Of a stretch of 64,000 nucleotides of DNA, positions 1-64,000 are shown one piece after another (within the stretch, counting starts at the first letter, position 1; each line of letters starts with the position of its first letter). Below the pieces are notes generated by a model, which made no database searches, was not told the origin of the DNA, and saw only the letters and a list, made by a program, of their open reading frames with translations. The translations under genes and the position numbers were made by a program. Source of the DNA: Chryseobacterium binzhouense. Lineage in GTDB: Bacteria; Bacteroidota; Bacteroidia; Flavobacteriales; Weeksellaceae. The stretch covers positions 310,001-374,000 of the forward strand of contig NZ_VKOG01000003.1 in NCBI RefSeq assembly GCF_007474545.1, read 5' to 3'.

Positions 1-184
1 TAGAAAACGTGCTTTCGAGTACGGCAAGAATGTCGGCTTTTGAAACGGTGGAAACTGAGGCAGCATGCTTGGCAAGATCTGCAAGAGTGGTTTTCCCTTC
101 GCCAATGATGTTGGCATAATACTTTGGGGGATTGTTGGGCTGCTGAGGGTTCTTCTTAGGAACTACACTGAATGTAATAGGCAT
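1..184 (-). CDS. HU-like DNA-binding protein, N-terminal part
   Basis: The gene runs off the left edge of the window; its first 61 codons are visible, starting at the ATG on the minus strand at 184. The N-terminus (MPITFSVVPKKNP) followed by a Tyr-Tyr-Ala-Asn stretch and LADLAKHAA...VSKADIL is the pattern of the Bacteroidota HU-like (HU-HIG/HU-DNA_bdg) family, small nucleoid-associated proteins that bind DNA. The rest of the domain and any C-terminal extension are outside the window. Promoter and 5' region lie in the repeat-bearing interval shared with the XRE regulator gene to the right. Family assignment is from pattern recognition of the N-terminal half only. Confidence 0.7.
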   Translation of the reverse strand, partial: MPITFSVVPKKNPQQPNNPPKYYANIIGEGKTTLADLAKHAASVSTVSKADILAVLESTFS

Positions 185-301
185 TTTCTTTTCGATTATT
201 TGTGTTAAACAATATTTTAAATAACAGAACTAAATTAAGAAAAAAAATAAAATGAAAAGCAAAAAAATATCTATTACAAAAACTTGTTTTTATCTTATAA
301 A

Positions 302-384
302 AAAACGTCCGCACGTTTTAATAAAAAGATACGGACGTTTTGCTCAAAAGATACGGACGTTTTCGTAAAAACGTCCGTATCTTT
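302..384. repeat. Cluster of direct and inverted copies of an 18-bp motif
   Basis: The 18-mer AAAAGATACGGACGTTTT occurs twice as a direct repeat (324-341 and 346-363) and once perfectly inverted (367-384). A partial inverted copy (AAAACGTCCG) sits at 302-311. Copies two and three form a perfect 18-bp inverted repeat with a 3-nt loop. The cluster lies between the end of the XRE regulator gene and the start of the HU-like gene, both on the minus strand. It could be a set of operators for the adjacent HTH protein, a terminator for it, or a small repeat family. Confidence 0.75.
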
Positions 385-422
385 TTGAAGTGTTGTTTTT
401 AGGCTTTTGTAAAAACATTCTT

Positions 423-806
423 TTACTTCTTCAATAGCTGCTCTATCAGCCTGTTCTGGATCTCCATCAGCTGAGACATCTGCTCCTGATTCTGCACCAG
501 ACTTTTGACTAAGTCATCGGCAAATGTGTTATTGATAGTTACTGTACTATTATGCATATTTCCTACAGCAGAATTATGTGTATCAGAAATATTCTGAATG
601 ATTTGATCATCCAAAAAGTACTGCGGTTCTACTTTGAAAAACTCTGCTACTTTCTGCATGAATAAGAAATCTAATTTTTCGATGGTTCCGTTTTCTATCT
701 TGCTGAGATAGCTCTGTGAGACATCCAGCTGCAATGCCAGATGTTCCTGCGAAATATTCTTCTGCTCCCTCAGTTCTTTTATTTTGTAGCCTATACTTTT
801 GTTCAT
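423..806 (-). CDS. XRE-family transcriptional regulator
   Basis: A 127-residue protein with a cro/C1-type HTH at about residues 7-62 (IKELREQKNISQEHLA, then SQSYLSKIENG, the recognition-helix region). This is followed by a linker rich in Asn/Thr/His and a C-terminal amphipathic, Gln-rich helix (about 97-127) that probably mediates oligomerisation. The architecture fits a small stand-alone DNA-binding regulator; no ligand domain is visible. The gene is separated from the HU-like gene downstream by a cluster of 18-bp direct and inverted repeats that it could bind. Function beyond DNA binding is unknown. Confidence 0.85.
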   Translation of the reverse strand: MNKSIGYKIKELREQKNISQEHLALQLDVSQSYLSKIENGTIEKLDFLFMQKVAEFFKVEPQYFLDDQIIQNISDTHNSAVGNMHNSTVTINNTFADDLVKSLVQNQEQMSQLMEIQNRLIEQLLKK

Positions 807-1035
807 ACTTTTTATTTTTACCGGATAAAGATAAACTTTTTTTGAATGTTTGCTTTTAATAATAATGTCTTTTTAGCGCAAAGTTCACAAAGTTTTTTTA
901 AACAATTCGCCGTTTTTAAGCTCTCAAAGGCGTTTGACTTCGTCGAATCTTCGATTTCACTCAGCAAAGATTTCAAAGTTTCTCCAAAAAATGACAAAAA
1001 CGGGATAGTCAGTAACTTTTTATGAGAAATACATT

Positions 1036-1093
1036 ATTCCAAACGGAATGATATTTTATTCCGTTTGGAATTGCACCCGTGTGATTTATTTTG
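1036..1093 (+). promoter_or_regulatory. Perfect 14-bp inverted repeat overlapping a promoter-like element
   Basis: ATTCCAAACGGAAT (1036-1049) and its exact reverse complement (1058-1071) are separated by 8 bp. The right arm contains TTTG at 1064-1067. After 19 bp this is followed by TATTTTG (1087-1093), one base short of the Bacteroidota -7 consensus TAnnTTTG. The spacing is right for a promoter serving the lipoprotein gene that starts at 1149, so the inverted repeat may be an operator. Neither arm is followed by a T-tract, which argues against a terminator. Confidence 0.5.
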
Positions 1094-1148
1094 CATTTTT
1101 ACCGCTCATAAAAAAATTATATCTTTAACCATTCAAATTTTTCAGCAC

Positions 1149-2699
1149 ATGATGAAAAAACATTTATTCCTCAGGCTCTGCCTGATGTTCCTGGTCGGTG
1201 TCTCGGCGTTCTCCTGCCGCACCGAAGAATTTCACAACGAAGAAGAAGCGCACGGCAACCCAGGATTGCGACTGACTTTCAAAAGGATTTCCCTCAACGA
1301 AGCTAAACACAGAACCCAGCTTGTACCTGAGCTTCAAAAAGCAGAGATTGGGATTAAAGCCTTTGCACAGAAAAATGCTAAAGGTAAAATTAATTATGCC
1401 GATGGAGTATCTATTGATACCGATCAGGTAACGTATATTGAGAATGGTCCCAACTTTCACACCTACACTTTTCATCTTACGCGTCAAAACGCTTTACCGA
1501 CAGATCCTATAGAAAATCTGGTGCTGATCCCGGCAACAGACGGGAGTTACCGCGAAATGCTCATCAGCTATAATCTGACGCCTCAGGAAAAGCAGCTGAT
1601 GATGGCGGGTGAATATGTAGATACTCAGGATAAAACAACGGTAACGCTTTTGGATGGTATGGTATATAATCCGCTGGGAGCTAAATCTAACCAAAGCTGT
1701 GTGTGGCAGTCGTATATCGTGGGGTATACAGCATGCAGTAAAAATGCGCATTTTAATGGAGAAGGCAGCAATAAATGTGATGCTATAATAAAATCTAAAC
1801 CTATAAAAGAATATTATCTGCAATGCAAGAGTATCGCAGAAGCACCCATAGATAATGGATGGTGGGCAGGTCCCGGAGGCGGAACCAACAGCGGAGGTGG
1901 TGACTGCTCCTCCTGTCCTGCAGAAAACCCGACTCCTGAGCCGGAACCCTGCAATGGTAACGGGGTTTCTATTCAGCCTGTAGATCCTATCGGCGGTATT
2001 GCCGAAGGTGGGTGCGAGGGTATTCCTACAGTGATAGAGTTTCCGGATCCAAATTCTCCCTGCAATAAAGTAAAATCTCAGTTTGCTAATGAGAATTATA
2101 AAAATAAAGTGGCAACCATCAACAAAAATTATAATTTCAATTTAAAAAAAGAGACTGGTTTCAGTGAAAATAAAGATGGGACATTTACAGACCTATTCCC
2201 CCCGGCAAACAACAGTTCCGATGCTTTAACGATAACTTTCGACCAGAATACAAAAGGGTATACCCATGTGCATGTGAATGATAAAACGACTTCTGATCTT
2301 ACACCTGAAGGATATGTTGTCATCAACAAAAAAATCAGAATGTTTTCACCGGCTGATGTAGATGTGCTAATGGCACTGGCAAATCTTAATAAATCTCCCG
2401 AAAATTTCGGAGATTTGTATGGCACCATGCTTTCCAGCGACGGTACCTATGTCATCAAATTTACCGGAACAGCAGCTGATATTAAAATGGGGTTTGATAC
2501 GGAATATTGGAGGTTGGAGTATCAAGATTATTTTAAACGAGAGGAAGGAAATACACAAACAAAGTTTTTAAGATTTATGAAAAACAAAATGCTGATACAA
2601 GGTGTTTCTTTGTATAAAGTAAAACCAAACGGAAAGGTATTTGAATACAAGCTCAATGCTGCACAGAATGATGCTGAACCCATCGAATGCGGAAATTAA
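1149..2699 (+). CDS. Secreted lipoprotein of unknown function
   Basis: I place the start at the ATG at 1149 because the upstream extension of the frame begins with TTG inside an inverted repeat and promoter-like sequence. The 516-residue product then opens with a lipoprotein signal peptide ending at Cys23 (VSAFSC). A central Cys-containing block (about 180-230) leads to a Gly/Pro/Glu-rich linker (GPGGGTNSGGGDCSSC, then PEPEP). The C-terminal half (about 300-516) is a separate folded region with H-V-H and FSPADVDVLMAL segments, not assigned to a family. Such linker-separated lipoproteins occur widely in Chryseobacterium and are probably surface exposed. The DUF6705-like gene 24 bp downstream is likely co-transcribed. 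Confidence 0.75.
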   Translation: MMKKHLFLRLCLMFLVGVSAFSCRTEEFHNEEEAHGNPGLRLTFKRISLNEAKHRTQLVPELQKAEIGIKAFAQKNAKGKINYADGVSIDTDQVTYIENGPNFHTYTFHLTRQNALPTDPIENLVLIPATDGSYREMLISYNLTPQEKQLMMAGEYVDTQDKTTVTLLDGMVYNPLGAKSNQSCVWQSYIVGYTACSKNAHFNGEGSNKCDAIIKSKPIKEYYLQCKSIAEAPIDNGWWAGPGGGTNSGGGDCSSCPAENPTPEPEPCNGNGVSIQPVDPIGGIAEGGCEGIPTVIEFPDPNSPCNKVKSQFANENYKNKVATINKNYNFNLKKETGFSENKDGTFTDLFPPANNSSDALTITFDQNTKGYTHVHVNDKTTSDLTPEGYVVINKKIRMFSPADVDVLMALANLNKSPENFGDLYGTMLSSDGTYVIKFTGTAADIKMGFDTEYWRLEYQDYFKREEGNTQTKFLRFMKNKMLIQGVSLYKVKPNGKVFEYKLNAAQNDAEPIECGN

Positions 2700-2723
2700 A
2701 AATTAACAATTTAAATTATTAAA

Positions 2724-3287
2724 ATGAGAAACAATTTAAAAATACATTTAACATATCTATTTCTCTTAACATTATCTTGCCAAGCGCAAACTACAATAAC
2801 ACTAGACCAAGCTGCTACGTATCTTGATAGTCCGAACGGTATTCCTATAGGAACAAAATATGTAAAAGATGTAGATAACCGCCTTAATACTTATGAAGGA
2901 ACCTGGAAAGGAACGTTTGAGAGTAAACAAATTGAGTTGAAACTTGAAAAGAAAATTGATTTTGGTAACTATAGCGTAAAGTGGGATCAACTGATTGGAA
3001 AAATTAGGATAAAAGATGGACAGGGAAATATTCTCTATGACAGTTTTCAGAATCCTGAAGATAACGCAGATCCTTATGGATATAATTTTCAGCATACTGT
3101 ATACGAAATGCGGTTCAGAGGAAAAAGTGGATGTGTTGACGGTACAATATATCTGCATACGCCAACACTTACTCTTAGTGGAGGCAGTACAATGAAAATA
3201 TTCTTTTATCCTAATGGTGATGCCATAGACACACCTACCTGTCCTAAGTTGTTACCATTAACATGGGCTGATCTAACGAAGCAGTAG
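2724..3287 (+). CDS. DUF6705-like secreted protein
   Basis: A 187-residue protein with an N-terminal signal peptide ending in a lipobox-like LTLSC (Cys19). The body contains TITLDQAA, then YVKDVDN-L--YEGTWKG, the pattern I associate with DUF6705 proteins of Chryseobacterium and relatives. These are small secreted beta-rich proteins of unknown function, often adjacent to other secreted proteins. It follows the large lipoprotein gene at a short distance in the same orientation and is closed by a hairpin terminator shared with the convergent lipid kinase gene. Family name is from memory. Confidence 0.7.
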   Translation: MRNNLKIHLTYLFLLTLSCQAQTTITLDQAATYLDSPNGIPIGTKYVKDVDNRLNTYEGTWKGTFESKQIELKLEKKIDFGNYSVKWDQLIGKIRIKDGQGNILYDSFQNPEDNADPYGYNFQHTVYEMRFRGKSGCVDGTIYLHTPTLTLSGGSTMKIFFYPNGDAIDTPTCPKLLPLTWADLTKQ

Positions 3288-3312
3288 ATGGATCAGTAAC
3301 AGAATTGTATAT

Positions 3313-3350
3313 AAAAAGCTGTTTCATAAATTATGAAACGGCTTTTTTTA
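3313..3350 (+). terminator. Rho-independent terminator, probably bidirectional
   Basis: AAAAAGC.GTTTCAT / ATGAAAC.GCTTTTTTT hairpin with one mismatch in the stem, followed by a T-tract on the plus strand and preceded by an A-tract that serves the minus strand. It separates the DUF6705-like gene from the convergent lipid kinase gene, whose stop codon lies inside it. Confidence 0.8.
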
Positions 3351-4199
3351 TATCAAAATATTCAGGCTTGAAGGCTGTACTTTTATATGAATCGGGGATT
3401 TTATCTTATTGAATTCTCCGTCGAGATGCCAGTTTTTGGTATTTACTTTAAATTCAATTTCTGAAACAGGAAGATAGGTGATGTAATCATCTTCTTTCAG
3501 TTTTTTGGTAAACATTCTGAACGCAAACAGCGGAGAATACGTGATGGGGAATTTTTTTACCAAAACCATATCGACTAAGCCGTCACTTTTACTTGCCATC
3601 GGCGCAATATAGGCATTATTGCCAAACTGACGGGTGTTGGCAATATTTACCATCAGATATTTACCATTGTACTGTTTGTAATTTTCGTCAAAAAATTTCA
3701 GCTTTATGGGTTTGTAACTGAAAAAAGTTTTTAGTGAGACTTTAATGTAGTTTTTAAATCCTCTGGTGGTTTTTTCAAATTCTTTTACGACCTTCCCATC
3801 AAACCCTGTTCCTGAAACATTGATAGAAAGTCTGCCATTAACAGTAAAAGTATCTATTTTTCTAGATTTTTTATCGTGAAGTTTTTGCAAAAGCTGGTCC
3901 AGATTTTTGCTGAACTGCGTTTCGTTGGAAAAGCCATTCCCGGAACCGGCAGGAAAAATCGCCAGAATTTTTTCTGTATTAATCAAGTTTTTTGCAACCG
4001 TAGAAATAGTTCCGTCACCTCCTATAGCAACGAAAATATCAATATCATTAAAATGATTCTGAATAAACTCATCTGTTCCTGCAATAGATTCTGATATATA
4101 AAATAAAGGATTCTGGACCTTCATTTTCAGATCATTCAGAAACGGATGGTAATTTTTTTTCGCAGAAAACGGATTAATGATAAAAGCAACTCTTTCCAT
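3348..4199 (-). CDS. Diacylglycerol kinase family lipid kinase
   Basis: A 283-residue protein of the DAGK-catalytic/YegS-BmrU family, which phosphorylates a lipid hydroxyl with ATP at the cytoplasmic membrane face. The glycine-rich nucleotide-binding signature GGDGT is at residues 60-64 and the second signature, FPAGSGNGFS, at about 82-91. Length is normal for the family. Physiological substrate (diacylglycerol or another lipid) cannot be told from sequence. The gene stands alone, convergent with the secreted-protein pair on its left. Confidence 0.88.
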   Translation of the reverse strand: MERVAFIINPFSAKKNYHPFLNDLKMKVQNPLFYISESIAGTDEFIQNHFNDIDIFVAIGGDGTISTVAKNLINTEKILAIFPAGSGNGFSNETQFSKNLDQLLQKLHDKKSRKIDTFTVNGRLSINVSGTGFDGKVVKEFEKTTRGFKNYIKVSLKTFFSYKPIKLKFFDENYKQYNGKYLMVNIANTRQFGNNAYIAPMASKSDGLVDMVLVKKFPITYSPLFAFRMFTKKLKEDDYITYLPVSEIEFKVNTKNWHLDGEFNKIKSPIHIKVQPSSLNILI

Positions 4200-4335
4200 T
4201 GCCGCAAAATTATAAAATGCAAGCGTATCAGAAAGAATTAATATTTGTTAATCTTTAAGTATTATTTAATATTAAATCGTACTAACCATTTTAACCACAA
4301 AATGCACTAAAAATCCCATCAACGGATCATTAATT

Positions 4336-5244
4336 TTAAAAAACTTCATTTGCAAGCTCCATATTGACCATGGCTCCGGTAAAGTTTCCGGTGTAAACTG
4401 CATTAGCTACAGAGCGCATTAGGCAGGAATTATCACCACAGGCGTAAATTCCGGGAACTGTCGTAGTTTGTTTATGATCAATTATGAGATGACCATGTTC
4501 TGTAAATTCACAGCCTAAAGAACCCGGAATATCAGAATGCTGCTTAAAGTGAAAAGCTCCGTAAACCGCTTCAGGATAAAGCATACTTCCATCAGTCAAC
4601 ACCAAAGATTTGACACTTCCATTTTCGTGAATCATTTCTTCAATTTCAGTTTCGATAACCGAAATGTTGTTTTGCGAAAGTTTTTGGATTTGTTCTTCAC
4701 TGAAGTCAGATTTTCCTCTTGTTAAAATCACAAGATCATCGGTGAGATTTTTCACCAGAGAAGCAAGATGAAATCCTCTGTCACTATTAGCAATAATTGC
4801 TGTTTTTTTATTTCTGAATTCATAGCCATGGCAATATGGACAATGAATCAAAGAAATTCCCCAACATTCATTAAACCCCTTAATATCGGGAACATCATCG
4901 GTAATTCCTGTGGCAAAAATCAGTTTTTGGGCTTCAAATTCATCACCACTTTCAGTTTTAATTTTAAAGCCATTTTCAGTTTTTATCCCTTCTGTTGCCA
5001 AACCATCGAAAAAGGTAATTGTTTCATATTTTTCAACCTGCTCTTTACCTATTTCAGAAATTTCTGCAGGTGCTTTGCCATCCTGTGTCAGGAAGTTGTG
5101 AGAATGTGGCGTTTGCCTGTTGCAGGGTTTCCCGCTGTCGATGATCAGTACTTTTCTGAGTGATCTACCCAGAGACATAGCTGCAGAAAGTCCGGCATAG
5201 CTTCCGCCAACTATAATGACATCAAAGAAGTTTTCATTTTTCAT
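4336..5244 (-). CDS. FAD/NAD(P)-dependent disulfide oxidoreductase, thioredoxin-reductase-like
   Basis: A 302-residue flavoprotein. A Rossmann FAD motif (GGSYAGLSAA, from residue 13) opens the protein, the redox pair CPYC is at 135-138 followed by HGYE, and the C-terminal flavin motif YACGDN is present. Low-molecular-weight thioredoxin reductases carry CATC; the CxxC-HGYE form is typical of TrxR-like proteins including the GliT-type dithiol oxidases. The reaction may therefore be oxidation or reduction of a small dithiol instead of thioredoxin. No neighbouring gene reveals the partner; a decayed membrane-protein gene lies just upstream. Confidence 0.85.
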   Translation of the reverse strand: MKNENFFDVIIVGGSYAGLSAAMSLGRSLRKVLIIDSGKPCNRQTPHSHNFLTQDGKAPAEISEIGKEQVEKYETITFFDGLATEGIKTENGFKIKTESGDEFEAQKLIFATGITDDVPDIKGFNECWGISLIHCPYCHGYEFRNKKTAIIANSDRGFHLASLVKNLTDDLVILTRGKSDFSEEQIQKLSQNNISVIETEIEEMIHENGSVKSLVLTDGSMLYPEAVYGAFHFKQHSDIPGSLGCEFTEHGHLIIDHKQTTTVPGIYACGDNSCLMRSVANAVYTGNFTGAMVNMELANEVF

Positions 5245-5296
5245 AATAAATATTTTGATCGGATAAAAATATATGTAAAAAGTCTGCCAAAAATGT

Positions 5297-5588
5297 TTAT
5301 GTTGACCACATCAAATCATCCATTGTACGTAAAAAAACAGAACAAATGAAATCATCATCAGAATGACCGATGCATTAAAAAGTAAAAACATCCATACGTT
5401 CCGAAAATAATACCAACCTATATGATAAAGACCAAAAAAAAGACAAAAGAAAAAGCTATTCCAATAATTGAGCAGACTGCAAAAGCTGTCAGATTATTTT
5501 CAGCCTTAAAATCATTGAATGCTGTGAGAAAAGTTACCAAAGCAATCAATAAGAATATAGCTGATCAAAAAAGGTTCCGGATTTCCAT
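5297..5588 (-). pseudogene. Decayed small membrane-protein gene
   Basis: Reading the minus strand from the ATG at 5588 gives MEIRNLF, then an in-frame TGA. The same frame continues as a hydrophobic sequence (SAIFLLIALVTFLTAFND, later IIGIAFSFVFF). At a run of eight A/T bases (5434-5441) the frame stops making sense, and a shifted frame continues with GLYHIGWYYFRNVWMFLLF, a last hydrophobic segment and a TAA at 5297. The continuity of membrane-protein character across a stop and a homopolymer frameshift suggests a pseudogene, or two sequencing errors. No family recognised. Confidence 0.45.
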
Positions 5589-5706
5589 TTTTTTGCTGAT
5601 CTATTGGAATCATCATCATTTTTATGATCTGAACTTCCAGAAAAGTTGAGACTTAATAAATCTGCTAAAAAATTGATTCCGTGTAAAAAATCAAAGGGCA
5701 TTTTTT

Positions 5707-6870
5707 CTATTTGTTATCCAATTTATGCACTTTTTTCGTTCCTTCATACATTTCGTACTGCAAAAATCTAGTTTCCAGTTTTCCGTTGTACAGTTTTATT
5801 TTTCTGGAAGGCCGAAGTCCTATTTTCTTCACCGCTTCAAGATCCGAAGAAATGAGCCATGCTAAAGTATTGGGATAATTTGTTTTAAATGTATCTCCCA
5901 CCTTTTTGTAAAAATCATCATCATTAATCGAAATTCTCTCATCATACGGCGGATTGAAAACCATCAGCAAAGGAAAAAGTTCTTTTTTGGAATCGAAAAA
6001 ATTCTGTTTTCTCACTTCAATAATATCTTCCATTTCGGCAGATTCAATATTCGTTTTTGCTGCATTCAGCATTCTTGCATCAATATCATAGCCTACAATT
6101 TTTCCGTTAAACTCTTTTATGCGGTTTACACGAACTTCTTTTATTTTAGAAAATAAATCAGCATCATAGTTTTTCCAGTTCTGAAAGGCGAATCTTCTTC
6201 TGAAAATCTGTGCAGGAAGGTCTAAAGCGATCATTGCCGCTTCTATCAAAAGCGTTCCCGAACCACACATCGGGTCAAGAAAATTTCCTTTCCCGTCCCA
6301 ACCTGCCAATTGCAGCATTCCGCTTGCCAAAACTTCATTGATTGGCGCTTCACCCTGTTCCTTTCTGTATCCTCTTTTGAATAAAGGATCTCCCGACGAA
6401 TCTAAGGAAATGGTTACCAGTTCACGGTCAATATGTAAATGAAATTTTATGTCCGGAAATTTGGTTTCTATACTTGGTCTTTTATGATATTTATTCTGAA
6501 AGTAGTCTACAATAGCATCCTTCATTTTAAAAGTCATAAACTGAGAATGCTTAAATTTCTCGGAATTGACGGTAGAATCTATCGCAAAAGTCTGATCAAC
6601 ATCCATAAATTGATCCCATTCAAATTTAAAAAGCTTATCGTAAAACTTACTTTCGTTAAAAGCTTTAAATTCTAAAACAGGAATAATGATCTTTAAAGCT
6701 GTTCTCGCCGAATAATTAATTTTATATAAAAAACCAAGATCACCTTCACAGTTGACAGCACGGTTTTTAATTTCCACGTTTCTGCCACCGAGTTTTTTTA
6801 TTTCTTCTGCAAGAATAGGTTCCAGTCCGAAGAATGTTTTGATCTGAATTTTGAGATTGTCTGTATCCAT
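5707..6870 (-). CDS. THUMP-domain class I rRNA methyltransferase (RlmL/YcbY N-terminal type)
   Basis: A 387-residue protein. An N-terminal ferredoxin-like plus THUMP RNA-binding region (about 1-160) is followed by a class I SAM-dependent methyltransferase domain. Motif I is FLDPMCGSG (197-205) and the N2-guanine/N6-adenine-type catalytic motif is NPPYDER (306-312). This matches the N-terminal half of E. coli RlmKL, which makes m2G2445 in 23S rRNA; in flavobacteria the two halves are usually separate genes. The exact target base is inferred from the family. The gene is monocistronic with the preceding intergenic region free of other genes. Confidence 0.85.
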   Translation of the reverse strand: MDTDNLKIQIKTFFGLEPILAEEIKKLGGRNVEIKNRAVNCEGDLGFLYKINYSARTALKIIIPVLEFKAFNESKFYDKLFKFEWDQFMDVDQTFAIDSTVNSEKFKHSQFMTFKMKDAIVDYFQNKYHKRPSIETKFPDIKFHLHIDRELVTISLDSSGDPLFKRGYRKEQGEAPINEVLASGMLQLAGWDGKGNFLDPMCGSGTLLIEAAMIALDLPAQIFRRRFAFQNWKNYDADLFSKIKEVRVNRIKEFNGKIVGYDIDARMLNAAKTNIESAEMEDIIEVRKQNFFDSKKELFPLLMVFNPPYDERISINDDDFYKKVGDTFKTNYPNTLAWLISSDLEAVKKIGLRPSRKIKLYNGKLETRFLQYEMYEGTKKVHKLDNK

Positions 6871-7047
6871 TCTGCAAAAATAGCGATTTTTTTTTGCGGG
6901 GTGAGGGAAGTTGGATGCCGGATGATTTAAAATATTATAGATTAAAAATTATGTTGCGATTTTTTTACCGCCACCTTTGTCTCAAAAACAATAATCAGAG
7001 ATCATCCATTGCATTCTGCATCCAACAAAATTCCGTACTTTTGCAGG

Positions 7048-7791
7048 ATGGAATGGTTTGAATCTTGGTTTGATACCCCTTATTATCATTTGTTATACAG
7101 CAACAGAGATTATACAGAAGCAGAAAACTTTATCACTGCACTTACATCGGAGCTGCAGCTTCCACAATCGGCTAAAATTATCGATCTGGCTTGCGGAAAA
7201 GGAAGACATTCCGTTTTTCTGAATAAACTTGGATACGATGTTTTGGGATTAGATCTTTCACGCCAAAGTATTGAGCACAACAAAAAGTTTGAAAAAATTC
7301 CTGATTCTTCAGAACCTGCACTCCGTTTTGAAGTTCATGATATGCGGAATCCAATCAATTATCAACCGGTAAATGCTGTTTTTAATCTTTTTACCAGCTT
7401 TGGGTATTTTGATAATGAAGAAGATGACCGAAAGGTTTTTGAATCGGTTTACAATGCCCTCTTACCAGAAGGTTACTTCGTTTTAGACTATCTTAATGAG
7501 GTATTTGTAAGAAACACTTTGGTTCCAGAAGTTACGATTACCAGAGAAAATATTGAGTTTAATATTTCAAAAAAAATTGAAGGAAGACATATCATAAAAG
7601 ATATAAGATTTGAAGCTGATGGAAAATCTCACCATTTCTTTGAAAAAGTAAAATTACACACATTAGAAACTATCGAAGATTACGCAAAAGACTGCGGGTT
7701 CGAAAGAATAAAAATATGGGGCGATTATCAGCTCAATGATTTTGAGAAAGAAAAATCTCCACGCTGCATCAATTTATTTAAGAAGAAATAA
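7048..7791 (+). CDS. Class I SAM-dependent methyltransferase
   Basis: I choose the ATG at 7048 (MEWFESWFDTPYYHLLY); the frame extends upstream to 7009 but that extension is unlike the family. The 247-residue protein has SAM motif I, IIDLACGKGRH, and a second conserved acidic position in VLGLDLS, followed by FNLFTSFGYF, the pattern of the 'methyltransferase domain 25' group. Substrate is unknown. It is the first of three genes read in the same direction, followed by a small membrane protein and a ZIP transporter with almost no spacing. Confidence 0.85.
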   Translation: MEWFESWFDTPYYHLLYSNRDYTEAENFITALTSELQLPQSAKIIDLACGKGRHSVFLNKLGYDVLGLDLSRQSIEHNKKFEKIPDSSEPALRFEVHDMRNPINYQPVNAVFNLFTSFGYFDNEEDDRKVFESVYNALLPEGYFVLDYLNEVFVRNTLVPEVTITRENIEFNISKKIEGRHIIKDIRFEADGKSHHFFEKVKLHTLETIEDYAKDCGFERIKIWGDYQLNDFEKEKSPRCINLFKKK

Positions 7792-7805
7792 TCTTCCGAA
7801 TCTGA

Positions 7806-8057
7806 ATGGCTACCAATATTATCTTTTTATCCGGTACAATGCTTTCAATATTCTGCGGAATAAGATTCGGATATTCTGGCACCCATACTCCACCAGCGCC
7901 CTTTTTAATTTCAGCTTTTCTTATAATTGCAGGAATAATGGTGTGCTTTTTCAGAAAAAAATTATTTAAAAGCAAATTTAATTACATAATAAATCTGTTC
8001 ATCGTTTTTTTAAATTTAACAATAGTTTTATATTGCCTCTCACCTATTTTCACTTAA
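7806..8057 (+). CDS. Small membrane protein, unknown function
   Basis: An 83-residue protein with three predicted hydrophobic segments (about 4-20, 33-49 and 60-80) separated by a short polar loop with RKKLFKSK. No family recognised. It starts 14 bp after the methyltransferase gene and ends one base before the ZIP transporter start, so it is almost certainly co-translated with them. The tight spacing supports it as a real gene despite its length. Confidence 0.65.
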   Translation: MATNIIFLSGTMLSIFCGIRFGYSGTHTPPAPFLISAFLIIAGIMVCFFRKKLFKSKFNYIINLFIVFLNLTIVLYCLSPIFT

Positions 8058-8058
8058 T

Positions 8059-8775
8059 ATGATTTTTATTCTACTAATACTAAGCGTTATTTCCGGAGTT
8101 TTGTTGGGAAAATATTTTGGCAAAAAAGAAAAATTTGCTAAAAATCTCCTGATTATAAGTGCAGGGTTTCTTATTACAATCTGCCTTAATGAAGTATTTC
8201 CGCAGGTATATTATGCCGAAGCAGGAAATCTGGGAATTTTTGTAATTGCCGGAGTTTTGCTTCAGATGATTCTTGAAGCACTCACCAAAGGTTTTGAACA
8301 TGGTCATTTTCATTATCATAATGAAAGTAATATCCTTCCGATGGCTTTAATGGTCGGACTCTTTATCCATGCTTTTATTGAAGGAATTCCGCTCGCTAAC
8401 GAGACTAACCCATTTTCTCCTTATCTGATGGGAATTCTGGTTCATAATATTCCCATTTCATTTATTTTGGGAGCTTTTTTATTCAATAGAAAAGGCAGCA
8501 AAGCATCGTACCCGTCTATTTTAATTGTTGCTTTATTTGCTTTAGCATCACCATTCGGAATGTTTTTAGGAAATTATTTCAACCCGGAATGGCAGCCTTA
8601 TTTTTTAGCTGTCGTAGGTGGAATTTTCCTTCACATTTCATCTGTTATCATTTTTGAAAGCAATAAAAATCACAACATCAATTGGTCTAAAATAGGTTTG
8701 GTTATTTTGGGAGTATCTTTAGCATTGGTGATTCATCTTTTTCACACTCACTCTGATTCCGGACATATACATTGA
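8059..8775 (+). CDS. ZIP-family divalent metal transporter
   Basis: A 238-residue integral membrane protein with about eight hydrophobic segments. The ZIP metal-binding helices are recognisable: HAFIEGIP (TM4, His and Glu ligands) and HNIPISF (TM5). A His-rich cytoplasmic loop, FEHGHFHYHN, and a His-rich C-terminus (FHTHSDSGHIH) are typical metal-sensing or delivery segments. The family imports Zn2+ and sometimes Fe2+ or Mn2+ into the cytoplasm. It is the last gene of a three-gene cluster and is followed by a strong terminator. Confidence 0.88.
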   Translation: MIFILLILSVISGVLLGKYFGKKEKFAKNLLIISAGFLITICLNEVFPQVYYAEAGNLGIFVIAGVLLQMILEALTKGFEHGHFHYHNESNILPMALMVGLFIHAFIEGIPLANETNPFSPYLMGILVHNIPISFILGAFLFNRKGSKASYPSILIVALFALASPFGMFLGNYFNPEWQPYFLAVVGGIFLHISSVIIFESNKNHNINWSKIGLVILGVSLALVIHLFHTHSDSGHIH

Positions 8776-8780
8776 AAATA

Positions 8781-8818
8781 AAAAAAGGCTTCAGAATAAT
8801 TTTGAAGCCTTTTTTTTA
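8781..8818. terminator. Bidirectional terminator
   Basis: A 13-bp perfect stem (AAAAAAGGCTTCA with TGAAGCCTTTTTT) and 9-nt loop, with an A-tract and a T-tract on either side. It lies between the ZIP transporter gene and the convergent FadL-like porin gene and can serve both. Confidence 0.9.
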
Positions 8819-8831
8819 CCAATCAGTTATT

Positions 8832-10259
8832 TTAAAATTTCCATCCTACGGTGAGGAAGAAATTATTTCTTACATTTTTCACATCAGAAACTACAGAATT
8901 AGGAGTTGCAACATCGAAATCTGCTGAATAATATCCTGTCCCGAAATCTTCGTATCCTGCAAGGAACGGATTTTTATAATTTGAAGTAATATTCTGATAT
9001 GATGCATCAACATAGAACTTACCAAAATCATAACCTAAACCTGCACCAATCGTATTTCTGTCACCTAAAATAAGATTACTGAAGTTTGTCTGTGCTACAG
9101 AACCTGTATTGGTAAATGCACTCACGGTCATATTATCAAACGGACTTGAACTATAAGCATATCCTCCTCTTAAACGGAAAGCTTTAATTCTGTACTCAGC
9201 TCCAACTTTTATCTCAGATAAATTTTTGTAACTGTCATTAAAGAAAGAGTTCAGTTCTGTTTCAGCATCTCCCTGTACTTTATATCTTGGTTTCGTAAGT
9301 CCTAATGTATAATCTACGTTTAAAGCAAAATTTTTGCTTGGAACAAATGCTCCGCTTAAAGTAGCTTTCATAGGAGATCTGAACCTTCTGTCCTCTACAA
9401 AATTATCAGCATAGATAAATCCGTCTGTTCCTGTGTAATAATCAGTATAAATTCTATCTAAAGACCACCATGTAGGCGTTTCGATAGAAGCTCCTAATCT
9501 CAATTGATTGGTTACTTTTCCGATCACCCCAAGACTTGCCGAGAAGCCGTTTGACTTTTCAGAAAAAGGCGTGTACTGTTTATCAAATGTATAAGCAGTA
9601 TTATCTAAATCTAATCCAAAACTGGCACTGTCATACTGCTCTAAATCTACGTAGTGCATATTGATACTTGCACCAAGGTATAATGAATTGTTATAATTCG
9701 CCCCTACACCCAAATTAAATTTGGTTTGAGTTCCGTAACGATTATAGGCTTGTCCTAAATACGATAGGTTTCCTACAACATTATTTCCTGATCCATCAAC
9801 AAGATTCTTAGCAATTACAACATTAGTGTTCCCCGGAGATTCTACGTAATTTTCAAGAGAGGTTGTAGAAATATTGGCTCCCAGATTAATAAATTTCCAT
9901 GGAGTTTCTGTCATAAGCTGGAAAACTGCAACACCTCCTACATTACCTATATTAGCCTTGCTGATGTTATAGTTAATGGAGTTTCCTGCAAGTGAACTCG
10001 TATTTTTATTGTTTTCTATAGATAGTGTTGCAGAAACATCACCTGCAATAGCCACACCTAAACCGGCAGGGTTAGTAAGTAATGAAGATGCATCACCTCC
10101 CAATGCTCCGTTGGAACCAGCCATTGCATTGAATTTTGAATTCCCAGTCATTGGTGTATTAGAATACACGTCAACAGAATTTCTAATTACAGATATGTCC
10201 TGAGCCTGCAGATAAAATGCTGCAGTAACACCCATTAATACTAAAGATTTTTTTAACAT
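8832..10259 (-). CDS. FadL/OmpP1-family outer membrane transport protein
   Basis: A 475-residue outer-membrane beta-barrel. After a signal peptide (cleavage after YLQAQ), the sequence NAMAGSNGALGGDASSLLTNPAGLG is the N-terminal hatch signature of FadL/TodX/OmpP1 proteins. Alternating beta-strand pattern continues to a C-terminal aromatic residue (TVGWKF), as needed for barrel insertion. Members import hydrophobic compounds such as fatty acids or aromatics; the substrate is not predictable here. It lies 30 bp downstream of the Gly/Trp-rich lipoprotein gene and may be read from the same promoter. Confidence 0.85.
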   Translation of the reverse strand: MLKKSLVLMGVTAAFYLQAQDISVIRNSVDVYSNTPMTGNSKFNAMAGSNGALGGDASSLLTNPAGLGVAIAGDVSATLSIENNKNTSSLAGNSINYNISKANIGNVGGVAVFQLMTETPWKFINLGANISTTSLENYVESPGNTNVVIAKNLVDGSGNNVVGNLSYLGQAYNRYGTQTKFNLGVGANYNNSLYLGASINMHYVDLEQYDSASFGLDLDNTAYTFDKQYTPFSEKSNGFSASLGVIGKVTNQLRLGASIETPTWWSLDRIYTDYYTGTDGFIYADNFVEDRRFRSPMKATLSGAFVPSKNFALNVDYTLGLTKPRYKVQGDAETELNSFFNDSYKNLSEIKVGAEYRIKAFRLRGGYAYSSSPFDNMTVSAFTNTGSVAQTNFSNLILGDRNTIGAGLGYDFGKFYVDASYQNITSNYKNPFLAGYEDFGTGYYSADFDVATPNSVVSDVKNVRNNFFLTVGWKF

Positions 10260-10289
10260 TATTTTTAAGAATAGTTATTATGGTTAATA

Positions 10290-11348
10290 TTATCTGCCAC
10301 CTGATCTGAAGCCACCGCCTCCGCCGCCAGATCTAAATCCGCCGCCGCCTGAAGAACCACCTCTAAAGCCACCACTGCTTCCGGAATTAAAACCACCTGA
10401 TCTGAATCCGCCATTATCACTTGGTCTGTTGTAATTATCGTTTCTTCTCGGTTGTGACTGCTGTGGTCTGTAATCATAATTTGGTCTTTGAGATCTAATA
10501 CCGCTATTAGGATTTCTCATTCCCGATGGATTTCTAAAACCGCCGTTCATTGTTCCCTGTCTAAAACCTGAATTGGTGTTTCCTTGTCTGAAACCATTAT
10601 TGCTACTTCCGGATCTAAAACCACTGGTGTTATTTCTGAATCCTGATCCGTTATTTACATTTCTGTAACCTGATAATGTGTTTCCTGTAAAACCAGACCG
10701 TCCGTTGGCTCCGCTTCTTCTATAGGCAGGAGCATAAAAACCTCCACCCCAGTAGCCGGCTCCCCAGCCCCAGTAAGGATTTCCCCATCCGCCCCAGAAA
10801 GGATTATTCCAGTTGTTCCAGCCAAGTCCCCAATAAGGGTTAAAGCCTCCCCAGCCCCAGCCGTTACCCCAGCCAAAACCAATTCCCATTCCCCAACCAG
10901 AGCCCCAGCCCCAGTATGGATTATAACCCCAACCCCAAGGTGAGCCCCAACCCATTATTCCTCCCCATCCCCAACCCCATGAGTTATCATAGTAATTGGT
11001 TTCACTTCCTGCAAAACTACCCCAGTCAGAATCTGTAGAAGAAGAGTTGAAATTAGCATCACTCCAGTTATTATAACGGTTATTTTGCTGCTGCTGATTT
11101 ATTTGCGCATTTTCTATAACATTACTGTCATTATAATAGTCATAATAATCACCTACTCTGTTTCCCTGATTATTAATAATCACACCTTCTGGTAACGTAT
11201 CTTTATTAGGGTCATAGTAAACACCATCCGTTTCACTGTAACCACCCATCTGCGCACCACAAGACACCAACAGCAAACCACCTGAAATAGCTAAAATACC
11301 TTTAGATTTTAGTATTCCAAATAAATTTTTATGTATATTTCTTTTCAT
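10290..11348 (-). CDS. Gly/Trp/Asn-rich lipoprotein with low-complexity repeats
   Basis: A 352-residue lipoprotein: signal peptide with lipobox LLVSC (Cys30). An acidic Asp/Tyr/Asn-rich region is followed by a striking tract of Gly-Trp repeats (WGWGWGG..., about 123-200). The C-terminal half contains repeated G-F-R units (SGFR, GGFR) rich in Arg, Ser and Asn. The body has essentially no globular domain. Similar flavobacterial proteins are found beside outer-membrane genes; the role is unknown, but a surface-exposed or envelope-spanning, disordered polymer-like protein is plausible. Start confirmed by the signal peptide. Confidence 0.75.
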   Translation of the reverse strand: MKRNIHKNLFGILKSKGILAISGGLLLVSCGAQMGGYSETDGVYYDPNKDTLPEGVIINNQGNRVGDYYDYYNDSNVIENAQINQQQQNNRYNNWSDANFNSSSTDSDWGSFAGSETNYYDNSWGWGWGGIMGWGSPWGWGYNPYWGWGSGWGMGIGFGWGNGWGWGGFNPYWGLGWNNWNNPFWGGWGNPYWGWGAGYWGGGFYAPAYRRSGANGRSGFTGNTLSGYRNVNNGSGFRNNTSGFRSGSSNNGFRQGNTNSGFRQGTMNGGFRNPSGMRNPNSGIRSQRPNYDYRPQQSQPRRNDNYNRPSDNGGFRSGGFNSGSSGGFRGGSSGGGGFRSGGGGGGFRSGGR

Positions 11349-11376
11349 GATAATGTATATTTTTTTTAAATTAAAT

Positions 11377-11402
11377 TATATTTGCATTCTGTACCAAAAA
11401 TA
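11377..11402. promoter_or_regulatory. Divergent -7 promoter elements
   Basis: TATATTTG (11377-11384, plus strand) points toward proS. On the minus strand TATTTTTG (11395-11402) points toward the Gly/Trp-rich lipoprotein gene, 47 bp upstream of its start. Both match the Bacteroidota -7 consensus TAnnTTTG; I see no clear -33 TTTG for either. Confidence 0.4.
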
Positions 11403-11495
11403 TACCAATAATTCGGTATAAAAAATCTATCAAAAATAGATTTTTATTTTTAGATTACATAATTTTACAAAAGTTAAAATATTAAAAAAAAATTA

Positions 11496-12971
11496 ATGGC
11501 AAAATTAACTTCAAGAAGTGAAGATTACAGCAAGTGGTATAATGAGTTGGTTGTAAAGGCTGATTTAGCCGAAAACTCAGGTGTAAGAGGTTCTATGGTA
11601 ATTAAACCTTACGGCTACGCAATATGGGAAAAAATGCGTGACGAAATGGACAGAAAATTCAAAGAAACCGGTCACGTGAATGCTTACTTTCCTCTTTTTG
11701 TACCCAAAAGCTTATTTGAAGCTGAAGAAAAAAATGCCGAAGGTTTTGCTAAAGAATGTGCTGTTGTTACGCACTACAGACTTAAAACCGACCCAAATAA
11801 TCCTCATAAGCTGATTGTGGATCCTGATGCTAAACTTGAAGAAGAACTTATTGTAAGACCTACTTCAGAAGCTATTATCTGGAATACTTATAAAAGCTGG
11901 ATTCAGTCATACAGAGATTTACCGATTCTTATCAACCAATGGGCAAATGTTGTGCGTTGGGAAATGAGAACCAGACTTTTCCTGAGAACGTCTGAATTTT
12001 TATGGCAGGAAGGTCATACCGCTCATGCCACCCGTGATGAGGCCATAGAAGAAGCCGAAAAAATGAATGAAGTTTATGCAGACTTTGCTGAAAACTTTAT
12101 GGCAATGCCCGTTATACAAGGTTTAAAAACCCCTTCCGAGCGATTTGCAGGAGCAGATGAAACTTACTGTATCGAAGCCTTGATGCAAGACGGAAAAGCA
12201 CTGCAAGCCGGAACTTCTCACTTTCTGGGTCAGAATTTTGCTAAAGCTTTTGATGTAAAATTTACCAATAAAGAAGGCAAGATCGAATATGCATGGGCAA
12301 CTTCATGGGGAACCTCTACCCGTTTGATGGGAGCTTTAATTATGACCCATTCTGATGATCTGGGATTGGTACTTCCGCCAACTTTAGCACCTATACAAGT
12401 GGTTATTGTTCCTATTTTTAAAGGTGAAGAACAACTGAATCAAATCAGTAAAGTAGCATTAGATATTCAGAGTAAATTAAAGCTGAAAGGAATTTCTGTA
12501 AAATTTGATAATGACACTCAAAATAAGCCAGGCTGGAAATTTGCTGAATATGAACTGAAGGGAGTTCCTTTAAGAATTGCTATCGGACCGAAAGATCTCG
12601 AAAATAAATCGGTAGAAATTGCGAGAAGGGATAATTTAACCAAAGAAACCCGACCATTAGAAGGTATTGATTCTTATATCGAAGATTTGTTAAAAACCAT
12701 TCAGAAAGACATTTACCAAAAAGCCTTACAGTTCAGAGATGAGAATATTACAAAAGTAGATTCTTATGATGAATTTAAAAAAGTTCTGGAGGAAAAAGGC
12801 GGATTCATCTATGCTCATTGGGACGGAACTGCGGAAGAAGAAGAACAAATAAAAGAAGAAACCAAGGCAACAATACGATGTATTCCTTTAAATGATGATC
12901 ACGAAGAAGGAATTTCTATGATCAGCGGTAAGCCTTCAAAAAGAAGAGTTTTGTTTGCTAAAGCATATTAA
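11496..12971 (+). CDS. proS: Proline--tRNA ligase
   Basis: A 491-residue class II aminoacyl-tRNA synthetase that charges tRNA-Pro in the cytoplasm. Motif 2-like sequence [52 protein letters not shown] and ATSWGTSTR (motif 3 region) are characteristic of the archaeal/eukaryotic-type ProRS (ProS type 3), which lacks the bacterial editing insertion. The C-terminal anticodon-binding and zinc-like domain ends in LFAKAY, the conserved C-terminal Tyr of this type. Length is normal. It stands alone between a divergent promoter region and a strong terminator. Confidence 0.96.
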
Positions 12972-12992
12972 GATCCAATGCAATAACTTATT

Positions 12993-13031
12993 AAATCTTT
13001 AAAAATTCTAAGAATTTTTAAAGATTTTTTA
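12993..13031 (+). terminator. Terminator of proS
   Basis: AAATCTTTAAAAATTCT at 12993-13009 and its exact reverse complement at 13011-13027 form a long AT-rich stem followed by a T-rich tract, 22 bp after the proS stop codon. Confidence 0.85.
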
Positions 13032-13099
13032 TTTTTCGATCTAATTTGGATAAATTTTTGTTTAATTTTATAATAACATTAAATTCAAAATAAATTATT

Positions 13100-14392
13100 A
13101 TGGCATTAAACATTATTGATCTTATTAAAGGACAGCTAGGCGCTGCGCTTGTTTCACAAACGGCATCTCAACTGGGAGAAAGCGAAGCAGGAGTTTCCAA
13201 AGCAATTTCCGGTATGCTTCCTGTAATTATCGGCGGATTAGCCAATAATTCTGATAACCCTACCGTTATAGATACTATTGCCAATTCTTCATCCAACGGG
13301 ATTCTGAACAATTTAACAGGCGTTACATCTGGAAATTCTTTTATAGCAGGATTATTATCATCAATTTTTGGTGAAAGACTGAGCGGAATCATCAATAGTA
13401 TTGCTACATACGCCGGAATCAGCAGCAATTCATCTTCCTCACTGCTTAATATTGTTACCGCAGCAACTGTAGGTGCAATCGGAAAATATGCTTCCGACAA
13501 CAATTTAGACAGAAACGGAATTTCAACATTACTTAATGAACAAAGGGAAATTGTTCCAACCTTACTTCCTCCGGGACTTTCTCTGGCCTCCCTTAATGTT
13601 GGAGACTGGGCAAAAGGTTACGGTTTTGAAGGTAATGAAAATCCTGCTACTAAGAAATTTGAAGAAAAAACGCCTCATATAGAAGTAACAAGAAGTACAA
13701 CCGATACCGGTACGTTCCCAGACAGATCTACGTCTGCTGAAGGTGGATCAATCTGGAAATGGCTTCTGCCTTTACTTTTACTTCTTGCCGCATCATATTT
13801 CTTGTGGGAGCAATGCAGAAAAACAGAGACCACTACTACAACTGCAGTTGCAGGAGATTCTATGACAACAGATACCGATACAGTTGCATCTAATACCAAT
13901 TCAGTAAATTCCGGAAGAGTTGATGAAGACATTGATCTGAATGGAACCTCACTAAAAGGCTATAGAGGAGGAATGGAGGATCAAATGATTTCTTTTCTCA
14001 AATCAGGAGGATATAGTGATGCTAAAGATGATGCAGCTTTAAAAAACAAATGGTATGATTTTGACCATGTTAATTTCAAAATTGGAAGTGCTAACGAACT
14101 TGAAGCAGGATCAGAAAGTCAGATCCAAAATTTAGTGGCTATTCTTAAAGCTTTTCCTGAAGCCAAAATAAAAATTGGGGGCTATACTGATAAAACAGGT
14201 GATGAAGCTAAAAATTTAAAACTTTCTGAAGAAAGAGCGAACTATATAAAAAACTGGCTGTCACAACAAGGTGTTGCTTCTCAGGTAGTATCTGCAGACG
14301 GATATGGAAGCGAATTTGCAACGGTAGATGCTACTGCATCCAATGATGAAAGAGCTATTGACAGAAGAATGTCTGTAAGATTTACAAAATAA
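13100..14392 (+). CDS. DUF937 and OmpA-domain envelope protein
   Basis: A 430-residue protein with three parts. An N-terminal DUF937 region (about 1-150, with ISGMLPVIIGGLANNS) is followed by a single transmembrane segment (about 217-236, WKWLLPLLLLLAASYFLW) and a Thr/Ser/Asp linker. The C-terminal OmpA/MotB peptidoglycan-binding domain (about 320-430) contains IKIGGYTDKTGDEAKNLKLSEERA and DERAIDRRMSVRF. OmpA domains bind diaminopimelate in the cell wall, so the protein probably anchors a cytoplasmic DUF937 domain across the inner membrane to peptidoglycan. The function of DUF937 is unknown. It is monocistronic. Confidence 0.85.
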   Translation: MALNIIDLIKGQLGAALVSQTASQLGESEAGVSKAISGMLPVIIGGLANNSDNPTVIDTIANSSSNGILNNLTGVTSGNSFIAGLLSSIFGERLSGIINSIATYAGISSNSSSSLLNIVTAATVGAIGKYASDNNLDRNGISTLLNEQREIVPTLLPPGLSLASLNVGDWAKGYGFEGNENPATKKFEEKTPHIEVTRSTTDTGTFPDRSTSAEGGSIWKWLLPLLLLLAASYFLWEQCRKTETTTTTAVAGDSMTTDTDTVASNTNSVNSGRVDEDIDLNGTSLKGYRGGMEDQMISFLKSGGYSDAKDDAALKNKWYDFDHVNFKIGSANELEAGSESQIQNLVAILKAFPEAKIKIGGYTDKTGDEAKNLKLSEERANYIKNWLSQQGVASQVVSADGYGSEFATVDATASNDERAIDRRMSVRFTK

Positions 14393-14626
14393 CTTACTAT
14401 TTATATATAAAACTTGTTTAAACTATTTCAGAATTAACCACAAAAGGCACAAATAAAAATGTTAAATTGAATTTCTATAATAATAGAAGCGCTCAAAAGG
14501 AATAAAAATCAAAGATTTTTAAAACTATTGTGATCTTTTTGATTTATAACTATTAACTTTTAATAGAAGTTCAGTTCATCTTTTGCGACTTTTGCGGTTA
14601 AATAAAAGTTTAAACAGACTTATAAT

Positions 14627-14657
14627 AAATCCTGAAATAATTTTCAGGATTTTTTTA
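14627..14657 (+). terminator. Terminator in the 14393-14717 intergenic region
   Basis: AAATCCTGAAA / TTTCAGGATTT, 11-bp stem with a 4-nt loop and T-tract. It closes the transcript of the OmpA/DUF937 gene about 235 bp after its stop codon. The rest of this 325-bp gap holds degenerate AT-rich sequence and the mntH promoter; no gene is seen. Confidence 0.8.
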
Positions 14658-14687
14658 TGAATAATATTGTTATTTGTTTTATTTAAT

Positions 14688-14695
14688 TAAATTTG
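14688..14695 (+). promoter_or_regulatory. -7 promoter element of mntH
   Basis: TAAATTTG matches TAnnTTTG exactly, 22 bp before the mntH ATG, with a partial -33 element (TTG at 14667-14669, 18 bp upstream). It lies directly after the terminator of the preceding gene. Confidence 0.6.
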
Positions 14696-14717
14696 TTAGT
14701 CAATTCTAACAAAAAAA

Positions 14718-16046
14718 ATGAGTCTCAACACAAAAAACGGCTGGAGAAAAGAAAAAACATCCAACTCTTTACCCGAAGTATTCTCTTCCATATCCATACC
14801 GAAAAAGTCTGGTTTCTGGAGAAAATATTTAGCTTTTGCCGGTCCCGGTCTGATGATTGCCGTCGGCTACATGGATCCCGGAAATTGGGCAACAGATATT
14901 GCCGGTGGAGCACAATTCGGATATACATTACTTTCCGTTGTTCTTATTTCCAATATTTTTGCAATGATCCTGCAACATCTGTCCGTAAAGTTGGGGGTTG
15001 TTGCCGAAAGAGATTTAGCCCAGGCCTGCAGAGATCATTTTAAGCCCACAACCAATTTTATTCTTTGGGTATTCTGCGAAATAGCCATTGCAGCCTGCGA
15101 TCTGGCAGAAGTAATCGGCTCTGCTATTGCGCTCAATCTTTTATTTGGCATTCCGCTTACGTGGGGAATCGTGATTACAACAATTGATGTTCTTTTAATT
15201 TTACTTCTTCAGGCAAAAGGATTTCGATGGATAGAAAGTATCGTTGCAGGTCTTATCTTTATTATTCTTGCCTGCTTTGGATATGAAATTATAATTTCAA
15301 AGCCTGAAATCAATGCCATTTTAGGAGGTCTGGTTCCTCAAAAAGAAATCATTACAAATCCTGCTATGTTATATATCGGAATAGGGATTTTGGGAGCTAC
15401 CGTCATGCCGCACAATCTCTATCTTCACAGCAGTATCGTGCAGACAAGAGATTATACCAGAGATAGTGAAGGAAAAAAAGAAGCGATAAAGTTTGCTACA
15501 TTAGACAGTACGTTTTCTTTGTTAATTGCTTTTTTTATCAATGCAGCTATTTTGATTTTAGCCGCAGCAACATTTCATACCACAGGAAATAAAAACGTAG
15601 CCGACATCCATGACGCTTATAAAATGCTGACTCCGATATTGGGAGCTTCCATGGCAAGTGTTGCATTTGCCATTGCGCTTCTCGCATCCGGACAAAATTC
15701 GACATTGACCGGAACGCTTGCCGGACAAATCGTGATGGAGGGTTTTCTGAATATCCGTCTGAAACCTTGGCTTAGACGATTAATCACAAGGCTTATTGCT
15801 GTGATTCCTGCATTAATTGTTACTATTATTTACGGCGAAGAAGGAACTACCGATCTACTGGTCTTAAGTCAGGTAATCCTTTCAATGCAGCTTAGTTTTG
15901 CTGTTGTTCCGTTGGTGATGTTTACAAATGATAAAGCAAAGATGGGTGAGTTTGCCAATAAACCTTTTCTGAAAATTTCCGTCTGGATTATTTCAATTAT
16001 AATCATTTTTCTGAATGTTTATCTTTTACTGCAAACATTTTTTTAA
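14718..16046 (+). CDS. mntH: Nramp-family divalent metal transporter
   Basis: A 442-residue integral membrane protein with about 11 transmembrane helices. The two Nramp signatures are present: GYMDPGNWATDIAGG (TM1, DPGN metal site) and ATVMPHNLYLHSS (TM6, MPH). The family couples proton entry to import of Mn2+ and Fe2+. The transport signature in the loop after TM8 (SGQNSTLTGTLAGQIVMEGF) is also intact. Regulation by a metal sensor is likely but no operator is recognised. The downstream region holds two structured RNA-like elements. Confidence 0.93.
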   Translation: MSLNTKNGWRKEKTSNSLPEVFSSISIPKKSGFWRKYLAFAGPGLMIAVGYMDPGNWATDIAGGAQFGYTLLSVVLISNIFAMILQHLSVKLGVVAERDLAQACRDHFKPTTNFILWVFCEIAIAACDLAEVIGSAIALNLLFGIPLTWGIVITTIDVLLILLLQAKGFRWIESIVAGLIFIILACFGYEIIISKPEINAILGGLVPQKEIITNPAMLYIGIGILGATVMPHNLYLHSSIVQTRDYTRDSEGKKEAIKFATLDSTFSLLIAFFINAAILILAAATFHTTGNKNVADIHDAYKMLTPILGASMASVAFAIALLASGQNSTLTGTLAGQIVMEGFLNIRLKPWLRRLITRLIAVIPALIVTIIYGEEGTTDLLVLSQVILSMQLSFAVVPLVMFTNDKAKMGEFANKPFLKISVWIISIIIIFLNVYLLLQTFF

Positions 16047-16056
16047 ATATTTTTTA

Positions 16057-16162
16057 GGAGCTATTCCTGCTTTCCGCACTCGCTTTTTCTCTGTTTTTTC
16101 GGCGGCTTCGCCGCCGAAAAAACAGAGAAAAGAGCTCAGACAATGCTTCAATCAGGGCTATT
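16057..16162 (-). ncRNA. Structured intergenic element, Flavo-1-like, with a 22-bp hairpin
   Basis: On the minus strand the ends read TAGCCCTGATTGAAGC ... GTGCGGAAAGCAGGAATAGCTCC. This is the conserved frame of a structured intergenic element common in Flavobacteriia, which I believe corresponds to the Flavo-1 RNA motif. The middle is a perfect 22-bp stem with a TTC loop on the plus strand (16085-16131; GGCGGC/GCCGCC core flanked by T6/A6 and CTCTG). It begins 10 bp after the mntH stop codon, in antisense orientation to mntH. The Rfam name is from memory and unverified. Confidence 0.5.
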
Positions 16163-16304
16163 ATAATTCAACAAATAATTAAAAGTCAATCATTTTACAG
16201 AGAATGGCTTTTTTCACCTTAAGCTGCAGCAAAGAAAAATATATCACCACAACAAAACTGATACAAAATTTCTACTGATTGATAATAGTGAAAAAAATAA
16301 CTAA

Positions 16305-16404
16305 AACCCTAGCCGTGATAGTAACGGTTACCCCGCAGCAGGAAATGGCTCTGAAAGAAAGCTTCGGCGCGAGGAGTATGAGTGGATAGCACGAAAAAGC
16401 TTCA
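16305..16404 (+). ncRNA. Second Flavo-1-like structured element
   Basis: The plus strand reads CCTAGCCGTGATAGTAACGG, then GCAGCAGGAAATGGCTC, and further GAGTGGATAGCACGAAAAAGCTTC. These are variants of the same conserved words as the element at 16057-16162 (opposite strand) and at 37330-37415. The element is more divergent than those two. Together with the first it occupies most of the 503-bp gap between mntH and grpE, in which I see no coding region. Confidence 0.4.
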
Positions 16405-16549
16405 AAAACTAATAGCGGATTGAATATTGGGTGTTTCCAGCTTTATTTTTGAATATAATGGCAAAATCACTTATCCAAATCTGCCTTATTGTCATTTTTT
16501 TCTCTTTGGCAGAATGTTTGACAAACCTCTGTGTAAAAGTTATTGAAAT

Positions 16550-17086
16550 ATGGAAAACCAGGATATCAACGAAGAAAACATCAATAAACAGGAAGAAAAC
16601 GTAAACGAAACTCAAGATACTCAACAGGAAAATGTGACAGAAACTCCTTCTACGGAAGAACTTTTGGCAGTAGAGAAAGACCGTTACATCAGACTGTATG
16701 CAGAATTTGAAAATTACAAGAAAAGAACTTCCAAAGAAAAAATGGAATTCTTTCAGTACGCTAACCAAGACATGATGATTTCTATGTTGGGAGTTTTGGA
16801 TGATTTTGAAAGAGCATTAAAAGAGATCGCAAAGAACGGAAGTGAAGCAGATCTTCAGGGTGTTGAACTGATTTACAACAAGTTTAAAAACAAGCTTACC
16901 GAAAAAGGACTTAAGGCAATGGAAGTAAGAGCCGGAGATAGTTTTAATGTAGATTTTCACGAAGCTATTACCCAAATTCCTGCTCCTTCTGAAGAGTTGA
17001 AAGGTAAAATAGTAGATGTTATTGAAACAGGCTATACTTTAGGAGAAAAAGTAATACGTTTTGCCAAAGTAGTTACAGGAAACTAA
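16550..17086 (+). CDS. grpE: Nucleotide exchange factor GrpE
   Basis: A 178-residue cytoplasmic co-chaperone that releases ADP from DnaK. The N-terminal 35 residues are acidic and Gln/Asn-rich, followed by the long dimerisation helix (LLAVEKDRYIRLYAEFENYKKRTSKEK) and the C-terminal beta domain ending VDVIETGYTLGEKVIRFAKVVTG, which is the GrpE signature. Length is normal. dnaJ follows about 100 bp downstream in the same direction, the usual heat-shock pairing; dnaK is not in the window. Confidence 0.96.
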   Translation: MENQDINEENINKQEENVNETQDTQQENVTETPSTEELLAVEKDRYIRLYAEFENYKKRTSKEKMEFFQYANQDMMISMLGVLDDFERALKEIAKNGSEADLQGVELIYNKFKNKLTEKGLKAMEVRAGDSFNVDFHEAITQIPAPSEELKGKIVDVIETGYTLGEKVIRFAKVVTGN

Positions 17087-17187
17087 AATTCATTAATGAT
17101 AAGTGATGAGTGATTACAGATGACAATTTTCACAGACACCCAGAAAAACATCAATTATCATTTATCAATCATCAATTATAATATATC

Positions 17188-18306
17188 ATGTCAAAAAGAG
17201 ATTATTACGAGGTTCTTGAGATCAGCAAATCTGCGAGTGCCGACGAAATAAAAAAAGCCTACCGAAAAATGGCAATTAAATATCATCCGGATAAAAATCC
17301 GGGTGACAAAGTTGCTGAAGAAAAATTTAAAGAGGCTGCTGAAGCTTATGAAGTACTGAGCGACGAACAAAAACGTGCAAGATATGACCAGTTTGGTCAT
17401 GCTGGAGTTAGCGGAAACGGCGGCTTTGGCGGCGGTGGTTTCGGCGGCGGTATGAATATGGAAGATATTTTCAGCCAGTTTGGAGATATTTTCGGTGGTG
17501 GCTTTGGCGGTTTTGGCGGTGGCGGCGGTGGTCGTCAACAGGTAAAAGGTTCTAATCTCAGAGTCAGAATCAAGCTAAACCTTGAGGAAATGGTTAACGG
17601 AACCCAAAAAACCCTCAAGGTAAAAAAAATGAAGCTGGCAGAAGGTGCGACTTCAAAAACCTGTCCTACGTGTAATGGTTCAGGAGTACAGATGAAGGTG
17701 ATGAACACCATGTTCGGACAGATGCAAACCCAAACTACCTGCGGAACTTGTCAAGGAATCGGAAAAGTAGCTGATAAAATTCCGGCAGGAGCCAATGCTC
17801 AGGGTTTAATAAAAGATGAAGAAGAAGTTACCATTAATATTCCGGCAGGTGCAAGAGACGGTATCCAGCTTAATGTAAGAGGAAAAGGTAACGATGCTCC
17901 TTTTGGAGGAGTACCGGGAGATCTTTTGGTGATTATTGAAGAAGAATCTGATCAGACGATAAAGAGAGAAGGCGATAATCTTCACCAGGAATTATATATT
18001 TCTTTTGCAGAAGCGGCACTTGGAACCAAAAAAGAAATTCCTACTGTGGGCGGAAAGGTAAAAATAACAATAGATGCAGGAACGCAATCAGGAAAAATAT
18101 TAAGATTGGCAGGAAAAGGTTTACCAAGTATCGACAGTTATGGAAAAGGCGATATGTTTATTCATATCAACGTCTGGACACCGCAAAAGCTTACAAAAGA
18201 TCAAAAAGACTTTTTTGAGAAACAAATGAATTCCGGAGAAATGGTTGCAGAACCATCCGGAAAAGAAAAAACTTTTTTTGACAAAGTAAAAGACTTATTC
18301 AACTAA
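17188..18306 (+). CDS. dnaJ: Chaperone DnaJ with a reduced zinc-finger domain
   Basis: A 372-residue type I J-protein that stimulates DnaK ATPase. The J domain (about 1-70) contains the essential HPD motif (KYHPDKNPG). A long Gly/Phe-rich linker follows (about 75-120). The Cys-rich domain has only two CxxCxGxG motifs, CPTCNGSG and CGTCQGIG, instead of the canonical four, so only one zinc centre can form. The C-terminal substrate-binding beta domains are complete. The reduced form is known in flavobacterial relatives as far as I recall. It is in tandem with grpE and ends at a terminator. Confidence 0.94.
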
Positions 18307-18308
18307 AA

Positions 18309-18340
18309 TAAGAGGCTTACAAAAGCCTCTTATCCTTTTT
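18309..18340 (+). terminator. Terminator of grpE-dnaJ
   Basis: TAAGAGGCTT / AAGCCTCTTA, 10-bp stem, ACAA loop, followed by ATCCTTTTT, directly after the dnaJ stop codon. Confidence 0.85.
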
Positions 18341-18439
18341 ATTAAAATACATAACATATATGCATGGGAACATGATTGAAATCCGCTATAATTAAAGGAT
18401 TTTTTTGTATTTTCGATGCATATTTAAAACTATTTCAAA

Positions 18440-18790
18440 ATGAATTATCAACTTAAGCTTCGAACACCGGAATCTAACGCCAATCTTGTATTTCATGCTA
18501 TTTTGTTTGATGCTTTTAAGGTAAATGTTGTTGAAAGATATACCGGAAAGGGTTCTAAATTGTGCGAGGTTATTCTAAAAGTAAGAACTTTGGATGATCA
18601 AATTATCAACAGAAAAGACGGCTTCGTCAAAATAAAATTAAAGGGGGAAGATTTTGATATTTACAAAAATCTGATCAAAACGCTTACTTCTTATGATTAT
18701 AAAAACAGACTAATCAACAGAAATAAAGCTGATGAAGATTTTGTACATTTCGTTCTGAGACTTGTCATTATTAATTATAATTTCAGCTGA
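18440..18790 (+). CDS. Hypothetical protein, unknown function
   Basis: A 116-residue protein not recognised as a known family. It opens MNYQLKLRTPESNANLVFHA and has a mixed alpha/beta pattern without signal peptide or membrane segments. The composition (Lys/Asn/Leu-rich, evenly charged) looks like a real soluble protein. It stands alone after the dnaJ terminator. The 3' side is a gene-poor region with a possible decayed reading frame on the other strand, so this locus may be a site of gene turnover. Confidence 0.55.
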   Translation: MNYQLKLRTPESNANLVFHAILFDAFKVNVVERYTGKGSKLCEVILKVRTLDDQIINRKDGFVKIKLKGEDFDIYKNLIKTLTSYDYKNRLINRNKADEDFVHFVLRLVIINYNFS

Positions 18791-18805
18791 AAATAAAATA
18801 CTCGT

Positions 18806-19045
18806 TTAAATTTTTTTTGTATTTATAAGGAGTGTTGTCCTTAAATCAGGTAGACAAATCAAAACATCAGATAGAATAATCTCAAAATGATTTTGCATTT
18901 GTGCTGCTCTTATAATGTTTGTTCCGGAAGTTATAACAATTCCTTTCATAGTAACTTTATATTTTAGTTTTCTATCTTGTCTGTGCCATTTTACTGTTAG
19001 TCCAATATGAGGATTATCAATATAATTTTCTACATTCTTAAATTG
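18806..19045 (-). pseudogene. Possible gene remnant without start codon
   Basis: On the minus strand a frame stays open for 79 codons after a TGA at 19046-19048, to a TAA at 18806. It reads YIDNPHIGLTVKWHRQDRK in its first third and later MKGIVITSGTNIIRAAQ. There is no start codon near its beginning; the first in-frame ATG is about a third of the way in. The text looks protein-like but an open frame of this length could arise by chance in AT-rich DNA. Otherwise the gap 18791-19250 shows nothing. Confidence 0.22.
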
Positions 19046-19250
19046 TCAATTAAAAAAATATTTACAATTTTAAAGTTTTAAGGATTAAAAGAGTATTTTA
19101 AAATTTTACCAATTTACTATTGTATTGAAGTTTCCTTAATTTCAATTTTCTAGCGGTTATAATTCACCTATATTTTTATTTTCATTTTAAAAAAGATAAA
19201 TTATACCATAAGTCCGTTCATTTTTAACACTAATTGAGATTGGTATTATC

Positions 19251-19258
19251 TAAATTTG
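19251..19258 (+). promoter_or_regulatory. -7 promoter element of the USP operon
   Basis: TAAATTTG matches TAnnTTTG, 30 bp before the ATG at 19289. It overlaps the start of the longer reading frame at 19256 and therefore supports 19289 as the true start of the universal stress protein. Confidence 0.55.
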
Positions 19259-19288
19259 TATATTAATTTTAGAATTATTCTAAACCAA

Positions 19289-20197
19289 ATGCAAAATTTT
19301 ATCAGTACAATTTTAGTGGCGGTTGATTTTACAGAAAAATCACGTAATGCGGTCGTAATGGCTGTAAATATTGCTCTACGTCACAAAGCAAGAGTTATAT
19401 TATTTCACAATATAACCAACCATACCATCATCGACAGAACGGGAAAGCAGGCTATAGGCGCGGAAACTATTGATGAAAACTATAAAAAAACAGAGTTTGC
19501 ACTTAACGAATTGGAAATTTCCATCACGTCACAATATCCTGAGCTGAAATTGCAGACTTTGATTAAAAATGACAGTTTGGTGCACGCTATCAATGATACA
19601 GTTCATGAAGAAGCGGTAGATCTTGTAGTTTGTGGAAGTTCAGGACGGCAAAATTTCACCCAATTATTTTTAGGTTCGCTTTCTTATGAAATTTTAACAG
19701 AAGCCAACAGTTCTGTTTTACTGGTTCCTGAAAAATGCAGAAAATATGCTTTTGACAAGATCCTCGTGCCTGTAAGAGTTTTAGAAGATCTTGCTGATAA
19801 AGTTGACCTCTCAATTGCTATTGCAAAGAAAAACAAGGGCGTTATCAGCCTTTTGGGAATCAGCAATGAAGATGATCTATTAAAAATTAAAGATGCTTAC
19901 CAAAGAGCCCGGACAAGTATTGCCATTAAAGCGCAGGACTATGACTCACAGTTTTTAATGACAAGAAGCAAAGCCACTCAAATATCCAAATTTTCTCATG
20001 AAGATGATGCTGACATTATTATTCTTAATTATAAGGATGAAGACAGCTGGAAATCATTCTTCCTGGAAAATTTCTTCAAACAAATTATTAATAATACAGA
20101 CATTCCTTTATTTTTCTTAAAAAGCAAAAGAATGATTGACAAAGAAAAAACGGATGATAATATGGGTATTGATATTACTCTGCCATCTCCCGGATAA
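19289..20197 (+). CDS. Universal stress protein, tandem-domain type
   Basis: A 302-residue cytoplasmic protein starting MQNFISTILVAVDFTEKS. The first USP domain (about 1-145) has the Asp of AVDFT and the GSSGRQNFTQLFLGS segment, which corresponds to the ATP-binding G-x2-G-x9-G(S/T) loop. The second domain (about 150-285) is degenerate and lacks a clear nucleotide loop. Tandem USPs of this type are common in Bacteroidota; the exact stress role is unknown. It heads an operon with a GNAT acetyltransferase and an alanine/ornithine racemase-like protein, with gaps of 10 bp and 1 bp. Confidence 0.85.
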   Translation: MQNFISTILVAVDFTEKSRNAVVMAVNIALRHKARVILFHNITNHTIIDRTGKQAIGAETIDENYKKTEFALNELEISITSQYPELKLQTLIKNDSLVHAINDTVHEEAVDLVVCGSSGRQNFTQLFLGSLSYEILTEANSSVLLVPEKCRKYAFDKILVPVRVLEDLADKVDLSIAIAKKNKGVISLLGISNEDDLLKIKDAYQRARTSIAIKAQDYDSQFLMTRSKATQISKFSHEDDADIIILNYKDEDSWKSFFLENFFKQIINNTDIPLFFLKSKRMIDKEKTDDNMGIDITLPSPG

Positions 20198-20207
20198 AAC
20201 AAAAATT

Positions 20208-20654
20208 ATGATAACATTACAAAAATATTCAGATGAAAACCAACTCATTACAAATCAAAAAAAAGAGATCATACAGTTTCTTTTCGAACATTTGGAACAA
20301 TACGGTGATCCGGAAAAAGATATTTCTGATGCTGTCGACTACGCATTAGGATATAACAACAAGCCAGGTGGTATTATTATTACTGCAAGAGATGAAGATA
20401 AAAATGATATTGTGGGAGCCGTTGTTGTAAATAAAACCGGTATGGGCGGATATATTCCCGAAAACATTCTCGTGTATATTGCCACTGATAAAAACATACG
20501 TGGAAAAGGCATCGGAAAAAAACTGATGCATCATGCTATTGATTCTTCACAGGGAGATATCGCCCTCCATTGTGAACCGGAAAATCCGGCAATACATCTT
20601 TACAGGAAACTAGGATTTTCCAGTAAATATCTTGAAATGCGATTAAAAAAATAA
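20208..20654 (+). CDS. GNAT-family N-acetyltransferase
   Basis: A 148-residue acetyl-CoA-dependent acetyltransferase. I start it at the ATG at 20208 (MITLQKYSDENQ), because the frame upstream overlaps the stress protein gene and is not family-like. The acetyl-CoA pyrophosphate loop is R-G-K-G-I-G-K-K-L (Q/RxxGxG/A). The C-terminal segment ENPAIHLYRKLGF is the conserved beta6-alpha4 region. Substrate is unknown, but linkage to the PLP racemase one base downstream suggests amino-acid or amine metabolism. Confidence 0.85.
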   Translation: MITLQKYSDENQLITNQKKEIIQFLFEHLEQYGDPEKDISDAVDYALGYNNKPGGIIITARDEDKNDIVGAVVVNKTGMGGYIPENILVYIATDKNIRGKGIGKKLMHHAIDSSQGDIALHCEPENPAIHLYRKLGFSSKYLEMRLKK

Positions 20655-20655
20655 A

Positions 20656-21771
20656 ATGTCACACATTACTTTAAATACCAGCAAATTACTTCATAATTAC
20701 AATTACCTCAACGAACTTTTCAAAGAAAATAACATCGAATGGGCTGTAGTTGCAAAATTGCTTTGCGGTAATGAGAAGTTTCTGCAAAGTCTTCTGGAAA
20801 TCTTTGATAAGGAAATCTGCGATTCCCGGCTGACAAATTTGCGCCACATAAAAGATCTTTCTCCAAAAACGCAGACGGTTTACATAAAACCACCTGCAAA
20901 AAGACTGGCTAAAAGCATTGTAAAATATGCAGATGTTAGTTTTAATACAGAATTAGATACTATTAAAGCCCTTTCTGATGAAGCCATCAAGCAAAACAAA
21001 ACACATAAAATTGTTATCATGGTGGAAATGGGAGAATTAAGAGAAGGTATCATGATAAAAAATCTATCGTCATTTTATGGTGAAGTGATCAAAATGTCTA
21101 ATATCGAAGTGGTGGGAATAGGAACCAACCTCAACTGTCTCAACGGAATCCTTCCTGATGAGAAAAAATTAACTGAACTCAACCGTTTTAAAGAAATTAT
21201 TGAGGAAACTCATCAGACAAAAATTCCATTCATATCAGCAGGTTCATCAGTTACTATTCCGCTTATTTTTAAAAATAAAATACCGGAAGGAATCAACCAT
21301 TTCAGAATTGGTGAAACCCTGTTTTTCGGTACCGATGTTTACCACGATTCAGTAATCAAAGGAATGTATCAGGATGTTTTTAAGCTTACGGCAGAGATCA
21401 TCGAAATTGTAGAAAAACCAATGATTCCTACGGGAGATATAGGAACAAACCTTACCGGAGAAAAACCCGTGCACGATAAAAGAAACAAAGGAAAAACCTC
21501 AGTCAGAGCTATTGTTGATGTCGGTATTTTGGATATTGATCCTAAAAATATAAAGCCGAAATATTCCGGGGTTGAAATCATCGGAGCCAGTTCAGACATG
21601 ATGATTCTTGATCTTGCAGATAACGGCAACGATTACCATATTGGAGACACCATTGAATTCAGTATGAATTATATGGCTGTTCTGCGTGCAATGAACTCTG
21701 AATATGTAGATAAAACAATTGAAAAGAAAATCAGTGCAAAGCATCTGAAAATACTGGAACATCTTAATTAA
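20656..21771 (+). CDS. Alanine/ornithine racemase-like PLP enzyme
   Basis: A 371-residue protein with an alanine-racemase N-terminal TIM barrel. The PLP-binding Lys is in WAVVAKLLCGN (Lys34), IGTNLNC is conserved, and the phosphate-binding region is SAGSSVTIPLI. The family (YhfX/ornithine racemase-like) interconverts L- and D-amino acids. The C-terminal domain ends with FSMNYMAVLRAM, like the ornithine racemase of clostridia. The true substrate is uncertain. Co-transcribed with the stress protein and the GNAT enzyme, suggesting a D-amino-acid-related stress module, which is inference. Confidence 0.75.
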   Translation: MSHITLNTSKLLHNYNYLNELFKENNIEWAVVAKLLCGNEKFLQSLLEIFDKEICDSRLTNLRHIKDLSPKTQTVYIKPPAKRLAKSIVKYADVSFNTELDTIKALSDEAIKQNKTHKIVIMVEMGELREGIMIKNLSSFYGEVIKMSNIEVVGIGTNLNCLNGILPDEKKLTELNRFKEIIEETHQTKIPFISAGSSVTIPLIFKNKIPEGINHFRIGETLFFGTDVYHDSVIKGMYQDVFKLTAEIIEIVEKPMIPTGDIGTNLTGEKPVHDKRNKGKTSVRAIVDVGILDIDPKNIKPKYSGVEIIGASSDMMILDLADNGNDYHIGDTIEFSMNYMAVLRAMNSEYVDKTIEKKISAKHLKILEHLN

Positions 21772-21791
21772 GAGTTTATTTGAGTTATATT

Positions 21792-21818
21792 ATACCATAA
21801 GCAATTATGGTATTTTTT
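21792..21818 (+). terminator. Hairpin with GCAA loop before the AraC gene
   Basis: ATACCATAA / TTATGGTAT, 9-bp perfect stem with a GCAA tetraloop and a T6 tract, 20 bp after the racemase stop codon. The next gene's first possible ATG (21807) is inside the stem; the preferred start at 21819 follows the T-tract immediately. The hairpin may terminate the operon or control read-through into the regulator gene. Confidence 0.7.
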
Positions 21819-22727
21819 ATGTTTATATTTGATAAAGAAAATATTGAAATTGTGAATCATACCATTCAATCCCTTACTTTAAGCAGGCTTAAAAAACCCT
21901 CACCACTGCGAAATGACTTTATCATGATGCCGCTTGAAGAATTTGCAGCAAAATTACAGCCAGGCTCAGATTTACATTTTAAAAATAAGTTTTATGCAGT
22001 TTTACTTTTCAGGAATGCTAAAGGATCTCTTATGATTGATCATCAGGAGTTTGATTTGCAACCTATGAAGTTTTTTTTCATCAATTATAATCAGGTATAT
22101 CATTTTAAAAACTTTGAGTGCATAGAAGGAAATGCGCTTCTGTTTACCAAATCATTTTACAATTATATCTATACCGGAAATAAAGTCATCAAAAGCGATA
22201 CAGCTCTTCATGATGTGGCGCCATACATTTTGCCTTCTGATGATAATGCAGAAGATCTCTTCAGAACTTTTGAAGAACTTCAGAAAGAATACAGCAAAAA
22301 TAAATTACTGAGAAAAGAGATAATTTGTCTTTTGTTGAAAGTTTTTATCTTAAAATATATTAGGAATTCAAATAAACGAAACCGCAGCAAAAAATCTCCG
22401 GACCATAAAAAAGAAATTGTAGAAAACTTCAGCAGTCTCGTAGAAAAGCATTATAAAGAACTGAAAATCACTTCAAAATATGCAGAAAAACTCAATTTGA
22501 CACCCAATTACCTGAATGCACTTATCAAAGAAAATATGGACATTTCTGCGGGTGAAATGATTAAAAACCGGGTAATACTCGAAGCGAAAAGACTGCTCCT
22601 TCATACAACACTTTCTGTAACGCAGATTTCCTATGAGCTTGGCTTCAACGACAACTCTCATTTTGGAAAATATTTCAAATCTTCTACAAAATACTCTCCT
22701 CAACAGTACAGATTACTCAATCTGTAA
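21819..22727 (+). CDS. AraC-family transcriptional regulator
   Basis: A 302-residue regulator (start MFIFDKENIEIVNHT; an upstream ATG at 21807 lies in the preceding hairpin). The N-terminal cupin-like sensor domain (about 25-150) is followed by a linker and a C-terminal double HTH (about 200-302). The HTH signature is VTQISYELGFNDNSHFGKYFKSSTKYSPQQYR, the usual AraC second helix-turn-helix. The sensed ligand is unknown. It may control the upstream USP-GNAT-racemase operon. No room for a separate promoter is seen between the hairpin and the start, so expression may depend on read-through. Confidence 0.88.
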   Translation: MFIFDKENIEIVNHTIQSLTLSRLKKPSPLRNDFIMMPLEEFAAKLQPGSDLHFKNKFYAVLLFRNAKGSLMIDHQEFDLQPMKFFFINYNQVYHFKNFECIEGNALLFTKSFYNYIYTGNKVIKSDTALHDVAPYILPSDDNAEDLFRTFEELQKEYSKNKLLRKEIICLLLKVFILKYIRNSNKRNRSKKSPDHKKEIVENFSSLVEKHYKELKITSKYAEKLNLTPNYLNALIKENMDISAGEMIKNRVILEAKRLLLHTTLSVTQISYELGFNDNSHFGKYFKSSTKYSPQQYRLLNL

Positions 22728-22765
22728 ACAAATTTTCTGATATAATCTGCCTGAATTTTAAACAA

Positions 22766-22788
22766 TAAAAAAGCCCCGATAAAGGGGC
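22766..22788 (-). terminator. Terminator of the tRNA gene
   Basis: Read on the minus strand, GCCCC-TTTATC-GGGGC followed by TTTTTTATT, located 6 bp after the 3' end of the tRNA gene. Confidence 0.8.
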
Positions 22789-22793
22789 AAATG

Positions 22794-22865
22794 TGACCGC
22801 AGAAGGATTCGAACCCTCACTGTCGGAGCCGAAATCCGAAGTTCTATCCATTAAACTATGCAGCC
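22794..22865 (-). tRNA. tRNA-Arg (anticodon TCG)
   Basis: The minus strand folds into a 72-nt cloverleaf starting GGCTGCA and ending TGCGGTC plus discriminator A. The acceptor stem contains two wobble pairs. The anticodon arm is TCGGA-TTTCGGC-TCCGA with anticodon TCG, reading CGA as Arg. The T arm contains the standard GGTTCGAATCC. The 3' CCA is not encoded. A hairpin terminator follows. Confidence 0.95.
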
Positions 22866-22920
22866 ATTTTATTTAATTGATATAATAGTCATGCATTAAT
22901 CACCATTTATCAATAATTTC

Positions 22921-24690
22921 TTAGAAAGTGATCTTCGCTCCTCCTGTAATCTGTGCACCAAGAACTTTATATCCTTTGTACGTCTGATATTTAGAGCTTA
23001 AAAGATTATTTCCGAGTGCAAAAATACTGAAATTTTTGTGAATTTTGTACTCTGCTGATAAGTTTAAATCTGCATAACCGCCAACTTTATCATTGGTATC
23101 CTCCGTAGACTGAAACATCATAGCGGGATTTGCCACATCTTCTAGCAAGTAAGAGTTTGTAGTTCTGTCACTTGCAAATATTCCTCTGAAGCCTAAAGAC
23201 AGTTTTTTATCCAATAAAGTATATTTTGCACCGATACTTCCTGTCAATAAAGGAACATTATAAATATTTTCGTAATTCTTAAGATCATATCTTAAAAATC
23301 TTACATCGGCATCTACAACCAGATTCTCCAGCGGAAAATACTGAAGACTTCCTTTAATGTCGCTTACATTTCCGTCATCGTAAACAGCAGAAAATGTGTT
23401 GGCAAAATCAAATCCCGGTCTGTCTAAAGTAAACTCGTTAGAAAAAAGATTGTTGGCGCTGAAAAACATAATATTTTTCATCTTGCCAAATCCTGCGGAA
23501 ACATCATATTTAAAAGTTTCATCAATATCCCCTCTCAAACCTGCATAGAAATGATACGTTGTTTCTGTAGGTCTCAGCAATTGATCTGAAACAAGAAAGG
23601 GGTTTGCCTGAAGCAATTCTCCGTAGGTATTTAATTTTAAACCACCGTCGATTCCTCCGTAAAATTTGAATTCATTAGAGGCAGCTACCTGAAATTCTGC
23701 TTTTGGAAACCAATACGTTTTGTTGTTTTTCACTTCTTCAGCAAGCATCATATTTGAGTTTCTGGCATTTAAAAAATTAAATACAGAACCTAGAGTAAGA
23801 TAAGATTCACCCTTCGCAAAAGTAATTTTCGGAGCAATATCTGCATTAAAAAATGTTGCAGAATTTTTGCTGAGTAAAGCAAAATCGGTTTTTACGGTTT
23901 CTAAGCCCAAACCTAAATCAGCATTCATCACAATTCCGTTCTTTGAAAGTTCAACGGCGTGTTTGGAAAGGTTTGCCAAAATAGACGCCTGATTCTCTTT
24001 GGCATTAAAATGATCCGTTAAGAATGATGATTTTACTCTTACGTCATTTAAGATTTCATTAGAATAAAAATCGTAATAACCATTCACTTTAAACTGATTG
24101 ACTTTCTGCGTCAAATCTACATCCGCCGAAGGAGCCAAAGCGTAAATTCCGTAATAATTATAATTATCTAAGCCATATTCTGCATTTACGTTGATCTTAC
24201 CCTTTTCTCCGTAAGAATTTAAAAATGCACCTAAAGTTGCTGAACTTTGTTTAGAATCCCAAGGATAATCTTTTTTTAATCCGTTGGTAGACAAAACGTG
24301 AACATCCGCTCCTACTTCCAGTTTATTTTCAAGAGTTTTGGAAATATTTCCATCAGCCAGAATCTTCCCGTAATTCCCCATTCCAATCTGGAAATAGTTG
24401 TTTTGGGCTGTTCCTTCAAACTTCGGAGCGACATCTTCTCCCTGAATGGTTGAAGTTTTAAAATCTGATACCGCAGGAACATCTGTAATCGTATATTTTA
24501 CGGGATTTGCGGATTTCTCTTCGGGCGGATAATTCTTCTCCGTGACTACAGAAGTTTTTTTCTTTTCGATTTTTTTTACTTCCGGCTCTCTTTTTTTATT
24601 AAGAATCAATCTTTCTTCTTTAATCTGAGAAAACGCTACAGAAGAAACTCCTAAGAAAAGTATAGATAATATTTGAATTTTCTTGTTCAT
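22921..24690 (-). CDS. Outer-membrane beta-barrel protein, TonB-receptor-like barrel
   Basis: A 589-residue protein with a Sec signal peptide (cleavage after VAFSQ) and a Lys/Glu-rich periplasmic stretch (about 25-60). The remainder consists of repeated amphipathic beta-strands ending in ITGGAKITF. The C-terminal 250 residues resemble the barrel of TonB-dependent receptors, but no plug domain or TonB box is visible. It may therefore be a plugless or partner-dependent barrel. The gene is 82 bp downstream of a 987-residue TPR protein on the same strand. The two probably work together at the outer membrane; the cargo is unknown. Confidence 0.75.
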   Translation of the reverse strand: MNKKIQILSILFLGVSSVAFSQIKEERLILNKKREPEVKKIEKKKTSVVTEKNYPPEEKSANPVKYTITDVPAVSDFKTSTIQGEDVAPKFEGTAQNNYFQIGMGNYGKILADGNISKTLENKLEVGADVHVLSTNGLKKDYPWDSKQSSATLGAFLNSYGEKGKINVNAEYGLDNYNYYGIYALAPSADVDLTQKVNQFKVNGYYDFYSNEILNDVRVKSSFLTDHFNAKENQASILANLSKHAVELSKNGIVMNADLGLGLETVKTDFALLSKNSATFFNADIAPKITFAKGESYLTLGSVFNFLNARNSNMMLAEEVKNNKTYWFPKAEFQVAASNEFKFYGGIDGGLKLNTYGELLQANPFLVSDQLLRPTETTYHFYAGLRGDIDETFKYDVSAGFGKMKNIMFFSANNLFSNEFTLDRPGFDFANTFSAVYDDGNVSDIKGSLQYFPLENLVVDADVRFLRYDLKNYENIYNVPLLTGSIGAKYTLLDKKLSLGFRGIFASDRTTNSYLLEDVANPAMMFQSTEDTNDKVGGYADLNLSAEYKIHKNFSIFALGNNLLSSKYQTYKGYKVLGAQITGGAKITF

Positions 24691-24772
24691 ATATGTTGTA
24701 TTAATGTATAAAGTAAAAAGTATTAATGATTAAATTACATCAACAAATTTTACATGAATACGACAGTACATT

Positions 24773-27736
24773 TTACTTTTTAATCATTTTTTTAACCTCT
24801 TTTGCCTCTGCTACAATTTCAGGGAAATCTGCATAATTGGCAATAATCTGATCGCAGGTATAACTTGCCTGATAATTATCTTTCAGACCAATATAGTTTT
24901 TAGCCATCAAGACCAAAGCTTTTGCTCCCCAATAATCTTCTGATGCATAATTATTTGCCAGTTTGAAAATAGTTTCGTTTGAAGATTTATACGCTTTTCC
25001 TTTATTCTGATAATATGCTTTTGCATAAAGCGCTTCTGCAGCAACTTCTGTATTGGAAGATTTTTCAAGAGCAGCATAAGCTGTCTGAGCATCTTTATCT
25101 TTCCCCGAATTCATAAGGCTTCTCGCCTTGATTACTTTTGCAGTTTCGATCACTGCTGCAGAATTTTTACTGTTGGCAATAACAGCATTGGCTAATTTTT
25201 CAGCCTCCGGGAAATTCTTTTCTTCCGCATACATTTTCATCAGTTCTACATTCGCATAATTTCTGACATTAATGTTAGACGAATTTCTAATATTATGAAG
25301 GTATTTTTTAGCTTCACTGCTGTCACCCTGAGCAATATAAATCTGAGCTACTCTGGTTGCGGCATCATCCTGATAATCATTCTGTACCTCTGCAACCTCC
25401 TGCAGAACAAGAAGTGCTTTTGTAGGATTACTATTCTGATAATAACTTTCGCCTAATTCATATTTAGCCTGATAAAGACCTTCTCCTGCAGGATTCTGAG
25501 TTAAATATTTTTCATAATAGGAGATTGCATTTTTGTAATCTTTCTTGGTGAAATATTGCTTTGCTGTAGACAAATTGATTTCATCGATCTCAGAAGCCGC
25601 TATATTAACTCCTATATTTCTCGCAAAACCTTCATACCCGGCAACATCTCCGTTTTTAGTAAAAATCGGTTTAGAAGCCTGTACAATTTTCTGTGCGTAA
25701 GCTGTATTTTTGTATTGCTCACCTAAAGATCTCAGCTCAGATAAAGCTTTATCATTTTGGTTCTGATCAATATAATTCTGGGCTCTATAGATAGATGCAT
25801 TGGCAACCAAATCCCGGTCGGAAGAAGATTTTATTACTTTCCCGAAGAAATCATTCGAGTTATTATAATCATCCTGAGCAGCATAAGCAACCCCGATTTC
25901 GTACTGTGCATCATCCTCATATTCAGAATTTGGATATTTCGAGATGAGCGATTTCAAATTACTGATTTTGGCAGCATTGTCGTTTTTAAAACCTAATGCC
26001 AAAGCTTTCTGATACAATGTATAATCTGTTGCATCTTCGTTCTTTTCATAAATTGCGATTGCATTATCCAGATCATTGTTGGCGTAATTGATATCTGCTA
26101 AACGAAGTTCGGCATCATTTTTAAACTCCGGCTTCGGATTTTTCAAATATTGCGTAAAATACTGCTCTGCCTGATCAAATTTTTTAGATTTAAAATAAGC
26201 ATATCCCAAATCGTAAGAAAGCTGCTGTTTTTCAGGAAAATCCTGATTGAGAAGTTTTTCGTAGCGAACGATTGCCGAAGGATAATTGCCTTTTTGGTAA
26301 TATACCTGTCCAAGCCAGTACAATGCTCTGCTGTGAAATTCTTTATTAATATTAAATTCGAGACTTCTCAGAAAATATCTTTCTGCTTCATCAAAATTTC
26401 CTTTGTTGAATTCTTCTGTTCCCAATAAATAAGAAACCTCCTGGTCTACTTTATCCGTTTCTGGAGTTGAGTTGGGAAGTTTATCAATCGCATTAAGCGT
26501 TTCTTTAAAATTACCGGAATACAGATAAGATTTCACCAAAAGTGATCTCATTTCTGCAGTTTTAGCATCATTATTATTGATGGTTATGTAATTCTGAATG
26601 ACTGTTGTAGGGCTTTCAAAAGGATTTCCGATATCGTAGCTGAGTTTTGCATACTGCTCATGAGCCAGCTTTTTAACATTTACATCATAATCCATTTGGT
26701 AAGAAGAACGGAATGCTGAAAGCGCTTCCTGCTTTTTATCAACCGCCAAATAGGCATTTCCTAATTGATAATAAGCATTCTGAGCCAATGCAGAATTGCT
26801 GTTCAGTAACTGATTATAATAAGAAACAGCCTCGTCATATTTCTTAAGCTGTGCCGCAACAAATCCCATTTCGTACAAATCATTTTCAGAAGGATTCTGC
26901 TGTACGCTCAGATAATCTTTCAGATGTGGATAAGCAGAATTGTAGTCATTTTTCATAAAATAACTTTCCCCGATGATCTTATGAACTTCGGCTTTATAAG
27001 AATCCGAAAGATCCTCATTCAATAATGCTGTTCCTTCAGTTATTGCCTTGTCATAATCTTTATCATTATAATACATCTGTACATAATACGGACGTACAAG
27101 TCTTGAAAACTTAGGCTGATCTTTGATGGAATCAAAATACTGAAACGCCTCACTGTTTTCTCTCTTGGAATAGTGTAAATGTCCGAGCATATAAGCAATT
27201 TCACCTTTCTGAGATTCATCGGCTGTTTTATAAGCTTCTTCCAGCGCATCAATAGCACCTTTAGAATTTCCGGTCATAAATTTTGCATAACCGAGTTTCA
27301 GAACATATTGCGTATTTTCTTCGCGGGTAAGCTGATATTGATTAACTTTCTTCAGCGTTTTTAAAGCCTCCTTAAAATCTTTTTTTGCTAAATAATAATC
27401 GGCTAAAGGCAAATTTGCCTGTGCAAAATATGCAGATTTGGGATATTCTTTCATAAAAGCAGTCAGACCTTCTTCTGCATGATTTTTCTGAAGAATAACT
27501 CCAATTACATTGTCAAAAAACTGAGCAGCTTCTTTCTTAGACTGTTCCAGATTTTGATTATAAAAATACTGCCGTGCATATTCAAACTGTGAAGCATTGT
27601 ACACTTTGGTCTGATAAAGATTTTCGGCAAGATTAAACCTGTAGTTTTCTTTTTGGGTAAAATATTGAGACTGTTGCGCTTCGGAAATTCCGAAATAGAA
27701 AACCGCAACGGCTAATAGTATTTTTTTTGATTTCAT
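24773..27736 (-). CDS. Large tetratricopeptide-repeat periplasmic protein
   Basis: A 987-residue protein. I use the ATG at 27736 (MKSKKILLAVAVFYFGISEAQ), which places a signal peptide at the N-terminus; a start three codons earlier is possible. Nearly the whole mature sequence is TPR and BamD/YbgF-like helical repeats (for example ALYWLGQVYYQKGNYPSAIVRYEKLL, with A-8, G-8 and Y/F-11 consensus positions). It ends with EAKEVKKMIKK. TPR arrays mediate protein-protein interaction; the location upstream of an outer-membrane barrel gene suggests a scaffold for barrel assembly or transport. Function is not established. Confidence 0.85.
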   Translation of the reverse strand: MKSKKILLAVAVFYFGISEAQQSQYFTQKENYRFNLAENLYQTKVYNASQFEYARQYFYNQNLEQSKKEAAQFFDNVIGVILQKNHAEEGLTAFMKEYPKSAYFAQANLPLADYYLAKKDFKEALKTLKKVNQYQLTREENTQYVLKLGYAKFMTGNSKGAIDALEEAYKTADESQKGEIAYMLGHLHYSKRENSEAFQYFDSIKDQPKFSRLVRPYYVQMYYNDKDYDKAITEGTALLNEDLSDSYKAEVHKIIGESYFMKNDYNSAYPHLKDYLSVQQNPSENDLYEMGFVAAQLKKYDEAVSYYNQLLNSNSALAQNAYYQLGNAYLAVDKKQEALSAFRSSYQMDYDVNVKKLAHEQYAKLSYDIGNPFESPTTVIQNYITINNNDAKTAEMRSLLVKSYLYSGNFKETLNAIDKLPNSTPETDKVDQEVSYLLGTEEFNKGNFDEAERYFLRSLEFNINKEFHSRALYWLGQVYYQKGNYPSAIVRYEKLLNQDFPEKQQLSYDLGYAYFKSKKFDQAEQYFTQYLKNPKPEFKNDAELRLADINYANNDLDNAIAIYEKNEDATDYTLYQKALALGFKNDNAAKISNLKSLISKYPNSEYEDDAQYEIGVAYAAQDDYNNSNDFFGKVIKSSSDRDLVANASIYRAQNYIDQNQNDKALSELRSLGEQYKNTAYAQKIVQASKPIFTKNGDVAGYEGFARNIGVNIAASEIDEINLSTAKQYFTKKDYKNAISYYEKYLTQNPAGEGLYQAKYELGESYYQNSNPTKALLVLQEVAEVQNDYQDDAATRVAQIYIAQGDSSEAKKYLHNIRNSSNINVRNYANVELMKMYAEEKNFPEAEKLANAVIANSKNSAAVIETAKVIKARSLMNSGKDKDAQTAYAALEKSSNTEVAAEALYAKAYYQNKGKAYKSSNETIFKLANNYASEDYWGAKALVLMAKNYIGLKDNYQASYTCDQIIANYADFPEIVAEAKEVKKMIKK

Positions 27737-27951
27737 TAATATCAAATTTTAAATGGAAACCGGAAGCAAATCTAGACCGGTTATTTAAATTTCAGATGAG
27801 ATTTTATCCACAAATTACCAACGAAAATAGGTAAAATATATTATGCAGACAAGCCTTTTTTGACAATGTTAATATGTGGACAATATTTTAATATATCTTA
27901 ATATAGCCTAAAGAAATATTAAGAAAATATTAATTATTTAAGAGAAATAAT

Positions 27952-27959
27952 TACATTTG
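27952..27959 (+). promoter_or_regulatory. -7 promoter element of the APC permease gene
   Basis: TACATTTG matches TAnnTTTG, 29 bp before the permease ATG, in the divergent intergenic region shared with the TPR gene. Confidence 0.55.
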
Positions 27960-27988
27960 TTTTTTTCAAACTTCAAATCAACTATTGA

Positions 27989-29857
27989 ATGAACCAGCTT
28001 TTCAGAAGAAAACAGTACTCAGATAACGATACTTCAACAAATTTATTACGTGTTCTCGGTGTTTGGGACATCGTATTTTTCGGTATTGCCGCCATTATTG
28101 GTGCGGGAAGTTTCAGCAGTTTGGGAGAAGCTGTTTTCAGAGGGGGACCCGGCGTGATCTTATTATATTTAATTTGTGGTTTTGCTTGTGGTTTTACTGC
28201 TTTATGCTATGCTGAATTTGCAAGCAGAATCCCTAAAGCCGGTTCTGCTTACACCTATGCTTACGCAAGTTTTGGGGAGTTAATGGCATGGGTTATCGGA
28301 TGGGCACTGATTATGGAATATTCTTTCGGAAATATTTATGTTGCTTTTTCATGGTCGGATTATTTTACAAGCTTTCTGGAACGACTTGGAATGCATATTC
28401 CTGATTATTTTACCTGTAGCTACACAGAAGCAAAAAAAGCTTTCCAGAACGGTTCTGAAAATAAAGAACTCATCAATGCCTGGAACACCGCTCCCCTGCT
28501 TGGAAATCTAAAATTTATTGTGGATATTCCGGCTTTGGTTATTAATGGATTGATTACCTGGCTTTGCTACCGTGGTGTAAAAGAGAGCAAAAATTTTAAT
28601 AATTCTCTTGTTATCTTAAAACTTGCTGTAATAGTTCTGATTATTTTGGTTGGAACAGCCTACATCAATACAGAAAACTGGACTCCTGTAAGTCTGGAAA
28701 CCGGAATTCCTTCTTTTATGCCGAATGGTTTTGCCGGAGTAATGAGCGCCGTTTCCGGAGTTTTCTTTGCCTATATTGGCTTTGATGCACTCAGTGTACT
28801 TTCAGAAGAAACAAAAAATCCACAGAAAACACTTCCTAAAGGAATGATTATTTCTCTGGCTTTATGTACGGTAATTTATATCTGTCTTACTCTTGTTCTT
28901 ACCGGAATGGTAGATTACAGAAAATTTGACGGAATCGGAGATCCTCTTTCGTTTATTTTTGAAAAATCTAATGCTAATGTCGCATGGATGGAACTTACTA
29001 TCTCCTTTGTTGCCATTGTCGCCATTACAACCGTTTTACTCGTTTTCCAGATGGGACAGCCGAGAATATGGTACGCCATGAGCCGCGACGGACTGATGCC
29101 GGAAAAATTTCAGAATGTACATCCAAAATATAAGACACCGGCTTTTGCAACTATAGTTACGGGAATTGTAGTGGGAGTTCCCATTATTTTCACTGATAAA
29201 AGTTTCATTCTGGATTTTACAAGCATAGGAACTATTTTTGCATTTGTTTTGGTTTGCGCAGGGGTTTTAATGCTGCCTCCGAAAGAAAAAATCAAAGGTC
29301 GTTTTCACCTTCCTTATATTAATGGTAAAATTATTTTCCCCATCCTGTTTGTTGGAGGATTAATTGGATTTTACTTTTATCAACCAGCATTTTTTGAAGA
29401 ACCAGATAAGGTAATTATTACCAAAAACGGAGAAACTTTTTTAAATGGTGAAAAATACAGCATTACAGACATTGAAAACAGACTGATTACTTCTAAAAAA
29501 AATACAGAAGATCCGTTTTTCGTTTTAAAAAATGAAAGTCAGGATGCATCAAAATCAATTGAAAGTTCATTTAAAACATTCTCGAATAAAAATCATATTG
29601 TTGTAAAAGATAACACATATCTTGAGTTTAGAATTGCAATATTTGTATTTATCATTCTTAATATTTTACTGTGCATTATTACTTTTATTAAAAACCTATC
29701 TTTAATTCCTTTAGTAGGATTAAGCTCTTGTCTTTATCTTCTAACCGGCATGAGCCATGATAACTGGTTTTGGTTCGGATTATGGTTTGCTGTAGGCTTG
29801 GTTATATATTTCTGCTATGGGTATAGAAACAGCAAGCTTAGAAGCACTGCACAATAA
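27989..29857 (+). CDS. APC-superfamily amino acid permease
   Basis: A 622-residue integral membrane protein with about 14 hydrophobic segments. The N-terminal signature IGAGSFSSLGEAV and the segment YAEFASRIPKAGSAYTYAYASFGELMAWVIGW are typical of the cationic amino acid transporter (CAT) branch of the APC superfamily. A soluble loop of about 100 residues (about 470-545, FEEPDKVIITKNGETFLNGEKY...) interrupts the last membrane helices, which is unusual for CAT-type permeases. Substrate is an amino acid or polyamine, unresolved. Confidence 0.88.
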   Translation: MNQLFRRKQYSDNDTSTNLLRVLGVWDIVFFGIAAIIGAGSFSSLGEAVFRGGPGVILLYLICGFACGFTALCYAEFASRIPKAGSAYTYAYASFGELMAWVIGWALIMEYSFGNIYVAFSWSDYFTSFLERLGMHIPDYFTCSYTEAKKAFQNGSENKELINAWNTAPLLGNLKFIVDIPALVINGLITWLCYRGVKESKNFNNSLVILKLAVIVLIILVGTAYINTENWTPVSLETGIPSFMPNGFAGVMSAVSGVFFAYIGFDALSVLSEETKNPQKTLPKGMIISLALCTVIYICLTLVLTGMVDYRKFDGIGDPLSFIFEKSNANVAWMELTISFVAIVAITTVLLVFQMGQPRIWYAMSRDGLMPEKFQNVHPKYKTPAFATIVTGIVVGVPIIFTDKSFILDFTSIGTIFAFVLVCAGVLMLPPKEKIKGRFHLPYINGKIIFPILFVGGLIGFYFYQPAFFEEPDKVIITKNGETFLNGEKYSITDIENRLITSKKNTEDPFFVLKNESQDASKSIESSFKTFSNKNHIVVKDNTYLEFRIAIFVFIILNILLCIITFIKNLSLIPLVGLSSCLYLLTGMSHDNWFWFGLWFAVGLVIYFCYGYRNSKLRSTAQ

Positions 29858-29941
29858 CATGATATAGACGAATCAGAAAATGGTTCGTCTTTTTATTTTG
29901 GCGGATTTATTGCAATAATTTTCTAAACTAAAATTGAAGCC

Positions 29942-30256
29942 ATGTCAGAAAGAATAAAAACATTTTCCGAATTCTATCAGTTTTATCTTACCGAACACAG
30001 CAAAACAGGAACAAGAATTTTTCACTTTATCGGAACTCTTTTGGTATTGTTGGTTATAGGATACGTTATTTATTCAGGAAAAGAAAGATTTTTGTGGTAC
30101 GTTCCGATTTTTGGATACGGCTTTGCCTGGCTTAGTCATGCCATGATAGAAAAAAACAGTCCGGCGACATTCAGATATCCTTTATGGTCTTTGCTGTCAG
30201 ATTTCAGGTTATTTTTTGAACTTTTAACCGGAAAGCAAAAATTTAATTCTCAATAA
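29942..30256 (+). CDS. Mpo1/DUF962-like membrane protein
   Basis: A 104-residue protein with two transmembrane segments. Conserved His residues are in FYLTEHSKTGTRIFHFIGT and WLSHAMIEKNSPATF, the DUF962 pattern. Yeast Mpo1 is an iron-dependent dioxygenase of 2-hydroxy fatty acids; bacterial members such as this are presumed to share the metal site in the membrane. It is followed 14 bp later by a DUF4377-like lipoprotein gene and the pair ends at a terminator. Confidence 0.85.
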   Translation: MSERIKTFSEFYQFYLTEHSKTGTRIFHFIGTLLVLLVIGYVIYSGKERFLWYVPIFGYGFAWLSHAMIEKNSPATFRYPLWSLLSDFRLFFELLTGKQKFNSQ

Positions 30257-30270
30257 AAAAAATTGAACCT

Positions 30271-30612
30271 ATGAATTATTTTAAACCATTATTAAAAGCT
30301 TTTGCAGCATCAGCAGTATTCCTGATTATTCTTCAGTGTAAAACCACATCAAATATGTCCAACGAAAAGACAATTATGGTTGCTTCTCAAACTGCAGACT
30401 GCACCGGAGTTGCTCCGATGAAATGCCTCCAGATAAAAGAGAAAGAATCAGACAACTGGGAAATGATGTATACGAATATTGAAGGATTTACCTATGAACC
30501 GGGTTTTGAATATACTCTAAAAATTAAACCCGAAAAAATTGAAAATCCTCCGATGGACGGCTCTTCAATAAAATATACTTTGCTAAAACAGATTTCCAAA
30601 GTCAAAAAATAA
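30271..30612 (+). CDS. DUF4377-like lipoprotein
   Basis: A 113-residue lipoprotein with the lipobox IILQC (Cys23). The mature part includes CLQIKEKESDNWEMMYTNIEGFTYEPGFEYTLKIK, which matches the DUF4377 domain, a small beta fold also found in the META/HslJ group. Function is unknown. It forms a two-gene unit with the Mpo1-like protein, and its stop codon overlaps a strong bidirectional terminator. Confidence 0.8.
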   Translation: MNYFKPLLKAFAASAVFLIILQCKTTSNMSNEKTIMVASQTADCTGVAPMKCLQIKEKESDNWEMMYTNIEGFTYEPGFEYTLKIKPEKIENPPMDGSSIKYTLLKQISKVKK

Positions 30613-30647
30613 AAATAGCTCTCATTAATCTGAGAGCTATTTTTTTC
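30611..30647. terminator. Bidirectional terminator
   Basis: AAAAATAGCTCTCA / TGAGAGCTATTTTT, 14-bp perfect stem with a 6-nt loop and T-tracts on both strands, between the DUF4377-like gene and the convergent SPFH gene. Confidence 0.9.
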
Positions 30648-30662
30648 TTATTTAGAATATTA

Positions 30663-31568
30663 TTATTTGTCGTTAATCCCTAAATCATCTATTTTCTGCG
30701 TTGCTGCCATAGACACTACAAGATCATTCAGCATTGTACTTGCTGCAGTCGGAGAGTTGGGTAAAAGTACAAGATTACTTCTGTTATTAGCACCAATAGA
30801 CTGTAAAGTATCATAATGCTGCGTTACCACGATTAATGCAGATGCTTCCTGTGGCTTGATATTTACCGAGTTGAGCATATGTACAGACTCCTGCAATCCT
30901 TTTGCAATCTCACGTCGCTGATCTGCAATACCCTGCCCCTGAAGTTTCTTAGACTCTGCCTCAGCTTTTGCTACCGCAACAATCCTGATTCTCTGTGCTT
31001 CAGATTCGTATTCTGCAGCTGTTTTTTCTCTTTCAGCTGCGTTGATTCTGTTCATTGCATGCTTTACCTGCTCGTCCGGATCAATATCGGTTACCAAAGC
31101 TTTTACAATGTCATAACCGTAACTTTGCATTGCATCCTGCAACTCACCTTTTACGGCAACAGCAATATCATCTTTTTTAACAAATACATCATCCAGTTTC
31201 ATCTTAGGAACTTCAGCTCTTACTACGTCAAAAACATATGACGTGATCTGACCTTCAGGATTTTCAAGACGATAATAAGCGTCTGCAACCTGTGTTCTGA
31301 TGACCTGAAACTGCACCGAAACTTTCATACGGATAAATACGTTGTCTAAAGTTTTAGTATCAATGATAACATCCAACTGCTGAATTCTGAGATTCATTCT
31401 CTTGGAAATCTGATCTATAAAAGGAATCTTCAATTGAAGACCTGCGTGACGCACAGAGTGAAGTTTACCTAAACGCTCTACAATAGCTGCCGTTTCCTGT
31501 TTTACGATAAAAAAAGAAGCCAGTAATGTTACCAGTCCGAAAAAGACCAAAATACCTAAATACACCAT
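30663..31568 (-). CDS. SPFH/stomatin-family membrane protein (QmcA-like)
   Basis: A 301-residue protein with an N-terminal membrane anchor (about 1-22) followed by the SPFH/band 7 domain (about 22-200: TAAIVERLGKLHSVRHAGLQLKIPFID). A long Ala/Glu-rich coiled coil (EREKTAAEYESEAQRIRIVAVAKAEAESKKLQGQGIADQRREI) completes it. Such proteins form large membrane microdomain assemblies and cages around proteases such as FtsH. There is no NfeD partner nearby. The dNTPase gene lies 73 bp upstream on the same strand. Confidence 0.9.
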   Translation of the reverse strand: MVYLGILVFFGLVTLLASFFIVKQETAAIVERLGKLHSVRHAGLQLKIPFIDQISKRMNLRIQQLDVIIDTKTLDNVFIRMKVSVQFQVIRTQVADAYYRLENPEGQITSYVFDVVRAEVPKMKLDDVFVKKDDIAVAVKGELQDAMQSYGYDIVKALVTDIDPDEQVKHAMNRINAAEREKTAAEYESEAQRIRIVAVAKAEAESKKLQGQGIADQRREIAKGLQESVHMLNSVNIKPQEASALIVVTQHYDTLQSIGANNRSNLVLLPNSPTAASTMLNDLVVSMAATQKIDDLGINDK

Positions 31569-31641
31569 AAGTTTTTTATTTTAATTGATTTGTCGATAAG
31601 ATACGGATTTGTTACAGAAATATCATAATAATTCTCAGTTT

Positions 31642-33000
31642 TTACATTGTCATCCCGATATCTATACCTTTTATTTTTCGGTAAAGATCTGTAGCATAGT
31701 TATCCGTCATCCCGGAAACAAAATCAATAATCCCCAAGGTTTTCTGATAATCACTTCCCTCTTCATACACAAACTGCTTCGGCAATAGTTTCAGCGCTTT
31801 TTTATCGTAAGATTTTCTTTCATCTTCAGGTTTTAAAATAGAAGGGATGAAATGATCCAGCAATTCATACATCACGTTATAACCCGCGTTTTCGATCTCT
31901 ACAACCGCTCTGTGATTGTAAATTTTTTCAATGGAAAAAGTTTCAATATCCTGCAAGGTTTTATTTTCAGATTTATAGATATCCAGAAGTGCTTTATCCA
32001 AATTTCCTTCAAGAATCGTATTAAAATTAGATTTAAAAAGTTCAACCGATTTATTGATCAAAGCATTGATGACTTTTGCTCTAAGATAGGAAATCTGCTC
32101 ATTTTCATTTCCTATAGAGCTTAATTTGGACTCTACCCGTTTAATGTCATCCGTTTCTGATTTTACGAGTTCAAAAAAGAGATTTTTACAGTCTGCTGTA
32201 GAAACAATTCCCAAACGGTGTGCATCTTCCATATCAATAATATTATAACAGATATCATCAGCAGCTTCTACCAGCCAGACAAAGGGATGTCTTTTAAAAA
32301 TAAAAGGTTCCTCATTTTCCTGTAATAAGCTGACGCCTTTTGCAATCTCCAGAAAAGTTTCTTTTTCGTTCTGAAAAAAACCGAATTTTTTCCTGTGAAT
32401 AATTCCTTTCTTTTTTGCAACCGCTTCACAAGGATATTTTGCAATGCTTGCAAGGGTTGTTAAAGTAAGCTGCGTTCCGCCGAAATCTTTTCCCTGTTGC
32501 TGATGAGTCAATACACGGATTGCATTTGCATTTCCTTCAAAATTTACAAGATCTGCCCACTCCCTTTCGGAAAACTGATGTTTTATCTGGCTTTCATTCC
32601 TTTCAAAATAACTTGCAATTGCGTCTTCACCAGAATGTCCGAAAGCAGGATTTCCAACATCATGACAAAGGCAGGCAGCAGCTATGACATTTCCTAAATT
32701 GTGATTGTAAAAGTTTATGGATTCTTCGGAAAGTTCTGAACGAAAATTATCCGCAATATATTCACCAATCACACTTCCCAAACTCCGTCCGACAGAAGAT
32801 ACTTCCAGCGAGTGTGTAAGCCTGTTGTGCACAAAGACACTTCCCGGAAGCGGAAACACCTGCGTTTTATTCTGCAATCTCCTGAAAGCTGACGAAAATA
32901 TAATCCTGTCAAAATCTCTCTGAAAATCTGTTCTTGAAGCAGCAGTATTTGGATTATTACCGGTACGCTGACTGGTAAATATACGGTTCAAATTCATCAT
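31642..33000 (-). CDS. dgt: dNTP triphosphohydrolase (dGTPase family)
   Basis: A 452-residue HD-domain enzyme that hydrolyses dGTP or other dNTPs to nucleoside and triphosphate. The HD metal site is visible as RLTHSLEVSSVGRSLG (first His) and CLCHDVGNPAFGHSGEDAI (His-Asp pair). The N-terminal sequence RTDFQRDFDRIIFSSAFRRLQNKTQV is the Dgt nucleotide-pocket signature. Length fits the flavobacterial type. In some phage defence systems dGTPases deplete nucleotides, but this chromosomal copy next to an SPFH gene is more likely housekeeping. Confidence 0.92.
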   Translation of the reverse strand: MMNLNRIFTSQRTGNNPNTAASRTDFQRDFDRIIFSSAFRRLQNKTQVFPLPGSVFVHNRLTHSLEVSSVGRSLGSVIGEYIADNFRSELSEESINFYNHNLGNVIAAACLCHDVGNPAFGHSGEDAIASYFERNESQIKHQFSEREWADLVNFEGNANAIRVLTHQQQGKDFGGTQLTLTTLASIAKYPCEAVAKKKGIIHRKKFGFFQNEKETFLEIAKGVSLLQENEEPFIFKRHPFVWLVEAADDICYNIIDMEDAHRLGIVSTADCKNLFFELVKSETDDIKRVESKLSSIGNENEQISYLRAKVINALINKSVELFKSNFNTILEGNLDKALLDIYKSENKTLQDIETFSIEKIYNHRAVVEIENAGYNVMYELLDHFIPSILKPEDERKSYDKKALKLLPKQFVYEEGSDYQKTLGIIDFVSGMTDNYATDLYRKIKGIDIGMTM

Positions 33001-33069
33001 TTTTCAAAATTAAAGCAAATTTTACTTCTAAAGGAATAATATTTGAGTTTTCCGTCTAAAATCATTACC

Positions 33070-33801
33070 ATGCCGGAAGGACCTACCATTATTTTGATGA
33101 AAGAAGATTTGCAGCAATTCAAAGGAAAAAAAGTTATCGCTGCACACGGAAGCATTATCTCTGATAAAAAAGCAGTTGTAAATAAAATCCTGAAAGACAT
33201 TAAAACTTTTGGAAAACTTACTTTTTTAATCTTTGAAGATTTCAGCTTCAGAATTCATTTATTGATGTTCGGATCATACAGCTTACAGGAAAAACCCGAA
33301 GTTAAATCTTTGAGACTTTCTTTACAGTTTGATAACGGAACAATGTATTTCTATACCTGCTCTGCAAAAATCATCGAAAATAAAGAACTTGATACAATTG
33401 ATTGGGAAGCTGATATTATGAGTGATATATGGAACTCTGAAAAAGCGGTCGAAAAAATGAGAGCGTTACCAAAAATGATGATTTGTGATGCATTGATGAA
33501 TCAGGATCTGTTTTCAGGTGTTGGAAATATCATTAAGAACGAGGCATTGTTCAGGGCTAAAGTGCATCCTGAATGCAAAATTCAAGCGATTCCTGATAAA
33601 GTTTTACATCAAGTAATCAAAGAAACACAAGGTTACAGCTTTGATTTTTTGAAATGGAAAAGGAAAAACGAGCTAAAAAAGCATTTTCAGATATATCATC
33701 AGGAAAAATGTCCTCTTTGCGGAAAATCAATCAGTAAAAAAGAAACAGGGAAAAGTAAAAGGACAAGTTTTTACTGTGAAAAAGACCAAAAGCTGTATTA
33801 A
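33070..33801 (+). CDS. Fpg/Nei-family DNA glycosylase with altered zinc finger
   Basis: A 243-residue base-excision repair enzyme. The start is the ATG at 33070, since the family needs MPEGP with Pro as the catalytic N-terminus after Met removal; the frame extends upstream but that would block catalysis. The helix-two-turn-helix is DALMNQDLFSGVGNIIKNEALF (about 142-163), with the conserved Asn and Lys. The C-terminal zinc finger has CPLC, but the last pair reads FYCEKDQ, so the fourth Cys is replaced by Asp. DNA substrate (Nei- or Fpg-like) is not decided. Confidence 0.88.
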   Translation: MPEGPTIILMKEDLQQFKGKKVIAAHGSIISDKKAVVNKILKDIKTFGKLTFLIFEDFSFRIHLLMFGSYSLQEKPEVKSLRLSLQFDNGTMYFYTCSAKIIENKELDTIDWEADIMSDIWNSEKAVEKMRALPKMMICDALMNQDLFSGVGNIIKNEALFRAKVHPECKIQAIPDKVLHQVIKETQGYSFDFLKWKRKNELKKHFQIYHQEKCPLCGKSISKKETGKSKRTSFYCEKDQKLY

Positions 33802-34060
33802 AAAATCATTAAATCTGAGAACATTACAGTTCTGTGAAATTATAAAATTCGTTCAAAATCTTCAGCACGATCTGAAGTTTGGATTTATCACAGTTTTAAA
33901 GCAAAATATACAATCATTAAAAAATTAATAATTTTTTAGCAATAATATAATTAAATAACTATTGAGAATCCCTATTCAACTATAATTAAAACAAACCTTA
34001 AAACAGCAAAAAACCTAATTTAAACAACACTTAACACTGATAAACGTCATAATTACAGTA

Positions 34061-34091
34061 TTTGCAAAGTGATAATATTACCATATCTTTG
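34061..34091 (+). promoter_or_regulatory. Consensus Bacteroidota promoter of the microprotein gene
   Basis: TTTG at 34061-34064, a 19-bp spacer, and TATCTTTG at 34084-34091 match the -33/-7 consensus exactly in sequence and spacing. This is the best promoter in the window. Transcription should start near 34097, about 45 bp before the microprotein ATG. Upstream of it, 33802-34060 holds AT-rich sequence with no gene that I can see. Confidence 0.8.
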
Positions 34092-34140
34092 CATTACAAA
34101 ATTCACAAAATAAATTAATAATATTAAAAATTTAAAAATT

Positions 34141-34221
34141 ATGATCGCTTATATCGGTATCGCAACATGTGCAGTTTTAGTAACTTCTTACTTTGCAACA
34201 GTAAGGAGAGAAGGGAACTAA
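34141..34221 (+). CDS. 26-residue membrane microprotein
   Basis: An ATG at 34141 opens a 27-codon frame (including the stop): MIAYIGIATCAVLVTSYFA, then a basic/acidic tail TVRREGN. This is a single hydrophobic helix (about 2-19) with a short charged C-terminus, the architecture of small single-pass membrane proteins. It is preceded by the strongest consensus promoter of the window and followed by a 12-bp hairpin, which makes expression likely. An orphan AAA+ ATPase gene lies 190 bp downstream on the same strand. No known family; it could also be the leader peptide of a regulatory RNA. Confidence 0.6.
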   Translation: MIAYIGIATCAVLVTSYFATVRREGN

Positions 34222-34291
34222 TTTCTGCTGTATCATTTCTTATTTAACAAATTTTATTATTCATATGTTTTCAGTTTATCATTAAACTGCT

Positions 34292-34320
34292 GCTCTTTTA
34301 CTCTTTCTGAGTAAAAGAGC
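34292..34320 (+). terminator. 12-bp perfect hairpin after the microprotein gene
   Basis: GCTCTTTTACTC / GAGTAAAAGAGC with a 5-nt loop, 70 bp after the microprotein stop codon. No T-tract follows, so termination is uncertain; it may instead stabilise the 3' end of a short transcript. Confidence 0.55.
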
Positions 34321-34382
34321 CTAGAAAACATAATTTCCCATTTATTCTTCTGCAATTTATCTTTCATTCAGGCAGTTCTGAT

Positions 34383-34390
34383 TATATTTG
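34383..34390 (+). promoter_or_regulatory. -7 element of the AAA+ ATPase gene
   Basis: TATATTTG matches TAnnTTTG, 23 bp before the ATPase ATG; no exact -33 TTTG at the expected distance. Confidence 0.5.
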
Positions 34391-34413
34391 TGCTTCATTA
34401 AAGCATAATAATT

Positions 34414-35139
34414 ATGAATTTGTATAATCTTATCATTCAAGACAAAGAAGAATTTACTCTGAATGATGTGTATCTTTCACCTGAAAACAGATCAGAGATT
34501 GTACAGCTCATCAAAGAACACACTTATATCAAAGAACTTCAGGAATATGGTTTGCCTGTCAACAACAAAATCCTGCTGCAGGGAAGTTCAGGCTGTGGAA
34601 AAACCATGACCGCAAAAGCCGTTGCAAATGCTTTAGGCAAAAATATTATTATTCTTAATCTGAGCAATATCGTCTCTTCAAGAATCGGGGAAACTTCTCA
34701 GAACATCAAAATGATTTTCGATAAAGCGGCAAGAGAAAAATCAGTTCTCTTTCTTGATGAACTTGACCAGATTGGCAAAGCAAGAGGAAGTGACGACAAA
34801 GATGTTGGTGAAATGAGAAGACTGGTAAACACTCTGCTTCAGCTTATTGATTATTATCCTGAAAATGCGCTTTTAATCTGCGCTACCAATCATCCCGAAA
34901 TTATAGACGCCGCACTTCTAAGAAGATTTCAGCTTAAAATCAACTATATTTTACCTTCCAGAGATTTTCTGGATGAATACTATGATCACCTTCTGGCAAA
35001 ATTCCCGCATGAGCTTGCAAATATTGAGAGAAGGTATGAAATTTCTTTTGCAGAAGCGAAGGATTATACTTTTACAGTAGTAAAAGGAAAGCTAATTCAA
35101 AAACTGGAAAGAGAAAAAGACCTGAAGCCAAATTATTAG
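34414..35139 (+). CDS. Orphan AAA+ ATPase
   Basis: A 241-residue single-domain AAA+ protein. Walker A is LQGSSGCGKT (about 51-60), Walker B is VLFLDELDQ (about 110-118), followed by an Asn sensor 1 (CATNHP) and the Arg-finger region DAALLRRFQLKI. It resembles the ATPase domain of FtsH/SpoVK-type proteins but has no protease, membrane anchor or substrate-recognition domain. Stand-alone members usually act as remodelling ATPases with an unlinked partner; no partner gene is adjacent except the upstream membrane microprotein. Confidence 0.82.
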   Translation: MNLYNLIIQDKEEFTLNDVYLSPENRSEIVQLIKEHTYIKELQEYGLPVNNKILLQGSSGCGKTMTAKAVANALGKNIIILNLSNIVSSRIGETSQNIKMIFDKAAREKSVLFLDELDQIGKARGSDDKDVGEMRRLVNTLLQLIDYYPENALLICATNHPEIIDAALLRRFQLKINYILPSRDFLDEYYDHLLAKFPHELANIERRYEISFAEAKDYTFTVVKGKLIQKLEREKDLKPNY

Positions 35140-35200
35140 AATCAAACAGATTAAAATACTTAAGCTTCAGATAATTTCTAAAAAACTACTTTGCGTTAGT

Positions 35201-36520
35201 TTAATTTCCGATAACAATCCACGTTGTCCCGTCACTCTGCAGCTGATACCTTTGTCTTGCAACAATAGTATTGATTGTAGTATTGGCAACATCATCATAA
35301 ATACTACCGCCACCGGTTACCGTAAGATTTTTATTCGTAATACCGTTACTTCCAATTAATATATAAATTCTTCCCGGACAAGTCGTTGGATTGGGAAGGT
35401 TAACAGTTGAAACATCATTAAAAACTCTTATAGTATAATGGTTTTCATTGACATTGAAGGTTCCGGTACTGGTTCCGGTTGTAATGTAACTTGTAGATAC
35501 AGAACCATCGACCTGAAGTTGAGAATTTGGAGTGGAAGTTCCTACGCCAACTCTGCCTAATCCTGTAACCGACACATCTTTAGTAGATGTTCCGTTTCCT
35601 TTATAAAGAAAAGCAAATCTGTTGGAAGCTGTCCCTAAATTGGGCTGATAAAATCCATAATAATTAGTTGCCCCGCCTAATGACGAATGAACTCCGGAGA
35701 AAAAACCGTAATAGTTCGTAATGGTGCCGTTAACCTGTCCTGTAAAATTATTGCTGAAACCATACAGGTCTGTTGTATTGGAAGCTACCCTGAAATCATA
35801 GGTATTCTGAAATCCGTAAAAAGTAGTTATATCTGTACCTTCTCCTCTGTATTCGTTCAAAACTCCTATTACATTTGGATAATTAGCTGTCTGTACATTC
35901 CAAAGACGGTTTCGTTGTGCCCTGAAAGTTCCGGTAATTGTTGAACCGCTTCTTAAATACATCAGATTATCAATTCCGTATACATTAGCAGCCTGAGCGC
36001 CAGAAAGCAGATCTGTATTCGAATTGAAGTTGGTAACATCACCTGTATATGCAGTAGAAGAATTAACCCCTGACTGTAAATTTGTAAGTCCGACAGAACT
36101 CTCTGATCCCACTCTTAGTCTGTTGACATTGTTTGTCTTTATTAAAACAGGCTGATTATCTGTTGTTCCTAAAAAATTGGATGCCGGATTTGTCCCTGAA
36201 TTTCCTAGTGTACTCCAATCATTGATTCCTTCAACAGACAGCAGTTCCCATTTTGTTCCTGACCAATAATAGTAACCCTTTTTTAATTCTGTATTTACGG
36301 TCGTATTGTAAACAAGCAGACTTTCTACATTTCCGGTAGTAATGGTGGTATTATCAGTAAGGCTTTGCAAAGCAACTCTAGTAATGAGCAAACCTTTATT
36401 AGCAGAAGAAAGTTCCAGAATAGAGGATGGATCCGGTGTTGTAGTTCCTATCCCGACCTGTCCAAAATAGAAATTTGAAATTAAAAATAAAGAGTAACCA
36501 AGAAATAATTTTTTTTTCAT
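35201..36520 (-). CDS. Secreted fibre-like surface protein
   Basis: A 439-residue protein with a signal peptide (FYFGQ). The mature N-terminus VGIGTTTPDPSSILELSS, then KGLLITRVAL, is a widespread motif of flavobacterial secreted proteins that resemble phage tail fibres and trimeric adhesins. A Thr/Ser/Asn-rich repetitive beta region occupies the middle, with VGVGTSTPNSQLQVDGS repeating the N-terminal motif near residue 325. It ends in QLQSDGTTWIVIGN. No sorting domain or peptidase domain is seen at the C-terminus. Role: probably surface or matrix, unproven. Confidence 0.75.
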   Translation of the reverse strand: MKKKLFLGYSLFLISNFYFGQVGIGTTTPDPSSILELSSANKGLLITRVALQSLTDNTTITTGNVESLLVYNTTVNTELKKGYYYWSGTKWELLSVEGINDWSTLGNSGTNPASNFLGTTDNQPVLIKTNNVNRLRVGSESSVGLTNLQSGVNSSTAYTGDVTNFNSNTDLLSGAQAANVYGIDNLMYLRSGSTITGTFRAQRNRLWNVQTANYPNVIGVLNEYRGEGTDITTFYGFQNTYDFRVASNTTDLYGFSNNFTGQVNGTITNYYGFFSGVHSSLGGATNYYGFYQPNLGTASNRFAFLYKGNGTSTKDVSVTGLGRVGVGTSTPNSQLQVDGSVSTSYITTGTSTGTFNVNENHYTIRVFNDVSTVNLPNPTTCPGRIYILIGSNGITNKNLTVTGGGSIYDDVANTTINTIVARQRYQLQSDGTTWIVIGN

Positions 36521-36560
36521 TTGTTAATAGATTTGATTTAACGTTGTGTCATACAATAAT

Positions 36561-36593
36561 AAGTGTGGTTTCACATGCCACACTTCAAATATA
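36561..36593 (-). promoter_or_regulatory. -7 element abutting an 8-bp inverted repeat
   Basis: Read on the minus strand, TATATTTG (36586-36593) is followed at once by AAGTGTGG-N9-CCACACTT (36561-36585), about 40 bp before the start of the fibre-like protein. Transcription would start inside the inverted repeat, so it may be an operator or a 5' hairpin of the mRNA. Confidence 0.5.
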
Positions 36594-36654
36594 TAAAAAA
36601 AGTGTAAAAAATATTAACATCATTTTTTTTTAACAAAATTTTATTTTTTTGGTT

Positions 36655-36962
36655 AAAGGTTGGAAGATTATTAAATAACCTGAGTTCGGGATAAGTTTTC
36701 TTAAACGCAACGTTAAACAAAAAGATTCAATTATCAAGAATTCAGCTTTTAAGATATACAAAGGCGTAAAACTTATCAAAATAATACCATTTTTGTCTTT
36801 TTCAATAAACGAAGTGCCTTTGTTTAGCTTAAAAACTTTCAAAAAGTAAAAAATCTTTTGTTTTTCGATAAATTAAATATAATGCGATAAATCAATTATT
36901 TAAATTTATTTCTTATCCCAAACTGAGGTTAAATACTAATATTAAATTTTCTTCCAACCTTT
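36655..36962. mobile_element. MITE-like or transposon-remnant element with inverted repeats
   Basis: AACCTGAGTTCGGGATAAG (36677-36695) and the reverse complement of CTTATCCCAAACTGAGGTT (36912-36930) match at 17 of 19 positions. Farther out, AAAGGTTGGAAGA (36655-36667) is inverted as TCTTCCAACCTTT (36950-36962). The 216-bp core is very AT-rich and holds no transposase-like frame that I can identify. The size and nested inverted ends fit a miniature or decayed transposon, perhaps of IS982 type (family from memory). It fills the gap between the fibre-like gene and the SnoaL-like gene. Confidence 0.55.
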
Positions 36963-36979
36963 GTCTGTTAAGTTGATTT

Positions 36980-37294
36980 TTATACAATTTCCAGTAATTT
37001 AATTAAGCCTTCCTGAAATTCGTAGTGATAATTCAGAACTAGCGGACTTCCAGGAAATGTACCCGAAACTTCAGCCTTCAGAGTATGATCTTTTTCAGAA
37101 TATTCCAGCGGTTTCATTGTTGCCTGATACTCTTTGTTGGCTTTATCAATCCAGTTCTGTATTTCTTTTTTCCCTTTGTATGTTTTTCCTTCATCGAAAA
37201 CTACTGCTGTTTCGGTAAAACAATCGGCATAAGCGGTACTGCTAAAACTGTTTTGTGCCATTACGAGATCTGTGATTACTTTTGGTAAATTCAT
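36980..37294 (-). CDS. NTF2/SnoaL-like small protein
   Basis: A 104-residue protein starting MNLPKVITDLVMAQNS at 37294. The frame extends upstream to 37417 but that extension is the translation of a structured intergenic element and is rejected. The sequence FTETAVVFDEGKTYKGKKEIQNWIDKAN and the C-terminal LNYHYEFQEGLIKLLEI match the cone-shaped NTF2-like fold (SnoaL/DUF-like), small binding or isomerase domains. It is the second gene after an SDR dehydrogenase, opposite an HxlR regulator, a common arrangement for aldehyde or redox-stress response. Confidence 0.8.
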   Translation of the reverse strand: MNLPKVITDLVMAQNSFSSTAYADCFTETAVVFDEGKTYKGKKEIQNWIDKANKEYQATMKPLEYSEKDHTLKAEVSGTFPGSPLVLNYHYEFQEGLIKLLEIV

Positions 37295-37329
37295 TGTTTT
37301 TATATTTTGATGTTTAATATTATTTTTTA

Positions 37330-37415
37330 ATGCGTGAGGGATAGAAGCGGCATCCTTTTGCGAAATAAAATGGAGCAAAAGATATAGCGGATAGCCCGAC
37401 CCGAAGGGACACGCC
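37330..37415 (+). ncRNA. Flavo-1-like structured element inside the SDR operon
   Basis: The plus strand reads GATAGAAGCGGCATCC ... GATATAGCGGATAGCCCG, the same conserved words as the element at 16057-16162. Complementary ends GCGTG (37332-37336) and CACGC (37410-37414), and an inner pairing ATC(C)TTTTGC with GCAAAAGAT, support a folded RNA. It lies antisense between the SDR gene and the SnoaL-like gene, and its translation explains the false N-terminal extension of the latter. Confidence 0.5.
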
Positions 37416-37420
37416 AAATG

Positions 37421-38215
37421 TTAAATAGTAGGAATGGTGCCGCCGTCAATTACAAATTCAGTTCCTGTAAGATAAGCGGCTCTCGGCGAAACCAAAAAAC
37501 CGACCAACTCTGCAATTTCTTCAGGCTGCGCAGGTCTGCCAATGGGAATTCCGCCTAATGCATCCATCACACTTTTTGTGGCTTCCTCTTTTGTTATGTC
37601 TGAACTTTCTGCAATACGATCCATCATTCTTTCGGACGATGCGGTCATAATCCAGCCGGGTGAAACCGTTAAAACTCTCACACCTTTTCCCGAAACTTCT
37701 TTAGACAAGCCTTTACTGTAATTGATTAAGCCTGCTTTTGCGGCTGCATAAGGCAAGGTGGAATCGTAAAGCGGCAGTTTCCCCTGAATAGAAGCAATAT
37801 GAATGATAACTCCCGATTTCTGATTAAGCATTTTTGGTAAAAATCCTCTGTCTAAGCGGACTGGGGCAAGTAGATTGGTTTGAATGGAATGTTCCCAATC
37901 CTGATCGGTAAGAACCGAAAAACCACCGCTTTTTGTTTCAGAGCCGCCCAAATTATTGATTAAAATATCTAATTTGCCGTATTTTGCCAAAACCTCATCT
38001 ACTACTTTTTCAGTTCCGTTTGTTGTATTCAGATCTGCCGAAATGAAATGTAATTGTTCACTACTGACTTCGGGCGCATTTCTTGCAATAATAATTACCG
38101 TAGCTCCCGCCTGAGAAAGCCGCTGTGCAATAGCTCTTCCTGTACCTTTTGTACCACCGGTAACCAAAGCAATTTTTCCTGAAAGCTCATTGTTGAAATT
38201 AAAATCTTGTTTCAT
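37421..38215 (-). CDS. SDR-family oxidoreductase
   Basis: A 264-residue NAD(P)-dependent short-chain dehydrogenase. The Rossmann motif is TGGTKGTGRAIA (about 19-30), NNLGG corresponds to NNAG, and the catalytic YAAAK motif (about 156-160, Tyr and Lys) is present with the upstream Ser (HIASIQG). The C-terminal VSPGWIMTA and LTGTEFVIDGG are standard for classical SDRs. Substrate is unknown. It is divergent from an HxlR regulator with a palindromic operator between them and is followed by a SnoaL-like gene. Confidence 0.9.
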   Translation of the reverse strand: MKQDFNFNNELSGKIALVTGGTKGTGRAIAQRLSQAGATVIIIARNAPEVSSEQLHFISADLNTTNGTEKVVDEVLAKYGKLDILINNLGGSETKSGGFSVLTDQDWEHSIQTNLLAPVRLDRGFLPKMLNQKSGVIIHIASIQGKLPLYDSTLPYAAAKAGLINYSKGLSKEVSGKGVRVLTVSPGWIMTASSERMMDRIAESSDITKEEATKSVMDALGGIPIGRPAQPEEIAELVGFLVSPRAAYLTGTEFVIDGGTIPTI

Positions 38216-38285
38216 TGTTGAATTATTTAGGGCAAAGTTGAGACTTATGTACCCTTCTCACAAGTACGGAAATACGATTCACATA

Positions 38286-38301
38286 GGGATAAATTTATCC
38301 C
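38286..38301. promoter_or_regulatory. 16-bp perfect palindrome, probable HxlR operator
   Basis: GGGATAAATTTATCCC is a perfect palindrome in the divergent region between the SDR gene (start 38215) and the HxlR gene (start 38337). HxlR/MarR-type regulators bind such sites between divergent genes, so autoregulation and control of the SDR operon is likely. Confidence 0.6.
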
Positions 38302-38336
38302 CTATTGCACATTTTGGAACATAGGTTTAAATTTAC

Positions 38337-38705
38337 ATGATGTATGAGAGAAAAATTTTACCCAATCTGAACTGCGGTCTTGATTTGATAGGCGAAGTAT
38401 TGTATGGCAAGTGGAAAATCCGTTTGCTTTGGTTCATCAATGAAGGTCACCAACGACCAAGCGAATTGCAACGAAAAATACCCGATGCTACAAGACGGGT
38501 TTTGAATATCCAACTGAAAGAACTGGAAGAACACGAGCTAATTACCAAGAAAATTTATCCCGTTGTTCCTCCAAAAGTAGAATACAGCCTCACCGAGTTT
38601 GGTGAAACGCTGATTCCTGTCATTTCCACCTTAGGAAACTGGGGCGACAAAAATGAAGAGCGTTTGCGGTCGGTTATTTTAAAAAGGCTGAATTATGAGG
38701 AATAA
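38337..38705 (+). CDS. HxlR-family transcriptional regulator
   Basis: A 122-residue winged-helix regulator. The HxlR core is GKWKIRLLWFINEGHQRPSELQRKIPDATRRVLNIQLKELEEHELI (about 25-70), followed by the wing PPKVEYSLTEFGETL. Related proteins such as YodB, QorR and HypR sense electrophiles or disulfide stress through cysteines; the only Cys here is near residue 13, which matches the position of the redox Cys in that group. The start at 38340 (second ATG) is equally possible. It is divergent from the SDR gene, which it probably controls. Confidence 0.88.
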   Translation: MMYERKILPNLNCGLDLIGEVLYGKWKIRLLWFINEGHQRPSELQRKIPDATRRVLNIQLKELEEHELITKKIYPVVPPKVEYSLTEFGETLIPVISTLGNWGDKNEERLRSVILKRLNYEE

Positions 38706-38722
38706 TAAAAAGTTATGATTAA

Positions 38723-39178
38723 TTACTCATTTTGCTGTTTCATGTAATTTAAAAGATCAAGAATATGCTGTTGAGTATGATTATAAAAAATGAATTGAAA
38801 ATACCAAAGACCATCAGCCAGACTATTGTTTTCAATTCTCCATTTGATTTGTAAGAGATCTTTTATTATATCTGTAAGATCGTCAATGGCGTCACCTATT
38901 CTCTCATCTAATGTTTCGTTTAGCTTATTGATATTTTTTTTATAAAGCCCGAAATCTGTAAAATTACTTTCGACATTCTGCCTTATTTGCAGAAGCTCTT
39001 CTTTGTTAAAGACAACAAATTCTGTATTGTCAAAAACATATTCAATATTAAAATATAAGCTGTAAATATTTATTAAAGATTTTTCTAATAATGTATTTCT
39101 GGTATCTTTACTTAATTTTAAGTTTGGTTGAAGTCCAAACTTGATTATCTCATTTATTGTCGGTATAAGCTGCTGCAA
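38723..39178 (-). CDS. DUF5063-like protein
   Basis: A 151-residue, mostly alpha-helical soluble protein. IDDLTDIIKDLLQI and the C-terminal DGLWYFQFIFYNHTQQHILDLLNYM are the features I associate with DUF5063, a Bacteroidota domain of unknown function. The gene is convergent with the HxlR gene and has no co-transcribed neighbour. AT-rich sequence with no evident gene surrounds it on the right (39179-39414). The family name is from memory. Confidence 0.6.
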   Translation of the reverse strand: MQQLIPTINEIIKFGLQPNLKLSKDTRNTLLEKSLINIYSLYFNIEYVFDNTEFVVFNKEELLQIRQNVESNFTDFGLYKKNINKLNETLDERIGDAIDDLTDIIKDLLQIKWRIENNSLADGLWYFQFIFYNHTQQHILDLLNYMKQQNE

Positions 39179-39414
39179 TGTATATTTCGTAAATTTAATT
39201 ATAGAAAATTTTGAATAACTATTTATTGATATCTCTACTGATATCCTCTCTGCACTTTACTTTTAATAATTTATATAAAAAAGTGACTCAAACTATTTAA
39301 ATACTGTAAATCCGCTTCTTTAATAAATATTTTGTAGGTAAATATTTTTGATTATAGAAAGTATATACAGAGTAGTGTTTATTCAGTCTTACTTAAAAAA
39401 AACATCTCGTTTTT

Positions 39415-40725
39415 TCAATTTTTAATAATTCTTTTTTGATAGACCTTTCCATTATTCGTATAGACAGATAAATAATACAACCCTTTACTAAGGTCACTTA
39501 TATCAAATTCCATAATGTTATCGAGCTTTGTCATCGTTACTTCTATTTTCTGTCCAAGAGTATTGTATAGACAAAAAGTATTTTCTGTTCCATTAACAAT
39601 ATTAAGTGTAACTTTTACTTTACCGGATGTTGGATTTGGATATATTTCAATATCTGATTTTGTAGAAGATTCAGCAACAGATAACGGCGAACAATTTAAA
39701 GCGACACCAGTTTGTTCCGAAAAAATTCCGTTGGTTACACTCCAATCATACCATTCCCCGCCTATTCCTGATTGCCAAGTGTTTAAATTAAAAGTGCCAT
39801 TTCCAAGACTATTACCTTTGATTTTATAGGCTTTAATTGCTAAACCGTTTAAGTTCCAAGTTAATGGATTTCCTGTAGTACAATTTTCAGGCTCCCGTAC
39901 AGAAAGACCACAGTTTGACTGTATAAAATAGGCATTATCATCATACGTCGGATAACCTCCGAAAACGCGAGCAATCCCATTATTGTCTATGCAGACAGCT
40001 GTGTATTCATCACATGCTATAGCTTTAGCATAAACACCATAATCAGTTTTTATTCTTGCTAAAAACGTCATCAGCCTTCCTTTTCTGTCCGGATTATCAA
40101 AATGAGTATCTGTTATTGTACCATTTAGTATGCTATTGTTTAAAAATGCAGCAGAATCAACCGTTACAGCATTATTGAAAGGATTGGAAAGAGCTGTTGC
40201 AGAAGATACGGTTCCGTTCTGTGCTGAAAAGTAATACTTTCCTAATATTGCCATTCCGGCACTAGTCCCACCAATTGCAATATTACGATGTTGAATTGCA
40301 TGATTAATAGCATCAGAAACAGGCGTATTTCTCCAATAACTTATGTATGTCCATTGGTCACCACCCGCAAACCATATTGCTTCTGCTTGTTGAATTTTCT
40401 GTACAATATAAGGATCATAACCTGCAGATGAATTATTACAAACAATAGTCTCAACAGAATTTACTGGTATACCAAGTCCTGAGTAAAAATAGGAATTATA
40501 CCCGTTTGAACCTGTTGTTCTTAATATTAAGATATCTCCGCCGTTTGCTCGCTGAAGAAACCATTTCATAGCATTATCATCTTCAGTAGCTCCGCCCATC
40601 AGGCATATTCCGCCAGATGGACTGGTGACTATATCTGTTGTGTTTCCAGTAAAAAAAGAAGTATAGCTTTGTCCAGAAATCAGATGGGGAACTATTATTA
40701 TAATTACAAGTAATAAATTTTTCAT
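39415..40725 (-). CDS. Secreted cyanophycinase-like peptidase with T9SS sorting domain
   Basis: A 436-residue exported protein. After a signal peptide (LISGQ), the peptidase S51/cyanophycinase-like fold includes ICLMGGATEDD, FAGGDQW and the nucleophile elbow GGTSAGMAILG (Ser about 155). A C-terminal type IX secretion sorting domain (about 360-436) carries IYPNPTSGKVKVTLN and LSKGLYYLSVYTNNGKVYQKRIIK. Export to the cell surface by T9SS is thus expected. The natural substrate may be cyanophycin-like or another beta-aspartyl peptide, not proven. The gene is monocistronic. Confidence 0.88.
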   Translation of the reverse strand: MKNLLLVIIIIVPHLISGQSYTSFFTGNTTDIVTSPSGGICLMGGATEDDNAMKWFLQRANGGDILILRTTGSNGYNSYFYSGLGIPVNSVETIVCNNSSAGYDPYIVQKIQQAEAIWFAGGDQWTYISYWRNTPVSDAINHAIQHRNIAIGGTSAGMAILGKYYFSAQNGTVSSATALSNPFNNAVTVDSAAFLNNSILNGTITDTHFDNPDRKGRLMTFLARIKTDYGVYAKAIACDEYTAVCIDNNGIARVFGGYPTYDDNAYFIQSNCGLSVREPENCTTGNPLTWNLNGLAIKAYKIKGNSLGNGTFNLNTWQSGIGGEWYDWSVTNGIFSEQTGVALNCSPLSVAESSTKSDIEIYPNPTSGKVKVTLNIVNGTENTFCLYNTLGQKIEVTMTKLDNIMEFDISDLSKGLYYLSVYTNNGKVYQKRIIKN

Positions 40726-40796
40726 TTTATTGTTATTATATAGTCGTAATGTTTTAAGTCAAACTCGAAATTAACAGCTGACTATTTCTTTAAAAA

Positions 40797-41675
40797 TCAA
40801 ATATCCGCCACAGAATTCAGCATTTTCTTTTCCCATTCAGGATCTTTTGGATCAAAAAACAAGCGTTTTCCGGTGTCTAAAGAACGAACTATTTTCATAT
40901 CTTCTTCTGAAAGCTTAAAATCAAAAACATCAAAATTCTGTTCAATTCTTGACGGAGTTACAGATTTTGGGATCACACAAAAACCTTCCTGTAAATGCCA
41001 TCTTAAAATCACCTGAGCTACTGATTTTTTATGATTAAAACCAATTTTTTTCAGCACAGGGTTATCCAGAAGTTCTGCATTTCCATTACCAAGCGGACTC
41101 CACGGCTGTGTAATGATATTGTTTTTTTCGTTGTAAACCTGAAGTTCTTTCTGCTGAAAAACAGGATGCAGTTCAATCTGATTCACCACCGGAAGAATAT
41201 TAGAACGTGATTTAAGCTCTTCCATTTTTTCAACCGTAAAATTACAGACACCAATGGCTTTAATTTGTCCTTCTTCATATAACTCCTCCATTGCTTTCCA
41301 TGCTCCTAAAAAATCTCCGAAAGGCCAGTGAATAAGATACATATCAAGATAATCAAGCTGCAGCCTTTCCAGTGTTCTGCGAAAAGCAGACTTTGCTTTT
41401 TCATAGCTAAAATCCTGTACCCAGAGTTTAGAAGTTACAAATAAATCTTCCCGGTTTGCTCCGCTTTTTTTAATAGCATTTCCTACTGCCGTTTCGTTGA
41501 GGTAAATAGAAGCAGTATCTATCATTCTGTAGCCGGTTTCTATTGCTTTTACTACTGCATTTTCACATTCCTGCTGATTTTCCATTTGCCAGACACCGAA
41601 GCCTAAAGCCGGAATATCTACTCCGTTGTTCATTTTTATGACAGGCTGGTTGGGATATGTTTTGCTTTTAATCAT
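40797..41675 (-). CDS. Aldo/keto reductase
   Basis: A 292-residue NADPH-dependent TIM-barrel oxidoreductase of the AKR superfamily. The catalytic tetrad can be followed: Asp and Tyr in YRMIDTASIYLNE, Lys in VTSKLWV and His in MYLIHWPFGD. The C-terminal cofactor signature is VIPKSVTPSRIEQNFDVFDF. Such enzymes reduce aldehydes and ketones, including 2,5-diketo-gluconate and methylglyoxal. Substrate is not predictable. It stands alone, divergent from an MFS exporter gene 218 bp away. Confidence 0.92.
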   Translation of the reverse strand: MIKSKTYPNQPVIKMNNGVDIPALGFGVWQMENQQECENAVVKAIETGYRMIDTASIYLNETAVGNAIKKSGANREDLFVTSKLWVQDFSYEKAKSAFRRTLERLQLDYLDMYLIHWPFGDFLGAWKAMEELYEEGQIKAIGVCNFTVEKMEELKSRSNILPVVNQIELHPVFQQKELQVYNEKNNIITQPWSPLGNGNAELLDNPVLKKIGFNHKKSVAQVILRWHLQEGFCVIPKSVTPSRIEQNFDVFDFKLSEEDMKIVRSLDTGKRLFFDPKDPEWEKKMLNSVADI

Positions 41676-41893
41676 GATATTTTGAGATTACTTTTATCAA
41701 ACAAATTTCGTAAAATAATTGATTTGGAATGATGTTTTCTGTTTTTATTTAAAATAGATAGCTGCTCAATCCAAAAAATATTTTTTATTCTGAATCTTCT
41801 GAATTTATTTTCATTATAAGATTCTTAAATTTATTGAGCCGAAACAGCTGAATATTCAATTATAAATCTAAACTGATTTTAATCTTTGTGCTA

Positions 41894-43297
41894 ATGCCTT
41901 CAACATCTACACCGCGACAAACCGTAAAAAAAGTACTGCCATTGATTTTAGCAACCGCTATATTTATGCAGATGCTGGATTCTACGATCCTTAACACCTC
42001 TCTCCCTTCTATTGCAAAAGATCTCAATGAGTCGCCTCTTAATATGCAGAACGCGATTATCAGCTACGTACTTACTCTGGCGGTTTTCATGCCGGTAAGC
42101 GGTTTTATGGCAGACAGATTCGGCACCAGAAAAGTTTTTGTTTTTTCTCTGATTCTTTTCAGTTTGGGTTCTTTATTTTGCGCTGTTTCGCAAGACCTTA
42201 CACAGCTCGTTATATCAAGGGTAATTCAGGGAGTTGGAGGGAGTCTGATGACTCCCGTAGGAAAATTAGCCCTTATCAAAACATTTGACAGAAATGAATT
42301 GCTTAAAGCGATGAATTTTGCAATCATCCCTGCATTGATTGGTCCTGTTCTCGGCCCTTTGGTCGGCGGCTATATGGTAGATTATCTTTCCTGGCACTGG
42401 ATTTTTCTTATCAATATTCCTTTTGGCATTCTGGGAATTATTTTAGGCTTAAAATTTACGCCCAACTACAATTCCAAAAAAACTGACTTCGACCTGAAAG
42501 GATTTCTCATATTTGCTGCTGCATCACTTTTGCTTTCAATTTCGCTGGAACTTTTTAGTGAATCACAAAACACAACTCCGGTCTTGATTGTTTTTATATT
42601 AGGTTTTTTATTTCTTTATTATTATTACCGTCATGCTAAAAAAGGTGAAAATCCTATATTTCCTTTAAATCTGTTTCAGGTAAGAACATTCCGGGTTGGG
42701 ATAGTAGGAAATCTTGCCACAAGATTAGGAATCAGTGCTGTACCGCTCCTTCTCCCTTTGATGATTCAGATTGCCTATCAGCAGTCAGCGGTAATTTCGG
42801 GCTGGATTGTTGCTCCGATGGCACTTACAGCTATGTTTGGAAAATCTTCTGTAATCAGAATTCTCAATAAATTTGGCTACAAACGTACTTTGATGGTCAA
42901 TACTTCTGTAATCGGAATATTGATTTGTTGTCTAGCCATTCCGGATATTCAAACTTCCATCTATTGGTTTGTTCCCATAATTGCTATCATGGGCTTTTTC
43001 AATTCCATACAATTTACTTCTATGAATACCATTTCCATTGCAGACCTCAGAAATTTTCAGACAAGCAGCGGAAATTCACTTTTATCAGTTAATCAACAGC
43101 TTGCGGTCGGTTTCGGAATTGCGTTTGGCTTGATTGTTCTGAAAATTTATGAAAACAATACAGAACTTATCAATAATGAAGTACATCAGGCTTTCCGTTA
43201 TACTTTTCTTACGGTTGGTGTGCTTACGATTTTATCTTCACTGGTTTTCAGACGACTCCATGTCTATGACGGAAAAAATATGAAATCTCAGGAATAA
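41894..43297 (+). CDS. DHA2-type MFS multidrug exporter
   Basis: A 467-residue integral membrane protein with about 14 hydrophobic segments. I use the ATG at 41894 (MPSTSTPRQ); a GTG lies two codons upstream. DHA2/EmrB signatures are MLDSTILNTSLPSIAKDLN (TM1), GFMADRFGTRKVF (motif A) and RVIQGVGGSLMTPVG (motif C-like). Proton-driven export of drugs or metabolites is expected. No membrane-fusion partner is adjacent, so it probably acts as a single inner-membrane pump. Confidence 0.88.
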   Translation: MPSTSTPRQTVKKVLPLILATAIFMQMLDSTILNTSLPSIAKDLNESPLNMQNAIISYVLTLAVFMPVSGFMADRFGTRKVFVFSLILFSLGSLFCAVSQDLTQLVISRVIQGVGGSLMTPVGKLALIKTFDRNELLKAMNFAIIPALIGPVLGPLVGGYMVDYLSWHWIFLINIPFGILGIILGLKFTPNYNSKKTDFDLKGFLIFAAASLLLSISLELFSESQNTTPVLIVFILGFLFLYYYYRHAKKGENPIFPLNLFQVRTFRVGIVGNLATRLGISAVPLLLPLMIQIAYQQSAVISGWIVAPMALTAMFGKSSVIRILNKFGYKRTLMVNTSVIGILICCLAIPDIQTSIYWFVPIIAIMGFFNSIQFTSMNTISIADLRNFQTSSGNSLLSVNQQLAVGFGIAFGLIVLKIYENNTELINNEVHQAFRYTFLTVGVLTILSSLVFRRLHVYDGKNMKSQE

Positions 43298-43368
43298 TTT
43301 TTCAAACTTATCACACATCAATGTACAGAACTGCATTAAATGATAATTTTGATTCAAATATTTAACTC

Positions 43369-43686
43369 ATGAAACCAGAATTTGATAACATCCCGTTGGT
43401 AAAAAACGAAGACAAAAAAAGATTTGAAATAGAAGTAAATGGTTATTTTGCTTTTATAGACTATAAAGAAAACAGCAGACAGATTGCCCTTATTCATACA
43501 GAGTCGCCAAAAGAATTAGCAGGAACCGGAGCTGCCGCTGCAGTAGTCGAAAAAACTTTAATGTATATTGAAGAAAGTGGTAAAAAGCTTCTGCCCTATT
43601 GTCCTTATGTATTTGCATTTATCAAAAAAAATCCTGAATGGAAACGTTTGGTAGACGAAAGATTTGAAGGTTATGAAAAACTATAA
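43369..43686 (+). CDS. Small GNAT-like acetyltransferase (YjdJ type)
   Basis: A 105-residue protein of the compact GNAT subgroup Acetyltransf_CG. FIDYKENSRQIALIHTESPKELAGTGAAAAVVEKTL covers the acetyl-CoA site and the C-terminal KKLLPYCPYVFAFIKKNPEWKRLV is diagnostic, with the conserved C-P-Y. The family is short (about 95-110 residues) and of unknown substrate. It follows the MFS exporter gene by about 70 bp on the same strand and may be co-transcribed. Confidence 0.88.
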   Translation: MKPEFDNIPLVKNEDKKRFEIEVNGYFAFIDYKENSRQIALIHTESPKELAGTGAAAAVVEKTLMYIEESGKKLLPYCPYVFAFIKKNPEWKRLVDERFEGYEKL

Positions 43687-43908
43687 TTCTTTTTGATTAT
43701 TTTTACTCCTAGAACTTTGCTTATTTTAATAAAATTATCTGCTTTGTGATGCTTGTTTATTTAACTTAAAACAGTATATAAAAATTACAGATTCCTTGTT
43801 GATCATTTAGATATTAACAGATAATTAAGATAAAATAAACAAACTCTTGGTTTAATAGTATTCTATTCATTAAAACTTACTTATATTTAACTGCTAAATT
43901 CAATAAAT

Positions 43909-44811
43909 ATGATGTCAAATATTGGTCTTGTAGTAGAAGAAAGAGCTGCAGACATAGGCAATTTTCTTGTAGGAAGACTTTTACCTTTTCGTGAAAAACG
44001 ATGCGTAGGTCCTTTTATTTTTATAGACCACATGGGACCTACATGTCTTCAGGAATACCAGAATTTTGATGTTCCGCCGCATCCTCATATTGGTCTTTCT
44101 ACACTTACTTATCTTTTTGAAGGCTCAATTTTTCATCGTGACAGTCTTGGTTCAGCCACAGAAATAAAGCCGGGAGCCGTTAATTGGATGACCGCCGGAA
44201 AAGGTGTCGTACATTCTGAAAGAACTCCTGAATACCTTAGGAATTCTCCCCAGTTTATGCATGGTTTTCAAATCTGGGTGGCGCTTCCAAAAGAATTGGA
44301 ACAAAGTGAACCATCATTTTTCCATATTGAAGCAGAAGAAATTCCTTCTTGGAATGAAGGTAATAATCAATACAAACTCATTGCCGGTGAAGCTTTTGGG
44401 CAAAAATCTACAGTTCCTGTGCACAGCCCGCTGTATTTTGTAGAAATAAAAAGCACATCTCGAGAGAAACTGAATATTGGTCATCATCTTTTTGGTGAAG
44501 TCGGAATGTATGTTCTGGAAGGTTCTGTAAATATTGAAGGAAATGAATACGGTACAAAACAGCTTCTGATCGCAAAAAATGCTTCACTATGTGAGTTTGA
44601 GATCAATGAAAATACCACGCTCTACCTGTTTGGAGGAGAGCCATTTCCCGAAGAAAGACATATCTTCTGGAATTTCGTACATTCGGATAAAGAAAAAATT
44701 GATGAAGCAAAAATCAATTGGCATGACCAGAATCATGAAGCATTTCCTTTGATTCCCGGTGATGATCAGGAATATGTTCCTCTTCCGAAGGCTGTTTTAA
44801 ATCGAAAATAG
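43909..44811 (+). CDS. Pirin-family protein
   Basis: A 300-residue bicupin. The N-terminal cupin holds the metal site HPHIGLSTLTYLFEG and a later His/Glu pair (KGVVHSERTP), as in human pirin and bacterial quercetinase YhhW. The C-terminal cupin (about 190-270) is metal-free, as usual. Proposed roles include quercetin 2,3-dioxygenase and redox sensing. An NADPH-dependent FMN reductase gene follows 33 bp downstream, a pairing common in flavobacteria. Confidence 0.92.
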   Translation: MMSNIGLVVEERAADIGNFLVGRLLPFREKRCVGPFIFIDHMGPTCLQEYQNFDVPPHPHIGLSTLTYLFEGSIFHRDSLGSATEIKPGAVNWMTAGKGVVHSERTPEYLRNSPQFMHGFQIWVALPKELEQSEPSFFHIEAEEIPSWNEGNNQYKLIAGEAFGQKSTVPVHSPLYFVEIKSTSREKLNIGHHLFGEVGMYVLEGSVNIEGNEYGTKQLLIAKNASLCEFEINENTTLYLFGGEPFPEERHIFWNFVHSDKEKIDEAKINWHDQNHEAFPLIPGDDQEYVPLPKAVLNRK

Positions 44812-44844
44812 CTCCTATTTAATTTAAAAATAATAAATATACTT

Positions 44845-45381
44845 ATGAAAATATTTGCTTTTGCAGGAAGTGTTTCTTCCACATCCATCAACAGAGAACT
44901 TGTAAAATTTGTATTGAAAAGCTTTAAGGACGATGATGATATCAACCTCATTGACCTGAATGACTATTCTATGCCTGTATTTTCAGTTGATTTGGAAAAG
45001 AAAGGATTTCCTGAAGAAGCACATTTGTTTTTAAAACAAATTGAAGATTGCGATGCCATTATTTGTTCTTTAGCAGAACACAATCGTTCGTATACTGCTG
45101 CTTTCAAAAATATTTTCGACTGGGCATCAAGAATTAATGTAAAAGTTTTTCAAAATAAACCGATGCTTCTGATGAGTACTTCACCTGGCGGATATGGTGG
45201 AGGAAATGTGATGAATGCTGCAAAAACTTTCTTTCCGAACTTCGGAGCAGAAATTAAAGAAACATTTTCTCTTCCAAAGTTCTACGAAAATTTTGATCTG
45301 GAAAGCGGAATCATCAATCTCGATATGCTGACTGAATTGCAAAATAAGATTGAAAGCTTTAAAAAATTAGCAGAAAACTGA
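44845..45381 (+). CDS. NADPH-dependent FMN reductase family protein
   Basis: A 178-residue flavodoxin-like protein. The FMN phosphate loop is FAGSVSSTSINRELV (about 5-19), followed by LAEHNRSYTAAFKNIFDW (about 77-94), the family's second flavin-binding segment, and STSPGGYGGGNVMNA. Members reduce FMN, quinones or azo compounds with NAD(P)H. Next to pirin, a role in redox stress is plausible. Length and start are normal. Confidence 0.9.
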   Translation: MKIFAFAGSVSSTSINRELVKFVLKSFKDDDDINLIDLNDYSMPVFSVDLEKKGFPEEAHLFLKQIEDCDAIICSLAEHNRSYTAAFKNIFDWASRINVKVFQNKPMLLMSTSPGGYGGGNVMNAAKTFFPNFGAEIKETFSLPKFYENFDLESGIINLDMLTELQNKIESFKKLAEN

Positions 45382-45465
45382 TAACATTATTCATTTAATT
45401 TAATATATTTAATAACAATTCAACGTTTTAGATCATTAAAATATCTGAAACATAATATTTTTTGA

Positions 45466-46626
45466 ATGAAAAAAAACCTGCTGAAAATAATTTTACTAAG
45501 TTTCGCAATAAGTGCATCCATACATTCGTGCAGTAAAGATGAAGAAACTTTACCCTCTATCGTTCCGATGGGAATTGCACTGAATCCTGATAACTTTAAA
45601 GGAGAAGTGAAAAACGGAGAAACGGTAACACTGGATGCCATGATAAACTACAAACTCACAGGTTCTGTCGTTATCAAAAACGGTGGCATTCTTGTAATTC
45701 CCGCAGGAACCAGAATTACTGCAACTGAAGGTGCATCCTCATATATTTTGGTAGAACAAGGCGGAAAAATTTATCTTAACGGTACCTCTGGTTCACCGGT
45801 GCTCTTCACTTCAGAAAATACTGACTCTGAAAATTGGGGCGGTATTGTTATCTGTGGCAAGGCTCCTGTGAATAATGGGTTTTCTGGTGTTTCAGAAATA
45901 GGAAATGCAGCATACGGCGGAACAGATTCTGATGATAATTCGGGATCTTTAAATTATGTTCGAATTGAATACGCAGGTGCAGAAATCACCAGTGGAAAGA
46001 AATTCAACGGTTTGTCATTGTTTGGTGTAGGCAACGAAACCCGAATTGAGAATATTGCAACTGTGAATAACGCAGAAGACGGCATAGAAATTTATGGCGG
46101 AACAGTGAATGTTTCCAATATTGTTTCGATAGGAAATACAAATCATTCTATCAGCTACAGAGATGGCTGGATTGGTACAGCAACCAATATTTACACCAAA
46201 AGAAAAACAGACGGTACCGGAAATCTCGGCTTAAAAGGAATTAACAACGACCTTAACGATAATGCACTTCCAAAATCTAATCCAACCATTAGAAATGCCA
46301 CTTTCATAGGAGGTAATGTGGGAGATTCTATTGCTGTAAAATTATACAAAGGAGCTGGAGCAAGTTTCGACAACATCGTTTTATCTAACTGGAAAACAGG
46401 AATTATGATTGAAGGTGATGCATCAGTAACTTATTTCAACGGAAAGAAAAAAATCAGCAATATTTTATTTGATAATGTTTCTACTGAAGTTTCATTAAAA
46501 TCTTCCGGAGGTACTGCAGTCGCAATTGCAGATTCTACTTACTTCAAAAAGCCAGATGCAACTGGGGCAGGCAACGGAATTTCAACTCCGACCTGGGCAA
46601 TTGGCTGGTCAGGATTACAACAATAA
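45466..46626 (+). CDS. Beta-helix surface lipoprotein
   Basis: A 386-residue lipoprotein with signal peptide and lipobox ASIHSC (Cys22), then KDEE, consistent with surface-exported lipoproteins of Flavobacteriia. Repeated short beta turns (ITATEGASSYILVEQGGKIYLNGTSG, then NWGGIVICGKAPVN) point to a right-handed parallel beta helix. No enzyme motif is recognised. Homologues in the class are often annotated only as T9SS-linked or multidrug-unrelated hypothetical proteins. A bidirectional terminator follows. Confidence 0.75.
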   Translation: MKKNLLKIILLSFAISASIHSCSKDEETLPSIVPMGIALNPDNFKGEVKNGETVTLDAMINYKLTGSVVIKNGGILVIPAGTRITATEGASSYILVEQGGKIYLNGTSGSPVLFTSENTDSENWGGIVICGKAPVNNGFSGVSEIGNAAYGGTDSDDNSGSLNYVRIEYAGAEITSGKKFNGLSLFGVGNETRIENIATVNNAEDGIEIYGGTVNVSNIVSIGNTNHSISYRDGWIGTATNIYTKRKTDGTGNLGLKGINNDLNDNALPKSNPTIRNATFIGGNVGDSIAVKLYKGAGASFDNIVLSNWKTGIMIEGDASVTYFNGKKKISNILFDNVSTEVSLKSSGGTAVAIADSTYFKKPDATGAGNGISTPTWAIGWSGLQQ

Positions 46627-46643
46627 GATGAATTTTTAAAATA

Positions 46644-46679
46644 AAAAAACCTCTTTCAGCAATTTGAAAGAGGTTTTTT
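46644..46679. terminator. Bidirectional terminator
   Basis: AAAAAACCTCTTTCA / TGAAAGAGGTTTTTT, 15-bp perfect stem with 6-nt loop, between the beta-helix lipoprotein gene and the convergent small membrane protein gene. Confidence 0.92.
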
Positions 46680-46695
46680 ATAGTTGTAAGTCTTA

Positions 46696-46896
46696 TTATT
46701 TTTTCACACCTATTTTACTCCATGTGTTAAGAACAAAAAGTAATATTAAACCTAAAAAGGCAGCAAGAATTGAAAAAACAAACTTAAGGTTATCTTCAGA
46801 CAATAAATCTGTTCTCCAATCAATTGCATATAGATTGATAGCAATAAAGACAATAAAAACTACCAGAAATACTTTATAAAACTTTTGCATGATCAT
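46696..46896 (-). CDS. Small two-helix membrane protein coupled to marC
   Basis: A 66-residue protein with two hydrophobic helices (about 5-23 and 37-58) and a basic C-terminus (SKIGVKK). Its ATG overlaps the marC stop codon by one base (TAATG), so it is translationally coupled to marC and should be a real gene. No family recognised. It is the last gene before a bidirectional terminator. Confidence 0.7.
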   Translation of the reverse strand: MIMQKFYKVFLVVFIVFIAINLYAIDWRTDLLSEDNLKFVFSILAAFLGLILLFVLNTWSKIGVKK

Positions 46897-47501
46897 TAAA
46901 AATTAATATAATTCTGCACGAGCTGTGCAAAATTGGCGGTGAATAATTTAATTGAAATTGCAAGAAGAATAATTCCGAAAACTTTCTGAAGAATTGCCAG
47001 TGACGCCTCTCCCATTTTCTTCTCAATCCACTTTGCTGATTTCAGCACCAAATATACGAAAATTGTATTGAGAATGATCCCAAAGATAATGTTAATATCA
47101 TGAAATTCTGCCCGAAGAGATAAGGTAGTTGTTAATGTTCCTGCTCCTGCAACCAGAGGAAATGCAATCGGAACAATAGATGCCGATTTGGCTTCCGTTG
47201 TTTTATTAATTTCAATCCCTAAGATCATTTCCAGAGCAATAATAAATATTACAAAAGCACCTGCAATTGCAAATGAGTTGACATCTACTCCGATAAATTT
47301 CAGAATTTTATTCCCAACAAAAAGAAATACAATCATAATAAGCCCCGCAGTAATGGAGGCTCTTCCTGCTTCTATCTGACCAAATTTTTGCTGTAGACTT
47401 ACAACAATAGGTACAGAACCTATAATATCTATCACGGCAAAAAGAACCATAAAACAGGTAAATACTTCTTTAATAGCAAAACTTTCAAAGATTTCCATCA
47501 C
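46896..47501 (-). CDS. MarC-family membrane protein
   Basis: A 201-residue integral membrane protein with six transmembrane helices, UPF0056/MarC family. Signatures are FAVIDIIGSVPIVVSLQQ near the N-terminus and IVPIAFPLVAGAGTLTTTLSL in the middle. Despite its name, MarC has no proven role in multiple antibiotic resistance. The gene lies 40 bp after batD on the same strand and could be transcribed with the Bat operon. Confidence 0.9.
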   Translation of the reverse strand: MMEIFESFAIKEVFTCFMVLFAVIDIIGSVPIVVSLQQKFGQIEAGRASITAGLIMIVFLFVGNKILKFIGVDVNSFAIAGAFVIFIIALEMILGIEINKTTEAKSASIVPIAFPLVAGAGTLTTTLSLRAEFHDINIIFGIILNTIFVYLVLKSAKWIEKKMGEASLAILQKVFGIILLAISIKLFTANFAQLVQNYINF

Positions 47502-47541
47502 TCAAAATTATTAATTTCGCAAAATTATGAATAAAAAATGA

Positions 47542-49275
47542 TTATTTGCTAATTACAGAGTATAATTTAACAATATCAACAAGAAGATCATTAAGAGATT
47601 CTTCAGAAGTAAGAGGAGAAAACTTCTCCATCTGAATTTTATGAATCAGCTGTTGGTAATTTTCAGCTACATCCTGACCTTTGTGTCTTTCGAGAAAAGC
47701 AATAAAATCCTCTTTAGAGCTTTGAAAATACTGGCTTCTGACTTCTGCATCCATTTCTTCAAATGTTTCAAAAAACTTTTGTTTTTCTGCTGAAAGTTTA
47801 AGATTCTCAAGATATGCAAAATAGTCGGTAATGTCTGTTTTTAAGCTCTGTCTCATTTCGGCTTCTGTTTCAGCTACAGAACCCAATGGTTTAGGAGTTG
47901 ACTTTTCTTTAACAATATTTCGCTTTTTTTGCCAATTTTTAAACAGAAAATAGGCAATGATTAATCCTAAAAGAATAACAATATTGGTAACTAAGATACT
48001 CCAGTTAAATTTGCTTTTTTCTTTTACTTTGAAAGAAGTTGTTTTCAGTACAGGGCTGTCTACCGTTTCCAGAAATGTATTCGTATATTCATTTACTTTT
48101 TCTACAGTAGATCTTGCTTCCAAAACCTCATCGTGCGAAAATGCTGTGACCGCAATTTTTTTCTCCCCTAGATCCACATATTCTTTTTCCTGAGGATTAA
48201 AGAACGAGAAAGCCTCCGTTGTAATGACAAGATCTCCGGATTTTTTTGGAATAATTACATATTTTGCAAGAATCTCACCCTTCATCCCTGCTGTACCGGG
48301 ACGTATATATGATGAGATTTTTGGTGTAAACACATCATAAAAAGGAGATTCTTCTATTTTGGGAAGAGTCATATCAGCAAGATTTCCTTCACCAGATACT
48401 TTTACCGTAACATTTACAGGCTTTTTAACTTCAATTTTTTCTTTTGAATTGCAGAAAACATCTACTTTAAAGTTTCCTACAGCATTTTTGAATGAATCAG
48501 GAGAACCTTCAGGAAGTTTTTTTACATTTAATTTTACCTTATTGGAAATAATTGAATTTTTGCTAGAAAAAGTATTGACCGATGCAGATACCGGAGGAAC
48601 TTCCACAAATCCGGATTCATTAGGAAACACCATGAAAACTGCCAGAATCTGTGATGCCATATTTCCAAAGCCATTCGGATCTATATCAGATCTTTTTAAA
48701 CTTACGGGATGTACATTGATATTATCCTGCTGCGGAAGACGGATGTTTTTTACTTTCCTAAGGTGATCAATATTTTTTGAATACACTCTCAAAACAGCAA
48801 TTGTCGGCTGATCCTGATAAACTTCCCTGTCTTCAATTTCCATATTGAGATAAACATCATTGCTGACGTTAACAACAGGTTTTTTATCTATATCCCTGAT
48901 GAAAATATCAAAAGGTTCGGTTTTGTAAATCTTATTATTTACATTGACCAATACAGATCCGATTCTGATCTTACCTTTTTGCTTAGGTTCCAGTGCTATT
49001 CTGGTTATATACTGTTCTACAGAAGTATTGGTAGAGCCATCCATAAAAGCCTGGCTGTATGAACCGTTCCCGATCATATTAAATTTAGACAGATCAGGAA
49101 GCATTATTTTACTTTGCTGTACAAGATTATCTCCATTAAGCTCCAGAACGATGGTGAGGTTTACGATATCTTTGCCGTTATAATCGGTTTTATCAGCTTT
49201 CATAGAAAGCTCAACCTGTCCGTAAGATATTACAGATATGAGGGTAAAAAATGCGTAAATAATTTTTTGCTTCAT
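47542..49275 (-). CDS. batD: BatD, aerotolerance operon protein
   Basis: A 577-residue membrane protein. It starts at the ATG at 49275, which overlaps the stop of the TPR gene by one base. A signal peptide (VISYGQ) and tandem beta-sandwich domains (about 20-400) project to the periplasm. One transmembrane helix (about 427-447) and a charged cytoplasmic tail follow. This is the BatD/'oxygen tolerance' architecture. In Bacteroides the Bat proteins support aerotolerance and envelope integrity; the mechanism is unknown. It is the last Bat gene of the operon. Confidence 0.9.
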   Translation of the reverse strand: MKQKIIYAFFTLISVISYGQVELSMKADKTDYNGKDIVNLTIVLELNGDNLVQQSKIMLPDLSKFNMIGNGSYSQAFMDGSTNTSVEQYITRIALEPKQKGKIRIGSVLVNVNNKIYKTEPFDIFIRDIDKKPVVNVSNDVYLNMEIEDREVYQDQPTIAVLRVYSKNIDHLRKVKNIRLPQQDNINVHPVSLKRSDIDPNGFGNMASQILAVFMVFPNESGFVEVPPVSASVNTFSSKNSIISNKVKLNVKKLPEGSPDSFKNAVGNFKVDVFCNSKEKIEVKKPVNVTVKVSGEGNLADMTLPKIEESPFYDVFTPKISSYIRPGTAGMKGEILAKYVIIPKKSGDLVITTEAFSFFNPQEKEYVDLGEKKIAVTAFSHDEVLEARSTVEKVNEYTNTFLETVDSPVLKTTSFKVKEKSKFNWSILVTNIVILLGLIIAYFLFKNWQKKRNIVKEKSTPKPLGSVAETEAEMRQSLKTDITDYFAYLENLKLSAEKQKFFETFEEMDAEVRSQYFQSSKEDFIAFLERHKGQDVAENYQQLIHKIQMEKFSPLTSEESLNDLLVDIVKLYSVISK

Positions 49276-50009
49276 CACCAATCTTTCTCGTTGCTCGCAG
49301 GCTTAGAATAAGATTTATTATTTAATATTCTTCTGGCAGTACGTTTTTCCCTGCCGTCAATACTGTCTAAAATCGCTTTTTGCAGATCTTTCGGGAGTTT
49401 TCCTTCTTGTCCGCTTCCATTCGGTTTATTATCTTTTCCCTTACTCTGTTGAGGACCATTTCCCTGATCTTTTTTCTGATCTTTAGAATCTCCTTTTTCG
49501 CCTTTATTCTGATCTTCTCCGCCTCCGCTTTTGCCTTGGCCGTTATCTTTATCGCCGTTATTTCTTTGCTGTTCCTTTATTTTAAGTTTGGCAATTTCGT
49601 AATTCTTTCTTGTTGCTTCATTGTAAGGATCCTGCTTTAATGACTGCTTATAATATTCTGCGGCTTTTGCCGGCTCGCTCATCTGCATCATCGTATTCCC
49701 AAGATTATGTAATGCTGCAGCTTTATCCGGTAAAGTCTGCGAGAGTTTTTCAGCTTTTGAATATTCTTCCTGCGCTTCCTGATATTTCTGCTTTTTATAA
49801 AGTGCATTTCCTAAATTGTAGTGCGCTGTAAAATCATTTTCGTTGGATTTTATAGCTTCCATATATTTTGAAGATGCCCCATCAAAGTCATTCCCCTTAA
49901 ACTTCTGATTTCCTTCAAATACTAAAGTTCTGTAATTTTCCTGCCCAGATACAAAACCTGAGAACACAAAAACGAGTATTAACGCTGAAAATAGAATTTT
50001 AGTATTCAT
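49275..50009 (-). CDS. batC: BatC, TPR protein of the Bat operon
   Basis: A 244-residue protein: signal peptide (FVSGQ), then three to four TPR motifs (about 28-150, for example FTAHYNLGNALYKKQKYQEAQEEYSKAEKL). A strongly charged Gly/Lys/Gln/Asp-rich disordered tail (about 160-205) and a short C-terminal helix complete it. Size, order after batB and the basic tail match BatC of Bacteroidota. TPRs probably scaffold the VWA proteins BatA and BatB in the membrane. Confidence 0.88.
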   Translation of the reverse strand: MNTKILFSALILVFVFSGFVSGQENYRTLVFEGNQKFKGNDFDGASSKYMEAIKSNENDFTAHYNLGNALYKKQKYQEAQEEYSKAEKLSQTLPDKAAALHNLGNTMMQMSEPAKAAEYYKQSLKQDPYNEATRKNYEIAKLKIKEQQRNNGDKDNGQGKSGGGEDQNKGEKGDSKDQKKDQGNGPQQSKGKDNKPNGSGQEGKLPKDLQKAILDSIDGREKRTARRILNNKSYSKPASNEKDW

Positions 50010-50092
50010 CTATTGCAAAATTATCTCTTTATATGTTAATAAACAGCGGTTTAATTGTTAAAATTGGGTTAAAGTAATTATTCTGCAATTTA

Positions 50093-51100
50093 TCAAAGAT
50101 TAAAATCTCTTTTGGGATTAAAAAGATAAATGAGTATAAAAAAGAATATGGAAACTCCTAAAAAATACTGATAATAATGATTCGCATTCTGGGAATTGAC
50201 TACCGTATCAGTTTCAGAAGATTTTTTGCTGATTTCCTGAGCTATTCTTCGAGGTGCATCATTCATATTGTTTCCGTCAATATAGATTCCGCCTGTAGAT
50301 TCCGCCATTTTTTTTAGCGCTTGTGTCTGTCTTTTAGATATAACTGTTTCACCATTTCTGTCAAATTTATATCCTTCAAGCTGACCAAGTTCATAAACAG
50401 GAACGGGTGCACCTTCATCGGTTCCTACTCCTACAGAGGTAATAGTAATCCCTTCTTTGTTTGCCAATCTTATCGCAGCATTATCATTCCCTTCGTTATC
50501 TTCTCCGTCACTGATTAAAACTACCTTTCTCGAACCTTTACTGATATTTTTAAATTTTCCGGAAGTAATTTCCATTGCCTGAAGAAAATCGGTTCCCTGA
50601 ATTGTAATATTATCCGTTTTTAAATCTGAAATATAAGTTTCAACCGTACCGTAATCTGTCGTAAGCGGCATGACAGAAACAGCTTCTCCTGCAAAAATCA
50701 CAATGCCTATTTTATCATTTTTCAGCTCTTTAATTGTGTTGATAATGATATTTTTGGCCTGAGTCAGACGATCTGGACTGATGTCTTCCGCATTCATTGA
50801 GTTAGAAACATCCATTACAAACATCACATTGTTCATTTTCTGAACAGATTTTATTTTCTCGGATCCGCTCAGCAAATCAACAATAGAAAAAATAAGAAAA
50901 AGAACCGCCAAAAAATAAAGCACAGGAAAAAATCTGAGAAAAGAAGTGTTTTTCTCAAATAAACCGTCATGAAATTTCGATTCTGCAAAAAGTTCCTTTT
51001 TCCTGCTTTTCCAGCGAAGATAGCGCACAAAAAGCACAGACAGAAACGGCAAAATCAACAACAGCAGTAAGTACCAGTAATTTCCTAAATACCAATTCAT
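50093..51100 (-). CDS. batB: BatB, VWA-domain membrane protein
   Basis: A 335-residue protein with two N-terminal transmembrane helices (about 8-25 and 56-76), a periplasmic/cytoplasmic von Willebrand A domain (about 88-290) and one C-terminal helix (about 308-328). The MIDAS metal motif D-x-S-x-S is VMDVSNSMN and the later Thr and Asp (GTDFLQA, LISDGEDNEG) are present. It overlaps batA by one base. VWA-MoxR systems are thought to act as metal-dependent chaperone complexes. Confidence 0.92.
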   Translation of the reverse strand: MNWYLGNYWYLLLLLILPFLSVLFVRYLRWKSRKKELFAESKFHDGLFEKNTSFLRFFPVLYFLAVLFLIFSIVDLLSGSEKIKSVQKMNNVMFVMDVSNSMNAEDISPDRLTQAKNIIINTIKELKNDKIGIVIFAGEAVSVMPLTTDYGTVETYISDLKTDNITIQGTDFLQAMEITSGKFKNISKGSRKVVLISDGEDNEGNDNAAIRLANKEGITITSVGVGTDEGAPVPVYELGQLEGYKFDRNGETVISKRQTQALKKMAESTGGIYIDGNNMNDAPRRIAQEISKKSSETDTVVNSQNANHYYQYFLGVSIFFFILIYLFNPKRDFNL

Positions 51101-52098
51101 CAGCTTATAAATTTATAAAGCACCCAACGCAAAACGGCATCAAAGACCAGCATTCCCAAAGCAATCCAGAGAAAAACTTTGAAATACTCTTCATAATTAT
51201 AATTTTTGGTCACTTTAATATCAGTTTTTTCGAGTGTATTAATATCAGAATAAATCTCCTGAAGCTTATTTTCAGAATCTGCACGATAGTATTTCCCTCC
51301 CGTTGTAGAAGCAATTTCTTTCAAGGTATCTTCATCAATAGAAACCGGCATTTCCTGATAAAAAAATCCAAATTCATCTACGTCTACGGGCATAAGAGCA
51401 TATCCGTTGCTTCCGATCCCAATACAGTAAACTTTTATATCATTTTCTTTCGCAAGAACGGCGGCAAGTTGTGGCGGAAACAATCCGTTGATCTGATTAT
51501 TCACTCCATCGGTCATCAAGATTACTATTTTGCTTTTTGCCTTGCTTTTCACAAGGTGATTCACAGCAACAGCCAAACCGTCTCCCACAGATGTTCCGTC
51601 AACCATTTCTCTCTGATTCAGGTTTTGAATTTCGTTGATGACTGCGTCGTGATCAAAAGTGAGCGGAACTTTCAGAAAAGCTTCCAGTTTATAATTTACA
51701 AGACCAAACCTGTCGTTCGGGCGGTTTCTGATAAAGTCAACGGCAATTTTTTTTAAGACCGAATACCGGTCCGGATCAAAATCTTTGGAAAACATGCTCA
51801 GAGAAACATCCACAGCGAGCATAATATCAATCCCTTTCGTCTCGTCCCTGTCCTGAGACACAGAAAAGGTTCTGGGTCTTGCCATGGCAATAATCAAGGC
51901 AGAAAGGATGATGTATTTTGAAATTTTTAAAAGGAAAAGAACCGGCAGAATACCATTGTTCTGCTCCATACTTTGGGTAGTCGGAACTTTGATTCCCTTT
52001 TTCTCTTTCTGGCTTAAATCTCTGAATAAAAGAGGTATAAAAACCACAAAAAAAAGCAAAAACCACGGGCTGTACAATTCCAAATCTACATTAAACAT
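51100..52098 (-). CDS. batA: BatA, VWA-domain membrane protein
   Basis: A 332-residue protein with the same architecture as BatB: N-terminal helices (about 9-25 and 53-70), VWA domain (about 85-295) with MIDAS motif AVDVSLSMF, the Thr of GTSVGDGLA and LMTDGVNNQ, and a C-terminal helix (about 308-328). BatA and BatB are paralogues that interact in the membrane in characterised systems. The gene overlaps its upstream neighbour by 8 bp and batB by 1 bp, so all three are tightly coupled. Confidence 0.92.
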   Translation of the reverse strand: MFNVDLELYSPWFLLFFVVFIPLLFRDLSQKEKKGIKVPTTQSMEQNNGILPVLFLLKISKYIILSALIIAMARPRTFSVSQDRDETKGIDIMLAVDVSLSMFSKDFDPDRYSVLKKIAVDFIRNRPNDRFGLVNYKLEAFLKVPLTFDHDAVINEIQNLNQREMVDGTSVGDGLAVAVNHLVKSKAKSKIVILMTDGVNNQINGLFPPQLAAVLAKENDIKVYCIGIGSNGYALMPVDVDEFGFFYQEMPVSIDEDTLKEIASTTGGKYYRADSENKLQEIYSDINTLEKTDIKVTKNYNYEEYFKVFLWIALGMLVFDAVLRWVLYKFIS

Positions 52099-52987
52099 CT
52101 TTTCTTAGGTTTTCAAATTCTATATCTTTGGATGAGCGTTTTACGAAATCTCTTATTTCGGCAAAATCTTTCTCCATCATCTGCTGATCGGGAAATGTTT
52201 TGGCAAACTTCACCAAATCACCTCTTAAAAATACATCTTCCACTATTTTTTCATTTTCCTGGGAAATTGTATTATTCTGTTTCATTAAAGAAATAAGATC
52301 ATCTGTAAGTAAGACATCGGCAGGAATGCTGTATTGTCTGGTAATAAACTTCCTTGAAATATCAATTAATTCCACATAAAACGAACGGTAATTTCCTTCT
52401 TCGATATACTTTTTCTTTTTTAATGAATCCAGTTCCTTTAATGTCTGATTGGTGGTTACAACAGGAGAATCTTTACTTTTTCTGCCGTACTTTACAAACA
52501 TTACGATCGCAATAATCAGGGCAATTAATGCTAAAGCTGCCAAAAAGTACCATTTGTACAGCTCCCAATAATCGGTAACTTCTAGCTGAACCTCTTTGTT
52601 GCTCATAATATCATTGATCTGATCTTCTTTGTGAGCGGTATTGATGACTTCAATTTCGTAGGGAATGGTTTTCAGGACTTTTTCTCCAACTTTAAACTCA
52701 AGTTCGGGGATTTTGAAAGTTCCTTCTTCGTAAACAGCAAATTCAATTTTTCTTTCATAGGAATTAAAATTGCTCCCGATACTGTCTTTTATTTCTTCAA
52801 AATGAAAAGGCAGAAGCTCATTTTTCTGTGCAGCAGTAACAGGTCTGCTTCCCAGATTATCAATTTTTATTACCAAATGATTAACCTCACCCAAAGCCAG
52901 AGTTTTTTTCTCCAGATTAGAAGACAGAAGCTGTGCAAAAGAATTTGCGCAGATTAAAAAAGAGAGTAATAAAAGTACTTTTTTCAA
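52091..52987 (-). CDS. Bat-operon membrane protein (DUF4381-like)
   Basis: A 298-residue protein: signal peptide (ANSFAQ), a periplasmic beta-sandwich (about 20-125), one transmembrane helix (about 150-170) and a cytoplasmic helical domain (about 190-298). The latter contains YRSFYVELIDISRKFITRQYSIPA, resembling DUF4381. It lies between the DUF58 gene and batA, the standard position for this component in MoxR/VWA operons. Function unknown. Its stop overlaps batA by 8 bp. Confidence 0.8.
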   Translation of the reverse strand: MKKVLLLLSFLICANSFAQLLSSNLEKKTLALGEVNHLVIKIDNLGSRPVTAAQKNELLPFHFEEIKDSIGSNFNSYERKIEFAVYEEGTFKIPELEFKVGEKVLKTIPYEIEVINTAHKEDQINDIMSNKEVQLEVTDYWELYKWYFLAALALIALIIAIVMFVKYGRKSKDSPVVTTNQTLKELDSLKKKKYIEEGNYRSFYVELIDISRKFITRQYSIPADVLLTDDLISLMKQNNTISQENEKIVEDVFLRGDLVKFAKTFPDQQMMEKDFAEIRDFVKRSSKDIEFENLRKDV

Positions 52988-53044
52988 TTTAATTTATCAT
53001 TCAAGGTTAAAGTCAGAATAAGATTAGCAAACATAGCTGCTGAT

Positions 53045-53914
53045 CTATTTTCTCTGAAAATAATTATACAACAATTTAGAATAATCTGTTCCTGTGTTTA
53101 TATTAAGAAGCTCGGCAGAAGAATTGGCAAAATCTTCTTCAAGCATTTTTATTTTTTGTTTTTGCGCTTCCGCAAAAGTATACCTCCATCTTGCACTGGA
53201 TGTATTTACCCAAATCTTTTTTCCGGTTTCTGCATCGTTCAGCAGCGCATATCCTACATCGGGAATCTCGTTATCTTTTTCATCATAAATTCTCATTCCT
53301 AAAAGCTGATGTTTTTTGGATGCCACACGCAGCGTTTTAGGATCATATTCATCTTCAAAATCGGAAAGCAGAAATACCAGAGATTTTCTTTTGAAAATTC
53401 CCATCATATATTCTAAAGCTTTATCAATCTTTGAAACAGCAGGTATATAATCTGCCGTCAAAATATGGCTGATGATTGATAAAATATGTTTTCTTCCTTT
53501 TTGTGGCGGAATCACTTTATAGACTTTGTCAGCAAAAAGAATTAAACCAACCTTATCATTGTTTCCTGCCGCAGAAAAGCCGAGACTTGCTGCAATTTCT
53601 GCGGCATATTCTCTTTTTAGCTGAGTTTTTGTGCCATAATCCATGGATGCAGAAATATCTACCAGAATCATCATCGTAAGCTCCCGCTCTTCTTCCATCA
53701 CTTTTACAAACGGCTCGCGGAAACGTGCTGTTTTATTCCAGTCGATTCTGCGGATTTCATCACCAAACTGATAAGGGCGAACCTCTGAAAACGTCATTCC
53801 CTGTCCTTTAAAAGCACTGTGATACTGTCCCATCAGCGAAGCTTCCGTTTTCCTTCTGGTCCGGATCTCTATCTGCTTTACTTTTTTAATGATGTCTTTT
53901 ATCTGCATACTCAA
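53045..53914 (-). CDS. DUF58-domain protein of the MoxR/Bat operon
   Basis: A 289-residue cytoplasmic VWA-like protein. The DUF58 signature VRPYQFGDEIRRIDWNKTARFREPFVK (about 41-67) is complete and a MIDAS-like motif LVDISASMDYG follows. The C-terminal region AELLNINTGTDYSKLLYNYF is normal. DUF58 proteins accompany MoxR ATPases and VWA proteins in gene order moxR-DUF58-...-batA, as here. The exact biochemical role is unknown. Confidence 0.92.
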   Translation of the reverse strand: MSMQIKDIIKKVKQIEIRTRRKTEASLMGQYHSAFKGQGMTFSEVRPYQFGDEIRRIDWNKTARFREPFVKVMEEERELTMMILVDISASMDYGTKTQLKREYAAEIAASLGFSAAGNNDKVGLILFADKVYKVIPPQKGRKHILSIISHILTADYIPAVSKIDKALEYMMGIFKRKSLVFLLSDFEDEYDPKTLRVASKKHQLLGMRIYDEKDNEIPDVGYALLNDAETGKKIWVNTSSARWRYTFAEAQKQKIKMLEEDFANSSAELLNINTGTDYSKLLYNYFQRK

Positions 53915-53924
53915 TTTGAAAATG

Positions 53925-54002
53925 TGCTAATTTGAGAATTTGAAAATAAAAAGTGAAAAGATAATTTTCAAATTTCCGGATTTTCAAATTTTCAAATTCT
54001 GA
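53925..54002. repeat. AT-rich short repeats in the moxR-DUF58 gap
   Basis: The words AATTTGAAAAT and ATTTTCAAAT recur several times in both orientations, making imperfect hairpins. Similar sequence occurs in other intergenic regions of the window (for example 61091-61122 and 61516-61545). This looks like low-complexity flavobacterial intergenic sequence; a role in tuning the two halves of the operon is only speculative. Confidence 0.45.
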
Positions 54003-55007
54003 TTACGGTGCTTCTATTTTTGCTAAAATTCTGCTAACAATTTCTTCGGCTGAAATTTCTTCAGCTTCCGCTTCAAAAGTCAGTCCGATTCTGTGTCTTA
54101 AAACATCCTGCGCCAAAGCTTTTACATCTTCAGGAATGACAAATGCTCTTCCCTTAAGGAATGCATACGCTCTGGAAGCAATTGCCAGATTGATTGATGC
54201 TCTTGGAGAAGCTCCGAAACTGATGTAATTTTTCAAATCAGAAAGTCCGTATTTTTCAGGGAAACGGGTAGCAAAAACCATATCCAGAATGTATTTTTCA
54301 ATTTTTTCGTCCAGATAAATCTGATTAACCAAAGATTTTGCTTCCACAATATTCTCAAGAGAAATTACAGGTCTTATTTCCGGCTGATGCGAGGTAGACA
54401 CCATTCTCATAACCTTTCTTTCGTCCTCAAATTCCGGATAATCTATTTTACATTTCAGCATAAAGCGGTCACTTTGTGCCTCAGGCAAAAGATAAGTTCC
54501 TTCCTGATCAATTGGGTTTTGGGTAGCTAAAACCAAAAACGGTTTCGGCAATGGCATTGTTTCGTCCCCGATGGTTACCTGCTTTTCCTGCATTACTTCC
54601 AAAAGAGCCGACTGCACTTTCGCAGGAGCACGGTTGATCTCATCTGCTAAAACAAAGTTGGCAAAAACAGGACCTTTTTTTATGGAAAAATCGTTGTCCT
54701 TGATATTGAAGATCATCGTTCCCACAACATCGGCAGGAAGCAGATCCGGTGTAAACTGTATTCTTGAAAAATCCCCATGAACGGCCTCTGCCAAAGTCTT
54801 TATCGCTAAAGTTTTTGCCAGACCCGGAACACCCTCCAAAAGAACGTGACCATTTCCCAAAAGACCGATCAGAAGACGGTCTATCATATATTGCTGCCCT
54901 ACGATTGCTTTATTGATTTCCTGTCTCAGAAGATTAAAAAAGTAATTTTGCTCTTTCACTTTTTCCGTAAGCTGGCGGATGTCTTCTGCTTGATATGAAT
55001 CTGACAT
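54003..55007 (-). CDS. MoxR-family AAA+ ATPase
   Basis: A 334-residue AAA+ protein. Walker A is LLEGVPGLAKT (about 55-65), Walker B is FVLADEINRAPAKVQSALLEVMQE, sensor 1 is LATQNPIDQEGTYLLPEAQ, and the C-terminal lid carries FGASPRASINLA. MoxR ATPases work with VWA proteins to mature or remodel partners. It is the first gene of a seven-gene operon (moxR, DUF58, DUF4381-like, batA, batB, batC, batD). The CRISPR locus begins about 200 bp upstream of its start, so the two transcription units are in tandem on the minus strand. Confidence 0.95.
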   Translation of the reverse strand: MSDSYQAEDIRQLTEKVKEQNYFFNLLRQEINKAIVGQQYMIDRLLIGLLGNGHVLLEGVPGLAKTLAIKTLAEAVHGDFSRIQFTPDLLPADVVGTMIFNIKDNDFSIKKGPVFANFVLADEINRAPAKVQSALLEVMQEKQVTIGDETMPLPKPFLVLATQNPIDQEGTYLLPEAQSDRFMLKCKIDYPEFEDERKVMRMVSTSHQPEIRPVISLENIVEAKSLVNQIYLDEKIEKYILDMVFATRFPEKYGLSDLKNYISFGASPRASINLAIASRAYAFLKGRAFVIPEDVKALAQDVLRHRIGLTFEAEAEEISAEEIVSRILAKIEAP

Positions 55008-55173
55008 AGTTTAATTTAAAATAATGGGTAAATTTCTGATAAATACTTGCATTAATCAACATAATGAATGCCATTTTTGAGTTAAAGTTTGTTAAAAGTC
55101 TCGAATATACAGGAATTACAAAGCAACTGTTTAATTTTCACATTCCTACATCTTCTTTTATGTACCAAAGAAT

Positions 55174-55206
55174 AACCCTGTCAAGGTTTTGAACCTTGAC
55201 AGGGTT
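55174..55206. repeat. Perfect 15-bp hairpin at the trailer end of the CRISPR array
   Basis: AACCCTGTCAAGGTT, loop TTG, AACCTTGACAGGGTT. It ends one base before the detached half-repeat at 55208. Seen from the minus strand it lies downstream of the array and could terminate the pre-crRNA, although the T-tract is weak. I recall a similar palindrome as a dispersed intergenic repeat in Chryseobacterium genomes, which is unverified. Confidence 0.8.
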
Positions 55207-55207
55207 T

Positions 55208-55290
55208 GTTGTGTTTACCCTCCAAATAACATTCATCAATTCTTTTTAAAAATATAAAAACTCATTGATAAAATTGAGAACAGTCGCAAC
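55208..55290 (-). repeat. Decayed CRISPR repeat and detached half-repeat
   Basis: 55208-55226 matches the first 19 bases of the CRISPR repeat exactly. 55270-55290 matches the last 21 bases with one mismatch. The two halves are 43 bp apart, so the span is 46 bp longer than one repeat. The unit 55254-55290 is in register with the array (67 bp before the first intact repeat) but its 5' half is lost. The remains suggest a duplication, deletion or insertion at the distal end of the array. Confidence 0.85.
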
Positions 55291-55759
55291 CAGAAATGAT
55301 CTTCACCTAGATTCTTTTTTGTTGTGTTTACCCTCCAAAATTGAGAGCAGTCGCAACTATTGGGGAACAGGTAACAATGGAAATAAGGTTGTGTTTACCC
55401 TCCAAAATTGAGAGCAGTCGCAACTTTATTATCTTGTTCATGCTTTTCTCTAAGGTTGTGTTTACCCTCCAAAATTGAGAGCAGTCGCAACCCTATAACT
55501 TTTTTCAATAGTTATTTTATAGTTGTGTTTACCCTCCAAAATTGAGAGCAGTCGCAACTCACACGGTCAATATTTCAAGGCAAGATCCGTTGTGTTTACC
55601 CTCCAAAATTGAGAGCAGTCGCAACGATGGCAAAGCTGAAGACGGTAAGCCGCTTGTTGTGTTTACCCTCCAAAATTGAGAGCAGTCGCAACAAACAACT
55701 ACTACGGTTTCCAATCTCAATAGTTGTGTTTACCCTCCAAAATTGAGAGCAGTCGCAAC
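55254..55759 (-). CRISPR. Type VI-B CRISPR array
   Basis: Seven identical 37-bp repeats (plus strand GTTGTGTTTACCCTCC ... GCAGTCGCAAC) start at 55321, 55388, 55455, 55522, 55589, 55656 and 55723, exactly 67 bp apart. One degenerate terminal repeat is at 55254. The seven spacers are all 30 bp and all different. Ends GUUGUG and CGCAAC pair. The minus-strand form (GTTGCGACTGCTCTCA...) resembles the direct repeat of Bergeyella zoohelcum Cas13b as I recall it. Decay at the left end and the position after cas13b both argue for transcription on the minus strand, with the leader at about 55760-55909. Confidence 0.97.
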
Positions 55760-55810
55760 CTCAATATTTTTGGGTTGCAAAATACTCGGTTTTATTAGAG
55801 TGTAAAGCCT

Positions 55811-55830
55811 GTTTTTAGGATTCTAAAAAC
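55811..55830 (-). promoter_or_regulatory. Hairpin in the CRISPR leader
   Basis: GTTTTTAG / CTAAAAAC with a 4-nt loop, between the cas13b stop codon and the first repeat. It may end the cas13b mRNA or mark the leader. A TATTTTG word on the minus strand about 30 bp before the first repeat is one base short of a -7 element, so the array may have its own promoter. Confidence 0.4.
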
Positions 55831-55909
55831 ACGGCAAATTTCTTTATCTTGTTTGTAAAATTAGCTTTTTTTGTTTTTACCGGTGATGTCAAAGAGCGTT
55901 ATTATTTTA

Positions 55910-58900
55910 TTATAAAATCTTGTTTACAATATTAATGTATTCTTCAATTGATTTTTGTTTTCTTACTTTGCTTTCTTCTTTAGCCCAATATTTATCTACA
56001 ATAAAACTGTTTAATTGTTTTTCTTTATCCTTTTCCAAATCTTGTGTATTGTAAAAAGTTTTATTTGATTTATAAACAAACTCTTCTTTATGCTTCTCTG
56101 TCAATTTTTCTATACGTGTAGCTTTGGCTTCGTGAAAGTTTTTTTTCATAAAAGTATCTTTGTCGTGTATTCCCAACATAAAACTTTCTAATACTTTTTC
56201 GGGCATTTTGCCTTTCTCGTCTAAAGATTCGTTGAGTTTAGATTTCACTTCATTTTTCACAAAAACTTTTTCAAAATCTATTAATGACTGATAATAACTT
56301 TTATCTAAAGATGGCAGGTTGAAATGTAACGCGATGTTCCTCACTTGTTTTTTTACATCTATACTTTTATTGAAATACTTTCCTTGGTTGTTATGGTCGT
56401 AAAGTTCTACAATTTCGGTAAGGTCTATTCTGTTATTTTTGGTGATTACTGTTTTATGTTTCCAAATAAAGTATTCTTCTAGTGCCATTATGCATTTTGT
56501 AAACCGAACAGAGGAATTGATAATGTGATTATTCACTTTGTTTATATCTTCCAATTTTAGGATATTTGAATTTTTAAAATCATGAGATAGGTTGATGATT
56601 TCTTTATCAAATATTTTATTGAATTTATCATCATATCTGGTTTTACCAGCAATATTTTCTAGATATTTTTTTAGATTGCTTAAAATATTATTATTGTCAT
56701 TTCCGTTGGCTTTTAGTTCAAAGAAACGATCTACCTTATTAAAAGGAATAATAAGATTATATGCAGAATTATTTTCATTTTGTTTGCTAACTGTAAACAA
56801 TATATCTCTATTCAATACTTTATCTACTCTTTCTTTTAGTTCGTTGTTTTCTTTATTAAGGTATTTAAAAGCGATTTCATATAACAGACAGTCTTCTAAT
56901 CTATTCGCATTTAGTTTTGCAAAGAGATGTTTGTGCGCTTTTGGTTCTTTGTAGTTTATTTTGTTTTTATAATAATATTCTTCTACCAAAAACTGTTTAT
57001 TTCCGTTTACATATTGGTATTGTATTTTATTATTCTCTATAACGATATTGGTTGTATTCTTTGAGATAAACTCTCTAAAAATACTGTGATTAAGATAGAT
57101 ATTACCCGATTCTAAATGATTTTCAATGTAGTTTTTTAATACTTCATTTTGATTGTTGCTTTTTACTTTTGGCACTAAAGAAAATTGTTTAAACAATTCT
57201 TTTGTTATTTTATAGAAATCATTCAAATCTTTACTTTCATTGAATAATTCTTGAAATTCTGCGTTTTGAAAAAATTTTTTACTTTCAAAAAGGGTTCGCA
57301 ATTTCTGTTTATAAATATCATCGTCTTTACCATTAAATAAAAACATCCACTTAGAAAAATTATTTACTTCATCTTTACTTATGTTGTTTGCTTTGTGATG
57401 TCCTTCTTTTTCAGTAGTTTCAAAATAGGCATCTTTAAAATACATAATGTTACAGGCTTTGCGAATAAATTGCAGTTTGAACTGTCTGCCTTTATTTTTC
57501 TTCTCAAAAAAATCGAGCGTTCCGTTTTCATCGGCTTGGTCTTTCAGCTTATTGTATCTTTCTTCCATAAACTCTGCTTTTTTAAGAATTAGCTCAAATG
57601 CAGAAAATTCAGGCAGATTGTTTTGTTTTGCTTCATTGTATAGATGCAGAAGTCTTTTGGGGAAAACTTTTAAAAGTTCAGTTTTTTGGCCATCGGTTAT
57701 TGTTTCATTATTTAGTAAAATTTCCTTGTATTCATTATATTTAGTATGTTTAAATGCAATGAAATCATTTAAAAATTTAGCTCCTTCAGTATTTCCTTTT
57801 AAAGCATCTTCTAGAAAATAAACAATAATGTTTTTTTGCAAGGCAATAACTCTTTCTTGTCCTGCTATTTTTATAAAAACGGCATTGTTTTCTACCAAAA
57901 ACGGCATTTCCCAGTCTGGATATTGGTTTAGATGTTCTTTATAGGTTTTAAAGTAAACAATTTTACCTCCGTCGTATTTTAGTTTATCTTTTTCTTTTTT
58001 GGATAATGTGTTAATATGTGAGTTCTGTTCCAACATATCATAAAACTGATACATTTTAAACTGGGCATCTTCTCCAAAATAATTGGTTTCTGCCAAATAT
58101 CGAATGGCAAAAAGTAAAAAGCGGTCTTGGTTTCTGCAATTAGAAGTGTAAATAGATTTTTCTTTTATCCTTTTTTTGAGTTTATCGGTTTTTTCATTAA
58201 GATTAAAATCTTTGAAAAAATATTTATTCGTTCTGTTTCTTCCATTCCAACTATCAAAAGCAGTAGTTTTGATAAAGTTATATGTTGTATAATTTAAAAT
58301 TTGGTTTTTAAATTTTCCTGTATTTCCACCAAAAGTATCTTTATTTATTTGATATTGTTTGTTATTTGGCTCTGCTTGATTCAATAAAACTCTAAAATAA
58401 ATATGCTGAAACTCTATATTTTTTTCTATAAAATGGTCAAAGAGTTTATTTTCTTTTTGTTCAGATTTTCTAAATAATTTGTTGAGAGCATATTGTAAAA
58501 AAGCAGTTTTAAGGTTTTGATAATTTGTTCTGTTTTGTACATCCTTTTCACTTAATACATCATAGTAGCTAAAAACATAAGGAAAGTATTTTTGAATTTC
58601 TTGTATCTCAATTTTTAGCTTTAGAGGGTTTACCATTTCAGAAGGATAATCTCTTTCAATGAGATTTTTATCTGTTATTTTGTCTTTGTTTTCATCAAAT
58701 TCTAAAAAAGGTTTCCACGCTACAGGATATTTATTTAAATACTGAATAATATCTCTAAAGTTTACTAAATTTTGATCTTCGTGTTGTATATCTTGGCTAC
58801 TGAATTTTTTTGAAAAAACAGTAAAAACATTAATTTTTGCTTGATCTTCGGCAGTACCATTTTTTTTGAAACCACTGATTTTTGGGATTAATTTGTTGGC

Positions 58901-59785
58901 TTCATTTTTATAAAGAAATAATGATAATAAAAACAAGCATCCGTTAAAAGAAAGATAGTTGCCTTTTTCAATTTGCAAAATTTGATGCGAATTTTGTTCA
59001 CTTGGGTTTAGCTCCCAATCTATATCTTCTTCTACATTGTTAAAAAGTAAAAAATCAATAAAGCCATCTAATTTTTCAAAATTCAAATCAATATAGCCTT
59101 TAATGTTTTTCTGTTTTTCGTTCAACGTTCTTTCTACTAATTTTCCATTGACCTTAGTTTTAGTATATAAAGTTTGATAAAAAACTTCTTTTGAAAACGG
59201 AAGTATAATAGAATTTAGATTATCTATTAGAAACTCGATAGTTGGTATTTCATTTTTTTGTTCGTTATTCTTTTGTATTTCCTTTTTTTGATAAGCTAAT
59301 ACTAAAGCCAGTGTAAAACTTTCTTTTAAAAACGGAACTATTGCCGCTTTTATTGGATTATCATTTTTATTAAATCGGATGACATCAAACTGATGGATAA
59401 AATGACAATTTATGTTTCTAACAGCATCTATTAAATAGAAAAGAAAATCATTTTTTATGTCTTCTTCTCTTTCAGTTTTTGTATTGCAAAAAAAACGATT
59501 GGGGTCTATTCTAAAATTAAAATTTTCTTTATGCAAATTTTTAAATCTTGTTGGTTTATCATCTGAATTAAATTTAAAAATTTCTTTAGTATCAATGTTT
59601 TTAAAAGCATGACCTAAACAAAAATAATGCAACTGTTGATTGCTTGCTGCATCTGTACGACTTTGCTTTTTTTGTTGATAATTGTTCATTGCTTTTTCTG
59701 CAACAGAACCAATAATCCCTTTATTATTGAAAATAGAAATAAAATTCTCCTCAATCTTTTTTTGATTTGTGAATAGTGTACTCAT
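55910..59785 (-). CDS. cas13b: CRISPR-associated RNA-guided ribonuclease Cas13b
   Basis: A 1291-residue type VI-B effector; family members run about 1100-1300. Both HEPN RNase motifs of the R-x4-H type are intact: RNINCH (Arg123-His128) near the N-terminus and RNIALH (Arg1149-His1154) near the C-terminus. This N- and C-terminal placement is the Cas13b hallmark. The protein is very Lys/Asn-rich. It should process its own pre-crRNA and, on binding target RNA complementary to the spacer, cleave that RNA and bystander RNA. The csx27-like gene lies 13 bp upstream and the array 150 bp downstream. The DNA is visibly more AT-rich than neighbouring genes, suggesting acquisition by transfer. No cas1 or cas2 is near. 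Confidence 0.96.
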   Translation of the reverse strand: MSTLFTNQKKIEENFISIFNNKGIIGSVAEKAMNNYQQKKQSRTDAASNQQLHYFCLGHAFKNIDTKEIFKFNSDDKPTRFKNLHKENFNFRIDPNRFFCNTKTEREEDIKNDFLFYLIDAVRNINCHFIHQFDVIRFNKNDNPIKAAIVPFLKESFTLALVLAYQKKEIQKNNEQKNEIPTIEFLIDNLNSIILPFSKEVFYQTLYTKTKVNGKLVERTLNEKQKNIKGYIDLNFEKLDGFIDFLLFNNVEEDIDWELNPSEQNSHQILQIEKGNYLSFNGCLFLLSLFLYKNEANKLIPKISGFKKNGTAEDQAKINVFTVFSKKFSSQDIQHEDQNLVNFRDIIQYLNKYPVAWKPFLEFDENKDKITDKNLIERDYPSEMVNPLKLKIEIQEIQKYFPYVFSYYDVLSEKDVQNRTNYQNLKTAFLQYALNKLFRKSEQKENKLFDHFIEKNIEFQHIYFRVLLNQAEPNNKQYQINKDTFGGNTGKFKNQILNYTTYNFIKTTAFDSWNGRNRTNKYFFKDFNLNEKTDKLKKRIKEKSIYTSNCRNQDRFLLFAIRYLAETNYFGEDAQFKMYQFYDMLEQNSHINTLSKKEKDKLKYDGGKIVYFKTYKEHLNQYPDWEMPFLVENNAVFIKIAGQERVIALQKNIIVYFLEDALKGNTEGAKFLNDFIAFKHTKYNEYKEILLNNETITDGQKTELLKVFPKRLLHLYNEAKQNNLPEFSAFELILKKAEFMEERYNKLKDQADENGTLDFFEKKNKGRQFKLQFIRKACNIMYFKDAYFETTEKEGHHKANNISKDEVNNFSKWMFLFNGKDDDIYKQKLRTLFESKKFFQNAEFQELFNESKDLNDFYKITKELFKQFSLVPKVKSNNQNEVLKNYIENHLESGNIYLNHSIFREFISKNTTNIVIENNKIQYQYVNGNKQFLVEEYYYKNKINYKEPKAHKHLFAKLNANRLEDCLLYEIAFKYLNKENNELKERVDKVLNRDILFTVSKQNENNSAYNLIIPFNKVDRFFELKANGNDNNNILSNLKKYLENIAGKTRYDDKFNKIFDKEIINLSHDFKNSNILKLEDINKVNNHIINSSVRFTKCIMALEEYFIWKHKTVITKNNRIDLTEIVELYDHNNQGKYFNKSIDVKKQVRNIALHFNLPSLDKSYYQSLIDFEKVFVKNEVKSKLNESLDEKGKMPEKVLESFMLGIHDKDTFMKKNFHEAKATRIEKLTEKHKEEFVYKSNKTFYNTQDLEKDKEKQLNSFIVDKYWAKEESKVRKQKSIEEYINIVNKIL

Positions 59786-59798
59786 ATTTATGTTTTTT

Positions 59799-60458
59799 TT
59801 AAGCTTTTATTAAATTTAACTTACCATAACTTTCTCTTTCTTGCCCATCGTTAAAATAATTACCTTTTAATATCTTATTTTTAGGATCAAATGTAAGTAT
59901 CGCAATACCATCATGGTTATTGTGTTTATATCTCTCGTTCTCCTTATGAAATTTATTCCCTTTATTTCTATAGTGATAGGTAATTACAAATTCCCCATTA
60001 TCTTTTGCTAATATATCGTGAGTAATACTTTCAGATTCTGATGTTTCGGATTTATTATACTGACTGGGATAAAAGTTTGCTTTTACATGAAATCCATTTA
60101 TATTTTGATGAATTTCCATTTCTATCCATTTTGTAATATTGGGTTTAGTAATGTCATCTTCAATATGGTAATTACTTACCAACTCGCCTGTATATTTTCC
60201 TCGTAAGTCTGGTAAACCTAAAAATTTTAAATACCAATTCCACATTATATATTCGTTAATTAGAGAAAATACTAAAGCCAAAATGGAAGACAGTCCCGCA
60301 ATATCCATTATTAAGTTTACAGCAGAAATATTTGTAAAATCCGTTTTATTAAACAAAATTAAGACACCATATTTAATAATAAGATAAATGACAATTACCA
60401 GACAAGTCATTAAGAAGAGTTTACGAAATGGGTAATACTTAAAGTTTGTTTTCTTCAT
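59799..60458 (-). CDS. csx27: Csx27-like accessory membrane protein
   Basis: A 219-residue protein directly upstream of cas13b on the same strand, 13 bp apart. It has two N-terminal transmembrane helices (about 14-35 and 45-72) and a beta-rich C-terminal domain (about 80-219). Motifs LPDLRGKYTGEL (82-93), a Trp at 111 and SETSESES (138-145) precede further beta strands. Type VI-B1 loci carry csx27, reported to dampen Cas13b activity, and VI-B2 loci csx28; size and position here favour csx27. The 2TM plus beta-domain layout also recalls the Cap15 effector of CBASS, an inference. Confidence 0.8.
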   Translation of the reverse strand: MKKTNFKYYPFRKLFLMTCLVIVIYLIIKYGVLILFNKTDFTNISAVNLIMDIAGLSSILALVFSLINEYIMWNWYLKFLGLPDLRGKYTGELVSNYHIEDDITKPNITKWIEMEIHQNINGFHVKANFYPSQYNKSETSESESITHDILAKDNGEFVITYHYRNKGNKFHKENERYKHNNHDGIAILTFDPKNKILKGNYFNDGQERESYGKLNLIKA

Positions 60459-60482
60459 AATTATTTTCTTTTTAGTTTTTTA

Positions 60483-60490
60483 CAAACATA
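60483..60490 (-). promoter_or_regulatory. -7 promoter element of the csx27-cas13b operon
   Basis: On the minus strand TATGTTTG matches TAnnTTTG, 24 bp before the csx27 ATG. A TTTG lies 24 bp farther upstream, longer than the usual 19-21 bp spacer. Confidence 0.5.
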
Positions 60491-60617
60491 AAAAATAAGA
60501 AAACTTTCCCAATTCAAAAATAACTCTGTTAACATTTCTAAAAATTTTCCTTTCCTACTACAAATAATTGTCATTTTCAGTTTATTAAACTAATTTTGGG
60601 GATTAAAATTCTGCAAA

Positions 60618-61088
60618 ATGAATTATCATTTTCAAGCGCACAGACAAGTCAGAAAAAACCTCTTAGATATTCTTCAAAATACTTCCCACGAAGATCTTTT
60701 GCTGATTCCCGATGGTTTTAACAATAATATTTACTGGAATATTGCCCATACAGTTGCCACACAGCAATTGCTGCATTATTATCTGAGCGGAAATCCTTTC
60801 AGAATAGACAAATACTGGATAGAAACTTACAAAAAAGGAACTTTACCTAACCTGAACGTTCAAAAATCCGAAGTGGAAGATCTTGAATTTTTACTGACCG
60901 AAACTTCAAAAACTTTAATGAAAGATTTTGACAGCGATTTTTTTTCAGATTACACTCCTTACACGACTAGTTTCGGCATGGATCTGAAAAGCATTCAGGA
61001 TGCTATTATTTTTAATAACCTCCACGAAAGTCTGCACTTCGGCTATGCAATGGCGCAGAAAAGAGCCGTTTTGGGAGAAAAAATCTAA
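60618..61088 (+). CDS. DinB-family protein
   Basis: A 156-residue four-helix-bundle protein of the DinB/YfiT-like superfamily. The metal-binding His residues are expected in NIAHTVATQQLLHYYLSG and ESLHFGYAMAQKRAVLG, both conserved regions. Such proteins are often thiol-dependent transferases using bacillithiol or similar cofactors; the substrate is unknown. It is divergent from the CRISPR locus and followed by a four-helix-bundle gene of a different family. Confidence 0.85.
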   Translation: MNYHFQAHRQVRKNLLDILQNTSHEDLLLIPDGFNNNIYWNIAHTVATQQLLHYYLSGNPFRIDKYWIETYKKGTLPNLNVQKSEVEDLEFLLTETSKTLMKDFDSDFFSDYTPYTTSFGMDLKSIQDAIIFNNLHESLHFGYAMAQKRAVLGEKI

Positions 61089-61109
61089 CAATTCAAGGTT
61101 CAAAAATTT

Positions 61110-61529
61110 AAAATTCAAAGTTATGGCGACTATTAAAAAATTCGAAGATTTAGAAATTTGGAAATTATCCCGAGAACTTTGTAATGAAATTTACATCATA
61201 ATAGAAACAACACCTCTTAAAAATAATTACAGACTTTGTAACCAAATTGACGGTTCTTCAGGTTCAGTAATGGATAATATTGCAGAAGGTTTTGAAAGAA
61301 ATGGAAATAAAGAATTTGTGCAGTTTCTTTCTATTGCAAAAGCATCTTGTGGAGAAACGAGGTCACAATTATATCGCGTTTTCGATAGAAAATTTATTAC
61401 CTCTAAAGAATTTGAAATTTTAAAAGAGAAATCTGAAACTTTAAATAAAAAAATTGGTGCTTTTATTAACTACTTAAAAAATTCAGAACTAAAAGGTTCA
61501 AAATACAACGAAACTAAACTTTGAATTTT
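61110..61529. repeat. 13-bp inverted repeats bracketing the four-helix-bundle gene
   Basis: AAAATTCAAAGTT (61110-61122) ends immediately before the ATG of the gene. Its perfect reverse complement (61517-61529) spans the stop codon. Beyond these the flanks remain partly complementary (GGTTC-AAA on the left, TTTAAACC on the right). The arrangement resembles the ends of a cassette, but the AT-rich words are also common in intergenic DNA here. Confidence 0.6.
61123..61524 (+). CDS. Four-helix-bundle protein (23S rRNA intervening-sequence type)
   Basis: A 133-residue protein. The true start is the ATG at 61123 (MATIKKFEDLEIWKLSREL); the frame extends back into the dinB-like gene in another frame and is rejected. 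KFEDLEIWK, then GSSGSVMDNIAEGFER and EFVQFLSIAKASCGETRSQL, are the signature of the 'four helix bundle protein' family first described from 23S rRNA intervening sequences. The function is unknown, and copies move as small cassettes between loci. It is bracketed by 13-bp inverted repeats and separates dinB-like from rlmB. Confidence 0.9.
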   Translation: MATIKKFEDLEIWKLSRELCNEIYIIIETTPLKNNYRLCNQIDGSSGSVMDNIAEGFERNGNKEFVQFLSIAKASCGETRSQLYRVFDRKFITSKEFEILKEKSETLNKKIGAFINYLKNSELKGSKYNETKL

Positions 61530-61554
61530 GAACATTAAACTTTAAACCAAATAA

Positions 61555-62295
61555 ATGAAAGACGATTTTATATTTGGGCTTCGTCCCGTACTGGAAGCTA
61601 TTGAAGCTGGAAAAACTATTGACAAAATATTTATACAAAACGCATTGCAGGGAGAAATTTATGCAGAACTGAAAGCTATTTTAGCTAAAAATAAAATCCG
61701 TCCCAATTACGTTCCTGTAGAAAAACTTAATCGCTTTACAAGAAAAAACCATCAGGGTGTGGTGGCTTTTATATCCGATGTGCCGTTTCACAAAATTGAA
61801 GATATTGTTCCCGAATTATTCGAGCAGGGAAAAACTCCTTTCATTCTGATTTTAGACCGATTAACAGATGTAAGAAACTTTGGAGCAATCTGCAGAACTG
61901 CTGAATGTGTGGGTATTGATGCCGTAATTATTCCTGAAAAAGGCGGTGCACCCGTTAATTCTGATGCCATAAAAACGTCCGCCGGTGCAATGTACAACAT
62001 CAAAATCTGTAAAGAACCCAATTTGGCACATGTGGTAGATTTCCTGCAGCAAAGTGGGATTTCCGTATTTTCGGCAACAGAAAAAGCCCAAAAGCTTATC
62101 TATGATGTAGATTTTACCGAACCGTGCGCTATTGTCATGGGAAATGAAGAAACAGGAATCTCTAAGGAAGTTCTGCATCATTCAGATGAAAAAATAAAGC
62201 TGCCGATTGAAGGAAAAACCCAGTCTCTAAATGTTTCTGTAGCATGTGGAGCTATTTTGTATGAAGCGATGAGACAGAAACTCACGAAAATTTAA
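61555..62295 (+). CDS. rlmB: 23S rRNA (guanosine-2'-O-)-methyltransferase RlmB
   Basis: A 246-residue SPOUT-class methyltransferase. The N-terminal RNA-binding substrate domain (FGLRPVLEAIEAGKTIDKIFI) and the C-terminal knotted SpoU domain with ILDRLTDVRNFGAICRTAE, IVMGNEETGIS and LPIEGKTQSLNVSVACGAILYE are complete. These are the three TrmH/SpoU motifs. RlmB methylates G2251 in the peptidyl-transferase loop of 23S rRNA in E. coli. Length is normal. Confidence 0.95.
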   Translation: MKDDFIFGLRPVLEAIEAGKTIDKIFIQNALQGEIYAELKAILAKNKIRPNYVPVEKLNRFTRKNHQGVVAFISDVPFHKIEDIVPELFEQGKTPFILILDRLTDVRNFGAICRTAECVGIDAVIIPEKGGAPVNSDAIKTSAGAMYNIKICKEPNLAHVVDFLQQSGISVFSATEKAQKLIYDVDFTEPCAIVMGNEETGISKEVLHHSDEKIKLPIEGKTQSLNVSVACGAILYEAMRQKLTKI

Positions 62296-62367
62296 TTTTA
62301 ATCAACATCTACAACCGGTCAGGAAATTTAACTGTAAAAAATACGTCCGGTTTATCAAGAAAAATTT

Positions 62368-63414
62368 ATGAAGAAAATATTTGCATTAGCCATAATTACA
62401 TTAGCCGTTGTTTCATGTAAAAAAGAAACGGCAACCATCACCAAAGTAGATCCCAAAACCGGTAAAACGATAACGGTAGAAGTTCCTGCCGATTCTGTAA
62501 AAGAAGTAAAAGCCGATGCTGCAATCAAAGATTCGGCAGGTATTTTCAAGCAGACTTTTAAACTGGAAAAAGGAAAAACATATCCTTTAACAACTTACCA
62601 GAGAGACACCAAAACCATGACCGACCCGGACGGAAAAAGCATGAGCGGAACCAGCGAATCTACAGATGAAATGAGCTTTACGGTAAATGATATTAAAGGA
62701 AATGTATACGACATGACCATTAATCTGATTGCAAAAAGAAACTCTCAGTCCGCACAAGGAAAAACAATCGTAGTAGATACCCATCAGCAGATTCCGAAAG
62801 ATGACAATCTTAAAATGATCTGGAATGTAAATAAAGCGCTCACAGGGAATAAACTGAACATGAAAATGGATACCAGCGGAAAGGTAATTTCCATCACAGG
62901 ATTTGATGCAGTTTATACCAAAATTTCTGATGCACTTAAAAATATTGTGAAAGATGCCAATCAGAGAGCAAGTGTTGTGGCAAGTCTTAAAGAAACTTTC
63001 AACGAAAAAGTGCTGAAAGATCAGTTTGAAAAAAATCTGTCTATACTTCCCAAAAAAGGAGTTAAAATTGGTGATAAATGGAATACGTCAGAAAGTGCTG
63101 ATGAAGCAGGAAAAGTAAAAGTTACTTCAAACTATACTCTGAAAAGCGTAGGCAACGGAATTGCCGAAATTTCTATTACCGGAGGTATTCCTAAAAAAAC
63201 AGAAAAGCAAAGTCAGAACGGCATCAACCACAGCATGAGCAGCGAGCTTGAGCAAAACGGAACGATAAAGTTTGACCAAAATACAGGATGGATCCACAAC
63301 CAGAACATCAGTGTAAAAACCACTCAGGTAGAAACCATTTCAGACGGTAAAGAATCTAAATCTATGAAAAGTGTTTCCAACTCTTCTGTAATGGTAAATC
63401 CTTCTTCTAAATAA
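62368..63414 (+). CDS. DUF6263-like lipoprotein
   Basis: A 348-residue lipoprotein with the lipobox AVVSC (Cys17), followed by a charged stretch and an Asp/Lys/Thr-rich mature domain. FKLEKGKTYPLTTYQRDTKTMT and GDKWNTSESADEAGKVKVTSNYTLKSV match what I recall of the DUF6263 family, Bacteroidota lipoproteins of unknown function. Beta-rich and without enzyme motifs. A terminator hairpin follows its stop codon. Confidence 0.7.
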   Translation: MKKIFALAIITLAVVSCKKETATITKVDPKTGKTITVEVPADSVKEVKADAAIKDSAGIFKQTFKLEKGKTYPLTTYQRDTKTMTDPDGKSMSGTSESTDEMSFTVNDIKGNVYDMTINLIAKRNSQSAQGKTIVVDTHQQIPKDDNLKMIWNVNKALTGNKLNMKMDTSGKVISITGFDAVYTKISDALKNIVKDANQRASVVASLKETFNEKVLKDQFEKNLSILPKKGVKIGDKWNTSESADEAGKVKVTSNYTLKSVGNGIAEISITGGIPKKTEKQSQNGINHSMSSELEQNGTIKFDQNTGWIHNQNISVKTTQVETISDGKESKSMKSVSNSSVMVNPSSK

Positions 63415-63424
63415 ATACAACAGC

Positions 63425-63458
63425 CTGAGGTTCAATTTTATGTTTAATTGAACCTCAG
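63425..63458 (+). terminator. Hairpin after the DUF6263-like gene
   Basis: CTGAGGTTCAATT / AATTGAACCTCAG, 13-bp perfect stem with 8-nt loop, followed by CTTT only; a weak T-tract. Confidence 0.75.
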
Positions 63459-63574
63459 CTTTAAAACCGAACATTAAAGTAATAAGGTTATGAAATCGCC
63501 CAAAAGAATTTATATTAAATTATAATACAACAAGGCGATAACTTATGATCTGAAAAAACAATAAATATCTATCT

Positions 63575-63793
63575 ATGAAATTTATTTTTGAGTTAATTCT
63601 CGCAACAATAATTATTTTCTTTGTCTGGAATATTTTAAAAAGAATGTTTTTTAAATCTTTTTACAAATACACAGGTTTCAGACCACAAAATAATCAGCAG
63701 GAAGAAAAGAAAAGCTCAAAACCGAATATTGAACAGAAAGTGAAATGGGATGCAGAAACCGTTGACTATGAAGAGGTAAAAGAGAAAAAATAA
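63575..63793 (+). CDS. DUF4834-like small membrane protein
   Basis: A 72-residue protein with one N-terminal transmembrane helix (about 3-21, FIFELILATIIIFFVWNILK). A charged cytoplasmic tail follows, ending KVKWDAETVDYEEVKEKK. The layout and the final WDAETVDYEE motif fit DUF4834, a conserved Bacteroidota family of unknown function. A YfhO-like membrane protein gene follows 29 bp downstream and may be co-transcribed. Confidence 0.75.
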   Translation: MKFIFELILATIIIFFVWNILKRMFFKSFYKYTGFRPQNNQQEEKKSSKPNIEQKVKWDAETVDYEEVKEKK

Positions 63794-63822
63794 TTTTAAA
63801 AGATTGAAAATTAATCTACCTA

Positions 63823-64000
63823 ATGACCAAAATGGCAAAAAATAAAAACTTAATCTACGTTGCAGCTTCACTGGTTGTATTCTTATTATTGGCATTTTTA
63901 TATTCTACTCCTGTATTTACGGGAAAACAGCTTTTTCAGCATGATATTGTACAATATCGCGGAGGTGCTAAAGAACTCATCGACTACAGAAATAACTTCG
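63823..64000 (+). CDS. YfhO-like membrane protein, N-terminal part
   Basis: The first 59 codons of a gene running off the right edge. From ATG 63823 (an alternative in-frame ATG is at 63832) the protein reads MTKMAKNKNLIYVAASLVVF with a first transmembrane helix (about 9-29). YSTPVFTGKQLFQHDIVQYRGGAKELIDYR follows, the conserved start of flavobacterial YfhO-type membrane proteins. These have many helices and are proposed to be glycosyltransferase-like; function unproven. The remainder is not visible. Confidence 0.7.
   Translation, partial: MTKMAKNKNLIYVAASLVVFLLLAFLYSTPVFTGKQLFQHDIVQYRGGAKELIDYRNNF

Follow-up and report, generated by a model that had tools for sequence, protein, structure and literature searches.

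In the 64,000-nt window of Chryseobacterium binzhouense DNA considered here (the whole stretch to which all positions refer), a cassette between moxR and dinB resembles type VI-B CRISPR-Cas loci: it encodes a divergent Cas13b, and the accessory slot of the operon is occupied by a CBASS-type S-2TM-beta effector that, on balance, probably serves Cas13b in place of Csx27 or Csx28. In the most likely arrangement, an RNase guided by crRNA is coupled with an effector that collapses the membrane, a coupling suggested by the order of the genes. Features of the cassette are given in Table 1.

Table 1. Positions and properties of features assigned to the cassette and its borders.
Feature	Position in window	Strand	Remarks
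Cassette (whole insert)	55097..60565		Between moxR (54003-55007) and dinB (60618-61088); in place of ~109 bp
Predicted S-2TM-beta (Cap15-type) effector gene	59799..60458	-	219 aa; helices ~10-36 and ~46-80, barrel ~83-219
Divergent cas13b	55910..59785	-	1291 aa; RN-x3-H at 123-128 and 1149-1154
Leader	55760..55909	-	From cas13b to array; end TTGCAACC... pairable with the first repeat (5' end)
Array	55321..55759	-	Seven identical 37-nt repeats, six 30-nt spacers
Repeat positions	55321, 55388, 55455, 55522, 55589, 55656, 55723	-	Seven identical repeats
Seventh spacer	55291..55320	-	Precedes composite repeat
Terminal composite "long" repeat, 83 nt	55208..55290	-	Repeat halves split by an insert homologous to long repeats in other VI-B arrays
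Strong 15-pair hairpin	55174..55206	both	Closes array; terminator-like either way

The first-pass annotation of this DNA described a single minus-strand unit of accessory gene, cas13b and array, and the open reading frames (ORFs) and repeats bear out its coordinates. The cas13b gene begins 13 nt past the end of the effector gene on the same strand. Apart from ORFs inside cas13b on the opposite strand, the insert has no ORF of at least 60 aa besides these two genes, so it holds no E1, E2, JAB or cyclase gene. The insert is also more AT-rich than its surroundings, as had been noticed earlier; GC content is 26% for cas13b, 27% for the effector gene and 28% for the whole insert vs 34.5% for the window.

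The boundaries of the insert come from comparison with relatives. A search of 59 relatives, a number that includes the own genome, found moxR in 58; the loci compared are those of the best 30, of which 29 are relatives. In 15 of these 29, dinB adjoins moxR; in the remaining 14, dinB does not occur within 1500 bp, which makes them uninformative for an empty site. Measured between fixed anchors, the stretch from moxR to dinB is 108-111 nt long in 14 of the 15 informative relatives (~109 bp), 370 nt in the 15th and 5469 nt here. The site is, by this comparison, short and empty in relatives, with the cassette inserted there, which agrees with the earlier proposal of a transferred cassette; arrival would have been by horizontal transfer in one step.

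The gene upstream of cas13b had been labelled csx27-like, a label that is replaced here: its product is a predicted S-2TM-beta (Cap15-type) protein with two membrane helices and a cyclic-nucleotide-receptor barrel. In PADLOC the 219-aa protein matches 2TM effectors only (best 2.1e-27), and it also matches Pfam Cap15_CD_rec (4.8e-13) and the Cap15 crystal structure (5.1e-5); the two transmembrane helices are N-terminal and the beta-barrel is of the Cap15 type. Csx27 was rejected as its identity, as a control, the Csx27 of Bergeyella, matches Csx27 models (1.3e-77 in PADLOC) and the 219-aa protein does not; nor is it matched by the Csx28 models of PADLOC, with the control run alongside. In a fold comparison (VIA-align list), Cap15 was tied in Z with unrelated barrels, e.g., designed mFAP barrels and GID4, so the Cap15-type claim rests on the sequence matches. 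Twenty columns are invariant between the protein and six homologues, including E115, Q118, S140, S142, Y161, N165, H182, and Y201.

S-2TM-beta effectors are known from CBASS and Panoptes, and the genomic surroundings of the homologues bear on whether the gene belongs with cas13b at all. On the two plasmids examined, of three matched, the nearest homologues have CBASS cyclases as neighbours, and at six loci in five other genomes of the family the neighbours are E1/E2 (ThiF) or JAB-type genes (Pfam was applied to the neighbours at three of the six loci). Such neighbours are what would be expected if an ordinary Cas13b locus simply sat beside an unrelated CBASS-derived S-2TM-beta gene, working solo or with a distant cyclase and spaced from cas13b by accident; on this view the effector may have arrived as a defence gene in its own right. 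The SMODS model PF18144 finds no cyclase genome-wide, a result that counts for little here, the model also missing the cyclases on the two plasmids. Against an accidental association stand the short same-strand gap between the genes, their common low GC, the location of the effector gene in the position of csx27, the arrival of both genes in one stretch absent from relatives, and the lack of E1, E2, JAB or cyclase genes within the insert; we regard it as the leading alternative, though an unlikely one.

The pairing of Cas13b with an S-2TM-beta protein was found once. Searches of 198, 321, 395, and 395 genomes (overlapping, own genome included), in which a distant Cas13b would be missed, returned only one other Cas13b, that of genome G127, and it has no 2TM neighbour. 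Among the genomes of the genus that were searched, there was no other Cas13b apart from three weak matches to PDLC01469 (5.3e-5 to 3.9e-4) in 271-aa frames; viral contigs gave no confirmed close relative of Cas13b or of the effector, and plasmids and phages gave no Cas13b. Seven loci were found by repeat pattern; the surroundings of Cas13b could be read in four of them, and they hold Csx27 in two, Csx28 in one and no accessory gene in the other. In the literature searched (titles and abstract openings of papers open without subscription) there was no report of an S-2TM-beta protein with Cas13, and neither "Cap15" nor "2TM" occurs in the searched text of the 2025 classification. The single occurrence of the pairing and the placement of the effector's nearest homologues in CBASS-like operons run counter to the preferred explanation, as do the method-dependent HEPN alignment and the spacer searches without a protospacer described below.

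The large protein encoded by the cassette is, from its profile match and alignments, a very divergent Cas13b. The first-pass assignment to Cas13b was upheld by a profile search, in which PADLOC PDLC01469 matched residues 240-1224 (6.9e-75). Three PADLOC Cas13b models were seen in this analysis; the larger two, PDLC01468 and PDLC02153, have no match to the window protein at E <= 1 but match all five other Cas13b proteins tested (Bergeyella, Riemerella, L039, L042, and G127). PDLC01469, for its part, is without a match in the seven VI-B-repeat genomes, Bergeyella included, and has a faint one to the G127 protein (1e-6). The window Cas13b matched no Pfam or NCBIfam family, and a PDB search with the whole protein found no Cas13b chain; a 180-aa piece of it aligned with Cas13bt3 in PDB (E 0.072). 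By blastp, in a small comparison set and with composition correction off, it is 26% identical to Bergeyella Cas13b over 236 aa (1.3e-7), 22.5% to that of L042 over 924 aa (1.5e-10), 20% to that of L039 over 1117 aa, and 30% over 122 aa to that of G127, a genome of the same order; in the same set G127 alone was above threshold by phmmer. In a tree of six rows the window Cas13b forms the longest branch (3.61), and the tree does not place it, with two of the three inner branches open.

Two intact R-x4-H motifs (Arg123/His128 and Arg1149/His1154) had been reported for this protein; both are present, together with a third, at residue 80, that was missing from the earlier account. RN-x3-H motifs near both ends of the protein occur in 3 of 20,000 shuffles of its sequence. 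With Bergeyella Cas13b (R116/H121 and R1177/H1182) as the reference, one alignment shows R123, N124, H128, R1149, N1150, H1154, and P1158 as invariant with three other Cas13b proteins; another alignment mode, with six rows, leaves the same HEPN residues unaligned. Profile comparisons vary similarly, one placing the HEPN residues with an offset of three residues (1.4% probability) and a further one leaving them unaligned. Whether these residues line up with the catalytic ones in other Cas13b proteins thus depends on the method.

A close counterpart in layout is the VI-B1 locus of Bergeyella zoohelcum ATCC 43767 (L040/L085), which likewise has an accessory gene immediately upstream of cas13b, an array downstream on the cas13b strand with a similar repeat and long composite repeats, and no cas1/cas2 among the ORFs read. 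It differs from the window locus in that the accessory protein is Csx27 (PADLOC Csx27 and tm_4), the repeats are 36 nt, and the long repeats are many and internal. The Riemerella locus (L086) also combines Cas13b, a membrane accessory protein and similar repeats, but the accessory is Csx28 (PADLOC tm_HEPN) and lies downstream of cas13b. The window locus carries neither Csx27, the accessory of VI-B1 where one is present, nor Csx28, and the insert has no further free-standing ORF of at least 60 aa in which the latter could be sought; Csx28 is the mark of VI-B2, and Csx27 is found inconsistently in VI-B1 (PMC8209922). The earlier description of a compact type VI-B Cas13b locus stands as regards the VI-B-like Cas13b and the lack of local adaptation genes, but not as regards csx27. 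CBASS operons with Cap15 share with the cassette the effector family, its topology and the barrel fold; unlike them, the window effector has no CD-NTase beside it in the insert and no Cap2/Cap3 alongside, its partner being Cas13b.

The prevailing view of Cas13 systems is that they work through collateral cleavage of RNA, modulated by Csx27 or Csx28. For the cassette, the array would be transcribed into spacer-repeat crRNAs, and Cas13b, on meeting a matching phage transcript, would turn into a collateral HEPN RNase; its activation would set the S-2TM-beta protein free to oligomerise and disrupt the membrane, and the infection would thereby be aborted, with the S-2TM-beta protein standing in functionally for the Csx28 pore. 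Least certain is the trigger, which might be a nucleotide ligand of the barrel made or removed by Cas13b activity, or direct contact. By analogy, the role of membrane effector for Cas13b is the most likely one for the S-2TM-beta protein because the Csx28 pore, Cap15 and the Panoptes relative all act on the membrane: the Csx28 pore depolarises it following Cas13b activation (PMC12669027), and Cap15 disrupts it upon ligand binding and the Panoptes relative upon ligand loss (PMC12657230, PMC12657218). That Cas13b RNA cleavage is relayed through a nucleotide-gated S-2TM-beta protein, which would give a class 2 CRISPR system a second-messenger (or ligand-depletion) output like that of CBASS or type III systems, is a tentative and rather doubtful extension of this proposal.

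Panoptes offers a different model for the same effector family. Like the cassette, it is a two-gene operon with an S-2TM-beta effector (mCpol with S-2TM-beta/OptE; PMC12657218, PMC12657230), but the partner is the mCpol cyclase rather than an RNA-guided RNase. OptE/2TM-beta is inhibited, not activated, by its own cyclic dinucleotide (PMC12657230, PMC12657218); correspondingly, a host nucleotide (e.g., c-di-AMP) might hold the window protein inactive until a drop in ligand caused by Cas13b or by infection frees it, and the protein might repress Cas13b. A DACNG sensor domain protein encoded in a homologous operon (L091) and the reported action of Csx27 as a repressor (PMC8209922) fit such a scheme, but neither mCpol nor any other cyclase adjoins the effector gene, and we consider it improbable. 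Under the preferred reading of the S-2TM-beta protein as an effector serving Cas13b, a Cap15-family accessory in a Cas13b operon suggests that accessory slots take interchangeable membrane effectors and that CRISPR RNA targeting and CBASS-type antiviral alarm can be wired together; the cassette also provides a two-gene system for directly testing the signalling from Cas13b to a partner in the membrane.

The array supports the type VI-B-like character of the cassette. As first reported, it has seven identical repeats; each is 37 nt with a period of 67, leaving 30-nt spacers, and an eighth, composite repeat is now added. A degenerate repeat pattern has 7 matches in the window vs 0 in 100 shuffles. 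VI-B repeats are usually 36 nt long, as they are at the other loci compared, and the window short repeat exceeds this by one base; the 30-nt spacers, repeat sequence and repeat hairpin are VI-B-like, and the length of the repeat deviates. Judged from the strand of the array, the repeat would lie 3' of the spacer.

The composite repeat, which sits after the seventh spacer, is a repeat interrupted by an insert at the loop. Long repeats make up 14 of the 28 paired repeats in Bergeyella, 16 of 25 in Riemerella (one of the 25 being unresolved) and 1 of 21, at the distal end, in L042; there are none among 13 in L038, 4 in L044 and 1 in L043 (L039, which has unread bases, is left out of these counts). 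Chance degeneration of the last repeat was considered and rejected, as the insert can be aligned to long repeats from three other loci and the shared helix shows pair changes: a consensus fold from seven copies at four loci, one of the seven rows incomplete, contains 12 pairs, of which 4 are changed on either side. Folded alone, the 83-nt window repeat is not much more stable than its shuffles (z -1.68; 12 of 200 shuffles equal or surpass it). Long repeats are already known in VI-B (PMC8209922), so the composite repeat points to a genuine VI-B array and is not itself a novelty. The leader is predicted to pair with the first repeat, at the 5' end of that repeat (fold z -2.95); leader-repeat pairing is reported in other VI-B systems (PMC13187072), and the likeness is partial, the inner repeat hairpin of the window staying in the predicted fold. 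Rfam gave nothing at gathering score and one match below it.

Spacer targets were sought in phages, viral contigs and the genus. The array region gave seven weak blastn matches to 50,697 phage records, none in a spacer, and an exact search of three of the seven spacers against viral contigs gave no match. In 173 other genomes of the genus, weak matches to the array occur in 81 (E 2e-4 to 0.01), mostly over the AT-rich composite repeat; the few that touch spacers (1, 4, 5, and 7) have mismatches, and there is no convincing protospacer in these genomes. A decayed locus, with Cas13b inactive and the cassette kept by chance, would fit the great divergence, the mere seven spacers, the absence of a protospacer among these searches and the HEPN alignment that is not robust, but is very improbable given that two ORFs are unbroken across 4.5 kb, that the seven repeats are identical, that the pair of RN-x3-H motifs is retained and that the terminal long repeat is conserved.

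VI-B loci are usually without adaptation genes. No Cas1 is encoded on this contig and the only Cas1 found in the genome is on another, in keeping with the first observation that cas1 and cas2 are not present locally. The type II locus of the genome has Cas1, Cas2, and an array with a period of 77 and repeats counted as 47 nt; its cas9 is read in two overlapping frames and is thus interrupted in this assembly. Adaptation proteins had been expected to come from elsewhere, and new spacers could be supplied by this type II Cas1-Cas2 pair, but the supply may not work, as the repeat lengths differ. Flavobacterium columnare similarly has a VI-B locus without cas1/cas2 plus a type II locus that has them, and its type II-C Cas1 acquires VI-B spacers in trans; it differs in that its Cas13b is accompanied by neither csx27 nor csx28 and that II-C and VI-B repeats have the same length there, 36 bp, vs 47 and 37 nt here (PMC8092290). 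In the other species compared in that study, II-C repeats exceed VI-B repeats by 11 bp on average, and its authors warn that such species may lack the cross-talk or have an inactive VI-B locus (PMC8092290). In the window genome the type II repeat is 10 nt longer than the VI-B repeat.

Long composite repeats, in which the repeat halves are split around an insert, outnumber short repeats in the VI-B array of Riemerella anatipestifer (L086:2634-5222), accounting for 16 of its 25 repeats, with one of the 25 unresolved; this excess suggests that long repeats can be duplicated as an array grows. Within the insert of the composite repeat that ends the window's array, a 28-nt AT-rich piece (window 55250-55277) has 89%-identical matches, covering one and the same range of the query, in many genomes of the genus; this is perhaps a single conserved chance match within a core locus.

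The type II CRISPR locus of the window's own genome, on another contig (C1), has its cas9 split over two overlapping frames of 414 and 1008 aa (L016:3994-8191), while cas1 and cas2 are each one intact frame. Cas1-Cas2 may therefore now work mainly for other arrays, or else the split in cas9 may be an assembly error.

VI-B-type repeats were also found in a Flavobacterium metagenome-assembled genome (L043), whose Cas13b is broken by several stops, and in Capnocytophaga cynodegmi (L044), a genome with no match to the Bergeyella Cas13b at E <= 0.01. Within the genus, three genomes (L012, L013, and L014) have weak matches to the PADLOC Cas13b model PDLC01469 in 271-aa frames.

Homologues of the 2TM-beta effector in the genus are found in operons beside E1/E2 and JAB genes (L091-L093); among these, L091 (3007-3585) also has a DACNG sensor domain protein. 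Such operons are CBASS-like and may carry another nucleotide sensor or cyclase. For the effector gene of the window itself, a putative promoter element was spotted by eye (see table); TATGTTTG is similar to the -7 box of Bacteroidota promoters.

The dinB-rlmB spot is variable among relatives as well: when the 15 loci from relatives that include dinB were compared, a homologue of the four-helix-bundle gene located there was seen in three (L057, L073, and L075).

Additional features in the window
Feature	Position	Strand	Remarks
Gene for a four-helix-bundle protein of the 23S rRNA intervening sequence type	61117-61524		Between dinB and rlmB
TATGTTTG, candidate promoter element	60483-60490	-	About 25 nt upstream of effector gene
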